DNA from: Nostoc edaphicum CCNP1411
GTDB lineage: Bacteria > Cyanobacteriota > Cyanobacteriia > Cyanobacteriales > Nostocaceae
NCBI RefSeq assembly: GCF_014023275.1
Contig: NZ_CP054698.1
Span: 7,029,001-7,093,000, forward strand
Length of the DNA: 64,000 nucleotides
Direction of reading: 5' to 3'
The notes under the pieces are model-generated. The model was given only the letters and a program-made list of their open reading frames with translations, had not been told where the DNA came from and ran no database searches. Position numbers and translations under genes: made by a program. Each line of letters opens with the position of its first letter. The first letter of the stretch is position 1. This document shows, one piece after another, positions 1-64,000 of this stretch.

Positions 1-1909
1 TGGGAAAGATGTCATTGTGGTGAAGCTAGGACAACATTTTAGCAAACTTAGTGAGCGTATTTATGCGATTAATCCGCAAAGTCGAGATGACTATGAAGTA
101 TTGCTCAAAGAACTGCTTACACTTGGTAAAATTCCCCCAAATATTGCTCATTTATGGAGTTTAAATCGCTTTGAAAATCGTCAAATAGGTCAGTATTTAG
201 AATTCAACAGTTTGCTGTTTTTAACCCAAAGTCTTGAAAAGCTAAAAATTAGCGATCGCCTACAAATATGGGTTGTATCAAACCAGATTCAAGAAGTTAA
301 TGGTAATGAAACTCTCGACCCAGAAAAGGCAACTATATTAGGCTTATGTAAGGTTATTCCTCAAGAGTATCCTAATATTGTTTGTCGAAATATAGATTTT
401 GTTTTAAATAAACGCCCAAATGCCTTTACTGAAGAGGGAATAACAGGAGATGATCACAGTTATATCGTAGACCAAATTATGAGCGAGGTTGATGCTTTGT
501 CGCCTGATTTGGTTGTTGCATATCGCGATCGTTACCGCTGGGTTCAAACATTTGAATCAGTACATTTAGAGTCAGCAGTTGGAGAAAAAACTCTGCTGAG
601 AAAAGAAGGAGTTTACCTCTTTCCAGGCGGATTAGAAAGTTTTGGAGTTGTACTTGCAGAATATTTGGCAAAAACCCTAAGAGCAAAACTCATATTTATT
701 GAAGATTCCGTTTTTCCAGAAAAAGATGAATATTCGCAATGGCTGAAAATTCATCCTCAAGAAGACGAAGTGAGTCGCAAAATCCAAAAACTCTTAGCAT
801 TAAAAGAATTAGGTACAGAAGTTTTGGTAGTCCGTACAGATACAACTAACTATGAACAAATGTACCAAAGCCTTGCACCTGAGAAGATTGGTCAAATTCA
901 TGGGGTTATCTATTCAAATGGAAAAATACGTGAAAATATATTTTGCTCGATTCCAGAAATTGCTCAGACAGAGCTAGAAAAAATACTTGAGTTTCAACGT
1001 CAGAATATTACCATATTAGAACAAGTTTTCGAGAATAGAAAGTTAGATTTTTGGATCAATTTTTCTTCTTTATCTGCCATTTTAGGAGGATTTGGGTTAG
1101 CTTTATACTCAGGAGTTAATCAGTTAACAGATACCTTTACTCAAAAACATAACCAAAATAAAAAACTCCACCCACAAGGGGATGAAGTTTTTGGGCATGG
1201 GGAATGGGGAATGGGGAATGGGGAAGAAGTTAGCAATGACCAATGCCCAATGCCCCAAGCGACGGGGCGACTATCCCTATTCACCCACAAGAGAATGGAG
1301 TTTCCCGTCGCTTTGAATAAATCTTTACCTTGGATCACCATAAATTGGGATAAATTACAACTGAATACCAGCCAAGAGCAAAAAACATTTAAACAGATAT
1401 CTGAGACAGAATTAGCAATTACTGAAACAGAAAGTTTAGAAGTATTTCAACGGATATTCTCTTTAGGAGAAGTAACTCAGTTTGTTGTGTCCACAGTGGA
1501 TCTTAAAGCTAGATACGAACGCACGTTTAAACTTAACCCTCTACTAAATTCAAAGTCTTCCAATCAAGTAGATTCATCCTCAGCTTACTTCAGACATAAC
1601 CTGAGTAATTCCTATGTTGCTCCAACTAACAAGTTAGAAAAACAAATAGCCGAAGTTTGGCAAGAAGTTCTGGGGATTACACAAGTAGGTATTTACGATA
1701 ACTTCTATGAGTTAGGGGGAGACTCTCTGATTGCAACTCAACTAGTTTCTCGATTGCGAGCCAAGTTTCCAGTGGAGTTACCACTGCGTGACCTTTTGGT
1801 GCAAGCAATGATACCAGCCAAGCAAGCAGAAATGGTTGAGCAACTTCTGTTGGAGAAAATTGAAGAATTATCGGAAGAAGAAGTAGAAGCTCTTTTGGTT
1901 AATGATTAA
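1..1909 (+). CDS. Polyketide synthase, C-terminal part (ketoreductase-like and carrier domains), 5'-truncated by window edge
   Basis: The frame is open to the left edge, so the GTG at 17 is an internal codon and the true start lies outside. Counting from that codon, residues 1-60 match the linker before PKS ketoreductases, residues 190-400 form a KR-like domain and residues 545-620 a carrier domain with GGDSL, whose Ser takes phosphopantetheine. The KR keeps the Ser (FSSLS) and Tyr/Asn (YSGVN) positions, but the nucleotide-binding TGGLGGIG reads PGGLESFG and the usual catalytic Lys aligns with Gln. It is therefore probably inactive. About 50 residues encoded by a repeat (near 1163-1316) interrupt the KR. 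The acidic tail (SEEEVEALL) resembles docking tails that hand the chain to a following NRPS, here 33 bp downstream. Confidence 0.88.
   Translation, partial: GKDVIVVKLGQHFSKLSERIYAINPQSRDDYEVLLKELLTLGKIPPNIAHLWSLNRFENRQIGQYLEFNSLLFLTQSLEKLKISDRLQIWVVSNQIQEVNGNETLDPEKATILGLCKVIPQEYPNIVCRNIDFVLNKRPNAFTEEGITGDDHSYIVDQIMSEVDALSPDLVVAYRDRYRWVQTFESVHLESAVGEKTLLRKEGVYLFPGGLESFGVVLAEYLAKTLRAKLIFIEDSVFPEKDEYSQWLKIHPQEDEVSRKIQKLLALKELGTEVLVVRTDTTNYEQMYQSLAPEKIGQIHGVIYSNGKIRENIFCSIPEIAQTELEKILEFQRQNITILEQVFENRKLDFWINFSSLSAILGGFGLALYSGVNQLTDTFTQKHNQNKKLHPQGDEVFGHGEWGMGNGEEVSNDQCPMPQATGRLSLFTHKRMEFPVALNKSLPWITINWDKLQLNTSQEQKTFKQISETELAITETESLEVFQRIFSLGEVTQFVVSTVDLKARYERTFKLNPLLNSKSSNQVDSSSAYFRHNLSNSYVAPTNKLEKQIAEVWQEVLGITQVGIYDNFYELGGDSLIATQLVSRLRAKFPVELPLRDLLVQAMIPAKQAEMVEQLLLEKIEELSEEEVEALLVND
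1163..1316. repeat. Interspersed repeat inserted in frame into the PKS gene
   Basis: Imperfect GGGGAAT tandem units occupy about 1193-1225. Next come ccaatgcccaatgcccc and an inverted repeat, AAGCGACGGG (1257-1266) against CCCGTCGCTT (1304-1313). Outer arms AAACTCCA (1163-1170) and TGGAGTTT (1296-1303) are also complementary. Units of this kind are normally intergenic in cyanobacteria and recur elsewhere in this window. The insert keeps the reading frame and adds low-complexity Gly/Met/Pro-rich residues not expected in a ketoreductase. Confidence 0.75.
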
Positions 1910-1942
1910 TGCTCAATTAATAATTACAAATAACTCTTGAAA

Positions 1943-4900
1943 ATGGATAAACAATACTCAAATTTATCACCTGCGAAAAAAGCCCTTCTAGAAAAATGGA
2001 AGGGAGGAAAGTTTCAAGCTGATAAAATTCCCCAGCGTCAGTTTTCTAACAATATTCCCCTATCTTTCTCTCAACAAAGGCTGTGGTTTATTGACCAACT
2101 TTACCACGGGAGTTCTTTCTATAATATTTCCAGTGCCTTTCATTTAAAAGGATTGCTTAATATTACAGCACTGAAGCAAAGTCTTAATGAAATCCTCAAG
2201 CGTCATGAAGTTTGGCGCACAACTTTTGCACTTGTTAATGGAGAACCAGTGCAGGAGATAGCACCGGAATTAACTTGGGAATTACCCATTATTAACTTTG
2301 AGCATTTATCTGGCAAAAATTGGGAGCCTAATGTTAAAAAACTTGCAATTGATTCAGCAAAGAAACCCTTCAATTTAGCTAAAGGGCCTCTAGTGAGAGC
2401 AACTTTACTGCGCTTGGGTGAGGAAGAACACATTTTCCTTTTGACCATGCATCACATTATTACGGATGGATGGTCTATTGGTGTGTTTTTAGGAGAATTG
2501 GCAACGCTATATGCAGCGTTTGCTACAAATCAGCATTCTCCCTTACCCGAACTCCCCATTCAGTATGCAGATTTTGCGATTTGGCAGCGCGATCGCTTAC
2601 AAGGTAAAGTACTAGAAACCCAATTCAATTACTGGAAGCAACAACTGGGTGGCGAACTACCCTTACTCCAGTTACCTACAGATAATCCGCGTCCTGCTGT
2701 TACCACTTTTACTGGTGCAAAGCAATACTTTACGTTCTCTAAAACCTTAACAGATGCACTTAACCAATTAAGCCAGCGCGAAGATGTCACTTTATTTATG
2801 ACTTTGTTGGCAGCATTTAATACATTACTATACTGTTATACAGATCAAGAAGATATCCTAGTTGGTTCGCCAATTGCGAACCGTAACCGAGCCGAATTAG
2901 AAGGAATGCTGGGTTTATTTGTCAATACTTTGGTGTTGCGTAATAATCTCAGTGGTAATCCTCGCTTTTGCGAACTTCTACATCGAGTTCGTGAGGTGAC
3001 TCTCGACGCTTATGCACATCAAGATTTGCCTTTTGAGAAGCTTGTAGAACAATTGCAACCAGAGCGAGATTTAAGCCGGAATCCACTTTATGAAGTTATG
3101 TTTGTCCTGCAAAATACGCCAACGTCTATGCAGGAAGTTTCTGGTTTAACCTTGCGTCCTTTGCAGTTGGATAACGGTACGGCTCAGTTGGATATTTTCC
3201 TATCCATGTCCGAATCTCAACAAGGTTTAACAGGGTTTTTGGAGTACAACACGGACATTTTTGAGGATGCAACAATTACCCGGTTCATCAGTAATTTTCA
3301 AACTTTATTGGAAAGTATTGTTGTAAATCAAGAGCAGCACATATCCCAATTATCACTACTAACTGCTAAGGAGCGAGAGCAACTATTTGAATGGAACAAG
3401 ACCGAGGCAGATTATCCACAAAATGCCTCTCTACATCAATTATTTGAGCAGCAAGTCGAGCGATCGCCTGATAAATTAGCATTAATTAATCAAACCCAAG
3501 AACTGACTTATTCCCAACTTAACCAGAGGGTTAATCAGCTTACCCATTATTTACAAAAACAAGGTGTAGGACAAGAAACTCTTGTTGGTATTTGCCTCGA
3601 ACGTTCAGTAGAAATGGTTGTGGGGATTCTGGCTATTCTCAAAGCTGGTGGTGCTTACATTCCTCTCGATCCTAATTATCCAGTAGAACGCCTTGGATTC
3701 ATGCTGTCTGATTCTCAGGTATCGGTGTTAATCACCCAACAAGAGATATTAGAAAAACTGCCTGTATCTTCAGCTAAAATTGTTTGCCTAGACATCCACA
3801 AAGACGAAATTATTCAAGAAAGTCAGGAAAATCCTGTCAACACCTCAAAAGCTGATCATCTCGCCTATATTATCTACACTTCTGGTTCTACAGGCACTCC
3901 TAAAGGTGTTCTTGGTACTCATCGCGGTACAGTCAATGGTTTGCACTGGCTGTGGAAAAATTATCCTTTTACAAAAGAGGAAGTTTGTTGTCAAAAAACA
4001 GCTATTAGTTTTGTAGATTCAGTATGGGAGATTTTTGCACCATTACTTCAGGGAGCTCCCACTGTAATTATTCCTGATGCAATTGTGCTAGATCCACAAT
4101 TATTTATAGAAACTCTGGCAAATTACAAAGTGACGCGGATAGTACTTGTTCCTTCACTACTGCGCTTATTTTTTAATAGCTATAGTCATCTGATCAAAAA
4201 CTTATCACATCTAAAACTTTGGATAACTAGTGGCGAAGCACTATCTATTGATTTAGCTCAAACTTTCCGAAAACTAATGCCATTGGCAAAACTAATCAAC
4301 CTTTATGGTTCATCGGAAGTTTCTGCAAATGTCACTTACTACGACACTAGTTTGCTGACAGATAAATCAACTAGTGTTCCCATTGGTCGCCCTGTTGATA
4401 ATACCCAAATATATGTATTGAATGGTCATTTGAAAGCAAGCCCTGTAGGAGTGATTGGCGAACTTTATGTTGGTGGTGATGGATTAGCAAGGGGATATTT
4501 AAACCGTCTGGAATTAACTCAGGAACGCTTTATTAATAATCCCTTTGTTCCAGGAAATAAACTTTATAAAACTGGTGATTTAGCGCGTTATCTCAACGAT
4601 GGCAATCTTGAGTATTTGGGTCGCCGTGATGACCAGGTAAAAATTCGCGGCTTTCGGGTGGAACTGGGGGAAATTGTCGCAGCGATCGCACAACATCCAG
4701 ATGTGCGAGAATCGGTTGTTATTAACCAAGATCAGGCTCAAGACTCAAGTCGTCTGATTGCATATATCGTGACAGATAAGCAAGACATAGCGACACAACT
4801 GTTGCCTAAATTGCAACAAAAGCTGCCAAATTATATGATTCCATCTACTTTCGTAGTATTGGATGCAATACCCCTAACACCTAATGGGAAAGTAGATAAA

Positions 4901-6040
4901 CAAGCTCTGAGTGCGTCTACCCTTGCAACCGACCAGGTTATCCGGCAAAACGTCACTCAATCTTTTGTTGCTCCCCGAAATTTTACAGAATTAGGCTTGG
5001 TGAAGATTTGGGAAAATCTTCTGAATACTAAGCCGATTGGGGTAACAGATAACTTTTTTGATGTGGGTGGTCACTCATTTTTAGCAGTTCGCTTAATGGC
5101 TCAAATTTACGATCGATTTGGGCACAATCTTCCCCTATCTAATCTTTTTGAAAACCCAACTATTGAAAAACTAGCGACTATTGTCAGTCAGCCATTCCGT
5201 GATAGCTCCAGTTCTCCTCTAGTAGCAATTCAGTCTTCAGGTTCTAGGATGCCTTTCTTCTGTATACATGGTGCCGGTGGAGGTATTCGTAACTATTTCA
5301 ACTTGTCTAGAAGACTGGGTGAAGACTATCCGTTTTATGCTTTAGAACATATCCCTGGCCAAGAGGAACCTGAAATAATTTCAGTAGAGAAAACAGCAAC
5401 TCGCTATATCCAGGAAATTCGTCAGCGACAACCGAATGGCCCTTATCTTTTAGGTGGTTTTTGTTACGGTGGTGTCATTGCTTTTGAAATGGCACAACAA
5501 TTGCAAAGGCAAGGTCAAATCGTAGGTTTATTAGTTGTCATCGACGCTATATTACCTGAAACTACCATTAAACCAGGAGAGGATGATGATGCAAAATTCT
5601 TACTCCGCATGGCAGAATCGATTAAAACTAACAATAGTATAGACTTTTCAGTTCCTTTTGAAGAACTGCAAAATTTATCACTAGATGAGCAATTTCACTT
5701 GATAAATAAAAAAACAAACTTTATTTTTAGCGACACAGAGATTAAGGATTTTCTCCGCTATTACAAACTTTTCAAAGTTCATGTCCAAGCTATGCGAGAT
5801 TATGTCCCACAAGTTTATCCTCATCAAATGAATCTCTTTCGAGCGAATGAGGCAATTATTCATGACTTTCAAAGTCCAGAATTTCATACTGATGACCCCT
5901 TACTAGGTTGGGGCAAATATTCCAGCCAATCTATACAGGTCATTGAACTTCCAGGGGATCATTTCTCAATGTTCGTTGAACCTCATATTCAGGAATTAGC
6001 AAATCAGTTAAGAATTTGTATTGACAATGCTCACTCTTAG
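1943..6040 (+). CDS. Terminal NRPS module (C-A-PCP-TE)
   Basis: This protein of about 1365 residues condenses, loads and releases the last building block. The condensation domain (about 40-480) has HHIITDGWS near residue 170. The adenylation domain (490-1010) has YTSGSTGTPKG near 642. The carrier domain has GGHSF near 1040, and a thioesterase spans 1125-1365. In core A4 the pocket reads F-V-D-S-V-W, placing Asp at position 236 rather than 235. My full code reading is V-D-W-S-I-S-L-A-N-K, closest to beta-alanine-type pockets. The thioesterase nucleophile motif is GFCYG, a Cys where most have Ser, with His in GDHFS near 1337. ATG at 1943 is preferred to the upstream TTG at 1937; no good ribosome site is visible. 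The stop codon lies in the edge of a repeat element. Confidence 0.93.
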   Translation: MDKQYSNLSPAKKALLEKWKGGKFQADKIPQRQFSNNIPLSFSQQRLWFIDQLYHGSSFYNISSAFHLKGLLNITALKQSLNEILKRHEVWRTTFALVNGEPVQEIAPELTWELPIINFEHLSGKNWEPNVKKLAIDSAKKPFNLAKGPLVRATLLRLGEEEHIFLLTMHHIITDGWSIGVFLGELATLYAAFATNQHSPLPELPIQYADFAIWQRDRLQGKVLETQFNYWKQQLGGELPLLQLPTDNPRPAVTTFTGAKQYFTFSKTLTDALNQLSQREDVTLFMTLLAAFNTLLYCYTDQEDILVGSPIANRNRAELEGMLGLFVNTLVLRNNLSGNPRFCELLHRVREVTLDAYAHQDLPFEKLVEQLQPERDLSRNPLYEVMFVLQNTPTSMQEVSGLTLRPLQLDNGTAQLDIFLSMSESQQGLTGFLEYNTDIFEDATITRFISNFQTLLESIVVNQEQHISQLSLLTAKEREQLFEWNKTEADYPQNASLHQLFEQQVERSPDKLALINQTQELTYSQLNQRVNQLTHYLQKQGVGQETLVGICLERSVEMVVGILAILKAGGAYIPLDPNYPVERLGFMLSDSQVSVLITQQEILEKLPVSSAKIVCLDIHKDEIIQESQENPVNTSKADHLAYIIYTSGSTGTPKGVLGTHRGTVNGLHWLWKNYPFTKEEVCCQKTAISFVDSVWEIFAPLLQGAPTVIIPDAIVLDPQLFIETLANYKVTRIVLVPSLLRLFFNSYSHLIKNLSHLKLWITSGEALSIDLAQTFRKLMPLAKLINLYGSSEVSANVTYYDTSLLTDKSTSVPIGRPVDNTQIYVLNGHLKASPVGVIGELYVGGDGLARGYLNRLELTQERFINNPFVPGNKLYKTGDLARYLNDGNLEYLGRRDDQVKIRGFRVELGEIVAAIAQHPDVRESVVINQDQAQDSSRLIAYIVTDKQDIATQLLPKLQQKLPNYMIPSTFVVLDAIPLTPNGKVDKQALSASTLATDQVIRQNVTQSFVAPRNFTELGLVKIWENLLNTKPIGVTDNFFDVGGHSFLAVRLMAQIYDRFGHNLPLSNLFENPTIEKLATIVSQPFRDSSSSPLVAIQSSGSRMPFFCIHGAGGGIRNYFNLSRRLGEDYPFYALEHIPGQEEPEIISVEKTATRYIQEIRQRQPNGPYLLGGFCYGGVIAFEMAQQLQRQGQIVGLLVVIDAILPETTIKPGEDDDAKFLLRMAESIKTNNSIDFSVPFEELQNLSLDEQFHLINKKTNFIFSDTEIKDFLRYYKLFKVHVQAMRDYVPQVYPHQMNLFRANEAIIHDFQSPEFHTDDPLLGWGKYSSQSIQVIELPGDHFSMFVEPHIQELANQLRICIDNAHS

Positions 6041-6207
6041 AGGTTGTTTGAAAAGTGTTTTGCTGTGACTTTAGGCACTTTTCGATCCCCCCTAACCCCC
6101 CTTAAAAAGGGGGGAACCGGAATGGAATCAAAGTCCCCCTTTTTAAGGGGGATTTAGGGGGATCGAAAATTTTTGATACCGACAAGAGGATTTTTCAAAC
6201 ATCCTCT
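6039..6207. repeat. MITE-like inverted-repeat element
   Basis: The terminal arms AGAGGTTGTTTGAAAA (from 6039) and TTTTTCAAACATCCTCT (to 6207) are complementary over about 16 bp with one or two mismatches. Inside lies a second long inverted repeat built from CCCCCCTTAAAAAGGGGG and CCCCCTTTTTAAGGGGG. It encodes nothing and separates the NRPS from the P450 genes. It could act as a transcript hairpin. A degenerate relative lies at 21889-21988. Confidence 0.7.
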
Positions 6208-6236
6208 TATATAAAGAACGCGAGTAAAAAAGACCG

Positions 6237-7610
6237 ATGAAACTACCCCCAGGGCCGCAAACCCCCACTTGGCTGCTAAATCAGCAATTCCAAGCTGACC
6301 CCTTTGGCTATATGGATGCTATTAGCCAACGCTATGGTGACTTAGTTACCTTAATGTCTGATTCTAACCCAATAGTTTATGTCAGCAATCCCTCGGCGAT
6401 CAAGCAGATTTTTACCAACACCAAAGAAATTACAGCTAGGGGTGCATTAAACCAAAATTTTGCTTTTATGACAGGAAAGCAAGGAGTACTTCAACTCGAT
6501 GGTTTACGTCACAAACATCGGCGCAAACTATTAATGCCTGCTTTTCATGGTGCGCGGATGCAAGCTTGTGGACAACGTATCTGTGAACTCACAGAAAAAA
6601 TCATGAGTCAACAGGCGATTGCAAAACCTTTCATTGCCTACCCTACTATCGAAGATATCACTCTGCGGGTAGGTATAGAAGTTGTCTTGGGTTTAAATGA
6701 AGGCGATCGCTATGAGAAAATTAAGCATCTATTTGCTTGTGCCAACAAACAAGCCCAATCTCTTCTATTTAAACTCACAACAAAACTCCCCTTTGGGCAA
6801 CGGGATTTAGGCCGCTGGAGTCCCTGGGGATACCGTCTTCACCTCCGACGAGAACTTTTTCAAATGCTGTACGCCCAAGTCCAAGAACGCCGTCAGCAGG
6901 CAGATCGCTCTCGCACTGATATCCTCTCTGACCTGTTATTTGCTCATGATGAAACAGGCGAACTACTAAGTGATGAAGAGGTGCGCGATCTCCTATTGTC
7001 ACCCATATTCGCATCTGGTGATGCTTCAGCAACTGCGATCGCTTGGTCACTATACTGGGTTCATAGTTTACCTATTGTTCACGAACGATTGCTTCAAGAA
7101 CTCGATAGCCTGGGTAATTCTCCAGATCCAATGAGTATTGCGGCATTGCCTTATCTCAGTGCCGTGTGTAATGAAGCTTTGCGAATTTACCCGACTCAGT
7201 TATTCACATTTCCCAGGTTGGTAGAATCACCAGTTGAAGTGATGGGTTATGAATTGAATCCAGGAACAATACTTATTGGTAATATTTATTCAACCCATCA
7301 ACGTGAAGATTTATATCCGCAACCAAAGCAATTTCAGCCAGAACGCTTTCTAGAAAAACAATTTTCGAGCTATGAATTTCTCCCATTCGGTGGCGGCGCT
7401 CGTAATTGTATTGGTGGAGCTTTTGCTTTGTTTGAAATGAAGCTGATACTAGCAACGATTCTTTCACGTTATCAATTAGCACTAGTTAATAAACGACCAG
7501 AGAAACCAAAATTTGAAGGTCTGATTTGTTATCCATCTAGTGGCGTGAAAATGCTCATACATAGTCGTCGTCAAACACAGTCACAGCCGTTGGTTGTTAG
7601 TTCAATTTAA
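6237..7610 (+). CDS. Cytochrome P450, CYP110-like (first of tandem pair)
   Basis: A haem monooxygenase of 457 residues, probably tailoring the PKS/NRPS product. It shows the N-terminal proline-rich start typical of CYP110 (LPPGPQTP), the ExxR helix in NEALR, and the haem-binding loop FGGGARNCIG with the Cys ligand near residue 391. The I-helix oxygen-activation segment reads SGDASATA. The acid is present, but the usual Thr after it is Ala followed by Ser, as in P450eryF (Glu-Ala-Ser). No transmembrane anchor is evident. It lies 41 bp before a paralogue. CYP110s in other cyanobacteria include fatty-acid and alkane hydroxylases, so the substrate is open. Confidence 0.93.
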   Translation: MKLPPGPQTPTWLLNQQFQADPFGYMDAISQRYGDLVTLMSDSNPIVYVSNPSAIKQIFTNTKEITARGALNQNFAFMTGKQGVLQLDGLRHKHRRKLLMPAFHGARMQACGQRICELTEKIMSQQAIAKPFIAYPTIEDITLRVGIEVVLGLNEGDRYEKIKHLFACANKQAQSLLFKLTTKLPFGQRDLGRWSPWGYRLHLRRELFQMLYAQVQERRQQADRSRTDILSDLLFAHDETGELLSDEEVRDLLLSPIFASGDASATAIAWSLYWVHSLPIVHERLLQELDSLGNSPDPMSIAALPYLSAVCNEALRIYPTQLFTFPRLVESPVEVMGYELNPGTILIGNIYSTHQREDLYPQPKQFQPERFLEKQFSSYEFLPFGGGARNCIGGAFALFEMKLILATILSRYQLALVNKRPEKPKFEGLICYPSSGVKMLIHSRRQTQSQPLVVSSI

Positions 7611-7650
7611 CAGCTATCGATTATTAAACAATTAACAATAAAAAATCCTA

Positions 7651-9054
7651 ATGAAACTACCTGAAGGGCCAAAAACTTCTACCCGGTTACTGAGTCGTCA
7701 ATTTAAGACCGATCCCCTCCGCTTATTGGATGCTATGAGCGATCGCTATGGTGACATTTTCACTGTTATGGCTGATTCTACACCGATAGTATACGTCAGT
7801 AACCCACAAGGAATAAAGCAGATTTTTACGAGTACCAAAGAAATTACAGCTTCTGGTAAATTGAACCAAGGTAGCGCTTTATTACTGGGAAACAACGGAT
7901 TACTCATGCTTGATGGCTTGCGCCACAAACATCGACGGCAGTTGTTGATGCCTCCCCTGCATGGAACTAGGGTAAAATCATACGGGCAGCGTATCTGTCA
8001 AGTTACAGAGCAAGTTATGAACGATCTGGCGATGCCTGGATTGGGCTACGCCTACGGTAAATCTTTTTATGCCTACCCAACCGTGCAAAAGATTACCTTA
8101 GAGGTGATATTGCAAGCTTTATTTGGTTTACATGAGGGAGAGCGTTATGAACAATTTAGGCAACTCCTTTCTAATTTATTAAGTTTCGCCCGGTCTCGTT
8201 GGTTGAGGTTATCCTTGTCCTATCCCTTTTTCAGACGAGATTTAGGTCGGTGGAGTCCGTGGGGATATTGGCTTGATTTGCAGCGACAATTTGATAAACT
8301 ACTCTACACCGAAATTGCAGAACGGCGAGCAAAAACAGATCCCACACGCAGCGATGTACTCTCTGAACTATTATTTGCTCACGATGAAACTGGTCAACCA
8401 ATGTCCAATGAAGATATCCGGGGCATCTTCCCATCATTGTTATTGGGTGGTCAAGATGCCTCAGCTACTGCCATAACTTGGGCATTATACTGGATTCACC
8501 GTTTGCCTGCCGTTCGGGAACGATTGTTAGAAGAACTCAGTACCCTTGGGGAATCTCCAGATCCAATGAGTATTGTTGCACTACCCTACCTCAGTGCTGT
8601 TTGTAATGAATCGCTACGCATTTATCCAACTCAGGTAGTTACATTTCCCCGACTAGTAGAATCACCAATTCAGTTGATGGACTACGAATTGAGTCCAGGG
8701 ACAATAGTCATAGGCTGTATTTATCTAACACATCAGCGTGAGGATTTATACCCACAGCCAAAGCAATTCCAGCCAGAACGCTTTTTGGAGCGACAATACT
8801 CTCCCTACGAATTTTTACCATTTGGTGGTGGTGCTCGTCGCTGTCCGGGCGAGGTATTAGCACTTTTTGAAATGAAGCTAGTCTTAGCAACCATGCTCCG
8901 GCGCTATCAACTGGCACTAGCGGATGAAAAAAAAGTAGAAAAACCCAAGGCTAGAGGTGTTAACTATCCGCCTGCTAGCGGCTTGAAAATGTTGATGCTC
9001 GAAGTAAATCCACCTCCAGAGCGATCGCAAGAGCTTGTTACTAATTTTACTTAA
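7651..9054 (+). CDS. Cytochrome P450, CYP110-like (second of tandem pair)
   Basis: A 467-residue paralogue of the preceding P450, probably from tandem duplication because long stretches match (WSPWGY, SPDPMSI, YPQPKQFQPERFLE). The haem loop is FGGGARRCPG with Cys near 398, and the ExxR motif is NESLR. The I-helix reads GGQDASATA, again Asp-Ala-Ser instead of acid-Thr. A short insertion after the B/C region (around MPGLGYAYGKS) is absent from the first copy. It is followed 21 bp later by an Fe-S protein gene that may supply electrons. Confidence 0.93.
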   Translation: MKLPEGPKTSTRLLSRQFKTDPLRLLDAMSDRYGDIFTVMADSTPIVYVSNPQGIKQIFTSTKEITASGKLNQGSALLLGNNGLLMLDGLRHKHRRQLLMPPLHGTRVKSYGQRICQVTEQVMNDLAMPGLGYAYGKSFYAYPTVQKITLEVILQALFGLHEGERYEQFRQLLSNLLSFARSRWLRLSLSYPFFRRDLGRWSPWGYWLDLQRQFDKLLYTEIAERRAKTDPTRSDVLSELLFAHDETGQPMSNEDIRGIFPSLLLGGQDASATAITWALYWIHRLPAVRERLLEELSTLGESPDPMSIVALPYLSAVCNESLRIYPTQVVTFPRLVESPIQLMDYELSPGTIVIGCIYLTHQREDLYPQPKQFQPERFLERQYSPYEFLPFGGGARRCPGEVLALFEMKLVLATMLRRYQLALADEKKVEKPKARGVNYPPASGLKMLMLEVNPPPERSQELVTNFT

Positions 9055-9075
9055 ATATGCAGCTAACTCATCAAT

Positions 9076-10113
9076 ATGCAAACCCAACAAACCGATCAAC
9101 TTCCCCTAACAGATTGCCGTTTTTGCTCACTGGTTTCTAAAGCTAATGGAGAAGATCCAATTGGTACAGCAGGGACTTGCGACCATTGGCTAATTATGGA
9201 ACTTCCACAACCTTGGCCACAAAATATCTTTCAGGAAGATCCGAGAATAAAGCCACTGTTGGGTCTGTTTCAGGAGTTAGCAGTCAAGCATGGAGTCGAG
9301 ATGCGACCAATGTTAATTGCTCCTGACCGCGAGTACTCCCACCCTGGCTTCACCCGCTTAATGTACTACTATCGTTCAACCGAGATGTTTTCTCAGTTTG
9401 AAAAGCAAGAGTTTGTTGTCCCAGAAGAGAAAGCAACTGCTTTGGTAACGGCAATACTCCAGCAGTTGATGCAACAGCCTAACGATTTATCAACGTTTCA
9501 GCAGTATCAACAACAAACTAATCACATCCGCGAACTCATGGTTTGCACCCATGCTCAAGTTGACCTTGCCTGCGGCAGATTTGGCACTCCTATATATCGT
9601 CGGTTACGCAAAGAATATGCTCCTGCTGCCAATGGAGAGTTAAGAGTGTGGCAAACAACCCACTTTGGCGGTCATCAATTTGCTCCAACTCTAGCCGATT
9701 TTCCCCAAGGATGTTTATGGGGACATTTAGAACCAGAAATACTCGATTTACTAGTATTGCGAGATGGTTCAGTCTCTGGGTTGCGTAAGTTTTACCGAGG
9801 ATGTGTTGGTTTAAGCAAGTTTGAGCAAATAGCTGAACGCGAAATTTGGATGCAGTTGGGTTGGACTTGGCTTAACTATTTGAAAGCTGGTGAGGTACTG
9901 GCAAAAGGGGAAATTAATGAAGAACAGGATGTTAACTGGGCTGATGTACGCATTAATTTCGCGGCTTCAGATGGCAGTGTATCAGGTGCTTATGAAGCGA
10001 GAGTTGAAGTCAATGGTGAGGTCATGAGTACATTGAATTCAGAGAAAGAAATGGAGTTAAAAGCAGTAAAGCAGTATCGCGTTAGTCGTTTAGTCAAAGT
10101 TTGTCCGGGATAG
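9076..10113 (+). CDS. Sucrase/ferredoxin-like (thioredoxin-fold Fe-S) protein
   Basis: A 345-residue protein matching the sucrase/ferredoxin-like family. An N-terminal Cys segment (CRFCSLVSK) is followed by GTAGTCDHWLIMELP. In the middle comes the conserved CTHAQVDLACGRFG block and then HFGGHQFAPTL, where the Cys and His residues probably bind a [2Fe-2S] cluster. The C-terminal 90 residues look like a small extra domain. The family's function is poorly defined despite its name. Its place directly behind two P450s, which need an electron donor, suggests a redox partner role; this is inference from position. Transcription is probably continuous with the P450 genes. Confidence 0.82.
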   Translation: MQTQQTDQLPLTDCRFCSLVSKANGEDPIGTAGTCDHWLIMELPQPWPQNIFQEDPRIKPLLGLFQELAVKHGVEMRPMLIAPDREYSHPGFTRLMYYYRSTEMFSQFEKQEFVVPEEKATALVTAILQQLMQQPNDLSTFQQYQQQTNHIRELMVCTHAQVDLACGRFGTPIYRRLRKEYAPAANGELRVWQTTHFGGHQFAPTLADFPQGCLWGHLEPEILDLLVLRDGSVSGLRKFYRGCVGLSKFEQIAEREIWMQLGWTWLNYLKAGEVLAKGEINEEQDVNWADVRINFAASDGSVSGAYEARVEVNGEVMSTLNSEKEMELKAVKQYRVSRLVKVCPG

Positions 10114-10221
10114 CCGCCTGACTGCAAAATCATTAGTACCAATGACCAATGACTAATTATTCTTTGATGATAAATAAACAAGAGGGGAAAAGGTTAAAGG
10201 GAAAAGGAATGAACAGGTCGC

Positions 10222-10300
10222 GCCACTTACGGGCGAGGTTTTTACCTTCCTCATAAAATTTGGATTATTTCGGGCCACTTGCGGGCGAGGTTTTTACCTT
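10222..10300. repeat. Direct repeat pair, 27 bp
   Basis: Two copies of a 27-bp unit starting GCCACTT and ending TTTTTACCTT lie at 10222-10248 and 10274-10300 and differ at one base. They are flanked by A/G-rich and C/T-rich runs (about 10180-10210 and 10300-10325) that are roughly complementary, so the block could form a large hairpin behind the P450 operon. Confidence 0.6.
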
Positions 10301-10325
10301 TTCCCCTTCCCTTTCCCCTTCTTCA

Positions 10326-10977
10326 TAAAACTATCAGGTTAAGCAGTATGATATTAAAAGATTTATATAAAAAAGTATTTAACATCTATCAAAAGTAATA
10401 GATTATTCCAGGATAGCCATAGCCAATAATAATTAGATATATTCATAAGTATTATCTATAATTACTGGATTGCTAAATATAATGATTCCTATTAAAGTAA
10501 GAAAAAATAATTGAAAATAACTTTCAATATCTTAATTAAAAATAATTTACGTTACTGATTAAGTGATTGTGTTGCAGAAATTTGCGAAGAAAAAAATCTA
10601 TATAAATCAGAACCAGTTACGAGCTATTCCAAAAAATTGAGCAACAAATTTCACTTGAATGCTAATGTCTGTTTTTTCAACTCCCTTAACTTGTCTTTTG
10701 CGTGTCTTTTACGAATGATATTCATCGTTTTTATATCCCCTCAGAGTTTGCCTCGCAGTGTTGAATCTTGAATTAGAAAAATGACATTCCACGTTTAATA
10801 AATTGGTTGATAAATTGATACCCTGTATTTCAATTTATCTCAGAACATTGCCTATTTTTAGGACACAATCAAAGGTCATAAACTACGTTTTCTTCTGAGT
10901 TTATTTCAAACAATCACAATCGGATTGATCCAATTTGCAACTATTTCAATTCAATTAAAAATTTTGGGACTACAGCT
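10326..10977. other. Long AT-rich intergenic region
   Basis: About 650 bp without a credible gene. It is strongly AT-rich and presumably carries the promoter of the dioxygenase gene and any iron control. The only palindromic site I can point to is near 10711-10728. Confidence 0.5.
10711..10728. promoter_or_regulatory. Possible Fur-like operator
   Basis: The sequence ACGAATGATATTCATCGT contains ATGA-TAT-TCAT, an inverted repeat in AT-rich DNA resembling half of a Fur box. It lies about 250 bp before the dioxygenase gene of an apparent iron-acquisition locus. The match is loose and the distance long. Confidence 0.3.
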
Positions 10978-11856
10978 ATGATCAATAAAATCGAGTCAAT
11001 AGGAACCACCAGCACTGGCAAGATAATTTATAGTAGTGACGATTGCCAAGATATTCTTAGTCTTCCAGTGACGAAAATTATAGATGTATTCAAACCATCT
11101 GGGGTTATTATTTTTCGTGGATTTGGAGTCACACATGAACAAATGAAAGCGTTTGCAGCACTATTCAGTTCTAAGTTCGTTCAAGATTATAAAAGGCCCC
11201 AAGTTGATTCGGATAAATTTATCCATTTTGTAGATGCAGGAATGGAGAATTGTGTTCCTCATAGCGAACATGCATATTCTCCTTTTCGCCCTGATGCTGT
11301 TTGGTTCTGCTGTGCTTTTCCAGCAGCACAGGGCGGTGAAACTACATTTTGTGATGGGATTCGAGTGTGGGAAGAACTGAGTGAAGAAACGAGACAGTTA
11401 TTTATTTCCAAAAAATTAAAGTTTTATTATGAAGATATTCCTGCTGTTGTATTAAAGAGATTTACTAGCACAGATGCAGCTAGCACAGATGATATTAAGC
11501 GAATGCTCGACGGTCTTGAGGGTGTGAAATACGAGATTAAAGAAGATGAGTCCGCCTCGATGGAATATGTTAGTTCAGCTGTAGTAAAAACCAAATATAG
11601 TAATCAGGATGCGTTTGCTAACAGCGTCTTGGCATTGCACGCAATCACGGAAAAAGTGGCTTTTGAAGATGGTTCAATTGTTCCCGATGAAGTTATTGAA
11701 GAAATCGAGAAAACTACAGACAGATTAATGGAGCATATATCCTGGCAAGCGGGTGATTTGGCAATGATTGATAATTCAAGATTCATGCATGGTCGCAGAG
11801 AATTTAATGATCAGCGACGGCAGATTTTTAGTACTCTCAGTAACCTGAAGTTTTGA
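10978..11856 (+). CDS. TauD/TfdA-family Fe(II)/2-oxoglutarate dioxygenase
   Basis: A 292-residue member of the TauD-like non-haem iron oxygenases. The metal-binding triad is visible as H95-S-E97 (PHSEH) with a distal His near 271 (FMHGR). The following Arg residues (GRREF, QRRQ) suit 2-oxoglutarate binding. HxE rather than the commoner HxD is allowed in the family. Relatives in NRPS clusters hydroxylate carrier-bound amino acids, for example aspartate for siderophores. It precedes a siderophore-type regulator and receptor, so hydroxylation of a siderophore precursor is plausible but unproven. No clear ribosome site precedes the ATG. Confidence 0.87.
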   Translation: MINKIESIGTTSTGKIIYSSDDCQDILSLPVTKIIDVFKPSGVIIFRGFGVTHEQMKAFAALFSSKFVQDYKRPQVDSDKFIHFVDAGMENCVPHSEHAYSPFRPDAVWFCCAFPAAQGGETTFCDGIRVWEELSEETRQLFISKKLKFYYEDIPAVVLKRFTSTDAASTDDIKRMLDGLEGVKYEIKEDESASMEYVSSAVVKTKYSNQDAFANSVLALHAITEKVAFEDGSIVPDEVIEEIEKTTDRLMEHISWQAGDLAMIDNSRFMHGRREFNDQRRQIFSTLSNLKF

Positions 11857-11961
11857 TACAGCAAATAACAGGCTTATGAGATAGTTTGGAGTTTTGCACT
11901 GCTAACTAGTCTAAACTCATAGGGAGAATAAATATTATTAATTCTCCAATATCTACCAGTT

Positions 11962-12957
11962 ATGACCATCACCTTGACGCAGAAAGAAAATCGGGAACTG
12001 TGGGCGGAAGCCAACTATAACAGTTTACAACAAGCAGAAGCAGAGCCATTTGAAATCCTCTGTGAACTACCCAAGCGACTAGGTAAAGGCTATGTGCGGC
12101 ATATTGAGGTGCATCCTGATCTCTGGCTTTCGATTTTGGACTATGAATATCACAATGATGTCTTGTATAAAATTCCTGAATGGGATCACCCACTGCAATT
12201 TTGCGTCCTACTTTCAGGCAGGATCGTAGACGAATACGGAGGACAGTTAGGGGAAGGATATACGTGCATTTCTGGTAGCGGTGTTCAACGCCAAATCACT
12301 CTGGAGTTGTCCAAAACTCGATATGTGGGCGTTGACATCCATTTATCTGCTGACTTGCTGGCAACCTTTTTCCCCGATGAAGCAGGAGAAATTCCCCTCC
12401 AGTTGCATTTTTTGACAAAGGGTAATGATTCCCAAACTTTGCTCTACCCGGAAACGACAACTGCTATTCAGGGAATAGCACAACAAATTATCAACTGTCC
12501 TTTCCAGAGAATCACGAAGCAGATGTATTTACAAACGAAAGTATTGGAACTGATGACATTGCAGTTAGCTCCCATATTATCTGCTCAGGATGGATTACAA
12601 CCATCGCCGCGACTGAAGGCAGAAACCATCGCTCGGATTCATTTAGCTAGGGAAATTTTACTGGCACGTTTGGAGAATCCGCCATCATTGCTGGAGTTGG
12701 CGCAAATTGTTGGGGTGAGCGATCGCACTCTGCAACGTGGCTTTCAGGAACTCTTTGGTACAACAGCATTTAGCTACCTGACAAAGAAACGAATGGAATG
12801 GGCAGAACAGTTATTGCGTCAGGGAAACATGACTATTGCTGAGGTTGGTAACAAAATCGGCTACTCTCATCTGGGACACTTTGCATCGGCTTTCAAGCGC
12901 AGGTTTGGAATTACGCCGAGTCAAAGTTTAATTGGTAAAAAGTCGTTTTCGGGATAG
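11962..12957 (+). CDS. AraC-family transcriptional regulator, PchR-like
   Basis: A 331-residue protein with an N-terminal ligand-sensing half and a C-terminal pair of helix-turn-helix units (about 230-325). The second ends with the AraC signature GYSHLGHFASAFKRRFGITPSQ. The first unit reads LAQIVGVSDRTLQRGFQELFG. PchR-type regulators respond to ferric siderophores and activate receptor and synthesis genes. Its position directly before a TonB-dependent receptor, in the same direction, fits that role. It is separate from the dioxygenase gene by about 105 bp. Confidence 0.9.
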   Translation: MTITLTQKENRELWAEANYNSLQQAEAEPFEILCELPKRLGKGYVRHIEVHPDLWLSILDYEYHNDVLYKIPEWDHPLQFCVLLSGRIVDEYGGQLGEGYTCISGSGVQRQITLELSKTRYVGVDIHLSADLLATFFPDEAGEIPLQLHFLTKGNDSQTLLYPETTTAIQGIAQQIINCPFQRITKQMYLQTKVLELMTLQLAPILSAQDGLQPSPRLKAETIARIHLAREILLARLENPPSLLELAQIVGVSDRTLQRGFQELFGTTAFSYLTKKRMEWAEQLLRQGNMTIAEVGNKIGYSHLGHFASAFKRRFGITPSQSLIGKKSFSG

Positions 12958-13209
12958 TAATGCGGTTTTTGGGTAGACTTAGTTGCTAATAATTCTCTAT
13001 ACTCAGCTTCATTGAATTAGAAACTATTTGCAATAATCCAGTTTCAGTTGGAAATTCTGGATGAACTTGACTCTAGAACTCTTCTTCAACAACAAGGAGA
13101 GAACTAATTTTTGTCTTCCCTGTGCAAGTGAAGATGATCAAAGAGTCATTACTGCAAAGCGGATTAATTCAGTAAAGTTCCGCAAGAAGCTGGTGTATCA
13201 GGAGTTGTG

Positions 13210-15873
13210 ATGAAGCGTTCGTGTTTGTCTGGTAGTGTGCGAGTGTGGTTTTTACTGTGTCTATCGGGATGTTTGAGTGCTATTGCTATTAGCCCAGGAT
13301 GGGCAGAAGTTAAATCAGGAAATCAGAACCAGGAAATCCAAAGTCAGGACAATTTCAAACCTCTGCTAACTCGAAAAATTCGGCAATTGAGTGAGGTTGA
13401 GCGTCCTAGCACTAGCGCAATCATGTTAGTACAGTCGCCAGTACCAGAAGCAGCACCCGTCTCAGAAGTTGTGCAGGTTACTGGGGTGAAAGCTAATCCC
13501 ACAGAAAAAGGTGTGGAGGTGATTTTACAGACGACTCAAGGAGAACAACTGCAAATCACCAATCGCAATGCTGATAATAACTTTATTGCTGAGATTCCGA
13601 ATGCACAATTGCGTTTACCCAATGGCGATGCGTTTAAATTCAGTTCGCAAAAACCAGTTGAGGGAATTACTGAGATAACGGTGATAAATCTGGATGCCAA
13701 TACTATCCGGGTGACAGTAACAGGTGCGGCGAGTGTACCTGTTGTGGAGTTGTTTGATAATCCAGAGGAAGGTTTAATTTTTTCTATTGCGGGTGCAGTA
13801 GCTTCCACACCATCACCACAACCGCAAGCAGAAGAACCTGAGAGTGAAACCCAGCCAAAGCCACCATTAACTCAAGATAATCAGCCGATTGAATTGGTGG
13901 TAACAGGTGAACAAGATGGGTATCGTGTCAGAGAAGGTTCAACTGCAACTAAGACTGATACACCTTTGCGTGATATTCCCGGTTCGATTCAAGTAATTCC
14001 CCAAGAGCTATTAGAAGACCAGAACACAACGCGAATACAAGATGCGTTACAGAATGTTAGTGGTGTAAACAAAGACGGCAATTACGGTAGTGCAGATTCG
14101 GGGGGGTACTTCATTCGTGGGTTTGATCAGGCAGGAAACTTCCGTAATGGATTTTCCGATAATGACTTCTACTCTTCAGTAGATACAGCCAATATCGAGC
14201 GCATTGAAGTTCTCAAGGGGCCAGCTTCCGTCCTATATGGTCAGGCTGAACCGGGAGGAATTATTAACGTGGTCACAAAACAACCCCTCAGCACTCCCTT
14301 CGCTTCCGTTGACCTCAGTGTAGGCAGTTATTCGTTCTATCGCCCCAGTATTGATTTATCTGGGCCACTCACTGACGATGGTTCGGTACTATATCGACTG
14401 AATATAGCTTATCAAAATGCCGGCAGTTTTCGAGATTTTAACTTTACAGAACGTGTATTTATTGCCCCTGTTATCACCTGGAATATTAGCGATCGCACTT
14501 CATTAACTTTTGACTTTGAATACCTCAACAACAATTATCGCTTTGATCGCGGACTTCCTTCCATAGGAAATAGACCTGCTCCCGTACCCATCGATCGCTT
14601 TATCGGCTACCCTATCGACGGAGATACCTATACTGATAGTAGTGTTCGGGCTGGCTACAGGTTTGAACATAAATTCAGCGAAGATTGGCAACTGCGTAAT
14701 GCTTTTTCCTTTGTATCTGCCAATATAGGAGGCATTGCTGCTTTTGGTGGACGTGAACTGATTGATGAGCGATTCAGTCCAATATTTATAAGTCGTGATG
14801 AATTCTTGCGGGAAACCTTTACACTGCAAACAGAACTAGTAGGAAAGTTCAATACAGGATCGGTTGTCCATCGACCTTTACTTGGGGTGGAGTTAAGACG
14901 AAATATATGGACTTATACTTCGTTCGATGTGTCAGAAGCTACACCTACTCTCGACATTTTTGATCCTAACTATAACGTTGCACTCCCTGCCATACCTGAA
15001 GAATCAACCTTTGGCTATACCACTCGTAGAGATACTTTAGGAATTTACTTCCAAGATCAAATTACTTTTGCAGACAATCTGAAGGTCTTGCTGGGCGGGC
15101 GCTTTGATGCCTTCCACAGAAGAGAAGACTTCGGAACACCTGATGAAGAATCCCTCAGTGCTTTTAGTCCTCGTGTCGGTATTGTCTATCAACCCATAGA
15201 GGCAATTTCTCTCTACGCCAGTTATACCGAATCGTTTCAACCTGATCGATTTCTCGGTCGTGGTGCAACAGGTACTCCCTTCAAGCCAACAAGAGGGACG
15301 CAATATGAAGTTGGTATTAAGGCAGACATCACAGAAAGAATTTCAGCAACATTAGCAGCTTACCAAATCACTAAGTCTAATGTAATCACAAGCGACCCTG
15401 TAGATCCTGATATTTCTATTCAGGTGGGGGAACAGAGAAGTAGAGGAATTGAGTTAGATGTTGCAGGTGAAATTCTTCCAGGTTGGAAAATCATCACATC
15501 TTATGCCTACACAGATGCAATTATCTCAAAGGACAATACAATTCCCGTTGGCAATCGCATCTATAACGTTCCTGAACACGCGGCTAGTATTTGGACAACT
15601 TATGAAATTCAAGAAGGTAGTTTAGAAGGTTTAGGGTTTGGATTAGGACTGTACTATGTGGGCGATCGCTTTGCTGATAACGAAAACACATCAACTATGG
15701 AGAGCTATTTCCGAACCGATTCTGCACTTTATTACAAGCGAGATAATTGGAGGCTGGGGCTTAATTTTAGGAATCTTTTCAACGAAACTTATTATGAGAC
15801 TTCTCAAAGTAGAAACATCATTTATCCTGGCGCACCTTTCACAGTTATCGGCTCCTTTTCTATCCAGTTTTGA
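13210..15873 (+). CDS. TonB-dependent siderophore receptor with N-terminal AMIN domain
   Basis: An outer-membrane receptor of about 887 residues. It opens with a signal peptide (hydrophobic to about residue 32). An AMIN domain follows (about 85-200, QVTGVKANPTEKGVEV) and a Pro/Gln linker. The plug domain starts near 240 with DTPLRDIPGSIQVIPQEL and contains LKGPASVLYGQAEPGGIINVV. A 22-strand barrel ends in a terminal Phe (GSFSIQF). AMIN-plus-plug receptors are a cyanobacterial hallmark. ATG at 13210 follows AGGAG (13200-13204) better than GTG at 13207. It imports ferric siderophores using TonB energy. Confidence 0.94.
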   Translation: MKRSCLSGSVRVWFLLCLSGCLSAIAISPGWAEVKSGNQNQEIQSQDNFKPLLTRKIRQLSEVERPSTSAIMLVQSPVPEAAPVSEVVQVTGVKANPTEKGVEVILQTTQGEQLQITNRNADNNFIAEIPNAQLRLPNGDAFKFSSQKPVEGITEITVINLDANTIRVTVTGAASVPVVELFDNPEEGLIFSIAGAVASTPSPQPQAEEPESETQPKPPLTQDNQPIELVVTGEQDGYRVREGSTATKTDTPLRDIPGSIQVIPQELLEDQNTTRIQDALQNVSGVNKDGNYGSADSGGYFIRGFDQAGNFRNGFSDNDFYSSVDTANIERIEVLKGPASVLYGQAEPGGIINVVTKQPLSTPFASVDLSVGSYSFYRPSIDLSGPLTDDGSVLYRLNIAYQNAGSFRDFNFTERVFIAPVITWNISDRTSLTFDFEYLNNNYRFDRGLPSIGNRPAPVPIDRFIGYPIDGDTYTDSSVRAGYRFEHKFSEDWQLRNAFSFVSANIGGIAAFGGRELIDERFSPIFISRDEFLRETFTLQTELVGKFNTGSVVHRPLLGVELRRNIWTYTSFDVSEATPTLDIFDPNYNVALPAIPEESTFGYTTRRDTLGIYFQDQITFADNLKVLLGGRFDAFHRREDFGTPDEESLSAFSPRVGIVYQPIEAISLYASYTESFQPDRFLGRGATGTPFKPTRGTQYEVGIKADITERISATLAAYQITKSNVITSDPVDPDISIQVGEQRSRGIELDVAGEILPGWKIITSYAYTDAIISKDNTIPVGNRIYNVPEHAASIWTTYEIQEGSLEGLGFGLGLYYVGDRFADNENTSTMESYFRTDSALYYKRDNWRLGLNFRNLFNETYYETSQSRNIIYPGAPFTVIGSFSIQF

Positions 15874-15899
15874 TTTGAATTAACAAAAGAGCATTCATA

Positions 15900-17084
15900 A
15901 TGTTTCTCAAATTTCGCCGCCAGATGAGACTTTATTTGCATCAATACATGGGTTTGGTTATTGTCACAGTTCTTTTAATTACGGCTTGTCAAAGTGGTGT
16001 TCCCAACAGCCCCAATTTAGAGAATGTGCGATCGCTATCCATTGATTGTCGAGTCGTTGAACACGCTGGCGGTGAAACGACTATTTGTGGTAAACCCCAG
16101 AAAGTAGTTGCACTAGAACCAAAGTTACTCAGTATGATGTTGGCTCTTGATTTCCAGCCCTCTGGCTATGCCGATGCAGGTTTGTTTAATCTGCGCCAAT
16201 TCAACAACCCCAGTAAACAAATACCTTACTTAGGTAATTTTGTCACAAGTCAGCCGATTAATTTAGGCGATCGCAGTAATCCCTCTCTGGAAACTCTGAT
16301 TTTACTCAAACCAGATTTGATTCTGGGGATGAAATGGCAGCAAAATAAGCTATTGTCTGCTATTGCTCCGACTGTGCTAATAGACAACACAGAGGAAACT
16401 TGGCAAGACAATATTAGAATTTTGGCTAAAACACTCCATCGTGAAGACAATGTACAACAAGTCATTGCCTCACATAAACAACATCTGGCTGAAGTTCGCA
16501 CTAAATTAGCTCCGCTTGTAAACACTCACCCGCGAGTGCTGAATATAGCTTGCAACCAATCAATGGACTACATTGAAATTAAATACAGTGGGGATTCAGT
16601 TCAACTCCTTGAAGAAATTGGATTTCAATCTGTGTTACTTGAAGATGTGGAACGGAAACCAGGAGTACGACCCAAAGTAACTATTGAAACCTTATCTCAA
16701 CTCAATGCAGATATTATCATTGTCCATACTTGGCTTGATCATTGGGATGGACACTCTACTTATAACGTTCCGCTAGAAGCACTCAAAGAAAAATGGGCTA
16801 AAAATCCCCTGTTGCACGATTCACGAGCATGGAAAGAAGGTCGAGTTTACTTTGTTGATTATCATGCGTGGGGTGGTGTTATTGGCGGGTTTATAGCCGA
16901 TTCTCTCATGTTAGAGCAGTTGCCCACACTTTTACTTTCACCTATGCAAGGTAATTCCAAACCAATATTCCGCGCTGCTATCAATTTAATAAATTTGTTT
17001 GACGTAAATTACTTTGACAATACTTCTTCTCAGTTGGGTGTAATACCAGGGGAACCATTCTCTGTGGGGGGAACAGTATCATGA
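15900..17084 (+). CDS. Iron-siderophore ABC transporter substrate-binding lipoprotein (FecB-like), first
   Basis: A 394-residue periplasmic binding protein. The N-terminus has a hydrophobic segment ending in the lipobox ITAC, so Cys near 30 would be lipidated. The mature part shows family hallmarks: RVVEHAGGETTICGKPQKVVALEP at the start of lobe one and LILLKPDLILGM. It should receive ferric siderophore from the TonB receptor upstream. It ends by overlapping the next lipoprotein gene by 4 bp (ATGA), so the two are co-translated. No FecC/FecD permease gene is in the window. The C-terminal 40 residues after the second lobe are a longer tail than usual. Confidence 0.9.
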   Translation: MFLKFRRQMRLYLHQYMGLVIVTVLLITACQSGVPNSPNLENVRSLSIDCRVVEHAGGETTICGKPQKVVALEPKLLSMMLALDFQPSGYADAGLFNLRQFNNPSKQIPYLGNFVTSQPINLGDRSNPSLETLILLKPDLILGMKWQQNKLLSAIAPTVLIDNTEETWQDNIRILAKTLHREDNVQQVIASHKQHLAEVRTKLAPLVNTHPRVLNIACNQSMDYIEIKYSGDSVQLLEEIGFQSVLLEDVERKPGVRPKVTIETLSQLNADIIIVHTWLDHWDGHSTYNVPLEALKEKWAKNPLLHDSRAWKEGRVYFVDYHAWGGVIGGFIADSLMLEQLPTLLLSPMQGNSKPIFRAAINLINLFDVNYFDNTSSQLGVIPGEPFSVGGTVS

Positions 17085-18103
17085 GAATTTTGATAAAAAA
17101 GCAAGTGCCAGCAAGAATAGCTATTCGGAATTTTGTTGGTTTATTTTTTATTAGCCTATTAGGTTTTTTTCTCATCTCAGCTTGTAGTAGTCATATCAAT
17201 CAAAACGCGACAAACTCAACTTCGAGAGAGATAGCTGGAGAGTGTCGATTGATTAAACATACAATGGGAGAAAGTTGTATTCCAGTTGACCCCAAACGGA
17301 TTATTTCTGTAGACCAATTTAACTCTAGTAATATTCTAGCTTTAGGTATAAAACCTGTTGGAATAGTTGGATCTAAAGAATATCTGGATGCTCCATATCT
17401 GAAAAATAGGATTCAAGGAATTGAAACTATTTACACCGTCAATGGAGAGTTTAGTTTAGAAAAGGTTTTATTACTCAAACCTGATCTAATTATTGGTCTG
17501 TCATATAGACAGTCAATTTATAAGCAGTTGTCTCATATAGCCCCAACTGTTTTGATCCCTTGGTCAGAGATTTCATACGATTGGAAGGAAAATTTTAAAA
17601 ATGTTGCGAAACTTTTGGGCAAGTTAGAAACTTTCAATAAATTGATGAAAGATTATGAAAACCGCGTTCAGAAGCTTAGGCAAATATTAATTAATTCCCA
17701 AAAGAATGGTGAAAAGGATAAAGAACAGCTAATTCGAGCATCTTATGCATCTATATATTATGGAAATTTTACTCTTTCTCTTGATGGCTCTTTCCCAGGA
17801 ACAGTCTTAAAAGATGTTGGGTTGCAACCTCCACCATCAGAAACCCCTGGCTCTTTATCTCTACCTATTTCTGAAGAATATCTGCCAAAAATTGATGTTG
17901 ATGTTCTCTTTGTGGGAACCACTGATGACAATGATTTATCTAAAATTGAGCAGATTCAACAAAAACCGATTTGGTCTAATGTCAAAGCAATTCAACAGAA
18001 TCGAGTATATTTAACTAAAGCCTCAGTTTGGTGGGGGTACAACGTTTTGGCAGCCCATGCAGTGATTGATGACTTATTTAAATACCTCGTCAACAAACCC
18101 TAA
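17081..18103 (+). CDS. Iron-siderophore ABC transporter substrate-binding lipoprotein (FecB-like), second
   Basis: A 340-residue binding protein related to the one before, with a lipobox ISAC after a hydrophobic helix and the blocks HTMGESCIPVDPKRIISVD and LLLKPDLIIGLS. Two different binding proteins behind a single receptor suggest two ligand forms or redundancy. The start overlaps the upstream stop. AT content is higher than in its neighbour, and identity between the two looks modest, so they are not a recent duplication. Confidence 0.9.
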   Translation: MRILIKKQVPARIAIRNFVGLFFISLLGFFLISACSSHINQNATNSTSREIAGECRLIKHTMGESCIPVDPKRIISVDQFNSSNILALGIKPVGIVGSKEYLDAPYLKNRIQGIETIYTVNGEFSLEKVLLLKPDLIIGLSYRQSIYKQLSHIAPTVLIPWSEISYDWKENFKNVAKLLGKLETFNKLMKDYENRVQKLRQILINSQKNGEKDKEQLIRASYASIYYGNFTLSLDGSFPGTVLKDVGLQPPPSETPGSLSLPISEEYLPKIDVDVLFVGTTDDNDLSKIEQIQQKPIWSNVKAIQQNRVYLTKASVWWGYNVLAAHAVIDDLFKYLVNKP

Positions 18104-18124
18104 ACCAATTTTGGCTGACTCACA

Positions 18125-19900
18125 ATGACATCTTCTCTAACTTCTAAAAACCATCCTCTCCTACGTTTATTACACTACGCCAAAAACTACCGTCCTCAAG
18201 TGTGGACTGCTGTAATCTTTACCATTCTCAATAAAATCTTAGACCTAGCACCATCATATTTAATAGGTGTCGCCGTAGATACAGTGGTGCAAAAAGAAAA
18301 CTCTATCATTGCCAAAGTTGGGATTACTAACATCACTGGACAACTGGCAATCCTATCATTATTAACTTTACTCATTTGGACTTTTGAATCAATATCTGAA
18401 TTTATTTATGATCGCCTGTGGCGTAACCTCGCTCAAACTATGCAGCATGAGTTACGTATTGATGCCTATAGCCATTTGCAAGAACTAGAACTGAGTTACT
18501 TTGAAGAACGCTCTACAGGCACACTTTTGTCAATATTAAATGATGATATCAATCAATTAGAAAGATTTCTTGATTCTGGTGCGGCTAGTATTCTGCAATT
18601 TATTACCACTATTTTGGCTGTAGGCGGTTCATTTCTTCTTATTGCCCCTAATGTAGCTCCTTTTGCAATCATACCCACACCCTTCATTTTCTGGGGTTCT
18701 TTAGTATTTCAAAAACGACTCGCACCCCGTTATGCAGATGTGCGTGATAAAGCTGGATTTATTAATAGTCGTTTAGCTAATAACCTCTCAGGGATTGCTA
18801 CAATTAAAAGCTTTACTGCTGAAACCTACGAGAGAGATCGTGTCTTATCTGAAAGTGAAGCCTATCGTCGTAGTAACCGTCAAGCGATCGCACTTAGTGC
18901 TGCTTTTTATCCAGCAATTCGATTAGTAGTTGTAATCGGTTTCATCGCCACGTTGTTTTTTGGTGGGCTTGCTGTGGCGAATAATCAGTTAACTGTGGGA
19001 ACTTACGGTTTCATGGTGTTTATTGTCCAGCGATTACTCTGGCCGTTTGCCAGTTTGAGTAACATCATGGATCAATATCAACGAGCGATGGCTTCTACTC
19101 GACGAGTTATGGGATTGTTAGATACTCCCATTGCTATTCCCACAGGAAACCGTTCTCTACCAAAAGTACGCGGTGAGGTGCATTTTGACAATATCACCTT
19201 TGCATACAATGGTCGCACCAATGTACTCAAAGATTTATCACTGCATCTTTTACCAGGTGCAAATATTGGCATTGTTGGTGCAACTGGTTCTGGTAAAAGT
19301 ACCCTAGTCAAATTACTGCTACGCTTTTACGAAATCCAAGGCGGACAAATTCTGGTTGATGGTATTGATATTCGGGAATTGCAACTAGGGGAACTGCGGC
19401 GCTGTATCGGTTGGGTGAGTCAGGATGTGTTTTTATTTCACGGTACGGTAGGGGAAAATATTGCTTATGGCAGTTTTGATGCTACTGAGTCAGAAATTAT
19501 TCATGCTGCTAAGTTAGGCCAAGCACATGAATTCATCATGCAATTACCCCTTCAGTACGATACTATCGTTGGCGAAAGAGGTCAGAAACTTTCTGGTGGT
19601 CAAAGACAACGAATTGCGATCGCGCGTGCTATTCTCAAAGACCCACCAATTTTGATTTTGGATGAAGCTACCTCTGCGGTAGATAATGAAACTGAAGCGG
19701 CGATTCAGAAGTCATTGGCGATGATTACTCAAAATCGGACAACAATTGCGATCGCTCACCGTCTTTCTACGATTCGCCACAGTCATTGCATATATGTGAT
19801 GGATAATGGTCAAATTGTGGAGCAGGGTAAGCATGAGAAGTTACTGGCGATGGATGGAATTTACGCCAGTCTGTGGCGCGTGCAGTCTGGGATTTATTAA
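18125..19900 (+). CDS. ABC transporter, fused permease and ATPase (exporter type)
   Basis: A 591-residue half-transporter. Residues 1-320 hold six membrane helices. The ATPase follows with Walker A GATGSGKST (near 385), the signature LSGGQRQR, Walker B ILILDEATS and the H-loop AHRLST. Exporter-type half-transporters dimerise and push out lipids, peptides or siderophores. Placed 21 bp after siderophore-binding proteins, it probably exports the siderophore, although some family members (YbtP/YbtQ type) take part in ferric-siderophore import. It is the last gene of the operon, followed by a strong hairpin. Confidence 0.92.
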   Translation: MTSSLTSKNHPLLRLLHYAKNYRPQVWTAVIFTILNKILDLAPSYLIGVAVDTVVQKENSIIAKVGITNITGQLAILSLLTLLIWTFESISEFIYDRLWRNLAQTMQHELRIDAYSHLQELELSYFEERSTGTLLSILNDDINQLERFLDSGAASILQFITTILAVGGSFLLIAPNVAPFAIIPTPFIFWGSLVFQKRLAPRYADVRDKAGFINSRLANNLSGIATIKSFTAETYERDRVLSESEAYRRSNRQAIALSAAFYPAIRLVVVIGFIATLFFGGLAVANNQLTVGTYGFMVFIVQRLLWPFASLSNIMDQYQRAMASTRRVMGLLDTPIAIPTGNRSLPKVRGEVHFDNITFAYNGRTNVLKDLSLHLLPGANIGIVGATGSGKSTLVKLLLRFYEIQGGQILVDGIDIRELQLGELRRCIGWVSQDVFLFHGTVGENIAYGSFDATESEIIHAAKLGQAHEFIMQLPLQYDTIVGERGQKLSGGQRQRIAIARAILKDPPILILDEATSAVDNETEAAIQKSLAMITQNRTTIAIAHRLSTIRHSHCIYVMDNGQIVEQGKHEKLLAMDGIYASLWRVQSGIY

Positions 19901-19923
19901 TACTTGCCCCTAGCTGATTATCA

Positions 19924-19953
19924 GGTAGGGGCAATTCATGAATTGCCCCTACC
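19924..19953. terminator. Perfect 30-bp palindrome after ABC transporter gene
   Basis: GGTAGGGGCAATTCA is followed immediately by its exact reverse complement. This motif is a common cyanobacterial intergenic repeat. It can end transcription in either direction, but no T-run follows, so it may simply be a mobile hairpin. Confidence 0.55.
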
Positions 19954-20295
19954 GCATGTAGTTTTGCCTAAGTACTATACAAATAGGCTCTAATTCTTGA
20001 ATAGTTTGAAGTTAACTAGCTGATTTTAAAGTAATACTGTCAGTAAACTGAAATTTTTGTGTATCCATCGCCACATAAAAAGAATAATATATTAACTTTA
20101 GTAACGATTTTTAACACGCCATCGCCATATCTTCTCTCACCGTTTATTGGCTAAAAACCTTGTAAACAGTAGGTTATGGGCAAAATATGAGCATTGTACC
20201 CAACAGGATATGAATTCTGTTTGCGATCAAGCATGAAATTTACAAAGTCTTTAAGGGAACACTTATGTAAGTAAATCTTTTACCTTTATGTGCGT
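19954..20295. other. Intergenic region
   Basis: About 340 bp of AT-rich sequence without a gene I can support. It must include the promoter of the patatin gene. No regulatory site was recognised. Confidence 0.4.
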
Positions 20296-21420
20296 ATGTC
20301 ATCATTGAAATCGGAAAAATTTAAGATTTTGGTTTTGGATGGTGGAGGAATTCGGGGAGTAGTAACCGCTATAATCCTGCAATCCGTTCAAGAGCAGGTT
20401 GGGAAACCTCTAAACCAATACTTCGACCTAATCGCTGGGACATCTACCGGGTCAATTTTGGCTGCTGGTATAGCTTTGGGTTTGGAACCTAAAAAGCTGA
20501 TAAACATTTACGAGAAAAGAGGGCAAGAAATATTCAATGCTTTATGGCTGAGAAAGAATGTCATGAAGTGGTTCCTTGGCTCCAAGTATTCCAATAAAGG
20601 ACTAATTAAAGTTTTGCGAGAGGAGTTGGGTGAAGTTACACTCCGTCAGGTTGGCGAAATCTCAAAAGCCCAGTTGCTAATTTTAGCCTATGACACTCTC
20701 TATCGCAATACAACCTTTTTTGCCAGTCGTTGTCCTGAAGAGAATCGTTGGTTCAATGACATGAAACTCTGGGAAGTCTGTCTCAGTTCTGCATCGGCTC
20801 CTACTTTCTTTCCCCCGTATGAATTCCAATGGAAAGACCCCAATTCCTCAGCTACTGACGAGTGGAAATTTCCTCACGTCGATGGTGGGGTGAGTGCCAA
20901 CTGTCCAGCTTTGGCGGCGCTTTCTTACGCCACAAATGTAAAAAAGATCAACATTTCAGACATCACTATGCTGTCTATTGGAACGGGTGCTACTACCAAA
21001 CCCATTGAATACAAAGAAATGAAAAACTGGGGCACACTTTCTTGGGGAGAGCATGTTCCCGATGTATTTATGGGAGGTCAAATTCAGATTGCTACTGATT
21101 TGTGTTCTGAGATTATCCAAGCAGCTAATCCAGGCGGTTACTTACGTCTTCAATTTTTATTAAACGAAAGATTTGGTGAGAGAATCAACCCACTTTCTCC
21201 TCGCCCAATACTTCCCTTAAAAGAACAGAAAAACAAATACATCAATAAAGCAATTAACGAAGCAATGGATGATACTAGCGAGGATAATATTAAAAATTTA
21301 CGGGAAGCAGCATCAAAATTCGCCAAGGAGAAAAGTTCGGACATTAAAAAGTTCATACTAGATCAAGATCCAAATGCACTCATGTCACCACTAGTCGCTG
21401 AAGGCGCGACAACTTATTAG
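20296..21420 (+). CDS. Patatin-like phospholipase / lipid acyl hydrolase
   Basis: A cytosolic-type patatin of about 374 residues. The oxyanion loop DGGGIRG lies near residue 15. The nucleophile elbow GTSTG has Ser near 51. The catalytic Asp is in VDGGVSANCPA near 197. These define the Ser-Asp dyad that cleaves acyl chains from membrane lipids. Patatins occur alone, as CBASS phage-defence effectors or near secretion systems. No nucleotidyltransferase partner is adjacent, so a CBASS role has no support here. Whether it is tied to the injection system downstream is unknown. ATG at 20296 is chosen over GTG at 20290; neither has a clear ribosome site. Confidence 0.88.
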   Translation: MSSLKSEKFKILVLDGGGIRGVVTAIILQSVQEQVGKPLNQYFDLIAGTSTGSILAAGIALGLEPKKLINIYEKRGQEIFNALWLRKNVMKWFLGSKYSNKGLIKVLREELGEVTLRQVGEISKAQLLILAYDTLYRNTTFFASRCPEENRWFNDMKLWEVCLSSASAPTFFPPYEFQWKDPNSSATDEWKFPHVDGGVSANCPALAALSYATNVKKINISDITMLSIGTGATTKPIEYKEMKNWGTLSWGEHVPDVFMGGQIQIATDLCSEIIQAANPGGYLRLQFLLNERFGERINPLSPRPILPLKEQKNKYINKAINEAMDDTSEDNIKNLREAASKFAKEKSSDIKKFILDQDPNALMSPLVAEGATTY

Positions 21421-21604
21421 CATCGATGAGAGATTAAGATAAAGCGCCTTTTGTCACTAAACCCGGATTTTTCACAAGCGAGAGATAAGTCCGGGATATA
21501 CAGCAATACGCTTTCCTTAGTCAAACAAGTAATATCACCACAAATATGGGCTTTTATATTACTTTATCAACTGGAATCTCTGAGTATTAGTGTCAGCAGA
21601 TTGT

Positions 21605-21826
21605 CTATTGAACGTTTAATTCCTCTTGTACGTATGTATTGTTTTGATTTCCATTTTGTTCTGTGGAAGATGTGATCTCTTCCAAAATTTGAATTGCTCC
21701 ACTAATCCGTAGTAAGGTATCGCGCAGATTTGCTTGTTTCATCTCTAAGTCTGCCATGACTTTTTGTCCTGATACCAATTCTGCTTTGAGTTCAGCAAGA
21801 CGTTTTTCCAGTTGTTCTTTGATCAT
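21605..21826 (-). CDS. Small coiled-coil protein at end of the injection-system cluster
   Basis: A 73-residue, charged, mostly helical protein with heptad-like spacing of Leu and Met (KEQLEKRLAELKAELVSG). A purine run (AAGGGA) lies about 8 bases before its ATG. I do not recognise a family. It sits downstream of the PAAR-like tip gene on the same strand but is separated from it by about 300 bp of repeat DNA, so membership of the same operon is uncertain. Confidence 0.55.
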   Translation of the reverse strand: MIKEQLEKRLAELKAELVSGQKVMADLEMKQANLRDTLLRISGAIQILEEITSSTEQNGNQNNTYVQEELNVQ

Positions 21827-21888
21827 TGAATTATCCCTTTTTTCTCACTCTCGGAACACATTGAAGGAGCACGAGTAAAAACTATTTA

Positions 21889-21988
21889 GAAGATGTTTAA
21901 AAAGTCCTCTTGTCAGTATCTAAAATTTTTGATCCTCCTAAATTCCCCTGATAAATTGGGGGAATTTGATTCCGGTTTCCCCCTTTTC
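21889..21988. repeat. Degenerate partial copy of the MITE-like element at 6039-6207
   Basis: Reading from GAAGATGTTTAAAAAGTCC, this stretch tracks the reverse complement of the right half of the element at 6039-6207, including the arm, TCTTGTCAGTATC and the ccccc/ggggg core. Several substitutions are present and the second arm is lost. Confidence 0.65.
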
Positions 21989-22083
21989 AAACTACTGTGT
22001 ACACACAAGTCCTAAAAACCTAGTACAGCACGGCGGAAATAAACCACCCATTCCCAATCAACAAAACCCTTACGATGTCTTCA

Positions 22084-22112
22084 TTTTTAATTTTTAATTT
22101 TTAATTTTTAAT
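22084..22112. repeat. Short tandem repeat TTTTTAA
   Basis: Four tandem 7-bp units of TTTTTAA lie just after the PAAR-like gene on the minus strand. This is typical of cyanobacterial heptanucleotide repeats. Confidence 0.7.
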
Positions 22113-22141
22113 TCCGCCTTGCGGTACTAGCTTGATAAGGG

Positions 22142-22570
22142 TTATGTTCCTTTAACTTTTAGATTCAGAGAAATAAATGTACCACTACCGGAATATTGGG
22201 GGGTGGCATCGGGTATGGGACTGGGTACAGAGGGTTGTTGTGCGGGAACCATTACTTGAAATTTGGCTTTAAATGATCCGCCTTTGAGCAATACAGGTTT
22301 ACCAGCAGATTTGGTCTTTTTAGCTTTTTGATTACCAGCAAGAGATTCAATCGAAAGTATCCCCACTCCAGGAGTAGTATATTGGGGGGTTATATAACTA
22401 CAACCAGGGACGATGATTTTTTTCTCGTCGCCATCTACACAGACTACTTTCTGGTTAATTTTATCCTTGCCTGTGCCAATTAAATCTCCTGGACGCACGG
22501 TGACAATGGCTTGTCCAAAAGTGGGGTTAAACATGGCTTTATCGCCAGTGATGAGAATGAAGTCAGCCAT
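22142..22570 (-). CDS. PAAR-like spike-tip protein of the contractile injection system
   Basis: A 142-residue protein with a Gly-rich beta pattern. MFNPTFGQAIVTVRPGDLIG is followed by KVVCVDGDEKKI, VPGCSYITPQYTTPGVG and a Lys-rich stretch, and it ends with the block KPVLLKGGSFKAKFQV. This layout matches PAAR-like/DUF4280-type tip proteins that sharpen the VgrG-like spike. The two Cys could contribute to a metal or disulfide site at the apex. It lies 48 bp downstream of the fibre gene, on the same strand. Confidence 0.75.
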   Translation of the reverse strand: MADFILITGDKAMFNPTFGQAIVTVRPGDLIGTGKDKINQKVVCVDGDEKKIIVPGCSYITPQYTTPGVGILSIESLAGNQKAKKTKSAGKPVLLKGGSFKAKFQVMVPAQQPSVPSPIPDATPQYSGSGTFISLNLKVKGT

Positions 22571-22618
22571 AGAGTCATATTGAGTTTAAAATTTATTTTG
22601 ATCAGTTTGGCGATCGCA

Positions 22619-24580
22619 CTAATCAGGAGAACCTATACATCTTGCTTTGGCAACTATACCGTCACCGGCACCTCCCTGCCTTCCTCCAAGATACCAATAT
22701 CCGTCACTTTTTATATAAGTAAAAACTTGTTCGCCGCCACCAGCAAATTTTCCTTGCACGTATGTGATAAATGCTACGCATTTACTACTATGTCCCATCT
22801 TGACTTCCGGTTGACCGTTGCTCCATACGTATTCGTTAGAATACCATATCTTTCCCTGTATTTCTCCACTAGGAGTAATGGTTAATGCGTCTACAAGAGT
22901 TCTTTGTGTACTACCTTGCGTTTGGGTTCTAATTCTCAAGCCAATATCTCGATTGGATGAGTCATCTCTTGCTTGAAGAAAAGCTATTTTTTGTTGTCCA
23001 TATTCTTTGAGTTGAATATGACCTGATAGGTCAATATTTGTCGTACTGCCAACAGATACACCCACTGACAAAGAGCCAGTTACAGTTAAATTACCAGCAA
23101 AAGAAGATGTTCCTGTTCCTTTTACAGTTAACCCAGCATTTGCACCTGTGGCTAATAACATTCTTTCGTTATTTTGATGATCTCGCCAAGAATGATTGCC
23201 GTTAGCTGTATAGAATAAAGTAGAACCATTAATACCGAGTCCATATCCTGTCCAAAGTTGTATTTTTAGATTGTTTGTTGCATCTATATCTGTAAAAACA
23301 ATTTGTTGATTGCCATTGAGATTAATTTTACCTTCCTGAATGGTTAAACTACCTTTGGTAATAACTTTTCCTGTCCCTTTTGGCTTTAAGTTCAAGTCTT
23401 GATCGTTATTGCTTCCTGCTGCATAAATTGTGTTGAAACCAAAGCCTATTCCTTGAGTTCCGTTAGTATGCCGAAACTCTATCCCATCACTATCAGCATT
23501 AAAATCGCCTGTCACATATAAACCTTTAACAGCATTCGGATGATTACCTGTGCGAGGAGCAGTTGATATATCTAACTTAGCAACTGGATTTAATGGTGAT
23601 GATGTCTCAGAAATATTTAGACTACCGTTAAGTAACTGATTACCTTGTACATTTAATTTGTAGTTGCCTGGATTATTTGTACCAATACCAACATTGCCAT
23701 TTGCTTTAACTCTAATAACTTCATTTCCCTCAATGGCTCCTCCAGATTGGATATTAATAAATCGTAAGTCTTCTTGTGGATCGTCTCCCCAAGCAACTAC
23801 AGCATCTTTACGATTACTACCTTCGTCTTTTAAGCCAATAAACAGATTATCTGAATTCCAAAAAATCTTCACTCCTCGTTTCATCCATTCACGATTACCA
23901 CCAGTATTTCCTTCTGAAAATTCATCCCCAATCCCTAACAAACTAGAAGTTGCACCTTTGACTAAAATATTGTTGTTAACCTCTAAATTGCCATCAATCT
24001 TTAAACTACCTGTCAAAACGGCTAAGTTTGAATTTGCATTTCCCCCAGAACGAAGAGTCAAAGCTTTACTATTAGAGTTTGGTAACGATAAACCTGAATA
24101 TTCTCGAACGTTAGCATCAAAAGTAATAGTATCTTGAGAAATTGTCAGTTTTGCTAGCTTAACGCTATTTTCAGGAGTTGTAGCTGTAAATCCCAAAATA
24201 GGATTTTCAATCCAACGAGTGTAGCTATCAGTTACGTCTTCTTGCTGTTTAACTTGTTGTTTTTGAGAATATTGGATGTAGAGTTCACCGTTAGTAACAT
24301 TTTTGAAATCGGAAAATGTAATGTCCTGTTTTAAAACAATTAGTTCTCCGTTACTATTTATAGCCGAGCCAGATTTAATTAAAACAGCTTTTTTATCTTG
24401 AATAACTTCAACTTCCAGTCCTTCAATAATTCCGGAAATATGAAGACTCTGATTATAATAGCGTTGGCGATCGCTAAGATATTTATGTTCGAGTTCAAAG
24501 TCATCTTCTAGCAAATATTGTCCTGGAAAATAGTTAGGACGTTCGTTTGCAAAGTTAGTGAAATCAGTAGTTTTAGCCAT
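22619..24580 (-). CDS. Tail-fibre-like protein of the contractile injection system
   Basis: A 653-residue fibrous protein. The first 160 residues (FANERPNYFPGQYLLEDDF) form a conserved base-plate attachment region. The middle is beta-rich and repetitive, with GNVGIGTNNPGNYKLNVQG-like units typical of trimeric fibres, and repeated blocks such as LTVTGSL and LKIDGNL. The last 70 residues are Gly/Trp/Tyr-rich and could be a receptor-binding tip. Its place after the tail protein I-like gene matches fibre genes (Afp13 position) in other systems. In cyanobacteria such particles can be anchored inside the cell, so the target is open. Confidence 0.83.
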   Translation of the reverse strand: MAKTTDFTNFANERPNYFPGQYLLEDDFELEHKYLSDRQRYYNQSLHISGIIEGLEVEVIQDKKAVLIKSGSAINSNGELIVLKQDITFSDFKNVTNGELYIQYSQKQQVKQQEDVTDSYTRWIENPILGFTATTPENSVKLAKLTISQDTITFDANVREYSGLSLPNSNSKALTLRSGGNANSNLAVLTGSLKIDGNLEVNNNILVKGATSSLLGIGDEFSEGNTGGNREWMKRGVKIFWNSDNLFIGLKDEGSNRKDAVVAWGDDPQEDLRFINIQSGGAIEGNEVIRVKANGNVGIGTNNPGNYKLNVQGNQLLNGSLNISETSSPLNPVAKLDISTAPRTGNHPNAVKGLYVTGDFNADSDGIEFRHTNGTQGIGFGFNTIYAAGSNNDQDLNLKPKGTGKVITKGSLTIQEGKINLNGNQQIVFTDIDATNNLKIQLWTGYGLGINGSTLFYTANGNHSWRDHQNNERMLLATGANAGLTVKGTGTSSFAGNLTVTGSLSVGVSVGSTTNIDLSGHIQLKEYGQQKIAFLQARDDSSNRDIGLRIRTQTQGSTQRTLVDALTITPSGEIQGKIWYSNEYVWSNGQPEVKMGHSSKCVAFITYVQGKFAGGGEQVFTYIKSDGYWYLGGRQGGAGDGIVAKARCIGSPD

Positions 24581-24594
24581 TTTTATCCTGATAT

Positions 24595-26178
24595 TTAGTT
24601 CAATGATTGACTAGTTGTTCCGAGAATTGTGTTACCAGAAATAATTTGACCTTCTTCGTTTTTACGGCAAATTTCTAGAATATTATAAGGAGAAACGGCT
24701 GTGAGGTTAAAGGTTTGTTCTAGTAATTGATAAGTCGATAAACGCTGATTAATCTTCAAGGAAGCTTGAACAGTGACTTTACCAACAATATCAATATTAT
24801 TGAGATTTTTGATTGCCACATCTAACCTATCTATAGTTTGGGTAAATTGTTGGTAGTAAAGGGTACGCTTGATTGTGATCTTATTATTTTCTCTGATAGT
24901 TTCTGGTGTGAATAAATGAAATTCTGAAACATCATCTTGAAGGCGAACTGTAATTTTATTGAGTATATCTGAGGTAATGGTCTTAGGTTGAGTAATTTCT
25001 ACAATTGCTTCTAGTTCGATTTTTTCAAGAATTGCAGTTATCTGAGGCTGCAATTCTTGAATTTTGGGTGGTTTAAATGTCTGAAAAGTGTAGGGTTGAC
25101 TCCATATAGATTCTGTTATCTTCATTCCTGATTTTTGCGGTTGACTAGCTTGTTTAAAAATTGTATTTCCTTCAGTAATTTCTCCTGTATTGTTTTTATT
25201 ATAAATTTTAAGGACAGGTGATAAATTTAGAGATTGCTCTAATAGTGTATTGCTATATTCTCCATCATTTATATAAAAATAAAGTTTAATTGCTAAATTT
25301 CCGACAAAATATTTATCAGTTCGATTTGACAAGACGACATTAAAACCTGTCAAATTTTCCTGGAAATGCTGATAATTTAAATCTTGTTTAATAGCAAAAT
25401 ATTGATTGTTTATAATTATCTTCGACGAATCAGGAGTAATTAATTTTGAATTACCTTGGAGTTGAACTAATAACTGTTTAGCCAATTGATTAATAGTACT
25501 GCTATTACTTACGTTGGGAGTAATTATGACTTCTATAGCAAATTTTTGATTTTGTAGAGGTTCAAATAATTTGAAAGGATAAGCAACGTGCGATCGCTTG
25601 GTTAGCTGCATCGTTGGCACAAGAATTTTTAGGGTATAAAATGTCTGTGCTGGCTTTTCGCTATCAATAATAGCTTTGGCAATTTTAGCCTGTCGCCAAT
25701 ACTTATCAGGATCGCGGTCTTTTAAAGTTAATTGAACTTGAAAATAATTAGGAAAATTATCAAATTCATCGAAGACTTCAACCTTTTCACCAAATCCTGA
25801 GTTTTTTAAATAAATACCTAAAATTTCGATTAATCCTTGTTTTGTTCCTCGCAAACGATACAGTCGGACAATTTGTTGAATAAATGCTTTTTTAACTTCT
25901 ACCTGCCAATCATTCCGTAAACTCAAGGCTACCCATCCTGCTAACCAAGGTAAAAATTCCTCTGGAGTTTGTTGAGGATTGAAATAAATATGAATATTAT
26001 CTATAATTTCTTCTAATGCTGGTGGAGTAATAATTTTCTCTTGATTAGAAGTTTCATTTATTCCGCTGAGAATTGTTTCAAATGCTAGCAGCAATTGACC
26101 GAGGAAGGCATCTTGTTGGAGAATTGTCGGTAAATATTGTTGATAGCTACTAATTAATTCAGAGTTTTTTGCGTTCAT
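24595..26178 (-). CDS. Phage tail protein I-like baseplate protein with C-terminal beta extension
   Basis: About 527 residues. Residues 1-200 match phage tail protein I: LPTILQQDAFLGQLLLAFE, then FLPWLAGWVALSLRNDW and RLYRLRGTKQGLIEILGIY. This region links baseplate to fibre. The remaining 320 residues hold two similar beta-rich units with Gln/Asn-rich strands (LNYQHFQENLTGFNV and LYYQQFTQTIDRLDV), probably a duplicated domain. The ATG at 26178 is preferred to TTG at 26184. The gene overlaps the preceding baseplate gene by 20 bp, so translation is probably coupled. Confidence 0.83.
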   Translation of the reverse strand: MNAKNSELISSYQQYLPTILQQDAFLGQLLLAFETILSGINETSNQEKIITPPALEEIIDNIHIYFNPQQTPEEFLPWLAGWVALSLRNDWQVEVKKAFIQQIVRLYRLRGTKQGLIEILGIYLKNSGFGEKVEVFDEFDNFPNYFQVQLTLKDRDPDKYWRQAKIAKAIIDSEKPAQTFYTLKILVPTMQLTKRSHVAYPFKLFEPLQNQKFAIEVIITPNVSNSSTINQLAKQLLVQLQGNSKLITPDSSKIIINNQYFAIKQDLNYQHFQENLTGFNVVLSNRTDKYFVGNLAIKLYFYINDGEYSNTLLEQSLNLSPVLKIYNKNNTGEITEGNTIFKQASQPQKSGMKITESIWSQPYTFQTFKPPKIQELQPQITAILEKIELEAIVEITQPKTITSDILNKITVRLQDDVSEFHLFTPETIRENNKITIKRTLYYQQFTQTIDRLDVAIKNLNNIDIVGKVTVQASLKINQRLSTYQLLEQTFNLTAVSPYNILEICRKNEEGQIISGNTILGTTSQSLN

Positions 26179-27103
26179 TGTCAACTTCTACTAGTATTGT
26201 AAATTTAGTATTTTCGATATTGAGTTTAGCTAACTGATTATCTGCTAAATTAATTTCTGTTTTGGAAGTATTATTTTTATCTTTAATTTGCAGATTTTCA
26301 ACGTAATCTACTCCCTCCAAATCATCTAATAGCTTATATAATTCGGATATATAAACACTCCGACCAAAAGGCCATCCTTTTCCCTGCCAATATTTTTGCG
26401 ATCGCAGCGGGTCAAAAAACATTTCAACTTCTTTTTTCGCCTGTTTTTTAACTGCTTCTGCTTGTGCGCCATCTTCAAGCACTAATTCTGCTTCTACAGC
26501 TATAGATACATACTCAGGTTCTACAATATGTAGGCGAGTAGTTAAAAGTCTCCTGTTATCGAGAAAGTTAAATAAGTTTTTATATTGATTTTCTCCTTGA
26601 TTATTTTCAGGAACAACTACTAAGCTAATATGTCCTTTGGTAACAGTATTGGCATCTAAATGAGATAAATTACGTTGTGCTAAACATTTAACTCTAGCAA
26701 TTTTTAAGTCAGCAGAATCTTGGAATTCATTCCAATCGACAAGTATCAATTTTTCAAAATCATCTGGAGTAATCGCCCGATAAGTTTTCCGCAATTCTAA
26801 TAAAGTATTTTTAATTTCTGATTGCAAAGTTTTTTGCCGTTCTTGGGTAGAAAGGTTAATTGGCAAATTCCATTGTTCTCCTTTAAGTAAACTCAGAAAA
26901 CTGGCATAATTATCATCAGGAATTTGATTAACTCGATAGAGAGTCATTTCTGTTAACCATGCCAACAATTCAATCAGGATAATTCCGGTATCTGTGGGAT
27001 TATGATCTGTCCATTCGGGATATTCAACGGGAATCTGAGAAATGGCTTCTTCTACTAAGTTGGCGTAAGTGCGATCGTCGAGATTGGGTAATGGTAGAGT
27101 CAT
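26159..27103 (-). CDS. Baseplate J-like protein, short (Cis12-type)
   Basis: A 314-residue wedge protein of the gp47/J family. The N-terminus has PNLDDRTYANLVEEAISQIP, then WTDHNPTDTGIILIELLAWL, and the central part has YRAITPDDFEKL. The C-terminal YVENLQI region is typical of J-like folds. Together with the 1225-residue paralogue it should form the hexameric wedge ring around the spike. A GGGGAAT tandem array sits directly before the ATG and leaves no purine-rich ribosome site. Confidence 0.86.
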   Translation of the reverse strand: MTLPLPNLDDRTYANLVEEAISQIPVEYPEWTDHNPTDTGIILIELLAWLTEMTLYRVNQIPDDNYASFLSLLKGEQWNLPINLSTQERQKTLQSEIKNTLLELRKTYRAITPDDFEKLILVDWNEFQDSADLKIARVKCLAQRNLSHLDANTVTKGHISLVVVPENNQGENQYKNLFNFLDNRRLLTTRLHIVEPEYVSIAVEAELVLEDGAQAEAVKKQAKKEVEMFFDPLRSQKYWQGKGWPFGRSVYISELYKLLDDLEGVDYVENLQIKDKNNTSKTEINLADNQLAKLNIENTKFTILVEVDNERKKL

Positions 27104-27109
27104 AAGGAG

Positions 27110-27141
27110 AATGGGGAATGGGGAATGGGGAATGGGGAATA
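27110..27141. repeat. Short tandem repeat GGGGAAT
   Basis: About four 7-bp units between two baseplate genes, reaching to within about 7 bp of the start codon of the downstream minus-strand gene. Confidence 0.8.
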
Positions 27142-27159
27142 GTCAATATATTCACCAAT

Positions 27160-30100
27160 CTATTGCCTATTGCCTTGAATTTGAATGCTATGAAGACCAG
27201 AATAAATTAAAGTATCAGCGTTCAGGGATGAGTTTGTTGTTGTAAGTAGCACTTCTAAAGAGTTCACATGATCGACTCCCGAAATGGATTGAATAATGGC
27301 GTAAAGATCCGATTTTTGAGGATAGCGGCCAAATTGCCACCCCTCTCCTCTACCTCCGGTTAAGGGATGGAGGAAGGCTTCTAAGCGTTGTCTGACGCTG
27401 TTTCTCACGATGTCTGCATCTTCGAGGGATACAGGAGTTATAGTTGCGTTCACGGTGACTTCTTGCCATTTGGGGGCAGTAACTATTAAATCCATTGTTG
27501 GCTGACAACGGGAACGAATATAGGTTTCGACTCGCTCCAGTAAAGCTAAACTAGGGATTGGTTGGCGATCGCTACTATGGGGCAAAACAATCAATTTAAC
27601 TTGCCCTGCACGACGGTTGATTTCCCACATCATGTTTGCAAAGCTAGTTCTTTCACTCTCATTGTTGATTGTCAGCAATTTCTCATTAAGACTATCTTCA
27701 AATGACACATCTGCTTTGGTAGGATCGAGCCAAAGTTTTTGATTCAATGGACTAAAATTAGCTGTCAGCAAATCTGGTGGAACTACTTTGACTCTGGCGA
27801 CATCCGTGGAAGCTTCGTAAGCTAAATCTGCAATATCCTCAAAGGTGACAGCGCGATCGCGATGACGTAGTTGCTTGGGTACTCGTTCTTTCAGACGATC
27901 TAAAGTCTCCTGTTGCGCCCCACCTGCGGCTGCTTCGAGGTTAATTACTCGATCGATGTAGGGAATAGTAGTTTTCAGTTGGCTGATAGTTTTTGAGGTG
28001 ACGTTTCCCTGTTTACCGCCTCCAGTCCGATAAAAAGACAGGCGAATATTATTCCGTCCACTGGGGGGAATCATCCCGGCTTGTCCATTGCCAAAGCGAA
28101 TTTCACCTGTTTGTCGATCCAAAATATAATGGCGATCGCTAGCACTCGAAGCATAAAAATCTGGTACTTCTTGCCAAAGCACCCAAACTGACTCAATTTC
28201 TCCTAAATCATCTCGAATTACTTTGAGGCGATCGGGTTCTACTTCGGGAATTTCCCCTTCTTGGACTTCTAATTGTTGTCCCATTAAAATGGGGGTGTTA
28301 TTGGCAACAAAAATTTGATTTGGATCGTGGTTACTTGAACCTAAGATTTCTTCTCGTAAACTAATTGCCTGAACTGCCCAAATTGTATTAGTTAATAAGC
28401 GACGCAGACGAGGTTTAACCCAAAAATTACCTCCTTGCCAACGAACTCGTAACCAATAAAGTTGTTTACCAAAGGTTTCTCTTTTGCTGAAATCTGCTGG
28501 TGCAATAAATTTAATTAAACCTCGTTGGTAAAATGCTTGAGTTTCATCGTATACCCCTAATGGTTGCCAACCTAAATCACTAGAATATTCCCAAACTAAT
28601 TCCGGTTGTTTGGGATAAATAACTAAGTTGCCAGTATGATAACTTTGTTGCAGAGATTGATTGATGGTAACTTGATTGTTGTTAATATCGCTAATCGTAT
28701 AGTTATTGTATTGTTTAGCATTGAGGGGGTTTTGAATTTCTAGGCGATCGCCAATTTTCCAGCCAGTTACATCAGCAAGATTTAGTGTTGTATCTCCAGG
28801 ATTTACCGTTTCTGTGATGAAAGTTTCTGTTGTAATATTAGCTGATAATTCATCTGGTAATGGCGGCTCAACTTGTGCATAAAGAGTAACCGTTTTATTC
28901 TCAAAGGATTTATCAAATCCTAGGTAAAGGGTTGATTCTCTATCAACGGTAGGAGTGAAGGGCGTAAAATAACGATTAACGTCAGTATTGCTGGCTACAT
29001 CCTGCTGAATCCTTGAGGTGAGCATAACTTGATTACTTTCAGAGTTTATCGTTTCTATTTGATAATTTTCAGAATTAATTGTTAAAAACTCACCAACCGT
29101 TAATCCTTTAACTTCACCCAAAAATAGTAATTTATTTCCATTAGCAGCCTTTCGTTTTAATTTTGTGCTAAAGCTTGTTGGGTAAGAATAAGTAAAATCA
29201 TTAGCAGCAAAATAAACAGCATTTTCTGTAATGGTAAAATCGTAGGTTAATTTTAATGATTTAATTATAGGTGGATCGTAAGTTGGAGGAATCGTTTCAG
29301 TGATAATCAACTTACGCATAATCCGAGTGCCAACGTCTAAAATTGTATTCAAAATTCCACTTTTTAGCGTCAGCTTATTATCTGTCTGAGTAATTTTGGT
29401 AATTTGATTTTCTTCTGGAAATCCCCCGGTATTTGGAAGAAGGCGAATGGTATCCCCAACCTTGAATAAATCGAGACTATCAACTTTAATTTCGCTTGTT
29501 CCTTTTTTGATTTCCTCTCTCAAAACTGCCAAGTCATCATAGATAGGATATTTGCGCTCATCTGCGGCTTTGCCATAATTACCTTGAGTAATTCGAGCGC
29601 GAATCCAATAACGAGTTTCGCCATTCACAGTGCTAGGAGAAGGGATATTTTCTGTGTTGGGAAATTGTAACTTTGCTTGGATAATATTTCGTTCAGTAAA
29701 TTGAATAGATGAGGAATTCTCTATCCATTTTAGTTGATTATTTTCATTTGCTATTTCTTGCCATATTTGACCGTTACCAATTTCCCAGTTAATTTTTAAA
29801 TTATTGATATTTACAGGTTTATAGCTTAACTGTATATCAATAGTAATAATTGTATTTGGTTTAATAAATGTATCATGTAAGGCAATATAAAATGTATCGT
29901 TATTTTCTGGTTGTTCGCCAAAGGGATAAAAATCTTTGGTCAGGTCTATAGAAGTAGAATTAAATAAACAATTTTCAGGAATCAAACTAGATTGTTTAAC
30001 ATTTAAACTACCTTGAATATTAGTAACTTGAGGTAAATTTAAAGATATATTAGTTAACTTTGCTTGTAACCATCTCCCTACTTTTCCCTGAATTTCAGAA

Positions 30101-30837
30101 GGAGTCGGAATAGATAAATTGGTAAAAGTAATTGTACACTGATTATTTTTTTGACTCAGGTTAGGAGTTGGACTTTCTTGCCATTGAAAACCATCCCAAT
30201 AAGACCAATTCAGCGGTAAATTTTGGAATTGACTAGCACTATCCGTAGTAATAATTAGTTTTATTTCTTTTAACTCTGATAAAGCAAAAATTTCGGGACA
30301 AGTTATATAGAGAGAATGGGGAATAGAGCGATCGCCAGCAAAGGCGAAATAAGCAGCATCTTCTTCTCCTGTTGCTGCCAAAGTGCGCTCCGCGTACTTA
30401 TCCTGACTTGGTTGGCGCACAAATACTGCTTGTAATTGCGTCGTTGTGACAACTAATTCCCGATCCGTTTCAAACACGATTTCTTCGTCTGTACCCTCTG
30501 CTGGTGGTGCAGAAACTTGAGTATAAGCAGGAACTAACCCATCTCCGGGACTTCCTTGTGCCAAATAAAAGGTTAAAGGAACCTTAGCAGGTTGGGGAGA
30601 TTTGAGTTCTCCGCCAATTAAATCAAGGAAAGCCAGAAAATTTTTCTCTGGGACTTGGTTGAGGCGATCGCTGACTAATTTTACCATCCGCCCAAAAATG
30701 CGAATCAATGCCCCACCCGCATCTGTTTTATCTTCAGGTGCAGGTTTCCAGTCGGTATATTGCTCTACTAACTTCTCAGTTTGCTGAACAATTTCTTCAT
30801 AGGTGCGTTGGTCAATTTTGGGCGGTAAATAAGCCAT
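27160..30837 (-). CDS. Baseplate J-like protein, large (Cis11-type)
   Basis: A 1225-residue baseplate wedge component. It starts with the same signature as its short neighbour (PKIDQRTYEEIVQQTEKLV and GALIRIFGRMVKLVSDRLN). A long beta-rich insertion of roughly 600 residues follows. The classical J core is in the last third, with YRTGGGKQGNV, HRDRAVTFEDIADLAYEAS and GVDHVNSLEVLL. Giant J-like proteins with insertions are typical of extracellular contractile systems (Afp11). The gene begins 5 bp after the gp25-like gene, and the cluster is tightly packed here. Confidence 0.9.
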   Translation of the reverse strand: MAYLPPKIDQRTYEEIVQQTEKLVEQYTDWKPAPEDKTDAGGALIRIFGRMVKLVSDRLNQVPEKNFLAFLDLIGGELKSPQPAKVPLTFYLAQGSPGDGLVPAYTQVSAPPAEGTDEEIVFETDRELVVTTTQLQAVFVRQPSQDKYAERTLAATGEEDAAYFAFAGDRSIPHSLYITCPEIFALSELKEIKLIITTDSASQFQNLPLNWSYWDGFQWQESPTPNLSQKNNQCTITFTNLSIPTPSEIQGKVGRWLQAKLTNISLNLPQVTNIQGSLNVKQSSLIPENCLFNSTSIDLTKDFYPFGEQPENNDTFYIALHDTFIKPNTIITIDIQLSYKPVNINNLKINWEIGNGQIWQEIANENNQLKWIENSSSIQFTERNIIQAKLQFPNTENIPSPSTVNGETRYWIRARITQGNYGKAADERKYPIYDDLAVLREEIKKGTSEIKVDSLDLFKVGDTIRLLPNTGGFPEENQITKITQTDNKLTLKSGILNTILDVGTRIMRKLIITETIPPTYDPPIIKSLKLTYDFTITENAVYFAANDFTYSYPTSFSTKLKRKAANGNKLLFLGEVKGLTVGEFLTINSENYQIETINSESNQVMLTSRIQQDVASNTDVNRYFTPFTPTVDRESTLYLGFDKSFENKTVTLYAQVEPPLPDELSANITTETFITETVNPGDTTLNLADVTGWKIGDRLEIQNPLNAKQYNNYTISDINNNQVTINQSLQQSYHTGNLVIYPKQPELVWEYSSDLGWQPLGVYDETQAFYQRGLIKFIAPADFSKRETFGKQLYWLRVRWQGGNFWVKPRLRRLLTNTIWAVQAISLREEILGSSNHDPNQIFVANNTPILMGQQLEVQEGEIPEVEPDRLKVIRDDLGEIESVWVLWQEVPDFYASSASDRHYILDRQTGEIRFGNGQAGMIPPSGRNNIRLSFYRTGGGKQGNVTSKTISQLKTTIPYIDRVINLEAAAGGAQQETLDRLKERVPKQLRHRDRAVTFEDIADLAYEASTDVARVKVVPPDLLTANFSPLNQKLWLDPTKADVSFEDSLNEKLLTINNESERTSFANMMWEINRRAGQVKLIVLPHSSDRQPIPSLALLERVETYIRSRCQPTMDLIVTAPKWQEVTVNATITPVSLEDADIVRNSVRQRLEAFLHPLTGGRGEGWQFGRYPQKSDLYAIIQSISGVDHVNSLEVLLTTTNSSLNADTLIYSGLHSIQIQGNRQ

Positions 30838-30842
30838 AAAAA

Positions 30843-31229
30843 TTACTGCAAGTAAAAAGGATAAACTAAATTAAAAATATTATTTGTTGTCCGAACTTGA
30901 TAATTTACCTGAATTAAAATCACATTTGGTTGGTTGCGATCGGGAACTGTATCCACATCTAAAACATCAATGCGAGGTTCCCATTCAATTAACGCATCGC
31001 GCACATCACTAACAATTTGCCCAACCGTTCCTAAACTATTAGGAGAGAACACCTTTTCATGAATATCACAGCCAAAATCAGGACGCATTACCCGTTCTCC
31101 TTTGGCAGTACTGAGAATCATCCAAATGGACTGTCGCACACTTTCTTCGTATTTTGCGACTTTAATTTGACCCTTTTCATCAAGTTGAATTGGTAAAGTC
31201 CATCCCACACCTAAGAAATCAATATCCAT
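30843..31229 (-). CDS. gp25-like baseplate wedge protein (Cis9-type)
   Basis: A 128-residue protein of the gp25/lysozyme-like family that fastens sheath to baseplate. Hallmarks are ESVRQSIWMILSTAKGERVMRPDFG near the N-terminus and the EPRI motif (IEWEPRIDVLDV) near residue 90, which is diagnostic of the family. It overlaps the upstream spike gene by one base (TAATG), implying coupled translation. Confidence 0.93.
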   Translation of the reverse strand: MDIDFLGVGWTLPIQLDEKGQIKVAKYEESVRQSIWMILSTAKGERVMRPDFGCDIHEKVFSPNSLGTVGQIVSDVRDALIEWEPRIDVLDVDTVPDRNQPNVILIQVNYQVRTTNNIFNLVYPFYLQ

Positions 31230-31936
31230 TACATCACCTCTAATGAACTATCATTTATTTTCACTCCGTTGGCACATTTAATCCCTAAACCAGACTGTGC
31301 TTCCAAAGCATATTTAGCTTTAGCTTTAATAGTACAATCTGCACCTACTTCTAATTGATAATTTTGTTGAGTTTTTATTTGCAAATTTTTACATTGAATT
31401 GATATATCATCATCACTACTTTTTAAGATAATTTTGCCTTTAGTTTCAATAGTTAAATCTTTTTCAACTTGAATATTCATCTTATTCTCTTGAGAATTAA
31501 TCACAATTTTATTTTTACCAGTCTTATCTTGAATAATAATCTGTTCATTCTCCTCAGTATCATCTAAAACAATCTTATGACCGCTTCGAGATTTAATGAC
31601 TCGTTGATTATTTTCCCCATCTTCATTTGTTATTGGTGGTTTATCTTTCCCATTCCACAAAGCACCAAGAATGTAAGGGAAATTCATATCACCTTGTTCA
31701 AAAGCAACCAAAACTTCATCATCAACTTCCGGCAAAAAATAAATACCCCGGTCATTTCCTGCCATGAGAGTTACGATTCTAGCCCAGTAACTTTCTTCTT
31801 CTGAAGATAGCCAAGGAAATTTCACTTTAATTCTTCCTAATCTCTCTGGATCTTTGTTATTAGTAACTATGCCGACAGTTACGCCGTAAAAATGATGGTT
31901 TTGGTTATTTGATAATAAAAATTCTAGTCCATTCAT
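31229..31936 (-). CDS. gp5/VgrG-like spike protein (OB fold plus beta-helix)
   Basis: A 235-residue spike subunit. Residues 10-95 form the OB-fold (YGVTVGIVTNNKDPERLGRIKVKFPW, then YFLPEVDDEVLVAFEQGD and PYILGALWNGKDKPP). Residues 110-210 are repetitive with regular Ile/Lys spacing (IIIQDKTGKNKIVI), suiting a triangular beta-helix needle. In Afp/PVC this part is fused to the hub; here it is a separate gene. It overlaps the upstream hub gene by 4 bp (ATGA). Confidence 0.91.
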   Translation of the reverse strand: MNGLEFLLSNNQNHHFYGVTVGIVTNNKDPERLGRIKVKFPWLSSEEESYWARIVTLMAGNDRGIYFLPEVDDEVLVAFEQGDMNFPYILGALWNGKDKPPITNEDGENNQRVIKSRSGHKIVLDDTEENEQIIIQDKTGKNKIVINSQENKMNIQVEKDLTIETKGKIILKSSDDDISIQCKNLQIKTQQNYQLEVGADCTIKAKAKYALEAQSGLGIKCANGVKINDSSLEVM

Positions 31937-32997
31937 GTAGCATTTCTCCCCACAGTAAATGAAGTTTTATAACCTTGATTCTGTGAATAACTATGTTCCG
32001 TGCTTTTAATATAATAAAGACCGCTAAATCTTTTACCAAGTCCAAGAATTTCAATCACTTTTCCGGCGCGTAAATTGGGATTACCTTGACAAGTTCCTTC
32101 ACCAGTAATGTAGGCGATCGCCATATCCTGAAACTGCCCTAATGCCATGTTGTCGGCTTCTTCTTTGCTTGATAAAGGTTGATTTACTATCGTATAGCTC
32201 GATTCACCGAAGGCTTTTTTGACTGCTTTTGTCCCAGAAGTTAAACCTCCCATTGTGCCACCTTCTTTTCCTACTGTTGCTTTACCCGACACCTCTTTTT
32301 TTTCTTGAGCAATCCAACCTTTGACCTCTAACTGTTGTACCTGATTCATCGTACTTAAGCGTGGTAAAAACTCTTGTAAATCTTCTCCATAAGTTAGAGT
32401 CAAAACTTTCTCTGTAGCGTTCTCATGGGGACGAAAATGGAGAGTTTTTTGCTCCAGTGCGACTTCATAACCAATGCGTTTAGCTCTTTCTTTTAAAAAC
32501 TCCCAATCTGTTTGATTATGCTGCAAAATATATTCTAACTTCACTTTAGTATCGGTAACTTTGGCTGTAAGTCCTCTAGTTCTAGCAATTTGACTGACAA
32601 TTTCACTATCCTTAATTTTGAGGAAAGATTTTGTGTGATTTCCTCGCAACAAACGATGGCGTAAATCATGACCACGCACTACTAATACAGGTGCTACATC
32701 CTGGGTATATTCTGGTTCTAATCCCGTAATTTCCCCCACCATGATAGTTTTGAGTTCTTGTTCATATCCCATTTGAATTTCTACTTCATTACCAACATCA
32801 AATACTTTGTTATCTACCCATGTCATTTCTTGTTTTAATAAGTCCCAAGTAACTAATCGCAACTCGAACATACCAGGCGCTTCCAAATCCTCAGAGACTA
32901 AAGCTGATACCAAATCAGCTTCTATTTCTGCGGCTAAGGGTTTACTTTGAACCAAAATTTTGACATTAGGATTTAATAAGGAAGCATCATTTGGCAT
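31933..32997 (-). CDS. gp27-like hub protein (VgrG N-terminal half, late control D family)
   Basis: A 354-residue hub protein that adapts the six-fold tube to the three-fold spike. It shows LRLVTWDLLKQEMTWVDN, FDVGNEVEIQMGY, VRGHDLRHRLLRGNH and the block DWEFLKERAKRIGYEV, all typical of VgrG/gp27 domains. Residues 225-260 are a Gly/Lys-rich flexible insert before the last beta domain. With the following gene it reconstitutes a complete VgrG-like protein from two polypeptides. Confidence 0.91.
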   Translation of the reverse strand: MPNDASLLNPNVKILVQSKPLAAEIEADLVSALVSEDLEAPGMFELRLVTWDLLKQEMTWVDNKVFDVGNEVEIQMGYEQELKTIMVGEITGLEPEYTQDVAPVLVVRGHDLRHRLLRGNHTKSFLKIKDSEIVSQIARTRGLTAKVTDTKVKLEYILQHNQTDWEFLKERAKRIGYEVALEQKTLHFRPHENATEKVLTLTYGEDLQEFLPRLSTMNQVQQLEVKGWIAQEKKEVSGKATVGKEGGTMGGLTSGTKAVKKAFGESSYTIVNQPLSSKEEADNMALGQFQDMAIAYITGEGTCQGNPNLRAGKVIEILGLGKRFSGLYYIKSTEHSYSQNQGYKTSFTVGRNAT

Positions 32998-33000
32998 GAT

Positions 33001-33663
33001 TTAACTCCTCTGAGTCAGGCTAGTAATTCGCAACGGAGGAATTGTCAACACAGTTCCAGGATTTAAAATACGAGGATTGTTTAAGCGATTTTCTGCGGCA
33101 ATTACACGCCATAAACCCGGATCTCCATATTCTTCAGTGGCGATACTACTTAAAGTTTCTCCTCGTTTAACTATTCTCACAGGATCATCAATGGGATTAG
33201 CAATCTTTGCCTTTTTTTTCGGTTCTTTCCATTCTTTAAATTTACAGGTTAAGGTGGCTCTGACAGGCGTACCATCTTCAAGAAAATGAGTCAGTTTTTT
33301 AGTAACACTTTCTAAAAAACCATCAGGTAATAACAAGCTATCTTTACCCGATATAGTTCCCCAAATTAGTTGACAACGAGGGGGACGTTTGGGATTTTTG
33401 CCAATGCGAGGCTGAGTCAAACTAAAAATTTTGCGGGTATAGTTTTGGACATTTTCTGGGGGAAATCCTATCAGCGTGGTGTCAAAGAACAAATCAAGAC
33501 TAAGTTGAGTTAATTCTTTAGATGCAACTGGGCCATAATTTCCCATTGACCAGCCTGTTTTGACAATTTCCACTTGATTAGGGTTAAAAAGAACTTTAAA
33601 TTTATCAGCAAAGTCTCCTGGGTTATTTTTTTCAGCTTTGATAGTTAATTTCTCTAGTGCCAT
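33001..33663 (-). CDS. LysM-domain baseplate hub protein (Afp7/Cis7-type)
   Basis: A 220-residue protein. The first 150 residues have an LFNPNQVEIVK start and an LSLDLFFDTT strand, characteristic of gp53/Afp7-like inner baseplate proteins. Residues 165-215 form a LysM domain (VKRGETLSSIATEEYGDPGLW, then NPGTVLTIPP). In these systems LysM stabilises the tube-hub junction rather than binding peptidoglycan. The gene overlaps the upstream open reading frame by 10 bp. Confidence 0.88.
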   Translation of the reverse strand: MALEKLTIKAEKNNPGDFADKFKVLFNPNQVEIVKTGWSMGNYGPVASKELTQLSLDLFFDTTLIGFPPENVQNYTRKIFSLTQPRIGKNPKRPPRCQLIWGTISGKDSLLLPDGFLESVTKKLTHFLEDGTPVRATLTCKFKEWKEPKKKAKIANPIDDPVRIVKRGETLSSIATEEYGDPGLWRVIAAENRLNNPRILNPGTVLTIPPLRITSLTQRS

Positions 33664-35078
33664 CGATTTTTTCCTCTGCGTTCACTTTCAATTACTAACC
33701 GTCGCATTAGTTTGCGTTCAACTTGACTAGCGATAGCATCAACATCAATATTGGATTGAGTTGCTATTGGCGAAACCGAGGTTTCTGTTGGTAATACAGG
33801 ACTGGTGAAACTTCTAGGAGGTGATGAAGAATCCGTATTTGATATTGAATTGCGGTTCGGTAGGTTCGATTGCTGGCTATTACTCTTTGATGATGGTGTA
33901 GCTTTAGCTATGGGTAAAGGCAAAGATTCAGTTTTTAAGGATGGGTTACTTGGAGAAGTTACAGAGACAACAGGAAGAGGAGATATGTTTTGCTTGTGAT
34001 TACTTTGATTAATTTGTGGGGTAGAAATAGTAACAGGTTGTTTGTTGAGGGTCGTTGCAGGTTGATTTTGAAAAGTTGGTGAATTGATAGCAAATGATAT
34101 TTTTTGCTTATTCAAATTAACTTGAGGAGTTAGAGGTTGTGCAGTGACAATGGGAAGTTGTTTTGAGGAGATTTGATATATTAAGTTTTCGTGCTTGACT
34201 AAGCTTATATTGTCTCCATAATTATCTGCTTGTGTTTCTTGTTGGTCAGCTAAATTATTTAAATCATTAACAATAGGAAGAGATGGCTGTGATCTGGAAT
34301 CAATCTGGAGTTTTGCTTGAATAATAGGTAGTGTGACATCAGGAAGGCTGGGAAATTCTTGTGATGACAACATTTCTGCTGTTTGTGGCAATTGTTCAGC
34401 TATGGATTGTGGCGAAACTATGGGAATTTCTGATGAAGAGAAAGAAATGCTATCTACAATTGTTTGAGATGGGTGATTGAGATTTGATTCAGCGCTATTA
34501 GGTAAAGATGTTTGCGAGTTTGTCAAATCTACTAACGCCATTTCTGCTATTTTTGGTAATTGTTCAGCAATGGGTTGTGGCGAAACTACTGAAACTTCAG
34601 ATGAAGATGTAAGGGTTTTATTAATTGGCGTTTCTAAAGTGAAAGATTGGGTTGTGTCATCTGTAAAATTAGAAATTGATAAATCTGTAATATTTTGTGT
34701 AGGAATAGTATTACTAACTGTTCTAATTGGTAAAGATTGAGAAGAATCTATTTTTCTTTGAATTACATTAGGCGAAGGCTCAACTTGGGAGACAGTTGGC
34801 AGAGAATTATGTACCCTATTCTCTACTTCTTGTTCTTTTGCTAATGAAACAGGCTGTGCATAAACAATCGGCATAGGCTCAGATGATAGGGTATTAGTAT
34901 TACCCCAGCGTTGCATTTGTTGATTCAAAAGAGGCAAACGATTTAAAAAGCGATCGCAACGATTAATAATGCGCTGACTCATCGCCATTTTCATCATTCC
35001 CGGTTGACGCAAGGGACGATGTAGGCGATTTACCAACCCCTCATCAAGTGAATCTTGCCAATTAGATAAGTTTGCCAT
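33654..35078 (-). CDS. Long disordered protein with conserved ends, injection-system associated
   Basis: A 474-residue protein dominated by Ser, Pro, Gln, Thr and Asn with no membrane helix. The N-terminus is structured and basic (NRLHRPLRQPGMMKMAMSQR). The centre carries repeated phrases such as IVSPQSIAEQLPQTAEM and MPIVYAQPVS / LPIVTAQPLT. The C-terminal 30 residues form a charged helix (DVDAIASQVERKLMRRLVIE). Its place between tube and LysM genes and the conserved-looking ends suggest a structural linker. I cannot assign a named family. No tape-measure protein is otherwise visible, so a length- or assembly-related role is conceivable but speculative. Confidence 0.75.
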   Translation of the reverse strand: MANLSNWQDSLDEGLVNRLHRPLRQPGMMKMAMSQRIINRCDRFLNRLPLLNQQMQRWGNTNTLSSEPMPIVYAQPVSLAKEQEVENRVHNSLPTVSQVEPSPNVIQRKIDSSQSLPIRTVSNTIPTQNITDLSISNFTDDTTQSFTLETPINKTLTSSSEVSVVSPQPIAEQLPKIAEMALVDLTNSQTSLPNSAESNLNHPSQTIVDSISFSSSEIPIVSPQSIAEQLPQTAEMLSSQEFPSLPDVTLPIIQAKLQIDSRSQPSLPIVNDLNNLADQQETQADNYGDNISLVKHENLIYQISSKQLPIVTAQPLTPQVNLNKQKISFAINSPTFQNQPATTLNKQPVTISTPQINQSNHKQNISPLPVVSVTSPSNPSLKTESLPLPIAKATPSSKSNSQQSNLPNRNSISNTDSSSPPRSFTSPVLPTETSVSPIATQSNIDVDAIASQVERKLMRRLVIESERRGKNRWH

Positions 35079-35142
35079 GATGCAACATAAAACTCCTATG
35101 CGATTTTTACAAAGCTGAATACAACTATAAAAACCTCCTTAC

Positions 35143-35172
35143 CTATTCCCTATTCCCTATTCCCTATTCCCT
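35143..35172. repeat. Short tandem repeat CTATTCC
   Basis: Four 7-bp units between the second tube gene and the disordered-protein gene, close after the tube stop codon at 35181. Confidence 0.8.
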
Positions 35173-35180
35173 CTATATTC

Positions 35181-35663
35181 CTATAACTTAGAAATACCTT
35201 GATGCACCAATTCAATTTTTTCTACAGCAATTTCATCGCTACTAGCGTTAAAGCTTGGCCCTTCCCACTTGACAGGATATGCTTTTTTAAATGTCCACCA
35301 CATCACCGGGATTTGCTGACTATTAAGCAAGAGAATCGTACCGTTCAACTGCTGAATCCACCCTTGACTAGTTGCTTGATACCAAATATAAAACAAATCA
35401 ATATTCACCAATCCTCGACTCAAAATCAAATTTGGATAGGTAGTATGTTTGGGGAATTTATGAGTAAAATCATTTAAGCCTCCTTCCTGATAAGATTCCA
35501 ACTCAATTTCGCTACTTAAACCGCTAACCTCGCTAAAACCACCAATAACAACTCCTCCAATTTCCACGGCAAAATTATAAGCCATGTAGGGATCGTGTCC
35601 CAGTAAACTGGCTGTTGAACCTGCGGCTAAAGCTGCATTGAGTGCGATAAGATTGGGATTCAT
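35181..35663 (-). CDS. Tube protein, gp19-like (second copy)
   Basis: A 160-residue inner-tube protein: PYMAYNFAVEIGGVVIGGFSEVSGLSSEI at the start and FNASSDEIAVEKIELVHQGI at the end, the standard gp19/Hcp-like signature. It diverges from the first tube gene in the middle and has an extended N-terminus (MNPNLIALNAALAAG). Such second tube proteins usually form the layer next to the baseplate. ATG at 35663 after AGGAA is chosen over the TTG at 35678. It begins 11 bp after the stop of the start-less reading frame at 35675. Confidence 0.92.
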   Translation of the reverse strand: MNPNLIALNAALAAGSTASLLGHDPYMAYNFAVEIGGVVIGGFSEVSGLSSEIELESYQEGGLNDFTHKFPKHTTYPNLILSRGLVNIDLFYIWYQATSQGWIQQLNGTILLLNSQQIPVMWWTFKKAYPVKWEGPSFNASSDEIAVEKIELVHQGISKL

Positions 35664-35674
35664 TTTTTTCCTGT

Positions 35675-35833
35675 TCAATCGCTAAGTCGCTGATTAATTT
35701 GTGCTACCTGCGTCACCCACTGCTGACGTTCTCGGTGTTCCATTGTCATAATCTGTTCGTAAGACCAATGAAAATGGTAGGCAAGGTAAGCTACCTCCTC
35801 CAGCAGTCTTTCTGTGGGGTAGCAAACTACTCC
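35675..35833 (-). CDS. DUF6760-like short reading frame without a start codon, probably made by -1 frameshift
   Basis: This frame encodes about 52 residues with a clear conserved core (CYPTERLLEEVAYLAYHFHW and EQIMTMEHRERQQWV) that I recognise as the short DUF6760-type protein found beside tube genes in contractile systems. Between the preceding in-frame TGA and the core there is no ATG, GTG or TTG; the first ATG falls after half of the core. The frame overlaps the end of the upstream chaperone gene in the -1 register, and slipping on the G-run would join ETIPVG to GVVCYPTER. Expected product: about 171 residues. A rare start codon is the alternative. Confidence 0.7.
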   Translation of the reverse strand, partial: GVVCYPTERLLEEVAYLAYHFHWSYEQIMTMEHRERQQWVTQVAQINQRLSD

Positions 35834-35836
35834 CCC
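35790..35836 (-). promoter_or_regulatory. Candidate -1 programmed frameshift signal (G5 run plus hairpin)
   Basis: On the minus strand, GTG GGG GAG TAG ends the chaperone frame. The run of five G (35832-35836) lets the Gly-GGG tRNA re-pair after a -1 slip. Eight bases after the run a hairpin begins: GCTACC (35818-35823) pairs with GGTAGC (35790-35795), with inner CCA/TGG and CAG/CTG pairs closing an AAAGA loop. Spacing of 5-9 bases is usual for frameshift stimulators. Confidence 0.5.
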
Positions 35837-36189
35837 ACGGGAATAGTTTCCACTTCAAACTCTCCGTCACAGTGGGGACAAGCTACCCGCAAACGACTAT
35901 GACCGTTTTGGTTAATCCTTTGATAAAAATCCTGTAAATAGACTAAATCTCCTGAAAATAAACCCTCAATTATTTTGGTATTAATTTGGTCTAATGTTCC
36001 TAGTTGGACTATCGTCCTTGCTAAGAGAATAATCACCAAATAACCAGGGTTTTTTTGCACCCTTGGATCTCGGATGGGGGCAATTTCATCATAGGCAGTG
36101 GAAAGGCGCATTATGCCTTCACGGTGAGTGTTACTTTCCGAGTCGAGATATCCTTGAGGCAAGATAAAAGGAAATTCAGTTTGCTGCAT
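35827..36189 (-). CDS. T4-type baseplate hub assembly chaperone-like protein with Zn-ribbon tail
   Basis: A 120-residue protein with FILPQGYLDSESNTHREGIMR, DPRVQKNPGYLVIILLARTI and IEGLFSGDLVYLQDFYQRIN. This pattern fits the family related to T4 baseplate hub assembly chaperones that is found in contractile injection clusters. The C-terminus has CPHC plus GEFEVE, half of a zinc-ribbon-like site. It lies between the two tube genes, the place where phages keep tail-assembly chaperones. The final codons overlap a conserved second frame, so a longer fused form may also be produced. Confidence 0.82.
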   Translation of the reverse strand: MQQTEFPFILPQGYLDSESNTHREGIMRLSTAYDEIAPIRDPRVQKNPGYLVIILLARTIVQLGTLDQINTKIIEGLFSGDLVYLQDFYQRINQNGHSRLRVACPHCDGEFEVETIPVGE

Positions 36190-36209
36190 GATTTTGCGGA
36201 AGGGAAATA

Positions 36210-36650
36210 TTAACCAATGGTGATACCTTCATGAACTAATTCGAGAGTTTCTATCGCTACTTCGTCTGAGGTAGCATTAAAATCTGGAGCATTCCAAGTA
36301 GTAGGCCAACTATTTTCTAAATTCCAACGAATTTTTTCTTCTCCTTTATCATCAGCCAAAATAATGGAAAGATTACGCCGATCTGTTTCACCGTTTTGTA
36401 ATTTTTTGTGCCATTCCCACAGTTCTTTATTGTCGGTAATTCCCCGTTTTAGGGTAATGTTGCCATAAGTATTAAGACCGGGAATTTGACGTTGGCTTAA
36501 TGCTTTATCTGTTCCTTCTCGGTAAGTTCCTGCGTTACGAGTCGCTGTTAAACCGCTACATTCACGAAAACCAGCATGGACAATACCATCCCATTCCACC
36601 CAGAAATTATAACCACTGTATGGGTCGTGAGGATTAGAAATTGTGGGCAT
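36210..36650 (-). CDS. Tube protein, gp19-like (first copy)
   Basis: A 146-residue inner-tube protein with PYSGYNFWVEWDGIVHAGFRECSGL at the N-terminus and FNATSDEVAIETLELVHEGI at the C-terminus. A strong ribosome site AGGAGG lies 8 bases before the ATG, unlike most genes in this cluster, consistent with a major structural subunit made in many copies. It should form the bulk of the tube inside the sheath. Confidence 0.93.
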   Translation of the reverse strand: MPTISNPHDPYSGYNFWVEWDGIVHAGFRECSGLTATRNAGTYREGTDKALSQRQIPGLNTYGNITLKRGITDNKELWEWHKKLQNGETDRRNLSIILADDKGEEKIRWNLENSWPTTWNAPDFNATSDEVAIETLELVHEGITIG

Positions 36651-36901
36651 AAAAGAACCTCCTGCAATAAATTGGAACTAACAATTATCAGTTATATGAG
36701 AATCTGCTTTGATTTTTGAACTTACTTGTTTAGGAAGGCAATAGGCAATAGGCAAAAAGGCTTTTTGAGTTGTATGGAGTTTTTTCACGCAATCAAAGAG
36801 GAGTCCTATATAATTGCCATTTAACTTTTGAAACACTCAACACATATCTACCTCCTTTTTCCACTTTTTTACTATTGCCCATTCCCTATTGCCTACTGCC
36901 T
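36651..36901. other. Spacer with short repeat units between sheath and tube genes
   Basis: Contains units such as AGGCAATAGGCAATAGGC (near 36735-36755) and ATTCCCTATTGCC (near 36880-36900) and no gene. Confidence 0.5.
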
Positions 36902-38008
36902 TCATATCAATGTAATTCCGCTACTACTTTGAACAACTAAAAGTTGAATAAATTCCCCTGGAATAGTGGGGGCTAAACCAACTTCTGCTATTACTTGTCC
37001 CATTTCTCGATTTTCAGGGGGATTAGTTTCGGCATCACATTTGACATAAAATGCCTCTTGGGGCAAAGCACCTTGGATAGCACCTTGTCGCCATAAAGAT
37101 TCACAATAAACGCTTAATTCCCTTTGCAGTCGCACCCATAAAGGAAAAGCATTGGGTTCAAAGACTGTATCCGCTAAGTTACGATTTACCCAGCGTCCAA
37201 AGGTGAGAAATAAGCGACGCACGTTGACATATTGCCATTCAGCGATGGGGCTGAGGGTACGCACTCCCCAGACTCGCATACCTCGTCCTTGGAAGCTGCG
37301 AATACAATTGACTCCCGCTGCGTTTTTTGGATTCAGCTGTTCTTGGTCTGTGGGAGTCAGGGGAAAACTGAGATCCAGTACCCCTGCAAGTGGAATATTA
37401 GCAGGTGCGCCATGTACTCCGACTGTGCGATCGCAACTTGCATAAATTCCGGCAATATGACCACAGGGAGGAATCGCTTCTAAACGATGTTCTACTTTTA
37501 ACCAAGGTGCATATAATGCCCCATTGTGGCTAGCAAGTCCTCGGCGTTGCCAATCTAGTTTTTCGCCATCATTCAAAGCATCAAGAATGGCAAAGCGATC
37601 GCCCATCTGCTCGCAATGTTTTAAAATAGCTTGCTGCTTTTGAATAACTTCCGCATCTGAACCAATTATGATGTCGGGAACACAAACCAAATCAACATTC
37701 TCTAAGACTTCGCTAGTCTCTAAACCTTGTTGGAGAGCCTTAAGAGTATTGTCAGATAAGGCTATAACATAACAAAGACGACCTCCGTTTTCAAAAAATC
37801 CTTTGATTGCATCTGCTAAATATCCCTTGGCTTGACCAAAATATTGCTGAAAATGCGTCACCAAGGTTAGCTTTTTTGGTTCGTTCACTCCCTCTTTAAG
37901 CGATGTCAAGCCAAAGAATACCGGAACACCTGTCAGTAACTCAGGTTCTGGAGTAGGAACGACATAGTTTAAAGAGATACCTGGTATTTTTGGCTTTAAA
38001 GTCGGCAT
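36902..38008 (-). CDS. Contractile sheath protein, short form
   Basis: A 368-residue sheath subunit. The C-terminal domain carries the sheath signature QEAFYVKCDAETNPPE and a following GLAPTIPGEFI strand. The central part has CGHIAGIYASCDRTVGVHGAPAN and RVWGVRTLS. The N-terminus lacks the YLSPGVYVEE arm of the long sheath and is rich in Pro. It is about 110 residues shorter than the other sheath. The start codon lies in the last unit of a tandem repeat without an obvious ribosome site. Confidence 0.92.
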   Translation of the reverse strand: MPTLKPKIPGISLNYVVPTPEPELLTGVPVFFGLTSLKEGVNEPKKLTLVTHFQQYFGQAKGYLADAIKGFFENGGRLCYVIALSDNTLKALQQGLETSEVLENVDLVCVPDIIIGSDAEVIQKQQAILKHCEQMGDRFAILDALNDGEKLDWQRRGLASHNGALYAPWLKVEHRLEAIPPCGHIAGIYASCDRTVGVHGAPANIPLAGVLDLSFPLTPTDQEQLNPKNAAGVNCIRSFQGRGMRVWGVRTLSPIAEWQYVNVRRLFLTFGRWVNRNLADTVFEPNAFPLWVRLQRELSVYCESLWRQGAIQGALPQEAFYVKCDAETNPPENREMGQVIAEVGLAPTIPGEFIQLLVVQSSSGITLI

Positions 38009-38221
38009 TTGTCATTTGTCATTTGTCATTTGTCATTGGTCATTGGTCATTATTTTCAGTGGGGAGTAGGGAAAAACCACTTTCATACTTGCCTGTGAAA
38101 CTTGTTTCCTTGAGATAACCTCCCACCTCCCACCTATTGCCTATTGCCTATTGCCTATTTGCCTATTGCCTATTTGCCTATCCCCTATCCCCTATCCCCT
38201 ATCCCCTATCCCCTATCCCCT
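38009..38221. repeat. Two short-tandem-repeat arrays between the sheath genes
   Basis: Next to the start of the short sheath gene are units of CATTTGT and CATTGGT (38009-38049). From about 38125 to 38220 runs an array of TATTGCC, TATTTGCC and TATCCCC units that ends at the stop of the long sheath gene. In total about 210 bp, almost all low complexity. Confidence 0.85.
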
Positions 38222-39665
38222 ACGTTCCCGTCCCAGTCCATTGACTCAGACGGAAAATCACGAATTCTGCCGGCTTCACCACTGCTAGACCAATCTCTGT
38301 GACAACTTGACCCAAATCCCGCACTTCTGGGGGGTTGGTTTCGGCATCACATTTCACATAAAAGGCTTCTTGGGGTGTTGTGCCAAATAATGCTCCTTTG
38401 CGCCACTCTATCAATAAAAAAGCACTGATATTGCGGCGGATTTTTGCCCATAGTTCGGGGGTATTGGGTTCAAAAACTGTCCATTGAGTCCCTTTATCAA
38501 TGGAGTCTCGCAGGTAACTAAAATGACGGCGAATATTGACGTATTTAAACTCTGTATTTGCATCTCCACCCAAGGTACGCGCACCCCAAACGCGGATATT
38601 CCCGTTTAACTTGCGAATAACGTTAATTCCATCGGGATTAAGCCCATCTTGTTTGGCTTTGCTGAGATTATATTTTAAATCTAAGGCTCCCAAAATAGTT
38701 TCATTGGCAGGGGCTTTGTGTACTCCCCTTTGGCCATCAACCCGTGCATAAATTCCTGCAATATGACCGCTTGGGGGAACATAAATATTGCTATTACTTG
38801 CAGGATCGAAAACTTGAATCCACGGGAAATACAATGCTGCATAGGCAGAGTTGAAGGGTTTAAGGGTATTTACAACTCCTGTGCTGCTAAGGTCGATGGT
38901 ATCTAGACTATCCAGAATCGCAATGCGATCGCCTAGTTTTTCCGCATGGTCTTTGATATCATCTCTGAGGGCTAAATTTCCTGGTGCAGCGACGATAGTG
39001 ATTTCATCAATAGCTTCAAAAGCATCTAAAACACCAGCAAGTTGATTTTCTCCAGATATCCAGGTGACATAACAACGAGTTCCACCATTTCTGAAAAAGC
39101 CATAAACTGCATGAGCTAAGGTGTTTTGTCCTTGGGTATCGCCACTAGGTGGTAAAAAGTCACCAAAGAATTTCTTAAATTCACTAAAGTTTGTGATTAA
39201 TTTAATTTCCCCTTCTTGAGCGATGTTGGAGTCGCTGGGAATTACTGTTACAGGTAGTTGAACTTGGTAATATCCAGTAATTTTTTCCCCTGAAGGAATC
39301 GCATCTTTAAATTTTACGGTTGCAGATTTGTCTGCATCGCTATTGGTAATAGGGTTTGTATCATCTAAATTAACAGGACTCCCACCAACGAAGAAGCCAT
39401 AAGTCCCCACTGTGGTAACTAGTGGATAATCTCCTGATAATAGGGAATAATTCTTTTGGTTTCCACCTTTACCTTCACCAATCTCAACTGGACTTGTAGG
39501 GCTACCCACAGACTTAATTGAGGTGTTGTTAGTATTAGTTGATGACCAAGCATTGGCTTTAATCGTGCCAATAAAAGCGGCAATACTGGTTCCAACTCCT
39601 ACAATTGGGGCAGAACCGGAAGCTATTTCTTCAACGTAAACACCTGGAGAAAGATAGGTTGGCAT
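38220..39665 (-). CDS. Contractile sheath protein, long form
   Basis: A sheath subunit of about 481 residues. The canonical start MPTYLSPGVYVEEI follows AAGGAG, so ATG at 39665 is chosen over the TTG at 39713. The C-terminus has QEAFYVKCDAETNPPEVRDLGQ and the terminal strand EFVIFRLSQW. Residues 75-160 form an extra surface domain missing in the short sheath. The pair would co-assemble or build different layers of the sheath; contraction of it drives the tube outward. Confidence 0.95.
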   Translation of the reverse strand: MPTYLSPGVYVEEIASGSAPIVGVGTSIAAFIGTIKANAWSSTNTNNTSIKSVGSPTSPVEIGEGKGGNQKNYSLLSGDYPLVTTVGTYGFFVGGSPVNLDDTNPITNSDADKSATVKFKDAIPSGEKITGYYQVQLPVTVIPSDSNIAQEGEIKLITNFSEFKKFFGDFLPPSGDTQGQNTLAHAVYGFFRNGGTRCYVTWISGENQLAGVLDAFEAIDEITIVAAPGNLALRDDIKDHAEKLGDRIAILDSLDTIDLSSTGVVNTLKPFNSAYAALYFPWIQVFDPASNSNIYVPPSGHIAGIYARVDGQRGVHKAPANETILGALDLKYNLSKAKQDGLNPDGINVIRKLNGNIRVWGARTLGGDANTEFKYVNIRRHFSYLRDSIDKGTQWTVFEPNTPELWAKIRRNISAFLLIEWRKGALFGTTPQEAFYVKCDAETNPPEVRDLGQVVTEIGLAVVKPAEFVIFRLSQWTGTGT

Positions 39666-39805
39666 TTCATTAGCTCCTTGATATAAGTAAGAAGGCAAAT
39701 AGGGAATAGGCAATAGGCAATAGGTATAAGAGTTTTAGCTTAGTTTATTTTTCCTCATATAGTTGATTATTGTGCCTATTTACTTATCCTAAAAAAATTG
39801 AGTAT

Positions 39806-40444
39806 TTATTTGGGTTTTAGAGCAAAATTCTGCTCCGCAATTACTTGCCCGCGCTGAATATTTAGTGACTGAGAAACTTGTTGATAACCTGTTGCAGAGA
39901 CAATCATGGTGATGTTACGCTGACCTGATTTTGGCGATTCTAATCCGATTAAGCGATAATTACCTTGTTGGTCACTAATGGTAATATCTCCACTATCTTG
40001 AATCTGTACTTTGGCATTTGTAATCAACTTTTTTGAATCGTCTACATCAGTAATTTTTCCTTTAATTCCCGTGGGTGAAAGCACAATATCTGCCATCGTC
40101 GCGGGAATTTTGCCATTGACAGGAGAAGATACTTGAACTTCTTTCCTAGCTTTGTTGTATCGAGTTGGGCTGGTAGGTAACGATGCTTCTAAAAGATATT
40201 CCCCAGGGGGTAAATTAGTAAAGTAAAAATAACCATCATTGCTGGTAATTTTGCGGTCAGGTCGCTCAGGCATTTTTTCCCATTGCGAACCAGATTGCAG
40301 TGCTTTTAGAGATAAAATAGCCCGGAATTTTTCTGGCATCTCAATAATTGCAACTATTGCACCAGAAATATTCTTTTGCGTTTCTCCTTGCAAAACTTTA
40401 CCTGCGATCGCTATTTGTTGGTTAACTATAGATAGTTCGAGCAT
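39806..40444 (-). CDS. Carboxypeptidase-regulatory-like (Ig-fold) protein of the injection-system cluster
   Basis: A 212-residue protein with two beta-sandwich repeats of the carboxypeptidase regulatory-like type: KNISGAIVAI with GYFYFTNLPPGEYLLEASLP, and ITNAKVQIQDSG with GNYRLIGLESPKSG. Such domains act as adhesive or structural decorations. It lies between the cap gene and the sheath genes and has an AGGAG ribosome site. There is no signal peptide, as for the other particle proteins. Its structural role is inferred. Confidence 0.75.
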   Translation of the reverse strand: MLELSIVNQQIAIAGKVLQGETQKNISGAIVAIIEMPEKFRAILSLKALQSGSQWEKMPERPDRKITSNDGYFYFTNLPPGEYLLEASLPTSPTRYNKARKEVQVSSPVNGKIPATMADIVLSPTGIKGKITDVDDSKKLITNAKVQIQDSGDITISDQQGNYRLIGLESPKSGQRNITMIVSATGYQQVSQSLNIQRGQVIAEQNFALKPK

Positions 40445-40458
40445 CGCTACTCCTGAAA

Positions 40459-41043
40459 CTAAGAGTTTGGTTGATGAACTCCCACCAGTCCCGCTTCTTC
40501 TCCTGCTTCATCCACAGGAACGGAGATGGTGACAGTACAATGCAAGACAACCTTGGGTCTAGTTCCTTCTTTCCCCCCCATTGCTTGCCAGAATTCCCCA
40601 AAACTTTGTAAGTTACTGGGACGTAAACTAATTAGTCTTAAAGGAAGTTCTTGTGCTTCCAAGTTATCTGCAATCAAGGGTTCGGGAAGTTTTCGATGTC
40701 GCAGCAACACCTTCATCACTGCTCCTAAAAGTTGATGTTCTGTCTGGACATCCTCTTCATTTTGTGGCCAAGCAGTAATTAGATATGAACAATCTACCCT
40801 AGCTGGGGGACGTTTTCTAATTGCTCTGCCATTAGTTTGGCGTTCCACTGACCAAGCACTACTGCGTAACTCCAGATTCTCCTGCACATCATAAAGAAAT
40901 AAATTAATCGCTGGCTTTTGTTTGATTGCTCCTTGATAAGGCGTAACAAAACTGATAAAAACTTCCGTGTCTCCAGAAGGAACATCTGGAGGAAGTTCTC
41001 GCTTCAGTAGCAATTCTAAAGTAGTGTCTAGACCATCTAACAT
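40459..41043 (-). CDS. Pvc16/DUF4255-type tail terminator (cap) protein
   Basis: A 194-residue protein with the DUF4255 pattern: a short N-terminal helix (LDTTLELLLKREL), then INLFLYDVQENLELRSSAW, RPPARVDCSYLITAWP and the LLGAVMKVLLRHRKLP helix. In Afp and PVC particles this family caps sheath and tube at the end away from the baseplate. It is the first gene of the minus-strand operon, so the operon promoter should lie in the divergent region to its right. Confidence 0.88.
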   Translation of the reverse strand: MLDGLDTTLELLLKRELPPDVPSGDTEVFISFVTPYQGAIKQKPAINLFLYDVQENLELRSSAWSVERQTNGRAIRKRPPARVDCSYLITAWPQNEEDVQTEHQLLGAVMKVLLRHRKLPEPLIADNLEAQELPLRLISLRPSNLQSFGEFWQAMGGKEGTRPKVVLHCTVTISVPVDEAGEEAGLVGVHQPNS

Positions 41044-41454
41044 AATCTAAACAATGTTTGTTTTATGACACTGCTCATTTTGAAAGCTTATGAAAGAAAA
41101 TAACTGCTAGTTCAAAATAATACAACCAGTTATTAGCTTTATGAATAAAATATACATGAAAAATTGTCAAGAATATTGTAACTATTAGTAATATTTGCAA
41201 AAACTGTAATTTCACAAAAATCTGCTAAAATCGATTGATTCAATTTAAAACAAGGAATTTGACGTTGCAAAATCTTGCTGCAACGGTAATAATTGGGTTG
41301 GACATTTCTCAGTGTCATGAAATACCAATGTAATAATTTAGGCTGTTAATACTATATATAATAAATACGCAAAAACTATAAGTTACATAAATACTTAAGT
41401 ATATTTAAGCAGTATTTTTTATTGCAATCCCTAATCGAATGCCGGAGATTAACT
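41044..41454. promoter_or_regulatory. Divergent promoter region of the injection-system cluster
   Basis: About 410 bp of very AT-rich DNA between the minus-strand structural operon and the plus-strand effector gene, so both promoters must be here. No specific operator was identified. A GGAG ribosome site lies before the ATG at 41455. Confidence 0.5.
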
Positions 41455-43212
41455 ATGTACCGAAAACAAATATTTCAAAAAGTTGCACCCTCACTGCCAT
41501 CAACGCCAATAAGTAAAGAGATTGCCTCTAGTCCTAGTTATGGATCATTGTCTTCAGTTGTGCAGAGAGTCCAACAAGACCCAAATAGCTTGAGTGGGGA
41601 TGAGAGACAGGAGTTAGAGAGTGCGATCGGTTCCAGGTCAACGCGAGAGATTTTAGCGGGTAAGCAAACCTCGTGGGTTCCTGAATTTCAAGGTATTTCC
41701 GCGCAGCTGTGGGATGATGCTGGGCAGGTGGATGCACCCATCCAAGCGAAGGGAAATAACGATGTTGGAATGTCTGAGGTACAACCAGAAAACAGAACGG
41801 GATTACCAGATAACCTGAAAGCCGGGATAGAAAATCTCTCTGGAATGGTGATAGATGATGTGAAGGTTCACTACAATTCCTCTAAACCCGCTGAGTTGCA
41901 AGCGTTAGCCTACACACAAGGGACGGATATTTATGTTGCACCAGGACAAGAGCAGCATTTACCTCATGAAGCTTGGCACATCGTCCAGCAGGCGCAGGGC
42001 CACGTAAAGCCGACTAGGCAGATGAAAAGTGGGATTTCAATCAATGATGATAAGGGGCTGGAGCATGAAGCAGATGTGATGGGAGCTAAGGCTATGAGCG
42101 CCAGCCATAGCTTACCAAGAAGGCAATTGCAACTGCACGCATCGCCGCCAAGCAATGCGCCCATACAAGGTTTCTTTCAGGTTGATTCCAATCGCATTTC
42201 AGAAAATATGAATATCGTCTGGGAAGGACAAAAAGATGTCTATGCAACAGCCACTCAATTTACCACATCCAATTTGGTACTCGATATTAAAGGTAGCAAA
42301 TACTTATTACACCAAGGCGTGGCTAAAAATTACGGCGGCAATACCACTTATTATCGTGTTGAACCACGTTTAAATCCCCGCACAACAACGGCTGAAGAAC
42401 AAGACTTGCAGCCGACCATGGGGGATGATGACGAAATGCTGAGGTCAAAGCATGAAAGCTATATGCAAGAACTCCGCTGGGTCGAAGAAGATCTGGAAGA
42501 GTTCAAAAACGATTTTGCCAATGAAATAAGCCATGATCCCAACTGGCGCAAAAAGTTAAGCAGAAAAGGGATCATCGGTATGCGCCTCAATAATTGGTGT
42601 CGTGCTGCACCATATCGGCATGACTTACTGTTTATAGAGCTAGCACAAGTCACGCTTGAATATGAAAATCACGAAAGTCTAGAAACCATGACTAGAGATA
42701 TAGCTAAGGTTCAAGTCAAATTCCAGGCATTTGTGAATCGTGAAAATGCTTATCCGCGTGCTATCGCGCTCCCCAATGATTGCGCTCAGTGCGTCAGCGA
42801 GCTGGTAGGCGGAGAAGCAGCCCGAGAGCGCGGCAACAAAAACCCCGATATTGGCGGCAATTACCATGAAACATTACGCAGTCCTAAAAATAATTCATTG
42901 GGATGGAACTTCCACTGGGCTGGCGTGATTATGAAAGATGGCGGTGATAATGTATCACTGGAAAGTGCAGCGGGTATGTCTATGACCAATTATGATCGCC
43001 AAACGTGGTGGTTTGCCATGTACGGTACTCAAAAACCAGAGCAAACCTTCAAACACCAGATTCAGGAGTTCCATTACAAACGCAACATTTCCCTCCTCTT
43101 GAAGCAACTCCCAAATGGAATCGAAAATTATCGTTTTGGAACAGATTTTGGATTGATTTTAGACATCCAACAAATGAAACAAGCACTAAAAGATTTGAAT
43201 GGTGATGGATAA
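41455..43212 (+). CDS. DUF4157 eCIS-associated protein, candidate effector
   Basis: A protein of about 585 residues. The N-terminal 90 residues (DPNSLSGDERQELESAIG, WVPEFQGISAQLWDDA) match the leader of DUF4157 proteins. DUF4157 spans about 110-215, with the metallopeptidase-like motif HEAWH near 171-175 and GLEHEADVMG following. DUF4157 is the best-known marker of eCIS cargo. The C-terminal 330 residues have PNDCAQCV near 443 and FHWAGV near 487, a Cys-His arrangement that would suit a papain/NlpC-like hydrolase. ATG at 41455 after CGGAG is chosen over TTG at 41422. Loading into the particle is inferred from family knowledge. Confidence 0.85.
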   Translation: MYRKQIFQKVAPSLPSTPISKEIASSPSYGSLSSVVQRVQQDPNSLSGDERQELESAIGSRSTREILAGKQTSWVPEFQGISAQLWDDAGQVDAPIQAKGNNDVGMSEVQPENRTGLPDNLKAGIENLSGMVIDDVKVHYNSSKPAELQALAYTQGTDIYVAPGQEQHLPHEAWHIVQQAQGHVKPTRQMKSGISINDDKGLEHEADVMGAKAMSASHSLPRRQLQLHASPPSNAPIQGFFQVDSNRISENMNIVWEGQKDVYATATQFTTSNLVLDIKGSKYLLHQGVAKNYGGNTTYYRVEPRLNPRTTTAEEQDLQPTMGDDDEMLRSKHESYMQELRWVEEDLEEFKNDFANEISHDPNWRKKLSRKGIIGMRLNNWCRAAPYRHDLLFIELAQVTLEYENHESLETMTRDIAKVQVKFQAFVNRENAYPRAIALPNDCAQCVSELVGGEAARERGNKNPDIGGNYHETLRSPKNNSLGWNFHWAGVIMKDGGDNVSLESAAGMSMTNYDRQTWWFAMYGTQKPEQTFKHQIQEFHYKRNISLLLKQLPNGIENYRFGTDFGLILDIQQMKQALKDLNGDG

Positions 43213-43376
43213 TCGTAATCTACTATTTCCTTTAAGATACAAGGTTGGGTTGAGGAATGAAACCCAGCAATCACACTTGCACTTACCCCAGTGCAATCGC
43301 CTAATTTCTCAACTCAAAAAAGTTCGATTGCACAAAAACTCTGCTCCATTCTCATATATCACCCAAGGAATATCCA

Positions 43377-45509
43377 GTGGACTCGATAGCCGCAGGAGCG
43401 CAGATATTTACCAAACCCATCTCCCAAGCAGTAGAAATTAGTCCTGATTTAAATGGGTTGCAACCTCTGCTGCAACGATTAGATTGGTTAATCAAACAAG
43501 AAATTTTCGCTCTGCAAACCCAGGAAAAAGTTGAGGTAAAAGTCGAAGTTTCATGGTTGAAACAAACTGAAATCTCATCAGAGCAATCGTCTATTACAAT
43601 TCGGTCAGATTCGCTCTTAGTATGGTTGCAAAATACTTTTGGTTTATCTAGCTTTGACTTGGATATACTGGCTATTTCCCTAGCACCAGAATTAGATCGT
43701 CACTATGAACGAGTTTATGGCTATCTCCAGGATGATATGAGTAACAAAAGACCTACAGTAGATATGGTCTTAAACTTGCTCTGTTCTAGCGTTCCTGAAA
43801 AGCTATCACGACGTAAGCATTTTACTACTAACTCACCCCTAATTAACCACCGTCTGCTCCATCTCTGCCCAGAACCTCATCAGCAGCAATCTACGCTTCT
43901 TTCTCATCGTCTAATACTCGACTCCCAAGTGGTGAGGTTGTTATTACATCAACCGGGGTTAGATTCCCGACTCACTTCTTGTTGTCAACTACTAGAACCA
44001 ACCATATATTTTGATACTTTATATCTCAAGGCAAATGTACAAACAGCACTAGAAGCCTTGTTGATAGAAGATTGGCAGAAACAACAACCCCTACTGCTCT
44101 ATTTTCAAGGAACTGATCGCACGGGTAAACGCCGCACCGCCCAAATCCTCGCCAAAAGCCTGGATGTTTCCTTGTTAATCGCCGACTTAGCACGGATGGT
44201 AGAGGATAAAGTTACCTTTGAGGAAAAACTGCAACTTTTATGGCGAGAAGCCTGGTTTTTTCACCGTTTGCTGTATCTGGATAACCTCGATATTCTCTAC
44301 CTACCGGAAAATCAAATTCTCTATCAATCCTTCCTCAAAGAACTAGAGAACAATCGGGGTATAACCATCCTCGCAGGGGTGCAAAATTGGATACCCACAG
44401 CTATGGGTGCAACCGGGTTAATTACAGTTCCCTTTACAATTCCTGAGTCTAGTCAACGCAGACAATGTTGGCAAACTCACCTAAAAGCAGCACAGATAAC
44501 TGTTGAGGATCGAGAGTTAGATGTATTGAGCGATCGCTTTCTGCTAACCCCAGACCAAATTGCCGATGCTGTCGCTACTGCCTATAATACCGCCCGTTGG
44601 CAACAAATTGACTCAACTAAAGAAAAATCACTACCCTCATTTTTAAACTTATGTAGTGCAGCTCGCGCTCAATCAGGTCACGATTTAGCTAGCCTCGCCT
44701 GTAAAATCGAACCAAAATATACCTGGGATGATATTGTATTACACCCCAACCAAATCACACAACTACAAGATATTTGCAAAGAAGCAGAATACCGAGATTT
44801 AGTACATCAAAAATGGGGTTTTGCAGATAAACTATCTTTAGGAAAAGGTCTAAATGTTCTGTTTTCTGGTTCTTCCGGTACAGGTAAAACAATGGCAGCA
44901 GAGGTGATTGCCCATCAACTGCAACTAGACCTTTATAAAATTGATTTGTCTCAAATAGTTAGTAAATACATCGGCGAGACAGAAAAAAATCTCAATCGCA
45001 TTTTTACTGCTGCAACCAATTCTAATGCCATTCTTTTTTTCGATGAAGCTGATGCCTTGTTTGGCAAACGTTCTGAGGTGCAAGATGCCCGCGATCGCTA
45101 CGCCAATATCGAAGTAGGTTATCTGTTGCAAAAAATGGAAGAGTATGAAGGTATTGCAATTTTAACTACAAATCTTCGTAGCAATATTGACGAAGCTTTT
45201 GAGCGGCGACTCCGATTTATTATTGAGTTTACCTTACCAGATACAAAGAATCGTCACCTAATTTGGCAGAGAATTTTCCCAAAAAATGCCCCCTGTAGCC
45301 ACAATCTTGATTTAGAATTATTGGCACAAAATTTTGAGATTACGGGGGCTAATATTCGCTATATTGCGCTGACAGCAGCTTTTCTAGCAGCAGATGATGG
45401 GGGAGTAATTGAGATGGTACATTTAATTCGAGCGCTGCGTCGAGAGTATCAGAAAATGGGACAAATTATCAGGGATAAGGATTTAGGTCAATATGTAGAT
45501 TTGCGTTGA
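43377..45509 (+). CDS. AAA+ ATPase of the injection system (Afp15/Cis15-type)
   Basis: A 710-residue protein with a helical N-terminus and two AAA modules. The first has a degenerate P-loop (QGTDRTGKRR, near 245). The second is complete: GSSGTGKT near 497, ILFFDEADALFGKR near 553, TTNLRSNIDEAFERR with the arginine finger. This architecture matches Afp15-like ATPases found in nearly all extracellular contractile systems, where they act in assembly or cargo handling. GTG at 43377 follows AAGGA by 8 bases. It sits 164 bp after the DUF4157 gene. Confidence 0.92.
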   Translation: MDSIAAGAQIFTKPISQAVEISPDLNGLQPLLQRLDWLIKQEIFALQTQEKVEVKVEVSWLKQTEISSEQSSITIRSDSLLVWLQNTFGLSSFDLDILAISLAPELDRHYERVYGYLQDDMSNKRPTVDMVLNLLCSSVPEKLSRRKHFTTNSPLINHRLLHLCPEPHQQQSTLLSHRLILDSQVVRLLLHQPGLDSRLTSCCQLLEPTIYFDTLYLKANVQTALEALLIEDWQKQQPLLLYFQGTDRTGKRRTAQILAKSLDVSLLIADLARMVEDKVTFEEKLQLLWREAWFFHRLLYLDNLDILYLPENQILYQSFLKELENNRGITILAGVQNWIPTAMGATGLITVPFTIPESSQRRQCWQTHLKAAQITVEDRELDVLSDRFLLTPDQIADAVATAYNTARWQQIDSTKEKSLPSFLNLCSAARAQSGHDLASLACKIEPKYTWDDIVLHPNQITQLQDICKEAEYRDLVHQKWGFADKLSLGKGLNVLFSGSSGTGKTMAAEVIAHQLQLDLYKIDLSQIVSKYIGETEKNLNRIFTAATNSNAILFFDEADALFGKRSEVQDARDRYANIEVGYLLQKMEEYEGIAILTTNLRSNIDEAFERRLRFIIEFTLPDTKNRHLIWQRIFPKNAPCSHNLDLELLAQNFEITGANIRYIALTAAFLAADDGGVIEMVHLIRALRREYQKMGQIIRDKDLGQYVDLR

Positions 45510-45729
45510 TTCTTCTATGTAAAGAAAAACCTGTAGGGAAAACACACTAACTAAAGCATATATATGTACTTTAGTCAATAAACTTTACCTTTCTTTCGTC
45601 CTTTATCCAAGAGTGCTGACAACCTAAAATTTTGTTTCAAACTGCTATAGTCCGATTGGGAAATCGGGGTTTTATGTCATGATGGCATACTAGAATATAT
45701 ATGCCTTTCTTAACTACAGGGAATCTCAC

Positions 45730-46368
45730 ATGGCTCTCCGTCTAGGTGACACAGTACCCAACTTTACGCAAGCCTCAACACACGGCGACATCGATTTTTA
45801 CCAATGGGCAGGTGACAGCTGGGTTGTGCTGTTCTCTCACCCTGCTGATTTTACACCTGTTTGTACAACAGAACTTGGCACAGTTGCCAAGCTCAAACCA
45901 GAATTTGACAAGCGCAATGTCAAAGCGATCGCACTCAGCGTTGATGACGTAGAATCTCACAAAGGCTGGGTGGGAGACATTGAAGAAACTCAAAGCACCA
46001 CTCTTAACTACCCGATTTTGGCAGATGCAGATCGCAAGGTTGCCGATCTGTACGACATGATCCACCCCAATGCTAATGCGGCTGTGACGGTGCGATCGGT
46101 TTTTGTGATTGACCCCAATAAAAAACTCCGTCTCTCTTTCACCTATCCTCCCAGTACAGGACGTAACTTTGATGAACTTTTGCGGGTAATTGATTCTCTG
46201 CAATTGACTGATAATTACAGCGTGGCGACACCAGCTGACTGGAAAGATGGAGAGGATGTTGTAATTGTCCCCTCACTAAAAGATCCAGAAGTACTCAAAG
46301 AGAAATTCCCTAAAGGTTACGAGGAAATCAAACCCTATCTGCGGATGACTCCTCAGCCTAACAAGTAA
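45730..46368 (+). CDS. 1-Cys peroxiredoxin (Prx6 type)
   Basis: A 212-residue thiol peroxidase that reduces hydrogen peroxide and organic peroxides. The peroxidatic Cys is in DFTPVCTTELG near residue 45, followed by SVDDVESHKGW and the long C-terminal domain (PSLKDPEVLKEKFPKGY) of Prx6 enzymes. No resolving Cys is evident, as in the 1-Cys group. Its own promoter should lie in the 220 bp upstream. A bidirectional hairpin terminator follows. Confidence 0.95.
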   Translation: MALRLGDTVPNFTQASTHGDIDFYQWAGDSWVVLFSHPADFTPVCTTELGTVAKLKPEFDKRNVKAIALSVDDVESHKGWVGDIEETQSTTLNYPILADADRKVADLYDMIHPNANAAVTVRSVFVIDPNKKLRLSFTYPPSTGRNFDELLRVIDSLQLTDNYSVATPADWKDGEDVVIVPSLKDPEVLKEKFPKGYEEIKPYLRMTPQPNK

Positions 46369-46388
46369 ATCTGAGAATAATTTTTGAT

Positions 46389-46434
46389 AAAAAAGCAAGG
46401 ACGTAAAGTTATAACTTGGCGTCTTTGCTTTTTT
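46389..46434. terminator. Bidirectional Rho-independent terminator
   Basis: AAAAAAGCAAGGACG pairs with CGTCTTTGCTTTTTT around a 16-base loop. A-run and T-run flank the stem, so it can stop transcription from both sides. It follows the peroxiredoxin gene. Confidence 0.75.
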
Positions 46435-46439
46435 GCGTG

Positions 46440-46665
46440 AGAATACAATATTCCTTGTTTTACCGCAAGTCTGAGAAAGTTTTAAACCGTGCTAATCGCA
46501 AAAAGTCCAAGAAGTTCAGCACAGCAAGGAAGAAAGCCAAACTTCGACAATCTAAAAATTACCACAAAGCTAGAAATAGGTATGCCCGTAAGCATTTAAA
46601 AGTAAGTAGGCAACGAAAAGAGTATTGCATCTTATTAGCATACTCCGTCATCCAATCTAATGAAT
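46440..46665 (+). pseudogene. TnpB (IS605/IS1341-type) fragment
   Basis: This stretch encodes YRKSEKVLNRANRKKSKK, then ARNRYARKHLKVSRQRKEY and LAYSVIQSNEL. These match the basic central helices of IS605-family TnpB up to the point where full-length proteins continue with VAYEDL. Neither end of the element, nor TnpA, is present. The fragment runs straight into the 3' end of the convergent radical SAM gene. Confidence 0.72.
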
Positions 46666-47484
46666 TGGATAACGGGCTGGAATCCCTAGTGTGCTTTGGA
46701 TACGATTGGCAAAACTCTGCAATAGGTCAACTGATACATATTTGAGCGATCGCCCTAAATCAGAGTTTTCCGGGAGATGATTACCTCTTGCCTCCAAAGT
46801 ATGGGTTAGAGGTTTAGGACGGGTTGGCGTATTTAGCTGAATTTCATCTGGGCATAACATCTGCATCTGAGAAATGTATGTTTCTTGTTCTCGATCATTC
46901 CATTCGGTTAGTAGCATGGTTTGAATCGCTAGTCGTCCGGTATACATCCGGCGAAATTCTAATATCCCTGCCCAAAGGTGCATCAGGTCGAGATCGGATA
47001 GCGATCGGTTGACGAGATGGAACTGTCGAATACTGACAGCATCAAGTTTGACAGCGACCAGATCGGCGATCGCCAATGCTTCTCTAACCGACGCATTGAG
47101 AAGCAAACTTCCATTTGTCAATACCGCTATAGTCTTGTTTGTAAAGGCTTTAGCAGTTATTAAAATCTCTGCTAAATTTAATGCCAGTGTAGGTTCTCCG
47201 CTACCGCTTAACGTGACACAATCGATATCAGATGGCCTAAAGTATTGTAATTCTTGATGAATTTTTTGGGTAGGGACAAAGATCCGTCGATGAAGGCTTT
47301 GATGCTCAATTTTACCCAGTTGACAATATACACAGTTAAATGAACAGGTAGATACTGAACCAATTGGATCGATCCCTAGCGATCGCCCAAATCGCCAAGA
47401 CTGAACGGGGCCATAAACTGCCTTGAATGGGGTTGATGTGGCAACAATGGTATCTAACTGCTGTTGTGATATCTGATTATTCAT
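46657..47484 (-). CDS. Radical SAM protein (COG0731-like)
   Basis: A 275-residue radical SAM enzyme with the cluster motif CSFNCVYCQLG near residues 47-57, where three Cys hold the [4Fe-4S] cluster. SGSGEPTLALNLAEIL and VAVKLDAVS follow in the barrel. Such proteins are annotated only generally and the substrate is unknown. It starts 4 bp after a small membrane-protein gene, and a GAAGAG purine run precedes its ATG. The C-terminus borders a transposase fragment, so slight truncation is possible. Confidence 0.87.
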   Translation of the reverse strand: MNNQISQQQLDTIVATSTPFKAVYGPVQSWRFGRSLGIDPIGSVSTCSFNCVYCQLGKIEHQSLHRRIFVPTQKIHQELQYFRPSDIDCVTLSGSGEPTLALNLAEILITAKAFTNKTIAVLTNGSLLLNASVREALAIADLVAVKLDAVSIRQFHLVNRSLSDLDLMHLWAGILEFRRMYTGRLAIQTMLLTEWNDREQETYISQMQMLCPDEIQLNTPTRPKPLTHTLEARGNHLPENSDLGRSLKYVSVDLLQSFANRIQSTLGIPARYPIH

Positions 47485-47488
47485 AAAT

Positions 47489-47689
47489 TTATACTCTTCC
47501 GATAATCTGAGAACGATTTGATAAATGGTTTAGCCATTGCCATCCTGCCCATCCAGCATTTCTCGCTCCCCTCGGCGCAAACCACAGCAAAAATCCTGTG
47601 AATGCTGCCAAACTCCAACTAATCAGTAAGGCGATGGCAATCACTGCTCGAACATAAGCTTTGGGATTAACTGGATGTCTGGGCTTCAT
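47489..47689 (-). CDS. Small membrane protein, DUF4405-like, perhaps truncated
   Basis: A 66-residue protein with one hydrophobic helix (AVIAIALLISWSLAAFTGFLL) followed by WFAPRGARNAGW and WLNHLSNRSQ, the beginning of the DUF4405-type pattern. In that family a WGxIHxW segment and further helices normally follow. Here the frame ends at IIGRV. A strong GGAGG ribosome site precedes the ATG, so it is expressed from the SQR-like gene's transcript. Confidence 0.65.
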   Translation of the reverse strand: MKPRHPVNPKAYVRAVIAIALLISWSLAAFTGFLLWFAPRGARNAGWAGWQWLNHLSNRSQIIGRV

Positions 47690-47728
47690 CTTGTTGAAAC
47701 CTCCGGTAAAGTAGAGGATTGATTTTCT

Positions 47729-49024
47729 TCATCCTTTGACCTGAATCAGTTGTGGGCTGGGAACAATCGGTTCAACCAGAGGCAGGCCGATCGCCCGAAA
47801 AGCCCAACGCTCAAACCAGGGAATCGTCCACCCCAGGCGCATTTTCGTCAGAAAATATTTCTCGAATCCTGTTTTCATCCAAGACACCCAGATGCCATTA
47901 AGGGTTAAAGCACGGTGGCGATGTCCTGTCTCATCCGGGAGAAGTGGATCGGCTAAAAACAGCGCTCCAGTATCGCCAAAATTAGCGAAGCAAACGGCCT
48001 GTAGAGTTGGTTTGATCTGATATCCAGAAATAACCCCTAATTCCAGGGCAATATTATGGGCAACAGCAAGGGCCATTTCTTCAGACATCAGCCCCACCTT
48101 GGGAGCGTCCGTAGGGATGGGGGTTTGCTCTATTGCTTTGAGTTGGGTGATCACTCCTACGGCGTAAATCGACTCAAAGTCAGGGTGACGATAGGTAGGC
48201 AATACAGGTATAAACCCCTTGGCATCAGTTAGCCCCGGTGCTTCACGCAGGAAGCGTGGGCCGCGAAACGGCGGCAAAACCATCACAAATTTAGCTGGAA
48301 TTCTCCGTCCATCAGCCAGATAAACCGCGTCAGGTTCAAAATGGGAAATGGCGGTATTTTCCATTAGCTCAATTTCCCGATCCGCCATGAATTTGCGGAT
48401 TAGCCACCGGGAGTTAGCCATACCGCCGATGCCTAGATGTCCGGCGTAGGGTTCTGAGGTAATGAAGGTAATCGGTATTTGCATTCGCAATTTCTTCTGC
48501 TTCAAAACGTGATGGATCAAGAAGGCAAATTCATAGGCGGGGCCAAAACAACTTGCTCCTGGTGCTGCACCCACTACAACCGGGCCTGGATCGTCTAAAA
48601 ATTTCTCCCACGCAACACCTGCCAACACAGCATGGTGCGGATTACAAACCGACTGGGTATAACCACCTTCTGGCCCTAATCCCGGTAGGGCATCCAGCAC
48701 TAGTTCTGGCCCCGTGGCAATGACGGCATAATCGTAGTCCAATGTTTGATTGCTCATCGTTATCTGACGAGACTTCGGATCAATGGCGGTGACGGCAGCA
48801 TGAATAAACTCAATACCATGCTGAGGAACAATCTTGGCTAAATCTAATTGAATGCGATCGAGGGACTTTAACCCCAATCCGACCCAAGGTAACGAAGGAA
48901 CAAATGTAAACTTTGGTTGATTAGAAATTAGTATAATCTGATGTTTACGCGGCAGTATATGCCTCAGTTCATAAGCAGCAGGCAATCCTCCCAGTCCAGC
49001 ACCAATGACAACAACACGAGCCAT
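47729..49024 (-). CDS. sqr: Sulfide:quinone oxidoreductase-like flavoprotein
   Basis: About 431 residues. The FAD-binding GAGLGGLPAAYEL is at the N-terminus, with KFTFVPSLPW and a second nucleotide-binding block. The three Cys expected of sulfide:quinone reductases are present, in SVCNP, APGASCFGPAYEF and QAVCFANFGD. The enzyme would oxidise sulfide to polysulfide or persulfide and pass electrons to plastoquinone at the membrane. ATG at 49024 after AGGAG is chosen over an upstream ATG at 49087. A palindromic operator lies at 49140. The exact SQR type is not assigned. Confidence 0.85.
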   Translation of the reverse strand: MARVVVIGAGLGGLPAAYELRHILPRKHQIILISNQPKFTFVPSLPWVGLGLKSLDRIQLDLAKIVPQHGIEFIHAAVTAIDPKSRQITMSNQTLDYDYAVIATGPELVLDALPGLGPEGGYTQSVCNPHHAVLAGVAWEKFLDDPGPVVVGAAPGASCFGPAYEFAFLIHHVLKQKKLRMQIPITFITSEPYAGHLGIGGMANSRWLIRKFMADREIELMENTAISHFEPDAVYLADGRRIPAKFVMVLPPFRGPRFLREAPGLTDAKGFIPVLPTYRHPDFESIYAVGVITQLKAIEQTPIPTDAPKVGLMSEEMALAVAHNIALELGVISGYQIKPTLQAVCFANFGDTGALFLADPLLPDETGHRHRALTLNGIWVSWMKTGFEKYFLTKMRLGWTIPWFERWAFRAIGLPLVEPIVPSPQLIQVKG

Positions 49025-49139
49025 AATAACGACTCCTAAAGGTAATTTCTCAAGTTGAGTTTTTAACCAATGCCTTTTTACTCCCATCTTTATTCAAAAG
49101 AGTTTTAGGCGGGGTTTGAATTTAAAATAACACGATTAC

Positions 49140-49157
49140 ATTACTATATAGTAATAT
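49140..49157. promoter_or_regulatory. Palindromic operator upstream of the SQR-like gene
   Basis: ATTACTATATAGTAAT is a perfect 16-bp palindrome, followed by AT. Seventeen of 18 bases recur upstream of the persulfide dioxygenase gene at 63081. AT-rich palindromes of this sort suit ArsR/SmtB-type repressors (BigR/SqrR class), but no such regulator gene is in the window. Confidence 0.6.
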
Positions 49158-49236
49158 TGTTGGTAAACTGAAACGTTTGAAAATTTGCCAAGCGATCGCA
49201 ACTCCTGATTTCATCAGCCTGACTAAGTGGGGTAAG

Positions 49237-50232
49237 TCAATTAATTATGGCGTTGAATATGTAGCCGATGCTGATAATGCCAATGGTCATTAACCCGACA
49301 AATACGGCTAATAATTGGGGTCGTAGCACTTTTTTGAGAATCACCATTTCAGGAAGAGATAGTGCTGTTACCGCCATCGTGAAGGCTAAAACTGTACCCA
49401 TAGGCATTCCTTTATTTACTAAAGCTTCAGTAATTGGCATTACACCCGCAATATTTGCATAGAGTGGAACACCCAAAATTACTGCGATCGGCACTGCAAA
49501 AGGATTATTCGCACCTGCATATTGAGTAATAAAATCTGTCGGCACATAACCATGAATCCCTGCACCGATCGCAATTCCACCCACCACATAAAGCCACACC
49601 GATCGCACAATTTCGCTGGATTGGAATCTGCCTTGCTCAAATCTTTGTCCCCAGGTTAACGCCACTGGTTCTAGGGTGTCTTCATCTTCTAGAGGCATTG
49701 TTTGACGAGATTTTTGCAGTTCCCAAACAAATGGTTCCACCCATTTTTCTAATTTTAGGAGTCCGATGATATATCCAGAGGCGATCACTAAACCCACGCC
49801 AAAGCCGATGTAGATCAGCGTCACCTTTAACCCAAACAATCCCCAGAGAAGGATAACAGCAACCTCATTTACCATTGGCGCTGCCATCAGATAAGAAAAG
49901 GTCACGCCTAGAGGTACACCTGCTTCCAAAAAGCCGATAAACAAAGGAACGGCAGAGCAAGAACAGAATGGTGTAACTATTCCTACCATTGCCGCCAAAA
50001 TATTTCCTGCAAAAGTACGCTTTCCTTCTAGCAAAGAACGAACGCGTTCTGGTTCTAAAAAGCTTTGAAATGTCCCAACAATGAAGCTAATTACAATCAG
50101 TAATGTTAAGACTTTTGGCACATCGTAAAGAAAGAAGTGCAGACTTGATCCTAAATGCGATGAAATCGACAATCCCAATTGGGTGACAATCTGAGTTGCC
50201 AACCAATCAAACGGATAAAAAGCATCGAACAT
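49237..50232 (-). CDS. Permease of the ArsP/DUF318 family
   Basis: A 331-residue inner-membrane permease with about eight hydrophobic helices and two inverted repeats. The signature TPFCSCSAVPLFIGFLEAG lies in one re-entrant region and GVPLYANIAGVMPI in the other. Family members move organoarsenicals or metals, or are found beside sulfur genes; the Cys pair suggests a thiophilic substrate. It lies 12 bp after a thioredoxin-like gene. Substrate is not assigned. Confidence 0.85.
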   Translation of the reverse strand: MFDAFYPFDWLATQIVTQLGLSISSHLGSSLHFFLYDVPKVLTLLIVISFIVGTFQSFLEPERVRSLLEGKRTFAGNILAAMVGIVTPFCSCSAVPLFIGFLEAGVPLGVTFSYLMAAPMVNEVAVILLWGLFGLKVTLIYIGFGVGLVIASGYIIGLLKLEKWVEPFVWELQKSRQTMPLEDEDTLEPVALTWGQRFEQGRFQSSEIVRSVWLYVVGGIAIGAGIHGYVPTDFITQYAGANNPFAVPIAVILGVPLYANIAGVMPITEALVNKGMPMGTVLAFTMAVTALSLPEMVILKKVLRPQLLAVFVGLMTIGIISIGYIFNAIIN

Positions 50233-50244
50233 AACTTTGCCTCT

Positions 50245-50487
50245 TTAACGCTGCAATAAAGGCTGAATTTGTTCTGCACTGATTACTTGACCTTTGCTGA
50301 CAACTTTGCCATTGATTGTCATGGCGGGAGTAGACATCACACCTCGTTTAGCAATTTCGATTGGGTCGGTAATATGTGAAACTTCAGCATTTAAATTCAG
50401 ATTTGCCACAGCTTCTTTAGCATTTGCCTCTAACTGTTGGCACTTTTTGCAGCCTGTACCCAAAATTTCAATCTTGATGGCATTCAT
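50245..50487 (-). CDS. Thioredoxin-like small redox protein (TM0996/MTH895 type)
   Basis: An 80-residue protein with GTGCKKCQQLEANAKEAV, giving the CxxC redox centre near residues 13-16, and MSTPAMTINGKVV with the cis-Pro. These tiny thioredoxin-like proteins are regularly found beside ArsP/DUF318 permeases. It probably delivers or reduces the permease's thiol-reactive cargo. Confidence 0.88.
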   Translation of the reverse strand: MNAIKIEILGTGCKKCQQLEANAKEAVANLNLNAEVSHITDPIEIAKRGVMSTPAMTINGKVVSKGQVISAEQIQPLLQR

Positions 50488-50521
50488 GATATAACTCCTT
50501 TTTTATATTCTCTAATTCAAT

Positions 50522-50971
50522 TCAGTTAACTGCCAGATTCTCTTTTTTGTTTTGCTCAAAGTAAGTATGAGCAAAACTTCCTAGAGGACAGTTTGGCTTC
50601 TGTTCAATTCCCAAAGTCTGAAATTGTTCAAGATATTGCGCCTCTGTCCAGCCTTCTTGTTCTGCCAATACCAATAAGGTAAATACCCCCGCCCGTAATC
50701 CAGAGGCACAGCGAGTAAAAATCGGTTGGGGAGATGCTTTCACCGCTTGTTTAAAGGCTTCTAGTGTGTCGATGGTCAAATTTTTGGGTGAAACGGGAAC
50801 ACTGACATATTCTAAAGCCTGTTCTTTCACCATTGACGCATCAAGCTGATTTCCTTCAGCCGCAGGACACAAATCAATGATAGTCTTGTAGCCTTTTTGA
50901 GCAATTTCTTGCAAAGCTTCAGTCTCAGCAATAGAACCAATGGCTAAGTTATTGGTAACGATTTTAAACAT
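50522..50971 (-). CDS. DUF442 / Blh N-terminal phosphatase-like protein
   Basis: A 149-residue protein with the CxxGxR loop of protein-tyrosine-phosphatase folds (TRCASGLRAG near 87-95). N-terminal LAIGSIAETEALQEIAQKGYKTIIDLCP matches DUF442. In Blh proteins this domain is fused to a persulfide-dioxygenase-type metallo-hydrolase; here it is a separate gene, and the hydrolase lies at 62347. It may act as a sulfurtransferase in persulfide removal. Confidence 0.88.
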   Translation of the reverse strand: MFKIVTNNLAIGSIAETEALQEIAQKGYKTIIDLCPAAEGNQLDASMVKEQALEYVSVPVSPKNLTIDTLEAFKQAVKASPQPIFTRCASGLRAGVFTLLVLAEQEGWTEAQYLEQFQTLGIEQKPNCPLGSFAHTYFEQNKKENLAVN

Positions 50972-51053
50972 TTTCGATTTGTAAGGTTAAGTGATCAATG
51001 TCAAAATGAGCATGAAGTGCTTCACAGGTGTTGGTGAGAAAGCGATCGCCTGA

Positions 51054-51470
51054 TTATTTTGCAGTCAAAGGGATTGTTTCCTGATTGCACCCACACTCAT
51101 GGTCATTTCCCGCTTCATGGTCATGGGCATGATCATGTTCTTCTGGCGTACTGACCACCAGGGAACCTGCAAGATATGCCGTAACGGTTTTATCCGGGTC
51201 AGTTTCAGAGGTAATGATGGGCTGAATCCCCTTAGATTCCAGGCGATGTGCTAACCCACGTCCCATACTGCCGCTAATCAGGACTTGCACTGTATCTAGT
51301 GGATGAGAGTCTTTCGGGGAACTCTCGTGAAAACTCTGGTCTTTGGTGAGTTGTAACACCTGCTTGTTTTGAATGGTGGTGTCGTCCACGTCGTAGATCC
51401 AGAATTTCTGGCAGCGTCCGAGATGGGCAGTCACATTGGTCTGGTTTTGGCTAGAAACAGCAATTTTCAT
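51054..51470 (-). CDS. NifX/NifB-like dinitrogenase-cofactor-binding-family protein with His-rich tail
   Basis: A 138-residue protein. Residues 1-110 have the NifX-like fold (MKIAVSSQNQTNVTAHLGRC, then VQVLISGSMGRGLAHRLESKGI). The last 30 residues are His-, Asp- and Cys-rich (EEHDHAHDHEAGNDHECGC) and look like a metal-binding tail. Small orphan members occur outside nitrogenase clusters; here the context is sulfur and redox genes. A metal-buffering or Fe-S role is inferred. Confidence 0.83.
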   Translation of the reverse strand: MKIAVSSQNQTNVTAHLGRCQKFWIYDVDDTTIQNKQVLQLTKDQSFHESSPKDSHPLDTVQVLISGSMGRGLAHRLESKGIQPIITSETDPDKTVTAYLAGSLVVSTPEEHDHAHDHEAGNDHECGCNQETIPLTAK

Positions 51471-51521
51471 GAGCTTTCTGATTGGTTGAGTTTGAGAGGG
51501 TTGATTGACGATTTGGAATTG

Positions 51522-52058
51522 TTAGACCCACCAAGGCTTCTCCCCAGTCCGTGGATCGGTTTCTGTCCAGGGTGAGATCAAAATCCTATTGTCGATGACG
51601 GCAACATGGAAGATTTTGAGAGGGAGGGGAGCCGGTCCCCGTACTACAGTTCCGTCTGGCGCATAGCGAGAACCGTGACAGGGGCATTGGAACTGTTGAT
51701 CGTTCGGATTCCAGGGAAAGGTACAGCCTAAGTGGGTACAGTTATCAAGTATTCCAATGCTGTCTAGGGTGTGATCTTCCTTAACGATTAAGTAAGTGGG
51801 TTCACCGCCCAGACCTGCAACCAGCGCACGACTTCCTGGCACCTCTACCAAAATTTGTGCGGCTGGGATTGGGTTCCCCAACACATCTTTAGCAATAATG
51901 CCTCCTCCTGCCCCTGTTTTTTCTACTGGAGCAATAAAAAATTTGCCAGCAGGATAGAGCGCAACACCCGCAACGGCAGCAACAGTTGCTCCGGTAATAA
52001 AGTTGAGCAGTTGCCGTCTTGATAGGGATGGACTTTCGAGAGGAAGACTAGTGTCCAT
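51522..52058 (-). CDS. petC: Rieske iron-sulfur protein, PetC paralogue
   Basis: A 178-residue protein with an N-terminal twin-Arg motif (SRRQLLNF), one membrane helix and a Gly-rich hinge (GAGGGI). The cluster-binding motifs CTHLGC and CPCHGS come next, followed by the PWTETDPRTGEKPWW C-terminus typical of cytochrome b6f Rieske proteins. Several cyanobacteria hold extra PetC isoforms used under stress. Its position in a sulfide-linked operon suggests an isoform for sulfide or low-oxygen conditions, which is inference. No petA or petB is adjacent. Confidence 0.92.
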   Translation of the reverse strand: MDTSLPLESPSLSRRQLLNFITGATVAAVAGVALYPAGKFFIAPVEKTGAGGGIIAKDVLGNPIPAAQILVEVPGSRALVAGLGGEPTYLIVKEDHTLDSIGILDNCTHLGCTFPWNPNDQQFQCPCHGSRYAPDGTVVRGPAPLPLKIFHVAVIDNRILISPWTETDPRTGEKPWWV

Positions 52059-52093
52059 TATGGATCTCCTTAAGTGTTGATGAGTGAATCCCT

Positions 52094-52306
52094 TTAAAGT
52101 TGCTCATTGGGCTGGCTGGTTTGAATTCCCAGGAGGCTATAAAGACCGCAAAATCCTACTAAACCCGTTACCAGCAATACACCACCCGCAACAACTAGCC
52201 CAATCCCCAAGCCTGTGCCACTGTAAGGAAACAGTCCTAGATAAAACAACGCCGAAGCTAAAAGTAAGCGGATCAGACGATCAATTGAACCCACATTCGT
52301 TTTCAT
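52094..52306 (-). CDS. Small membrane protein, DUF2892 family
   Basis: A 70-residue protein: MKTNVGSIDRLIRLLLASAL, two transmembrane helices and VGFCGLYSLLGIQT, the standard DUF2892 pattern. Such proteins commonly stand beside or are fused to rhodaneses; a second copy is the C-terminal part of the protein at 61745. ATG at 52306 follows GGAG; the longer frame from 52366 lacks support. It is the first gene of a six-gene minus-strand operon down to 49237. Confidence 0.85.
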   Translation of the reverse strand: MKTNVGSIDRLIRLLLASALFYLGLFPYSGTGLGIGLVVAGGVLLVTGLVGFCGLYSLLGIQTSQPNEQL

Positions 52307-52414
52307 GGCTGAAATCTCCAATATTGAGCGGATTGCAAAACCTTGTTGCACGGCTACAAAAAGCAACTCTCAAGGTGATCGCAATTTTTTGTAACTTTAC
52401 GTTCATAGCATAAC

Positions 52415-52435
52415 CAATTAGTTATATAACAATAA
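52415..52435. promoter_or_regulatory. Weaker palindrome, possible diverged operator
   Basis: TTAGTTATATAACAATAA contains the perfect palindrome GTTATATAAC, a relative of the ACTATATAGT core found at 49140 and 63081. It lies about 115 bp before the DUF2892 start, a distance similar to that upstream of the SQR-like gene. Similarity is limited. Confidence 0.35.
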
Positions 52436-52647
52436 ATGTCTTTAGGAGGATGTTTTAACACTCTCGGTTTGGCTAGTTTAAATTAACTTAGAAAAAAGCT
52501 GAACGATTTATAAGTGACCTATTTTTATTACGTTTTACATCGAAGTTAATCAATTCGTTCAATTCATACAAGAAATAAACCAATAGGTTGTCAGGCTAAT
52601 AGTAGTCGCCAAAAATATTGAAGAAAAAACTACAGAGGGCTATTGAA

Positions 52648-53004
52648 ATGAGTACCCAAGATGATTCCCAAGATTCTATCCCGCAATATGATGCGCACAT
52701 CATTCCGGCTGAATCTGTCGCACGTCAGCATCGGGAAGGTAAGAACTTTGGTCATACCTCTCATGAAGAAGCTGACGGCACATTGAGCGAAGCAACGGAG
52801 GGTTACACGGTAGATAAAGAGGGATTGCTCAATAACTACCCGATTGAGCCAGAAATGTACGTCAATGTTCCTGGCGATAGGCAAGAGCAAGCAGCACAGG
52901 AAAAAGCAGAATATGCCCACCAGTTGCAGGAATTGTCTGAGGATGAGGACGGTAAACTGACCACAGAACATGATTGGCGGCACAAAGGTCCTGGCTTGAT
53001 TTAG
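52648..53004 (+). CDS. Conserved-looking hydrophilic protein of unknown function
   Basis: A 118-residue acidic, hydrophilic protein beginning MSTQDDSQDSIPQYDAHIIPAES. It contains GKNFGHTSHEEADGT and GYTVDKEGLLNNYPIEPEMY and has no membrane segment, Cys or recognisable domain. The composition suggests a soluble, partly disordered stress-related protein. I do not recognise a family. ATG at 52648 follows GAGGGC. It is divergent from the operon on its left. Confidence 0.68.
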   Translation: MSTQDDSQDSIPQYDAHIIPAESVARQHREGKNFGHTSHEEADGTLSEATEGYTVDKEGLLNNYPIEPEMYVNVPGDRQEQAAQEKAEYAHQLQELSEDEDGKLTTEHDWRHKGPGLI

Positions 53005-53038
53005 CGCACGCAAGAAATTCAACCAGGATAGGGAACTG

Positions 53039-53307
53039 ATGTTTATACCTCGCGGTTTTGGTGAATGCTCGATAACAACTAAACTAGGCAGAATGGTTTA
53101 TTACACGGCTCAAGGAGAACCGTGGGATGAATGGTAGATCAAAAGAAACATTAGTCTTTCTGCACGGCTTTGGTGGGGGTTCCTCCGCTTACAAATGGTC
53201 AAAAGTTTATCCAGCTTTCGCCCTCAGCCAATCAAATCTTGGCACCCGATTTGATTGGCTGGGGGCGATCGGGCTTATTCGCCAGATATTGCCCTCACTG
53301 GAGTAGA
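53039..53307 (+). pseudogene. Alpha/beta-hydrolase gene remnant
   Basis: Starting at an ATG with a good ribosome site (AGGATAGGGA), the sequence reads MFIPRGFGECS and VYYTAQGEPWDEW, then meets TAG at 53135. The +1 frame continues LVFLHGFGGGSSAYKWSKVYPAF. Another frame gives ILAPDLIGWGRS. Together these make the N-terminal third of an alpha/beta hydrolase (oxyanion HGFGGG). At least one stop and two frameshifts, and loss of the Ser and His regions, show that it is dead. Confidence 0.8.
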
Positions 53308-53393
53308 GGTTTAACTAGCCGGAGGTCACGATAGATAGATCCCGAACTAGACCTGACATGACGTATTCCATTCAATTCAGGAGCAAGAACCGA

Positions 53394-53550
53394 TGCACAA
53401 GTTATCTCAGAATGTTCTGAGCCTTGTACTGATGATCAGTGTCAGTCTGCTGCTGCTCAGTTGGAGTTAGGCGTTGGCGATTTGCGGGGCATGTATGCCG
53501 TTTTCATTCCCGATGATATCCAAAAAGCAATTCAAAAAGCTGTTAATTAG
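53394..53550 (+). pseudogene. Possible remnant of a small secreted protein
   Basis: MHKLSQNVLSLVLMISVSLL resembles a signal peptide but stops at 53470. Another frame continues to MYAVFIPDDIQKAIQKAVN just before the next gene. This could be a frameshifted small secreted protein. Nothing identifies the parent family. Confidence 0.35.
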
Positions 53551-53583
53551 TGATAATCCCAATTAAGTCAAAGAGTAGTGCAA

Positions 53584-54123
53584 ATGAAAACTGTTTTACA
53601 TTTTATCGGATCAACATTCATACTCGGAATGCTAGTTTGGGCGCTAACGATTAATCTGGCGATCGCTCCAGTTCAGGCTGCCATTCGCCAGTTAGAAGAA
53701 GCACCAGGGCAGACGGTCTACCAGTCGGAGGTTTACCAGTCTCGCCAAACGCTCAAGGATCAACAGGGCAATAGTTGGCAAGCGATCGCCTTCAAACGGA
53801 CTCATCCCGATCGAACAGCCACGATGTACTTGCGTCTCGTTGGGTTTCCAGGAACCGCAAACCTCGATCATTCGCGGTCACTCACCCTCATCGACTCGAT
53901 GGGCAAAACCTTCACTGCCGCAGATGTCTCCCAAGATATGTTCATGGATCAAGCCCAGGTGGGGGCGGATGCCGGAGAGTATGATTTACAGCCGATCTTG
54001 ATGCAGTTAGAATCGGCGATCCCGTTGCGGCTCGTCCTTCCAACCCTCGACCAATCAGAGATCACCCTGAATGTTTCTCCTAATGTGGTTGAAGAATGGC
54101 GATCGCTGACTGTTCAAAAGTAA
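53584..54123 (+). CDS. DUF3122 family protein, probably lumenal or periplasmic
   Basis: A protein of about 179 residues with a hydrophobic signal segment (residues 1-33, ending PVQAA) and the block QTVYQSEVYQSRQTLKDQQG, WQAIAFKRTHPD and MYLRLVGFPG that I associate with DUF3122. It has no catalytic motif. The function is unknown. The predicted export suggests a role in thylakoid lumen or periplasm. The ATG at 53584 is used; GTG at 53578 would add two residues. Confidence 0.75.
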   Translation: MKTVLHFIGSTFILGMLVWALTINLAIAPVQAAIRQLEEAPGQTVYQSEVYQSRQTLKDQQGNSWQAIAFKRTHPDRTATMYLRLVGFPGTANLDHSRSLTLIDSMGKTFTAADVSQDMFMDQAQVGADAGEYDLQPILMQLESAIPLRLVLPTLDQSEITLNVSPNVVEEWRSLTVQK

Positions 54124-54203
54124 TCTTTCTGCTTTCTGCAACTAAATAGCTATAAAGCAATGAATCGATTTTAAGATATACAAATACTTTGGAGATAAGC
54201 ATC

Positions 54204-54689
54204 ATGAGTTCAGAAATTTTAGCAGTTCTCAAGCCCTATCTCAGTTTTTTTCACCCTGTTACTATGTGGATCTTGCTGGTCGTTGCGCTCTATGCCATGT
54301 ACTTGGGTGTGCAAGTTCGACGGACGAGGCTGGCAGACGGTGATATCAAGAAAGAATTGGTGAAGAGTCGGTTCGCCATCCGACATCACCAAATTGGCTC
54401 TATCCTCCTGGCGCTGATGGTAATGGGTGCGATCGGGGGGATAACCATGACCTATCTAAACAGTGGCAAGATTGTGATTGGTCCTCATCTGTTTGCTGGC
54501 TTAGGGATGGTGGGATTGATTTCTAATTCTGCGGCGTTGGTTCCTTTTATGCAGAAGCATGACTGGGTTCGCAGTATCCACATTTCGCTGAACCTGATTC
54601 TGTTAGGATTGTTTGGCTGGCAAGCTGTGACAGGGGTGCAAATTGTGCAAAAGATTGTGAGCCAGATGATGAAGAATGGTGCAGCGTAA
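54204..54689 (+). CDS. DUF4079-like four-helix membrane protein
   Basis: A 161-residue membrane protein with helices near 15-35, 65-90, 95-115 and 128-148. His residues in FFHPVTMW, RHHQIGS and GPHLFAGLG are spaced like those of b-type haem-binding or cytochrome-like bundles. This fits DUF4079 and cytochrome b561-like proteins. It could carry electrons in the membrane, which is inference. ATG at 54204 follows TTGGAG. Confidence 0.77.
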   Translation: MSSEILAVLKPYLSFFHPVTMWILLVVALYAMYLGVQVRRTRLADGDIKKELVKSRFAIRHHQIGSILLALMVMGAIGGITMTYLNSGKIVIGPHLFAGLGMVGLISNSAALVPFMQKHDWVRSIHISLNLILLGLFGWQAVTGVQIVQKIVSQMMKNGAA

Positions 54690-54830
54690 GTAGTATTCAC
54701 ACTACGGATCAAAGAGTTCTATTGAATGCGGATATAAATATTTATCAATCTGCGATGGCGTAACTGCCCACCGTAGGCGATCGCCCTTACTTAAAACACC
54801 TGTGAGTGCTACTTATTTTAGGAGAAATTT

Positions 54831-55349
54831 ATGAAGTTTAAAAAGTCAATCCAAACTCTACTGCTCGGAATTGTTTTGTCGTTCTGTCTCTTTTTCAGCA
54901 TTCAACAAAACTTGATGGCATCAGAAATTTCCACTTCATCAGACTCAATGGCTGAAACCAATATTCTGTCAGATCAGAAAGGATTTCCGAAATTGGAATC
55001 AGCCGTAGATCAGTATCTCATGTCAATACCATCGGGATATTACACGATCGCTAAGGTTGAAGAGTTAAAAAGTTTGATGGCAAGCCGTCAGCCGTTATTA
55101 GTTGATGTGCGAGAGCCATCAGAGTATCGGTCTGGTCATATCCCTGGCGCAACCAATATTCCGCTCCGAACGCTAGCTCGTAATTTAAGTAAAATTCCCA
55201 GCAATCGCCCTGTAGTGCTGTACTGTTCCGCCGGTTATCGATCGGCAATGGGAGTGATGACACTGCATCTGCTTAATTATGATAATGTCCAGGGTTTTCC
55301 ACCTAGCTTTGCAGGTTGGAAAGCTTCAGGGGAGGCGATCGCCAAGTGA
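54831..55349 (+). CDS. Rhodanese-like sulfurtransferase with signal peptide
   Basis: A 172-residue exported rhodanese. Residues 1-30 are a signal peptide. The rhodanese domain spans 75-170, with LLVDVREPSEYRSGHIPGATNIP and the active Cys in VLYCSAGYRSAMG. It would accept or transfer persulfide sulfur in periplasm or lumen. It is transcribed from a start 140 bp after the DUF4079 gene and fits the sulfur theme of the region. Confidence 0.92.
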   Translation: MKFKKSIQTLLLGIVLSFCLFFSIQQNLMASEISTSSDSMAETNILSDQKGFPKLESAVDQYLMSIPSGYYTIAKVEELKSLMASRQPLLVDVREPSEYRSGHIPGATNIPLRTLARNLSKIPSNRPVVLYCSAGYRSAMGVMTLHLLNYDNVQGFPPSFAGWKASGEAIAK

Positions 55350-55410
55350 AGAGAGGCAAATCTGATTGGGGCAACAGATGAATTCAAAAGCTCTCCTCAA
55401 CTGGCCGAAG

Positions 55411-56001
55411 CTAACTTTGTTTTCTACCAAGAATTTGAATGACTGCGGCTTTGCCATTGTGATAGCGCCCTTCGAGTAAATCTCGTTCCACTTCCCTAGC
55501 AATTTCCCAGTGGAGATCAGCTAGTTCCTGTTGCAACGTGGCCAGAGATGGGAGCATATCTAGATTTTTAGGGCCACCTGTATTGTATTGTAGTTGCTCC
55601 GGTGCAAAGGCTTCGAGTACGAAAACACCGTTCGGTTTTAATCCCATCACGGCTAGGCGGTACACCTTAGTTCGCAACTCTGAGGGAAGATGGCAAAAGA
55701 TCGAAATAATCCCATCCCAAGATTGAGATGCGATCACAAAATCGGCGAGATCGGTTTGGATAGTTGCGATCGCTACCTGTTTCTCTTGCGCTAGTTTTTG
55801 AGCTTTTGCTAGTCCCACGCTAGATTGATCTACGGCTACCACTTCATAGCCTAAAGATGCTAGATAAGTTCCATTCCGTCCTTCTCCCTCTGCCAAACAG
55901 AGGATTTTCCCTTGAGGAATTTTGGATGCTACCGAAACGAGAAAATCATTTGGTTCAGTACCATAGATATATTCTGAAGTCCCAAAGCGTTCATCCCACA
56001 T
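55411..56001 (-). CDS. Class I SAM-dependent methyltransferase (TehB-like)
   Basis: A 196-residue methyltransferase with the SAM-binding motif LCLAEGEGRNGTYLASLG near residues 33-50 and the acidic residue in VVAVDQSS. Relatives are TehB/thiopurine-type enzymes that methylate tellurite, selenite or small thiols. Beside rhodaneses, methylation of a thiol or chalcogen is a reasonable guess. It converges with the rhodanese gene to its left. Confidence 0.85.
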   Translation of the reverse strand: MWDERFGTSEYIYGTEPNDFLVSVASKIPQGKILCLAEGEGRNGTYLASLGYEVVAVDQSSVGLAKAQKLAQEKQVAIATIQTDLADFVIASQSWDGIISIFCHLPSELRTKVYRLAVMGLKPNGVFVLEAFAPEQLQYNTGGPKNLDMLPSLATLQQELADLHWEIAREVERDLLEGRYHNGKAAVIQILGRKQS

Positions 56002-56034
56002 AATTACTCAACCTTAATACAATCCAATACCGAT

Positions 56035-56120
56035 TAGCTAACAAGTTCCCCAATTAATTCTGCAACAGACATCGTACATTCGGCACGTCCAGCATTACTG
56101 CCAGCAAAAATTAGACCGCC
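56035..56120 (-). pseudogene. Short gene remnant (possibly nitronate monooxygenase C-terminus)
   Basis: On the minus strand, [22 protein letters not shown] and ELIGELVS end at a stop. The pattern resembles the end of nitronate monooxygenase-type proteins. No upstream part remains, and it runs on directly from the hemF-like remnant in another frame. Confidence 0.35.
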
Positions 56121-56239
56121 GAAAAGTTCACACCACCCTGTTCAAACACCCGCCCTTCTCGAATCACGCGAGTACGTCCTTCTCCACCTTCTGCTCGTTC
56201 CCAGTAGTCTTGTTGAAAGCGTGCTTCTCCATATTTCAT
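56111..56239 (-). pseudogene. hemF (coproporphyrinogen III oxidase) fragment
   Basis: A 42-codon frame reads [20 protein letters not shown] and [16 protein letters not shown]. This is the highly conserved N-terminal block of oxygen-dependent coproporphyrinogen oxidase (HemF). The rest of the enzyme, about 300 residues, is absent. Confidence 0.75.
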
Positions 56240-56304
56240 CCTGTAAGTTCTGCATGAATTGCTGCGATCGCTAAAACCCCTATTTTCTGATCATCCTGAC
56301 AGTT

Positions 56305-57729
56305 CTAGCTTGCTACCTGACGTTGATGTTCTTGATCCAGAAATGCGTTCGGCTGAAATTTGGTGATCTTCTCATCAATAATAAAAGACTTGACATATTC
56401 AATCATCATCGGTTGGAGGGAAAATAGACCTGATTTGGTATCAATCCACGATCGCCCTTGCAGTAATTCTAAGCTTTCCAGTAGTTCTTGGGATGAAACT
56501 GAGGATGGCATCTTTGTTCGTAGCTGTGAAAAAGAAATGGGTTGACGATTAAGTACCATGCATTGAATCGTTGCTTTAGCTACATCTGATAGGTGTTCAA
56601 ATTCTGGATCTAAATCGTTGACAATTGTACCGAAAAGTGTAACTTTTTGTTTTAAAAATTCGGTGATACTACCATCAAATAACTTTTGAATCGTTATGGC
56701 AATGCGGTTTAGGATATGGGGATTCCCTGCATAGGATTCGATTAATCGATTCCAGTCGTCTGGCGTTCCTCTAAAGGTTCCTTTTGTTTTCAAAAGTTTT
56801 TGTATCTCTGTAACCTGTAATCCTTGGAGAGAGAATACTCGTACAGGTGTTGTCTTTCCTTCAAGCGGGGCGATCTCATAGGATTTGATCCGACTGGTTA
56901 AGATTAAGCAACTTTGATGGGTGGCTTCCCCCACTCTTCTAAATAATTCACAGTATTCCCCGACGGTTGTGTGGTGCAGCCAGATGCAATCTCGACAAGT
57001 GATTTCTGTGGCTGCACATTCTTGGAGAATTCTGTCAGCACCATCTAAAACTAGTAAACAACGATGACGTTGCAAATAATGAATTAGTCGTGAAATTCTG
57101 TGATTGAATGATTCTGGTAGATCGGTTTCTTTGCCATCGGATAGGACGGAGATTAAGTCTGCTAGGAGATCGTTCACTGAAGGAGCCGGAAGGAGCGATC
57201 GCCAAATCACGAACTCAAACTGATTCTGAATCTGCTGGGTGAGCTTCACCGATAGGCAGGTTTTGCCGATACCACCCATACCCAATAAGGTAATGAGACG
57301 GCAGGGTATTGCTTGCTCTGGGGTAGACTCAGCTAAAATCCAGTGCTTCAGGGTTGCCAGTTCTTCTGTACGTCCGTAAAAAAGGGATACATCTGGTGCT
57401 TCTCCCCAATCAATTCGATTTGGAATTTTTGTGTAGTCTTCTTGCGGGTTGATATCTGGATTGGCTAACTGATAGTCATTAGGTTCTAGTGGTAGTTTGA
57501 ATGCTTGGAAACAATAATTCAGGGTTTGCCGATCTACTCCCATTTCACAGGCAAATACCTTTGCTACCGTATCTGGATCTAACCCCATGCGAAAGCCTAA
57601 AGCTTCACGGGTATAATGTTTATCGAAATTTTCATTACTTTCTGATTGAGATTTTGCATCTTGGAGTTTCTGCAATCCTTGGGGCGTTAGGATTACACCA
57701 CGTCTACGGCTTCTTTGTTGGGATTTCAT
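56305..57729 (-). CDS. NB-ARC (STAND) ATPase with N-terminal helix-turn-helix-like region, no repeat sensor
   Basis: A 474-residue signal-transduction ATPase. Residues 1-85 (ILTPQGLQKLQDA, GLDPDTVAKVFACEMGVDRQTL) form a helical, DNA-binding-like effector segment common before NB-ARC in cyanobacteria. The P-loop GMGGIGKT lies near 150 and CLLVLDGADRIL near 225. A winged-helix part ends near 450. Most cyanobacterial relatives continue with WD40 or TPR sensor repeats, but this protein stops right after the ATPase core. It could be a truncated relic or a stand-alone switch. Confidence 0.82.
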   Translation of the reverse strand: MKSQQRSRRRGVILTPQGLQKLQDAKSQSESNENFDKHYTREALGFRMGLDPDTVAKVFACEMGVDRQTLNYCFQAFKLPLEPNDYQLANPDINPQEDYTKIPNRIDWGEAPDVSLFYGRTEELATLKHWILAESTPEQAIPCRLITLLGMGGIGKTCLSVKLTQQIQNQFEFVIWRSLLPAPSVNDLLADLISVLSDGKETDLPESFNHRISRLIHYLQRHRCLLVLDGADRILQECAATEITCRDCIWLHHTTVGEYCELFRRVGEATHQSCLILTSRIKSYEIAPLEGKTTPVRVFSLQGLQVTEIQKLLKTKGTFRGTPDDWNRLIESYAGNPHILNRIAITIQKLFDGSITEFLKQKVTLFGTIVNDLDPEFEHLSDVAKATIQCMVLNRQPISFSQLRTKMPSSVSSQELLESLELLQGRSWIDTKSGLFSLQPMMIEYVKSFIIDEKITKFQPNAFLDQEHQRQVAS

Positions 57730-58541
57730 GGGGAATGTTGCAGGCGATAAATGTATTTTTTATGGATAGGCATGATCGTCTATAGTGCATCAGTAAGATA
57801 CACCAACAAACAAGAGATGACTGGCACAAGTCAGCAGTAAATAACTTCAACTGCCAAAGCTATAAAATTAGCTACAACTCAATCGAGTCTTAATTGTCAG
57901 AACTGTACCTATTCAAACGATTTTTTTAAGAATTATGATAGGAAACACAGATATTAAGTACTATTTCAGTCTGAAAGCAGGTAAGTCTTACAAAACTGAG
58001 TGAAGCAAATTTATCCAGCTAATTTTATGTTACTTGCTTTATTGTTGTACCGACGTTAAGTAATTTTACGGGTTGGATTTAGTTGGCGCTCGCTTTTCTT
58101 TTGTGTTGTATTTTCGTAATTCAGCTTTTGAATGGCGATCGCTGTTGCTGGAATTGGGAAGCGATCGCTTCTGCTGGCTACTATTCGTCTTCGCGCCGCA
58201 GATACTCAATTTTCCTGGGGGGAAGGTCACGGTTGCCTATGTCTAATCAAATTGTACTCAGATTGGGCGGGTTTTTCGATTGATCTGAAATATATGGGCG
58301 GTCGCAACCCATTGGTGACTTTAAATGCCGAAGTTAAGTCCTGCCTGCCGAATTTAAGGGAAGAATAAATGGAGTATGATATTGACTCTCGTAACCTCTA
58401 GAATAACGGATTGTTATTGTTGGGAAACTTGAGGATGAGAATTTATTAAATTAATTGCTAAGTTCCTATACTTCGGTTGTCGCAAGTAGATAAAAAAAAC
58501 AAAATGAACTTATTAAGAATTGAACTCTAAGGAGATTAATC
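57730..58541. other. Long intergenic region, possibly with eroded coding DNA
   Basis: About 810 bp. Between 58083 and 58370 two overlapping plus-strand frames of 66-78 codons exist around GCGATCGC sites. Neither has a ribosome site or recognisable domain. This may be the remains of an old gene. The rest is AT-rich and unremarkable. Confidence 0.4.
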
Positions 58542-59687
58542 ATGGTTACGACTAACTTCCATTTTCATTGCCTAACCGATCAAGTTGGTGATAAAAGGTG
58601 TTTGTTATTCTTGCAACCAGTAAATAGTGATTCACCAAAGGCCGCAAATTATGAGTATTTTGCTTGGCAGCAATTTCAACCTAGCGAAGGCACCCACAAT
58701 ACCATTTCACTACAAACCAGTTACTTAGCAGGCGTTACTATGTATCCCCAAGATAAAATTTACGAATATACCGACCCTATAGGTTTAGAGTTGGGGAAAG
58801 CAAAAAAAGTTATCAACACAAATGGAAGCGATCCTCATTTTTCTAAGGAAACTACCAATATTTCCCCAAACTTAGTAGGGATTTATAATGATTGTAAGAC
58901 TCCAGATAAGTCCTTATCTGTCATTTGGTATGTCAACAGCAAAGAGAATAGGGTAGTACAAACAAACAATACGGATGATACCAAGGCGTTACCGGGCGAC
59001 ACATCCACATTCGAGCTGAAACAAACACTTTACGTAACGATGGCAACCTACGATAGTGAAGCCACTTACAATATTCAGACCTTCGCACAAATGTTTAGTT
59101 TCCCGTTTAAAAATACTGATACGGACTTGTACTTTGAGATAAATTATGATCATGGATTGGTAATTCGCACGACAACTCAAGCAGCATTTGAGAAATCCTT
59201 TTTGCGGAGCCGTCGCTTTCAAGGCAGTCCTCTGATCCAAGCTACCAAAGATGACATCGTTTGTAGTGGACACGGTATGATAGATATTGGAACAGAAGAG
59301 ACGTGTGTACCAGAAAATGTGCAGTTGGTCGTTCTGGCTCCCCCCGCTGCTTCAGTTTCCAATGATCTTTGTCAGGCTGTGGAGAACGGGAGTGCCATAC
59401 CAGGTCTTCAGATAGTAAGTCCAGTGACTAAAGACAAAAGCCCAACCCAACCGTCTATTTATAAATCAGGTCAATCATGCCCAAATTACGTTCTCTACCC
59501 GATTGATGGGAGTTGGCTCAAGCCAGGCATTCCTCACTTAATAGGAGTAAGCGAGAAGACTTATCTTTCAGATCTCTGGCAGCGTGTCATACCATTGACC
59601 ACATCTGGCAAAACCATCAATGTATATTGGGCGGCATGTACTTCTCTTACAGGGGCTAGCAACCCTGTAGTTATAGCAAAGAATTGA
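58542..59687 (+). CDS. Two-part protein of unknown function with possible C-terminal Stv-like (putative adhesin) domain
   Basis: A 381-residue protein without signal peptide. Residues 1-225 are beta-rich (FHFHCLTDQVGDKRCLLFLQ, SLQTSYLAGVTMYPQDKIYEY) and unknown to me. Residues 240-381 begin VCSGHGMIDIGTEETCVPENVQLVVLAPP and end INVYWAACTSLTG. The GHG start followed by VPxxVQL resembles the Stv putative-adhesin domain seen in toxin-like proteins. ATG follows AAGGAG, so it is expressed. The assignment is tentative. Confidence 0.6.
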   Translation: MVTTNFHFHCLTDQVGDKRCLLFLQPVNSDSPKAANYEYFAWQQFQPSEGTHNTISLQTSYLAGVTMYPQDKIYEYTDPIGLELGKAKKVINTNGSDPHFSKETTNISPNLVGIYNDCKTPDKSLSVIWYVNSKENRVVQTNNTDDTKALPGDTSTFELKQTLYVTMATYDSEATYNIQTFAQMFSFPFKNTDTDLYFEINYDHGLVIRTTTQAAFEKSFLRSRRFQGSPLIQATKDDIVCSGHGMIDIGTEETCVPENVQLVVLAPPAASVSNDLCQAVENGSAIPGLQIVSPVTKDKSPTQPSIYKSGQSCPNYVLYPIDGSWLKPGIPHLIGVSEKTYLSDLWQRVIPLTTSGKTINVYWAACTSLTGASNPVVIAKN

Positions 59688-60054
59688 GGTTAACCAACCA
59701 AACTTCACCTCTTGCCAGTTTCGCTATCCTTTGAAGTAGTGGGATCGCCATCAACCGCATCATTTATCGTACTGGGCGATCGCTAGGTTCTACTTGAGCA
59801 TAGGCGATCGCTACAGACTTGTTTTCTCAACCAATCGTTATACACATAATAGCCAATTGGTGCAGTGTGTAAGTTCTAAACTATTTTGTGAAGTAGAGCG
59901 ATCGCACTTGCAGCAAGCATTACCAAAAATTATGTTTTCTCCGCCAATTTTTAGCAATAATTTAAGCACTATTACTTATTGATAAATGGTTGATGATTTT
60001 AAACTTTTCAGCAACGAGTGCGTAGGCGTAGCCCGTCGTAGACATCGCCCATCT
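59688..60054. other. Intergenic region with HIP1 sites and an interspersed repeat
   Basis: Several GCGATCGC sites and, at 60018-60050, a copy of the widespread Nostoc-type repeat TGCGTAGGCGTAGCCCGTCG with following tagacatcgccc. No gene is supported. Confidence 0.6.
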
Positions 60055-60768
60055 TCAATCATGAACTGTACCATCAGGCATGATCGCTCCCTGGAAATCA
60101 ACGTTAGTGAGAATAGCTCTGGTTAAATCTGCTCCTTGCAGATTAGCCTTTCGCAGAATCGCACCATTGAGGTCTGCATAGCTCAAGTCTGCTCTTTGCA
60201 AACTGGCTCCACTAAGATCCGTTGCTAAATTTCCCCACTGGATGCTTCGACTTAGGTCTGCCCGACATAACTTCGCTCCATCTAAGTTAGTATGATGCAT
60301 ACAAGCTGCTCTCAGGTCAGCGTAGCTCAAGTCTGCGCCAGTTAAAACCGCATATCCCAAATCTGTGCGTTGATTGGAACTGGGACGTAAATCTGCTTGA
60401 ATTAGTAGAGAACCAGAGAGTTTTGCACCATTTAAATTAGCACCACATAAACTAGTTTTGATTAAGTTGGCTTTGTCTAGATATGTCCGAACCAGCTTTG
60501 CACCAGTCAAATCAGCCTCACGAAGAATGGCGCAATACAAATCTGCTTCACTTAGGTCTATTCCCCAGAGAATCGCTTCACTCATGTTGGCCTCTCGCAA
60601 ACATGCTTGGTTGAAGTTGGCTTTACCAAGTCGTGTCTGACGTAAATCGGCATTGCTAAAATCTGCACCTCTTAGGTCTGCATTCGTTAATTCTGCTTCT
60701 TGCAGATTCAGTCTTATGAAGCTTCTTTCTCCAGCAGCATAAGCTTTGAGAATTTCATTTATATCCAT
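60055..60768 (-). CDS. Pentapeptide-repeat protein
   Basis: A 237-residue right-handed quadrilateral beta-helix protein. Nearly the whole length after residue 20 follows the A(D/N)Lxx pattern (ADLRGADFSNADLRQTRLG, LQRADLSYADLNGAILRKAN), about 38 repeats. A non-repeat break near residues 128-138 (LRPSSNQRTD) splits the helix. No membrane anchor or fused domain is seen. The family is very abundant in cyanobacteria and mostly of unknown role. Confidence 0.9.
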   Translation of the reverse strand: MDINEILKAYAAGERSFIRLNLQEAELTNADLRGADFSNADLRQTRLGKANFNQACLREANMSEAILWGIDLSEADLYCAILREADLTGAKLVRTYLDKANLIKTSLCGANLNGAKLSGSLLIQADLRPSSNQRTDLGYAVLTGADLSYADLRAACMHHTNLDGAKLCRADLSRSIQWGNLATDLSGASLQRADLSYADLNGAILRKANLQGADLTRAILTNVDFQGAIMPDGTVHD

Positions 60769-60845
60769 ATTAAAAATTTTAAGTTCAGGAGAGGGTTTTT
60801 CATGCGATCACTGTGTAATTCTTCATACGGAGTTTTGGGATGCAG

Positions 60846-61748
60846 TTATTTTTTGGAGATCACCCTTCGTGTAGCATCTCGTAAAGAAGGTATCGCAAAA
60901 GTTTTCGGTCTACTGACTGTGACTAGTCGGGAGTCGCTATGATTTTCTACCTGGGGCGATCGCGGTTGCTGACGATTCTGCACCAAAACCAAAGCTGCAA
61001 CTGCAAGCAAAAAATAACCAAAACTTTTCTGAAGTCTATTAGCTGGAACAAATTCAGCTAAGTACGCACCAAAAATTGTTCCCACACTAGCAGCCACAAT
61101 GAAAGACAACATCAAGTTCCAATTTAAAGAAACATGACCCAAGTAGCCCAAGAAACCTGCAACTGAATTAAATACAATAATTAACAAGGATGTGCCGATC
61201 GCCTGTTTCATTGGTACATTTCCTAACAGTACCAAAGCTGGCACGATCGCAAACCCACCACCAACACCAACCAACCCAGTCAGCACTCCCACACCCAAGC
61301 CTTCACTAATTAACCACAACCAGCAATACTTGCAGACAGGTGGGGGATAAAATGCCAGTTTATCATCTGCTGTTACAGGTTTAGAACTACGCCGAATCAT
61401 AAACACCGCAGCTACCAACATCATGACTGCAAAGAGCATCATTTGAAAAGCTGCGGTAACTACTGGCAGAGTAGCAATTTTTGCCCCCACAAATGCCCCC
61501 AGCATCGTTGCCGAACCAAAAATAAATGCAGTATTGAAATCAATATTTTTGGCTCGCCAGTGGGGAATTACCCCCAATAAGCTAACAGTACCGACAATTA
61601 CCAAAGTCATGGCGATCGCAGATTTTGGAGGTATACCCATGACATAAACTAGAATTGGCAGCGCCAGCACCGAACCCCCACCACCAATCAAACCTAAGCT
61701 CACTCCAATACAAGCAGCCAGCAAATGCCCAATAATCCACAGCGTCAT
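60846..61748 (-). CDS. TSUP-family sulfite/sulfur exporter (TauE/SafE)
   Basis: A 300-residue membrane protein with eight helices. The two family motifs are GLIGGGGSVLALPIL near residue 20 and GLVGVGGGFAIVPALVLL near 160. Members export or import sulfite, thiosulfate or sulfoacetate. It overlaps the rhodanese-DUF2892 gene by 4 bp, and both lie downstream of persulfide dioxygenase, whose product is sulfite. Sulfite export is therefore the likely job. The last 15 residues (PSLRDATRRVISKK) come from an interspersed-repeat sequence. Confidence 0.9.
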   Translation of the reverse strand: MTLWIIGHLLAACIGVSLGLIGGGGSVLALPILVYVMGIPPKSAIAMTLVIVGTVSLLGVIPHWRAKNIDFNTAFIFGSATMLGAFVGAKIATLPVVTAAFQMMLFAVMMLVAAVFMIRRSSKPVTADDKLAFYPPPVCKYCWLWLISEGLGVGVLTGLVGVGGGFAIVPALVLLGNVPMKQAIGTSLLIIVFNSVAGFLGYLGHVSLNWNLMLSFIVAASVGTIFGAYLAEFVPANRLQKSFGYFLLAVAALVLVQNRQQPRSPQVENHSDSRLVTVSRPKTFAIPSLRDATRRVISKK

Positions 61749-62290
61749 ACACTGCTCCGTTGATTATAAGGAAGCTTTGCTAGTAGCATCCCTAACATAC
61801 AGCTATCTGTGATTCCCGAAAACATTAATCCTGCTCCCATAAAACCACTGAGAATCAGGAACCAAGGAGAAACAAATGCTCCCAACAATGTGCTTGTCAA
61901 TACCAATGAACCAGCGACAATTTGCACTTGTCGCATTAAACTAATGGGGGCATTTTTGTTAATTGTGGTTGCATAACCCGCTTGTTTCCAAGCGCTTATA
62001 CCTCCTTCCAGATGGGTAACAGTGGTAAAACCCGCATCAAATAGCTTTTGAGCAGCCATTGTCGAACGATTCCCAGAACGACAGTAGAGAATCACTTTTG
62101 TGTCTTGATCTTGGGGAACTTTGCGCGGATCAAATTTGGATAGGGAAATCAGGGTTGCTCCGGGAATATGCTCTCCTGCATACTCAGCTGGTTCACGGAC
62201 ATCTATAAGTGTGATAGCTTGTTGCTTCAACAACTGTTTGAGTGTTTGAGTATCAACGGTTTGTAATTTATTGAGACGGGAAGTAGTCAT
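61745..62290 (-). CDS. Rhodanese fused to DUF2892 membrane domain
   Basis: A 181-residue protein. Residues 10-110 form a rhodanese with ITLIDVREPAEYAGEHIPGA and active Cys in ILYCRSGNRSTMAA. The C-terminal 60 residues hold two membrane helices (LVLTSTLLGAFVSPWFLILSG), matching DUF2892. It presents a cytoplasmic sulfurtransferase at the membrane next to the exporter. It is the second gene of an operon starting with persulfide dioxygenase and overlaps the exporter gene (ATGA). Confidence 0.93.
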   Translation of the reverse strand: MTTSRLNKLQTVDTQTLKQLLKQQAITLIDVREPAEYAGEHIPGATLISLSKFDPRKVPQDQDTKVILYCRSGNRSTMAAQKLFDAGFTTVTHLEGGISAWKQAGYATTINKNAPISLMRQVQIVAGSLVLTSTLLGAFVSPWFLILSGFMGAGLMFSGITDSCMLGMLLAKLPYNQRSSV

Positions 62291-62346
62291 TGCTTTTTAT
62301 AATTAGGAATGTAGATTTTTAAACGCAAAGTTTTTGTGTGATTTTG

Positions 62347-63042
62347 TTACGCAGCAACGCTACCGCAGCGCTGGTTAGCGGGTACTGCTTCCATAATCTT
62401 TTTCGGGTTGGGTAGATTCAGGTTTCCCATCAATTGGATAAATTCGCTGCGGTTTCGTCCCACCAGCCGCGAATTCCATTGTTTCTCTTCCCCAATGCTG
62501 GAAACTGTGTTACCTCGATAATCATGACCGGGATAAACTAAGGTTTCGTCAGGTAATGTAAACAAACGTTGCGTTATTGCGTCATACATTATCCCTGCGT
62601 TCCCACTTTGAAAGTCAGTCCGTCCACAACCACGAATTAACAAGGCATCTCCGGTAAGTAAATGAGTACCATTAACTAAATAGGCATTATGGCTATCAGT
62701 ATGACCCGGAGTAGCGATCGCCTTTACTTTCAGACTCCCTAACTCTAATACTTCTCCATTTTTCATAAATCTGTCTGCACATATAGCTTGGGCATTTTCC
62801 GGTACAATCCCCAAACAACCCGTAGCCTCCCGCAATTTAGCTGTCCCAGTAATATGATCGGCGTGGATATGGGTTTCTAAGCAGTATTTGAGAGTTAATC
62901 CTAGTTCTTTTAGTAATTGGCGATCGCGCTCTACCTGTTCTAATACTGGATCGACCAAAATCGCCGTTTTAGTCTCTAAATCTGCAATTAAATATGTATA
63001 GGTGCTTGTTTCCGGGTCAAAGAGTTGTCGGAATAACATCAT
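62347..63042 (-). CDS. Persulfide dioxygenase-like metallo-hydrolase (ETHE1 / Blh type)
   Basis: A 231-residue metallo-beta-lactamase-fold enzyme with ETHIHADHITG near 56-66, ATPGHTDSH, GDALLIRGCGRTDFQ and VYPGHDYRG. The GRTDFQ element is characteristic of persulfide dioxygenases, which use Fe(II) to oxidise glutathione persulfide to sulfite. It heads an operon with a rhodanese and a sulfur exporter, completing an SQR-to-sulfite pathway. An 18-bp palindromic site lies 39 bp before the start. A second ATG one codon later is equally possible. Confidence 0.92.
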   Translation of the reverse strand: MMLFRQLFDPETSTYTYLIADLETKTAILVDPVLEQVERDRQLLKELGLTLKYCLETHIHADHITGTAKLREATGCLGIVPENAQAICADRFMKNGEVLELGSLKVKAIATPGHTDSHNAYLVNGTHLLTGDALLIRGCGRTDFQSGNAGIMYDAITQRLFTLPDETLVYPGHDYRGNTVSSIGEEKQWNSRLVGRNRSEFIQLMGNLNLPNPKKIMEAVPANQRCGSVAA

Positions 63043-63080
63043 GGCTAACTCCAGATAAAATTGTTTGATTAATCAATAGT

Positions 63081-63098
63081 ATAACTATATAGTAATAT
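63081..63098. promoter_or_regulatory. Palindromic operator upstream of persulfide dioxygenase gene
   Basis: ATAACTATATAGTAATAT matches the site at 49140-49157 in 17 of 18 positions. Located 39 bp before the start, it would overlap the core promoter and suits repression by an ArsR-type persulfide sensor. Confidence 0.6.
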
Positions 63099-63151
63099 AT
63101 TGTCCACACTGGAGTTAGTTTTTTTGTGGCTGTTGCGATCGCCCTTTTGAT

Positions 63152-63188
63152 AAAAAAAGCAACCCGAAGCATTTTTACTTGGGTTGCC
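63152..63188 (-). terminator. Rho-independent terminator of psbA
   Basis: On the minus strand GGCAACCC pairs with GGGTTGC around a short loop, followed by seven T. It lies about 45 bp after the psbA stop codon. Confidence 0.85.
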
Positions 63189-63232
63189 TACACTGTTTTT
63201 GAGGAGTTAAAACGAACTGAATTCAGAATTAA

Positions 63233-64000
63233 TTAACCGTGAATAGCGGGAGCAGCAAAAGCCACAGGTTGAATGTCCCCAGCAGCTAAATCTAAGGGGA
63301 AATTGTGAACGTTGCGTTCGTGCATTGTTTCAATTCCCAAGTTAGCGCGGTTTAAAACATCAGCCCAAGTATTAATTACAACACCTTGAGAATCAAGAAG
63401 GGAATCGTGAAAGTTAAAACCATTGAGGTTAAAGGCAAAAGAAGATACGCCCAAGGCAGCAAACCAGATACCAATTACTGGCCAAGCAGCTAAGAAGAAG
63501 TGTAAAGCACGACTATTGTTAAAAGATGCGTATTGAAAGATCAATCTACCGAAATAACCGTGAGCTGCGACAATATTGTAAGTTTCCTCTTCTTGACCAA
63601 ATTTGTAACCGTGGTTTTGGGATTCAGTTTCAGAGGTTTCTCGAACTAAAGACGAAGTAACTAGAGAACCGTGCATGGCAGAGAATAAAGCACCACCAAA
63701 GATACCAACTACTCCCAACATGTGGAATGGGTGCATGAGAACGTTGTGTTCTGCTTGCAATACAAGCATGAAGTTGAAAGTACCACTAATCCCTAAAGGC
63801 ATCCCATCAGAGAAAGAACCTTGACCAATAGAGTAGACCAATATTACCGCAGTGGCAGCAGCAACAGGTGCGCTGTAGGCAATAGAAATCCAAGGACGCA
63901 TCCCTAAGCGGTAAGATAATTCCCACTGACGACCCATGTAGCAGTAAATACCAATCAGGAAGTGGAAAATAATCAACTGGTAAGGGCCGCCATTATATAA
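63233..64000 (-). CDS. psbA: Photosystem II D1 protein, low-oxygen D1'-like isoform, 5'-truncated by window edge
   Basis: The frame is open to the right edge and holds residues 106-360 of D1; the numbering is anchored by His118 and by total length. All cofactor residues are kept: Tyr161, Asp170, Glu189, His190, His198, His215, His272, His332, Glu333, His337, Asp342 and the Ala344 cleavage site. Position 286 is Ala (WFAALG) rather than Thr, position 158 is Ile rather than Phe, and Pro162 is Ser and Phe186 is Leu. Thr286Ala with loss of Phe158 are marks of the D1' isoform induced at low oxygen. Position 130 is Gln. It borders the sulfide operon. Confidence 0.95.

Follow-up and report, generated by a model that had tools for sequence, protein, structure and literature searches.

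How is a conserved protein made when its reading frame offers no ordinary start codon? The question is raised by a contractile injection system in the window (the whole stretch of DNA analyzed, 64,000 nucleotides of Nostoc edaphicum CCNP1411, contig NZ_CP054698.1, positions 7,029,001 to 7,093,000), where a short DUF6760 frame overlaps the 3' end of a chaperone gene in the −1 register (Table 1). Besides the genes tabulated, the operon holds hub, spike, gp25, and baseplate-J genes. By Pfam, the gene set of an extracellular-type contractile injection system (eCIS) is present: two sheaths, two gp19 tubes, CIS_tube/LysM, Phage_base_V, gp25, and Baseplate_J, and further AAA, Pvc16_N, and eCIS_core, with GPD just below the cut-off. 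From the layout of the junction and its recurrence in other genomes, both read from sequence, we conclude that it is very probably a programmed −1 frameshift, real and conserved.

Table 1. Features of the injection-system locus and of the chaperone/DUF6760 junction (window coordinates)
Feature	Position	Strand	Remarks
Sheath genes (two)	38220-39713; 36902-38008	−	
Tube protein 1, gp19 type	36210-36650	−	Directly upstream of the chaperone gene
Chaperone gene	35827-36189	−	120-aa 0-frame product; C-terminus ...PVGE, then TAG 35829-35827
Predicted chaperone-DUF6760 frameshift product	35675-36189	−	171 aa = 119 + 52 codons, derived by arithmetic; predicted junction ETIPVG|GVVCYPTER
Possible Shine-Dalgarno-like stimulator, GAAGTGGAA	35848-35856	−	Weak; protein constraint fits as well
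DUF6760 open frame, whole	35675-35854	−	Overlaps the chaperone gene in the −1 register
Slippery heptamer G_GGG_GAG, chaperone frame	35836-35830	−	
DUF6760 extension after a −1 slip	35675-35833	−	52 codons, GGA 35833 to 35678; stop (TGA) 35677-35675
Hairpin	35823-35790	−	Arms GCTACC 35823-35818 and GGTAGC 35795-35790
Tube protein 2, gp19 type	35181-35663 (scanned as 35181-35678)	−	Directly downstream of DUF6760
474-aa low-complexity ORF	33654-35078	−	Between tube 2 and the LysM tube gene; sub-threshold Pfam match
LysM CIS-tube gene	33001-33663	−	
596-aa protein with eCIS_core domain	41422-43212	+	Candidate cargo protein; adjoins AAA ATPase gene 43377-45509

In its own frame the window chaperone gene ends GTG GGG GAG TAG, with a CPxC zinc-ribbon-like motif close to the C-terminus of the protein; the minus-strand letters around the junction read ...GAAGTGGAAACTATTCCCGTGGGGGAGTAGTTTGCTACCCCACAG...GGAGGAGGTAGC... 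The DUF6760 frame matches PF20546 (E = 5.4e-14, Pfam). A preliminary description of this DNA, made from its letters, had proposed that this frame has no start and that it overlaps the chaperone gene in the −1 register at a run of five G. Both points are borne out by the window sequence: the frame, open from 35854 to 35675, contains no ATG, GTG, or TTG ahead of its core, and the overlap falls on the G5 run at 35832-35836. The downstream hairpin of that description is present as well, at a distance that has to be restated: the spacer is 6 nt when counted from the end of the heptamer (35830), the earlier 8 nt being the distance from the end of the G-run. Folding of the 71-nt window segment gives −27.9 kcal/mol (z = −2.81). 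Neither window protein (chaperone, DUF6760) matched NCBIfam, and the single Rfam match over 35600-36000 (E = 0.73) is taken as chance. The same genome holds a second DUF6760 copy (L001, G000:C6:2519537-2519695), in which this G5 slip site and this hairpin recur (GGGGGAGTCCTAAGCTACC).

We collected junctions from a scan of genome contigs (the best 80 of 137 loci) and from Pfam-based censuses. DUF6760 is found in 106 of 388 genomes of the window's cyanobacterial class, for which all 118 places were fetched, and in 22 of 251 genomes in the phylum of a Chloroflexota MAG, 19 of 296 in that of a Streptomyces, 7 of 378 in that of a Paraburkholderia (3 of them above the cut-off), 6 of 148 in that of an archaeal record, 60 of 140 in that of a Polyangia MAG, and 1 of 149 in that of a Holophagales MAG; we infer the phylum names of the censuses. 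Every listed place was fetched in the censuses other than Myxococcota, where 30 of 67 were. The 284 loci gave 259 distinct junctions: 19 duplicates, identical over 135 nt, were merged; L194, L244, and L246 have no match to the DUF6760 profile and were dropped, as were L245 and L247 (below the Pfam cut-off) and L189 (which runs off its contig). L195 was retained despite a Pfam score below the cut-off. Bacillota are represented by a MAG (L077) and by a Paenibacillus plasmid (L290) that lies outside the 259.

The frame relation seen in the window is almost invariant among these relatives. Of 253 upstream ORFs with 70 aa or more, 249 are recovered by a profile grown from the window chaperone. When the three forward frames are searched, a chaperone segment adjoins DUF6760 in 249 loci and stands in the −1 register in 247 of them; the two exceptions, L158 and L170, have probably lost the register through indels. 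Start codons (ATG, GTG, or TTG) are absent between the upstream stop and a conserved Tyr codon in 122 of the 259 junctions, and one lies at most six codons away in 69. Of the 240 loci with a G5 run (described below), 179 have no start within 13 codons upstream of the Tyr, 17 have an ATG there, and 44 have GTG or TTG. The codon that follows the Gly pair (n = 234) is ATC (70), GTA (34), GTC (29), ATA (27), ATT (24), GTT (18), GTG (12), ATG (7), or GCN or AGC (13): a hydrophobic residue is kept, and the composition is not that of a start site. RefSeq annotation splits the locus into a 'phage tail assembly protein' and a 'DUF6760'. In a Nostoc plasmid (L286, 2522-2692) the latter is annotated from ATA, and in a Rhodococcus plasmid (L287, 2549-2692) from an internal TTG, a sign of a frame without an ordinary start.

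An in-register G5 run (NNG GGG G) is found at 240 of the 259 distinct junctions, against a background of 12 in 11,637 codon positions of the chaperone body. GGG makes up 17-27% of the other Gly codons. The heptamers at the 240 loci are GGGGGAA (115), GGGGGAG (85), GGGGGGG (20), GGGGGGA (18), and others (2). The distance from the slip codon to the conserved Tyr codon is exactly 14 nt in 234 of the 240, and 214 have one or two sense codons between the slip codon and the 0-frame stop. Included in the 240 is L234, although it is apparently ATGA-coupled and without a hairpin (z = 0.04). Seven of the 19 loci without G5 carry another in-register heptamer of the form XXXYYYZ (background, 52 of 11,637): GGGAAAA in L097, GGGAAAG in L161 and L241, GGGAAAT in L248 and L249, CCCCCCG in L277, and TTTTTTT in L195. 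GGGAAAG is the heptamer of lambda; the parallel with lambda is one of mechanism. In the two archaeal loci, L248 and L249, the chaperone is longer and the GGGAAAT stands in register a few codons before the stop, in place of the G-run. The other non-G5 loci have GGAAAAG (three), GGGGAAR (two), or a coupled ATG or GTG start (six), and one (L228) is not clearly of any class. L097 and L253 are ambiguous because an ATG also lies near the junction.

The preliminary description had asked whether the start-less frame, the G-run, and the hairpin would be conserved in cyanobacterial loci. All three recur well beyond them, across Cyanobacteria, Chloroflexota, Actinomycetota, Myxococcota, Pseudomonadota, Bacillota, and Methanoperedens-type archaea, and the G5-bearing junctions span seven phyla, one of them archaeal.

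To assess the hairpin, we compared the 54 nt from the codon before the Tyr with random synonymous recodings at the 240 G5 loci. The mean z is −2.96, with 96% of loci below −1 and 85% at or below rank 0.05, as against −0.50, −0.42, and −0.70 in three control windows. By source, the mean z is −3.22 in Cyanobacteria, −2.80 in the contig scan, −2.21 in Chloroflexota, −1.78 in Actinomycetota, −3.55 in Myxococcota, −4.02 in archaea (n = 2), and −0.98 in Pseudomonadota (n = 1). We count it against the frameshift reading that the effect is weaker in Actinomycetota and absent in the sole pseudomonad census locus with G5.

Base-pairing was examined in two alignments thinned by identity, A1 (101 of 204 eligible sequences) and A2 (23 of 30), in both of which the G5 columns are conditioned on having G5. 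In A1, 85.3% of cells pair, as against 27-54% when the partner is slid by one to three columns. Both sides have changed in 55 cells, compared with 29.4 after shuffling (0 of 500 shuffles), and the covariation score is 0.142, compared with 0.100 (0 of 500). Pairs with a double change show no excess over shuffles in A1 (6 vs. 4.9; 90 of 500), which counts against the frameshift reading, and further pair types show none either (19 vs. 18.5; 253 of 500). The clearest pair, columns 13-48, is GC in 54 sequences, CG in 11, AU in 6, UA in 3, GU in 1, and unpaired in 26. The 23 Streptomyces-type sequences differ in this stretch: a different stem, which includes a 10-bp run, occupies this position, and 90.1% of its cells pair. 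Two further points count against the frameshift reading. RNAalifold, given the whole 70-mer, prefers to pair the G-run with CCCC, a pairing that a ribosome on the slip site would presumably block; and when the heptamer is removed, the proposed stem is recovered weakly and only partially.

Constraint on synonymous sites is highest at the slip site and in both arms of the stem. We scanned 14 codons at the end of the chaperone and 48 of DUF6760, with 120 of the 240 loci used for pair statistics, and found a ratio of observed to expected codon identity of about 0.9-1.5 at most positions. The slip codons (−1 and 0) score 3.66 and 3.87, values that are conditioned on G5. The 5' arm of the hairpin scores 3.89, 1.77, and 2.65, and the 3' arm 1.40, 1.72, 2.95, and 1.54. 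Relatives favor GTG GAG codons at the Shine-Dalgarno-like position, 18 and 15 nt upstream, where the ratios are 1.91 and 1.23; these codons are possibly a Shine-Dalgarno-like stimulator. Chaperone codon −2 (the counterpart of window positions 35839-35841), two codons ahead of the slip codon, has an unexpectedly high ratio of 2.15, and is CGC in 52 of the 240 loci.

Translational coupling would account for the junction in another way: ribosomes that terminate at the chaperone stop would re-initiate in the overlapping frame at ATGA or GTGA, or at a weak start (ATA, ATT, GTA), and make two separate proteins. Six of the 259 junctions (L082, L233, L235, L236, L238, and L239) do lack a slip site and have a coupled ATG or GTG start; the preliminary description had named homologues that start normally as evidence against a frameshift. 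An NTGA start/stop overlap lies beside the slip site in 54 of the 240 G5 loci (GTGA 39, ATGA 13, TTGA 2), so re-initiation may take place there, alongside slippage or instead of it, and coupling also agrees with the ATA at which RefSeq starts one copy. However, no start of this sort occurs in the window, 179 of the 240 loci with G5 are free of one across the 13 codons that precede the Tyr, and GTC, GTT, GCN, or AGC may also stand after the Gly pair. Nor would coupling account for the hairpin, the G-run, or their constant spacing (234 of 240). Where actinobacterial loci bear a start, the conserved stem is not formed (z = −2.65 in L233, 0.04 in L234, −1.99 in L235, 0.02 in L236, −1.01 in L238, and −1.04 in L239), although two of these still fold well in another way and L082, which has its own start, retains the stem (z = −3.23). 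We therefore consider coupling an improbable account of the junction. The actinobacterial group itself (L233, L235, L236, L238, and L239, with L234, which resembles them yet sits in the G5 count) seems to have exchanged frameshifting for coupled starts.

The run of five or six G at the junction could also invite the polymerase to gain or lose a G, part of the mRNA then encoding the fusion. Such a run is short for polymerase slippage, the junction persists in the absence of any long run where the heptamer is GGGAAAG, GGGAAAA, GGGAAAT, or GGAAAAG, and a hairpin 5-6 nt downstream fits a ribosome; we regard this route as very improbable. That the frame break is an accident of this genome, through sequencing error or gene decay, is scarcely credible. 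Indels probably lie behind the off-register loci L158 and L170, but the −1 arrangement is present in 247 of 249 loci and in the second eCIS copy of the same genome (L001), and an accident is already contradicted because the census repeats the arrangement. Re-initiation, transcriptional slippage, and sequence error are thus each rejected as the general mechanism.

With high confidence, we take the best explanation to be a −1 slip on G_GGG, aided by the hairpin, through which one gene yields both a 120-aa chaperone and a 171-aa chaperone-DUF6760 fusion. Most ribosomes would terminate at the TAG at 35829 and release the shorter protein. A fraction would slip back by one base on G_GGG, the P-site Gly-tRNA re-pairing GGG with GGG; the hairpin 6 nt past the heptamer would promote this step, and the slipped ribosomes would read on in the DUF6760 frame to complete the fusion. 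What the sequences show is the conserved frame relation, slip site, and hairpin, together with the kinship to the P2 E and E' families described below; the occurrence and rate of slippage, and the roles of the two forms, are inferred. We would give even chances to the broader proposal that the DUF6760 systems of at least seven phyla (one archaeal) depend on a single inherited G5 and hairpin signal, which sets the ratio of short to long chaperone.

Both halves of the junction have relatives in phage tails. With a limit of E = 1, phrog_508 ('tail assembly chaperone') is found in 36 of 37 chaperone relatives (best, 6.6e-11) and PF10109 (Phage_TAC_7) in 11 of 37 (best, 5.1e-6), and PF06528 (Phage_P2_GpE) in 23 of 51 DUF6760 relatives (best, 5.5e-5). 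Profile alignment (hhalign) of DUF6760 to the P2 E' extension gives a probability of 94 and E = 1.1e-7. P2 gpE is itself PF10109, and its E' extension PF06528. Against this we count that Pfam gives no match to the chaperone of the window itself, which resembles phrog_508 only weakly (E = 0.011), and that the chaperone profile gave no alignment with P2 gpE alone. A tblastn search with the window DUF6760 found no match at E = 1 in 50,697 phage records, and the chaperone profile had no match among solved structures. DUF6760 matched designed proteins (E = 0.0013 and 0.0026) and one further structure at E = 0.6, which we set aside as too weak to be meaningful.

The annotated order in P2 (AF063097) is sheath, tube, E/E+E' by −1 frameshift, and T, a putative tail length determinator. 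As proposed for the eCIS loci, a PF10109 chaperone is extended by PF06528 through a −1 frameshift 3' of the sheath and tube genes, and a tube gene lies upstream of the chaperone in 158 of the 178 eCIS loci with 1 kb of upstream sequence. The parallel with phage tails that the preliminary description drew for the corresponding map position, near the tube gene, extends to the P2 E and E' families themselves. Because of the family matches, the DUF6760-E' alignment, and the P2 gene order, we read the chaperone/DUF6760 pair as most likely the eCIS counterpart, by descent, of P2 E/E+E'. There are differences: P2 slips on a T-run, whereas the eCIS junction has a G-run and a downstream hairpin, and unlike in P2 the eCIS chaperone ends in a zinc-ribbon-like motif, and in the window the pair is followed by a second tube gene. 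Contractile-tailed T4-like phages likewise have a two-part tail chaperone, made reportedly by a mechanism other than frameshifting, to go by the title of a 2022 study by Vladimirov, Gautam, and Davidson. In lambda, one report describes a −1 frameshift in G/GT, close to the tube gene, that gives a short and a long tail chaperone (PMC5009743). Another gives GGGGGAA as the slip motif of the tail chaperones of about a thousand annotated phages (PMC10885494). Actinobacteriophage tail assembly chaperones thereby share the commonest heptamer found here (115 of 240); these are phages, not injection systems, and the likeness is at the level of the motif.

No frameshift is described for any system of the extracellular type in the literature that we searched, which included eCIS papers but neither supplements nor the majority of subscription journals' papers. 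The name DUF6760 occurs in no paper of that literature. This kind of frameshift is known from phages and is, as far as we searched, new for this class of machine. If our reading is correct, current annotation overlooks both an assembly factor of these systems and a step of translational control; if the broader proposal holds as well, the frameshift would be among the most widespread programmed frameshifts in cellular genomes. The junctions would also provide a large natural comparison set for a chromosomal −1 frameshift signal.

Homology with P2 E/E+E' and the lambda G/GT analogy suggest that the short form may coat or bind a tape-measure-like protein, and that the extension may recruit tube subunits and so start the tube. 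According to two reports, S. coelicolor and S. venezuelae are without a typical tape measure (PMC10066040; PMC12237407); the latter, published in eLife in 2025, states that S. coelicolor particles are identical in length and that a tape-measure gene is absent. In S. davawensis, a tape-measure-related effector is reported (PMC11126660). On the broader proposal, systems reported to be without a tape measure, such as the Streptomyces systems, would conceal length control of the tape-measure type. Since related systems have the chaperone pair, and since chaperones of this kind work on the tape measure in lambda (PMC5009743), the question of length becomes directly testable.

The window holds no proven tape measure; its 474-aa ORF sits near the position expected for a tape-measure gene. 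A second chaperone-like gene stands in tandem, immediately 5' of the one with the proposed frameshift, in L014, L141, L152, L160, and other cyanobacterial loci among those listed. On a Streptomyces plasmid (L292), a large hypothetical gene (2685-5171; about 3 kb, cut at the end of the stretch) directly follows DUF6760 and occupies the place of P2's tail length gene T.
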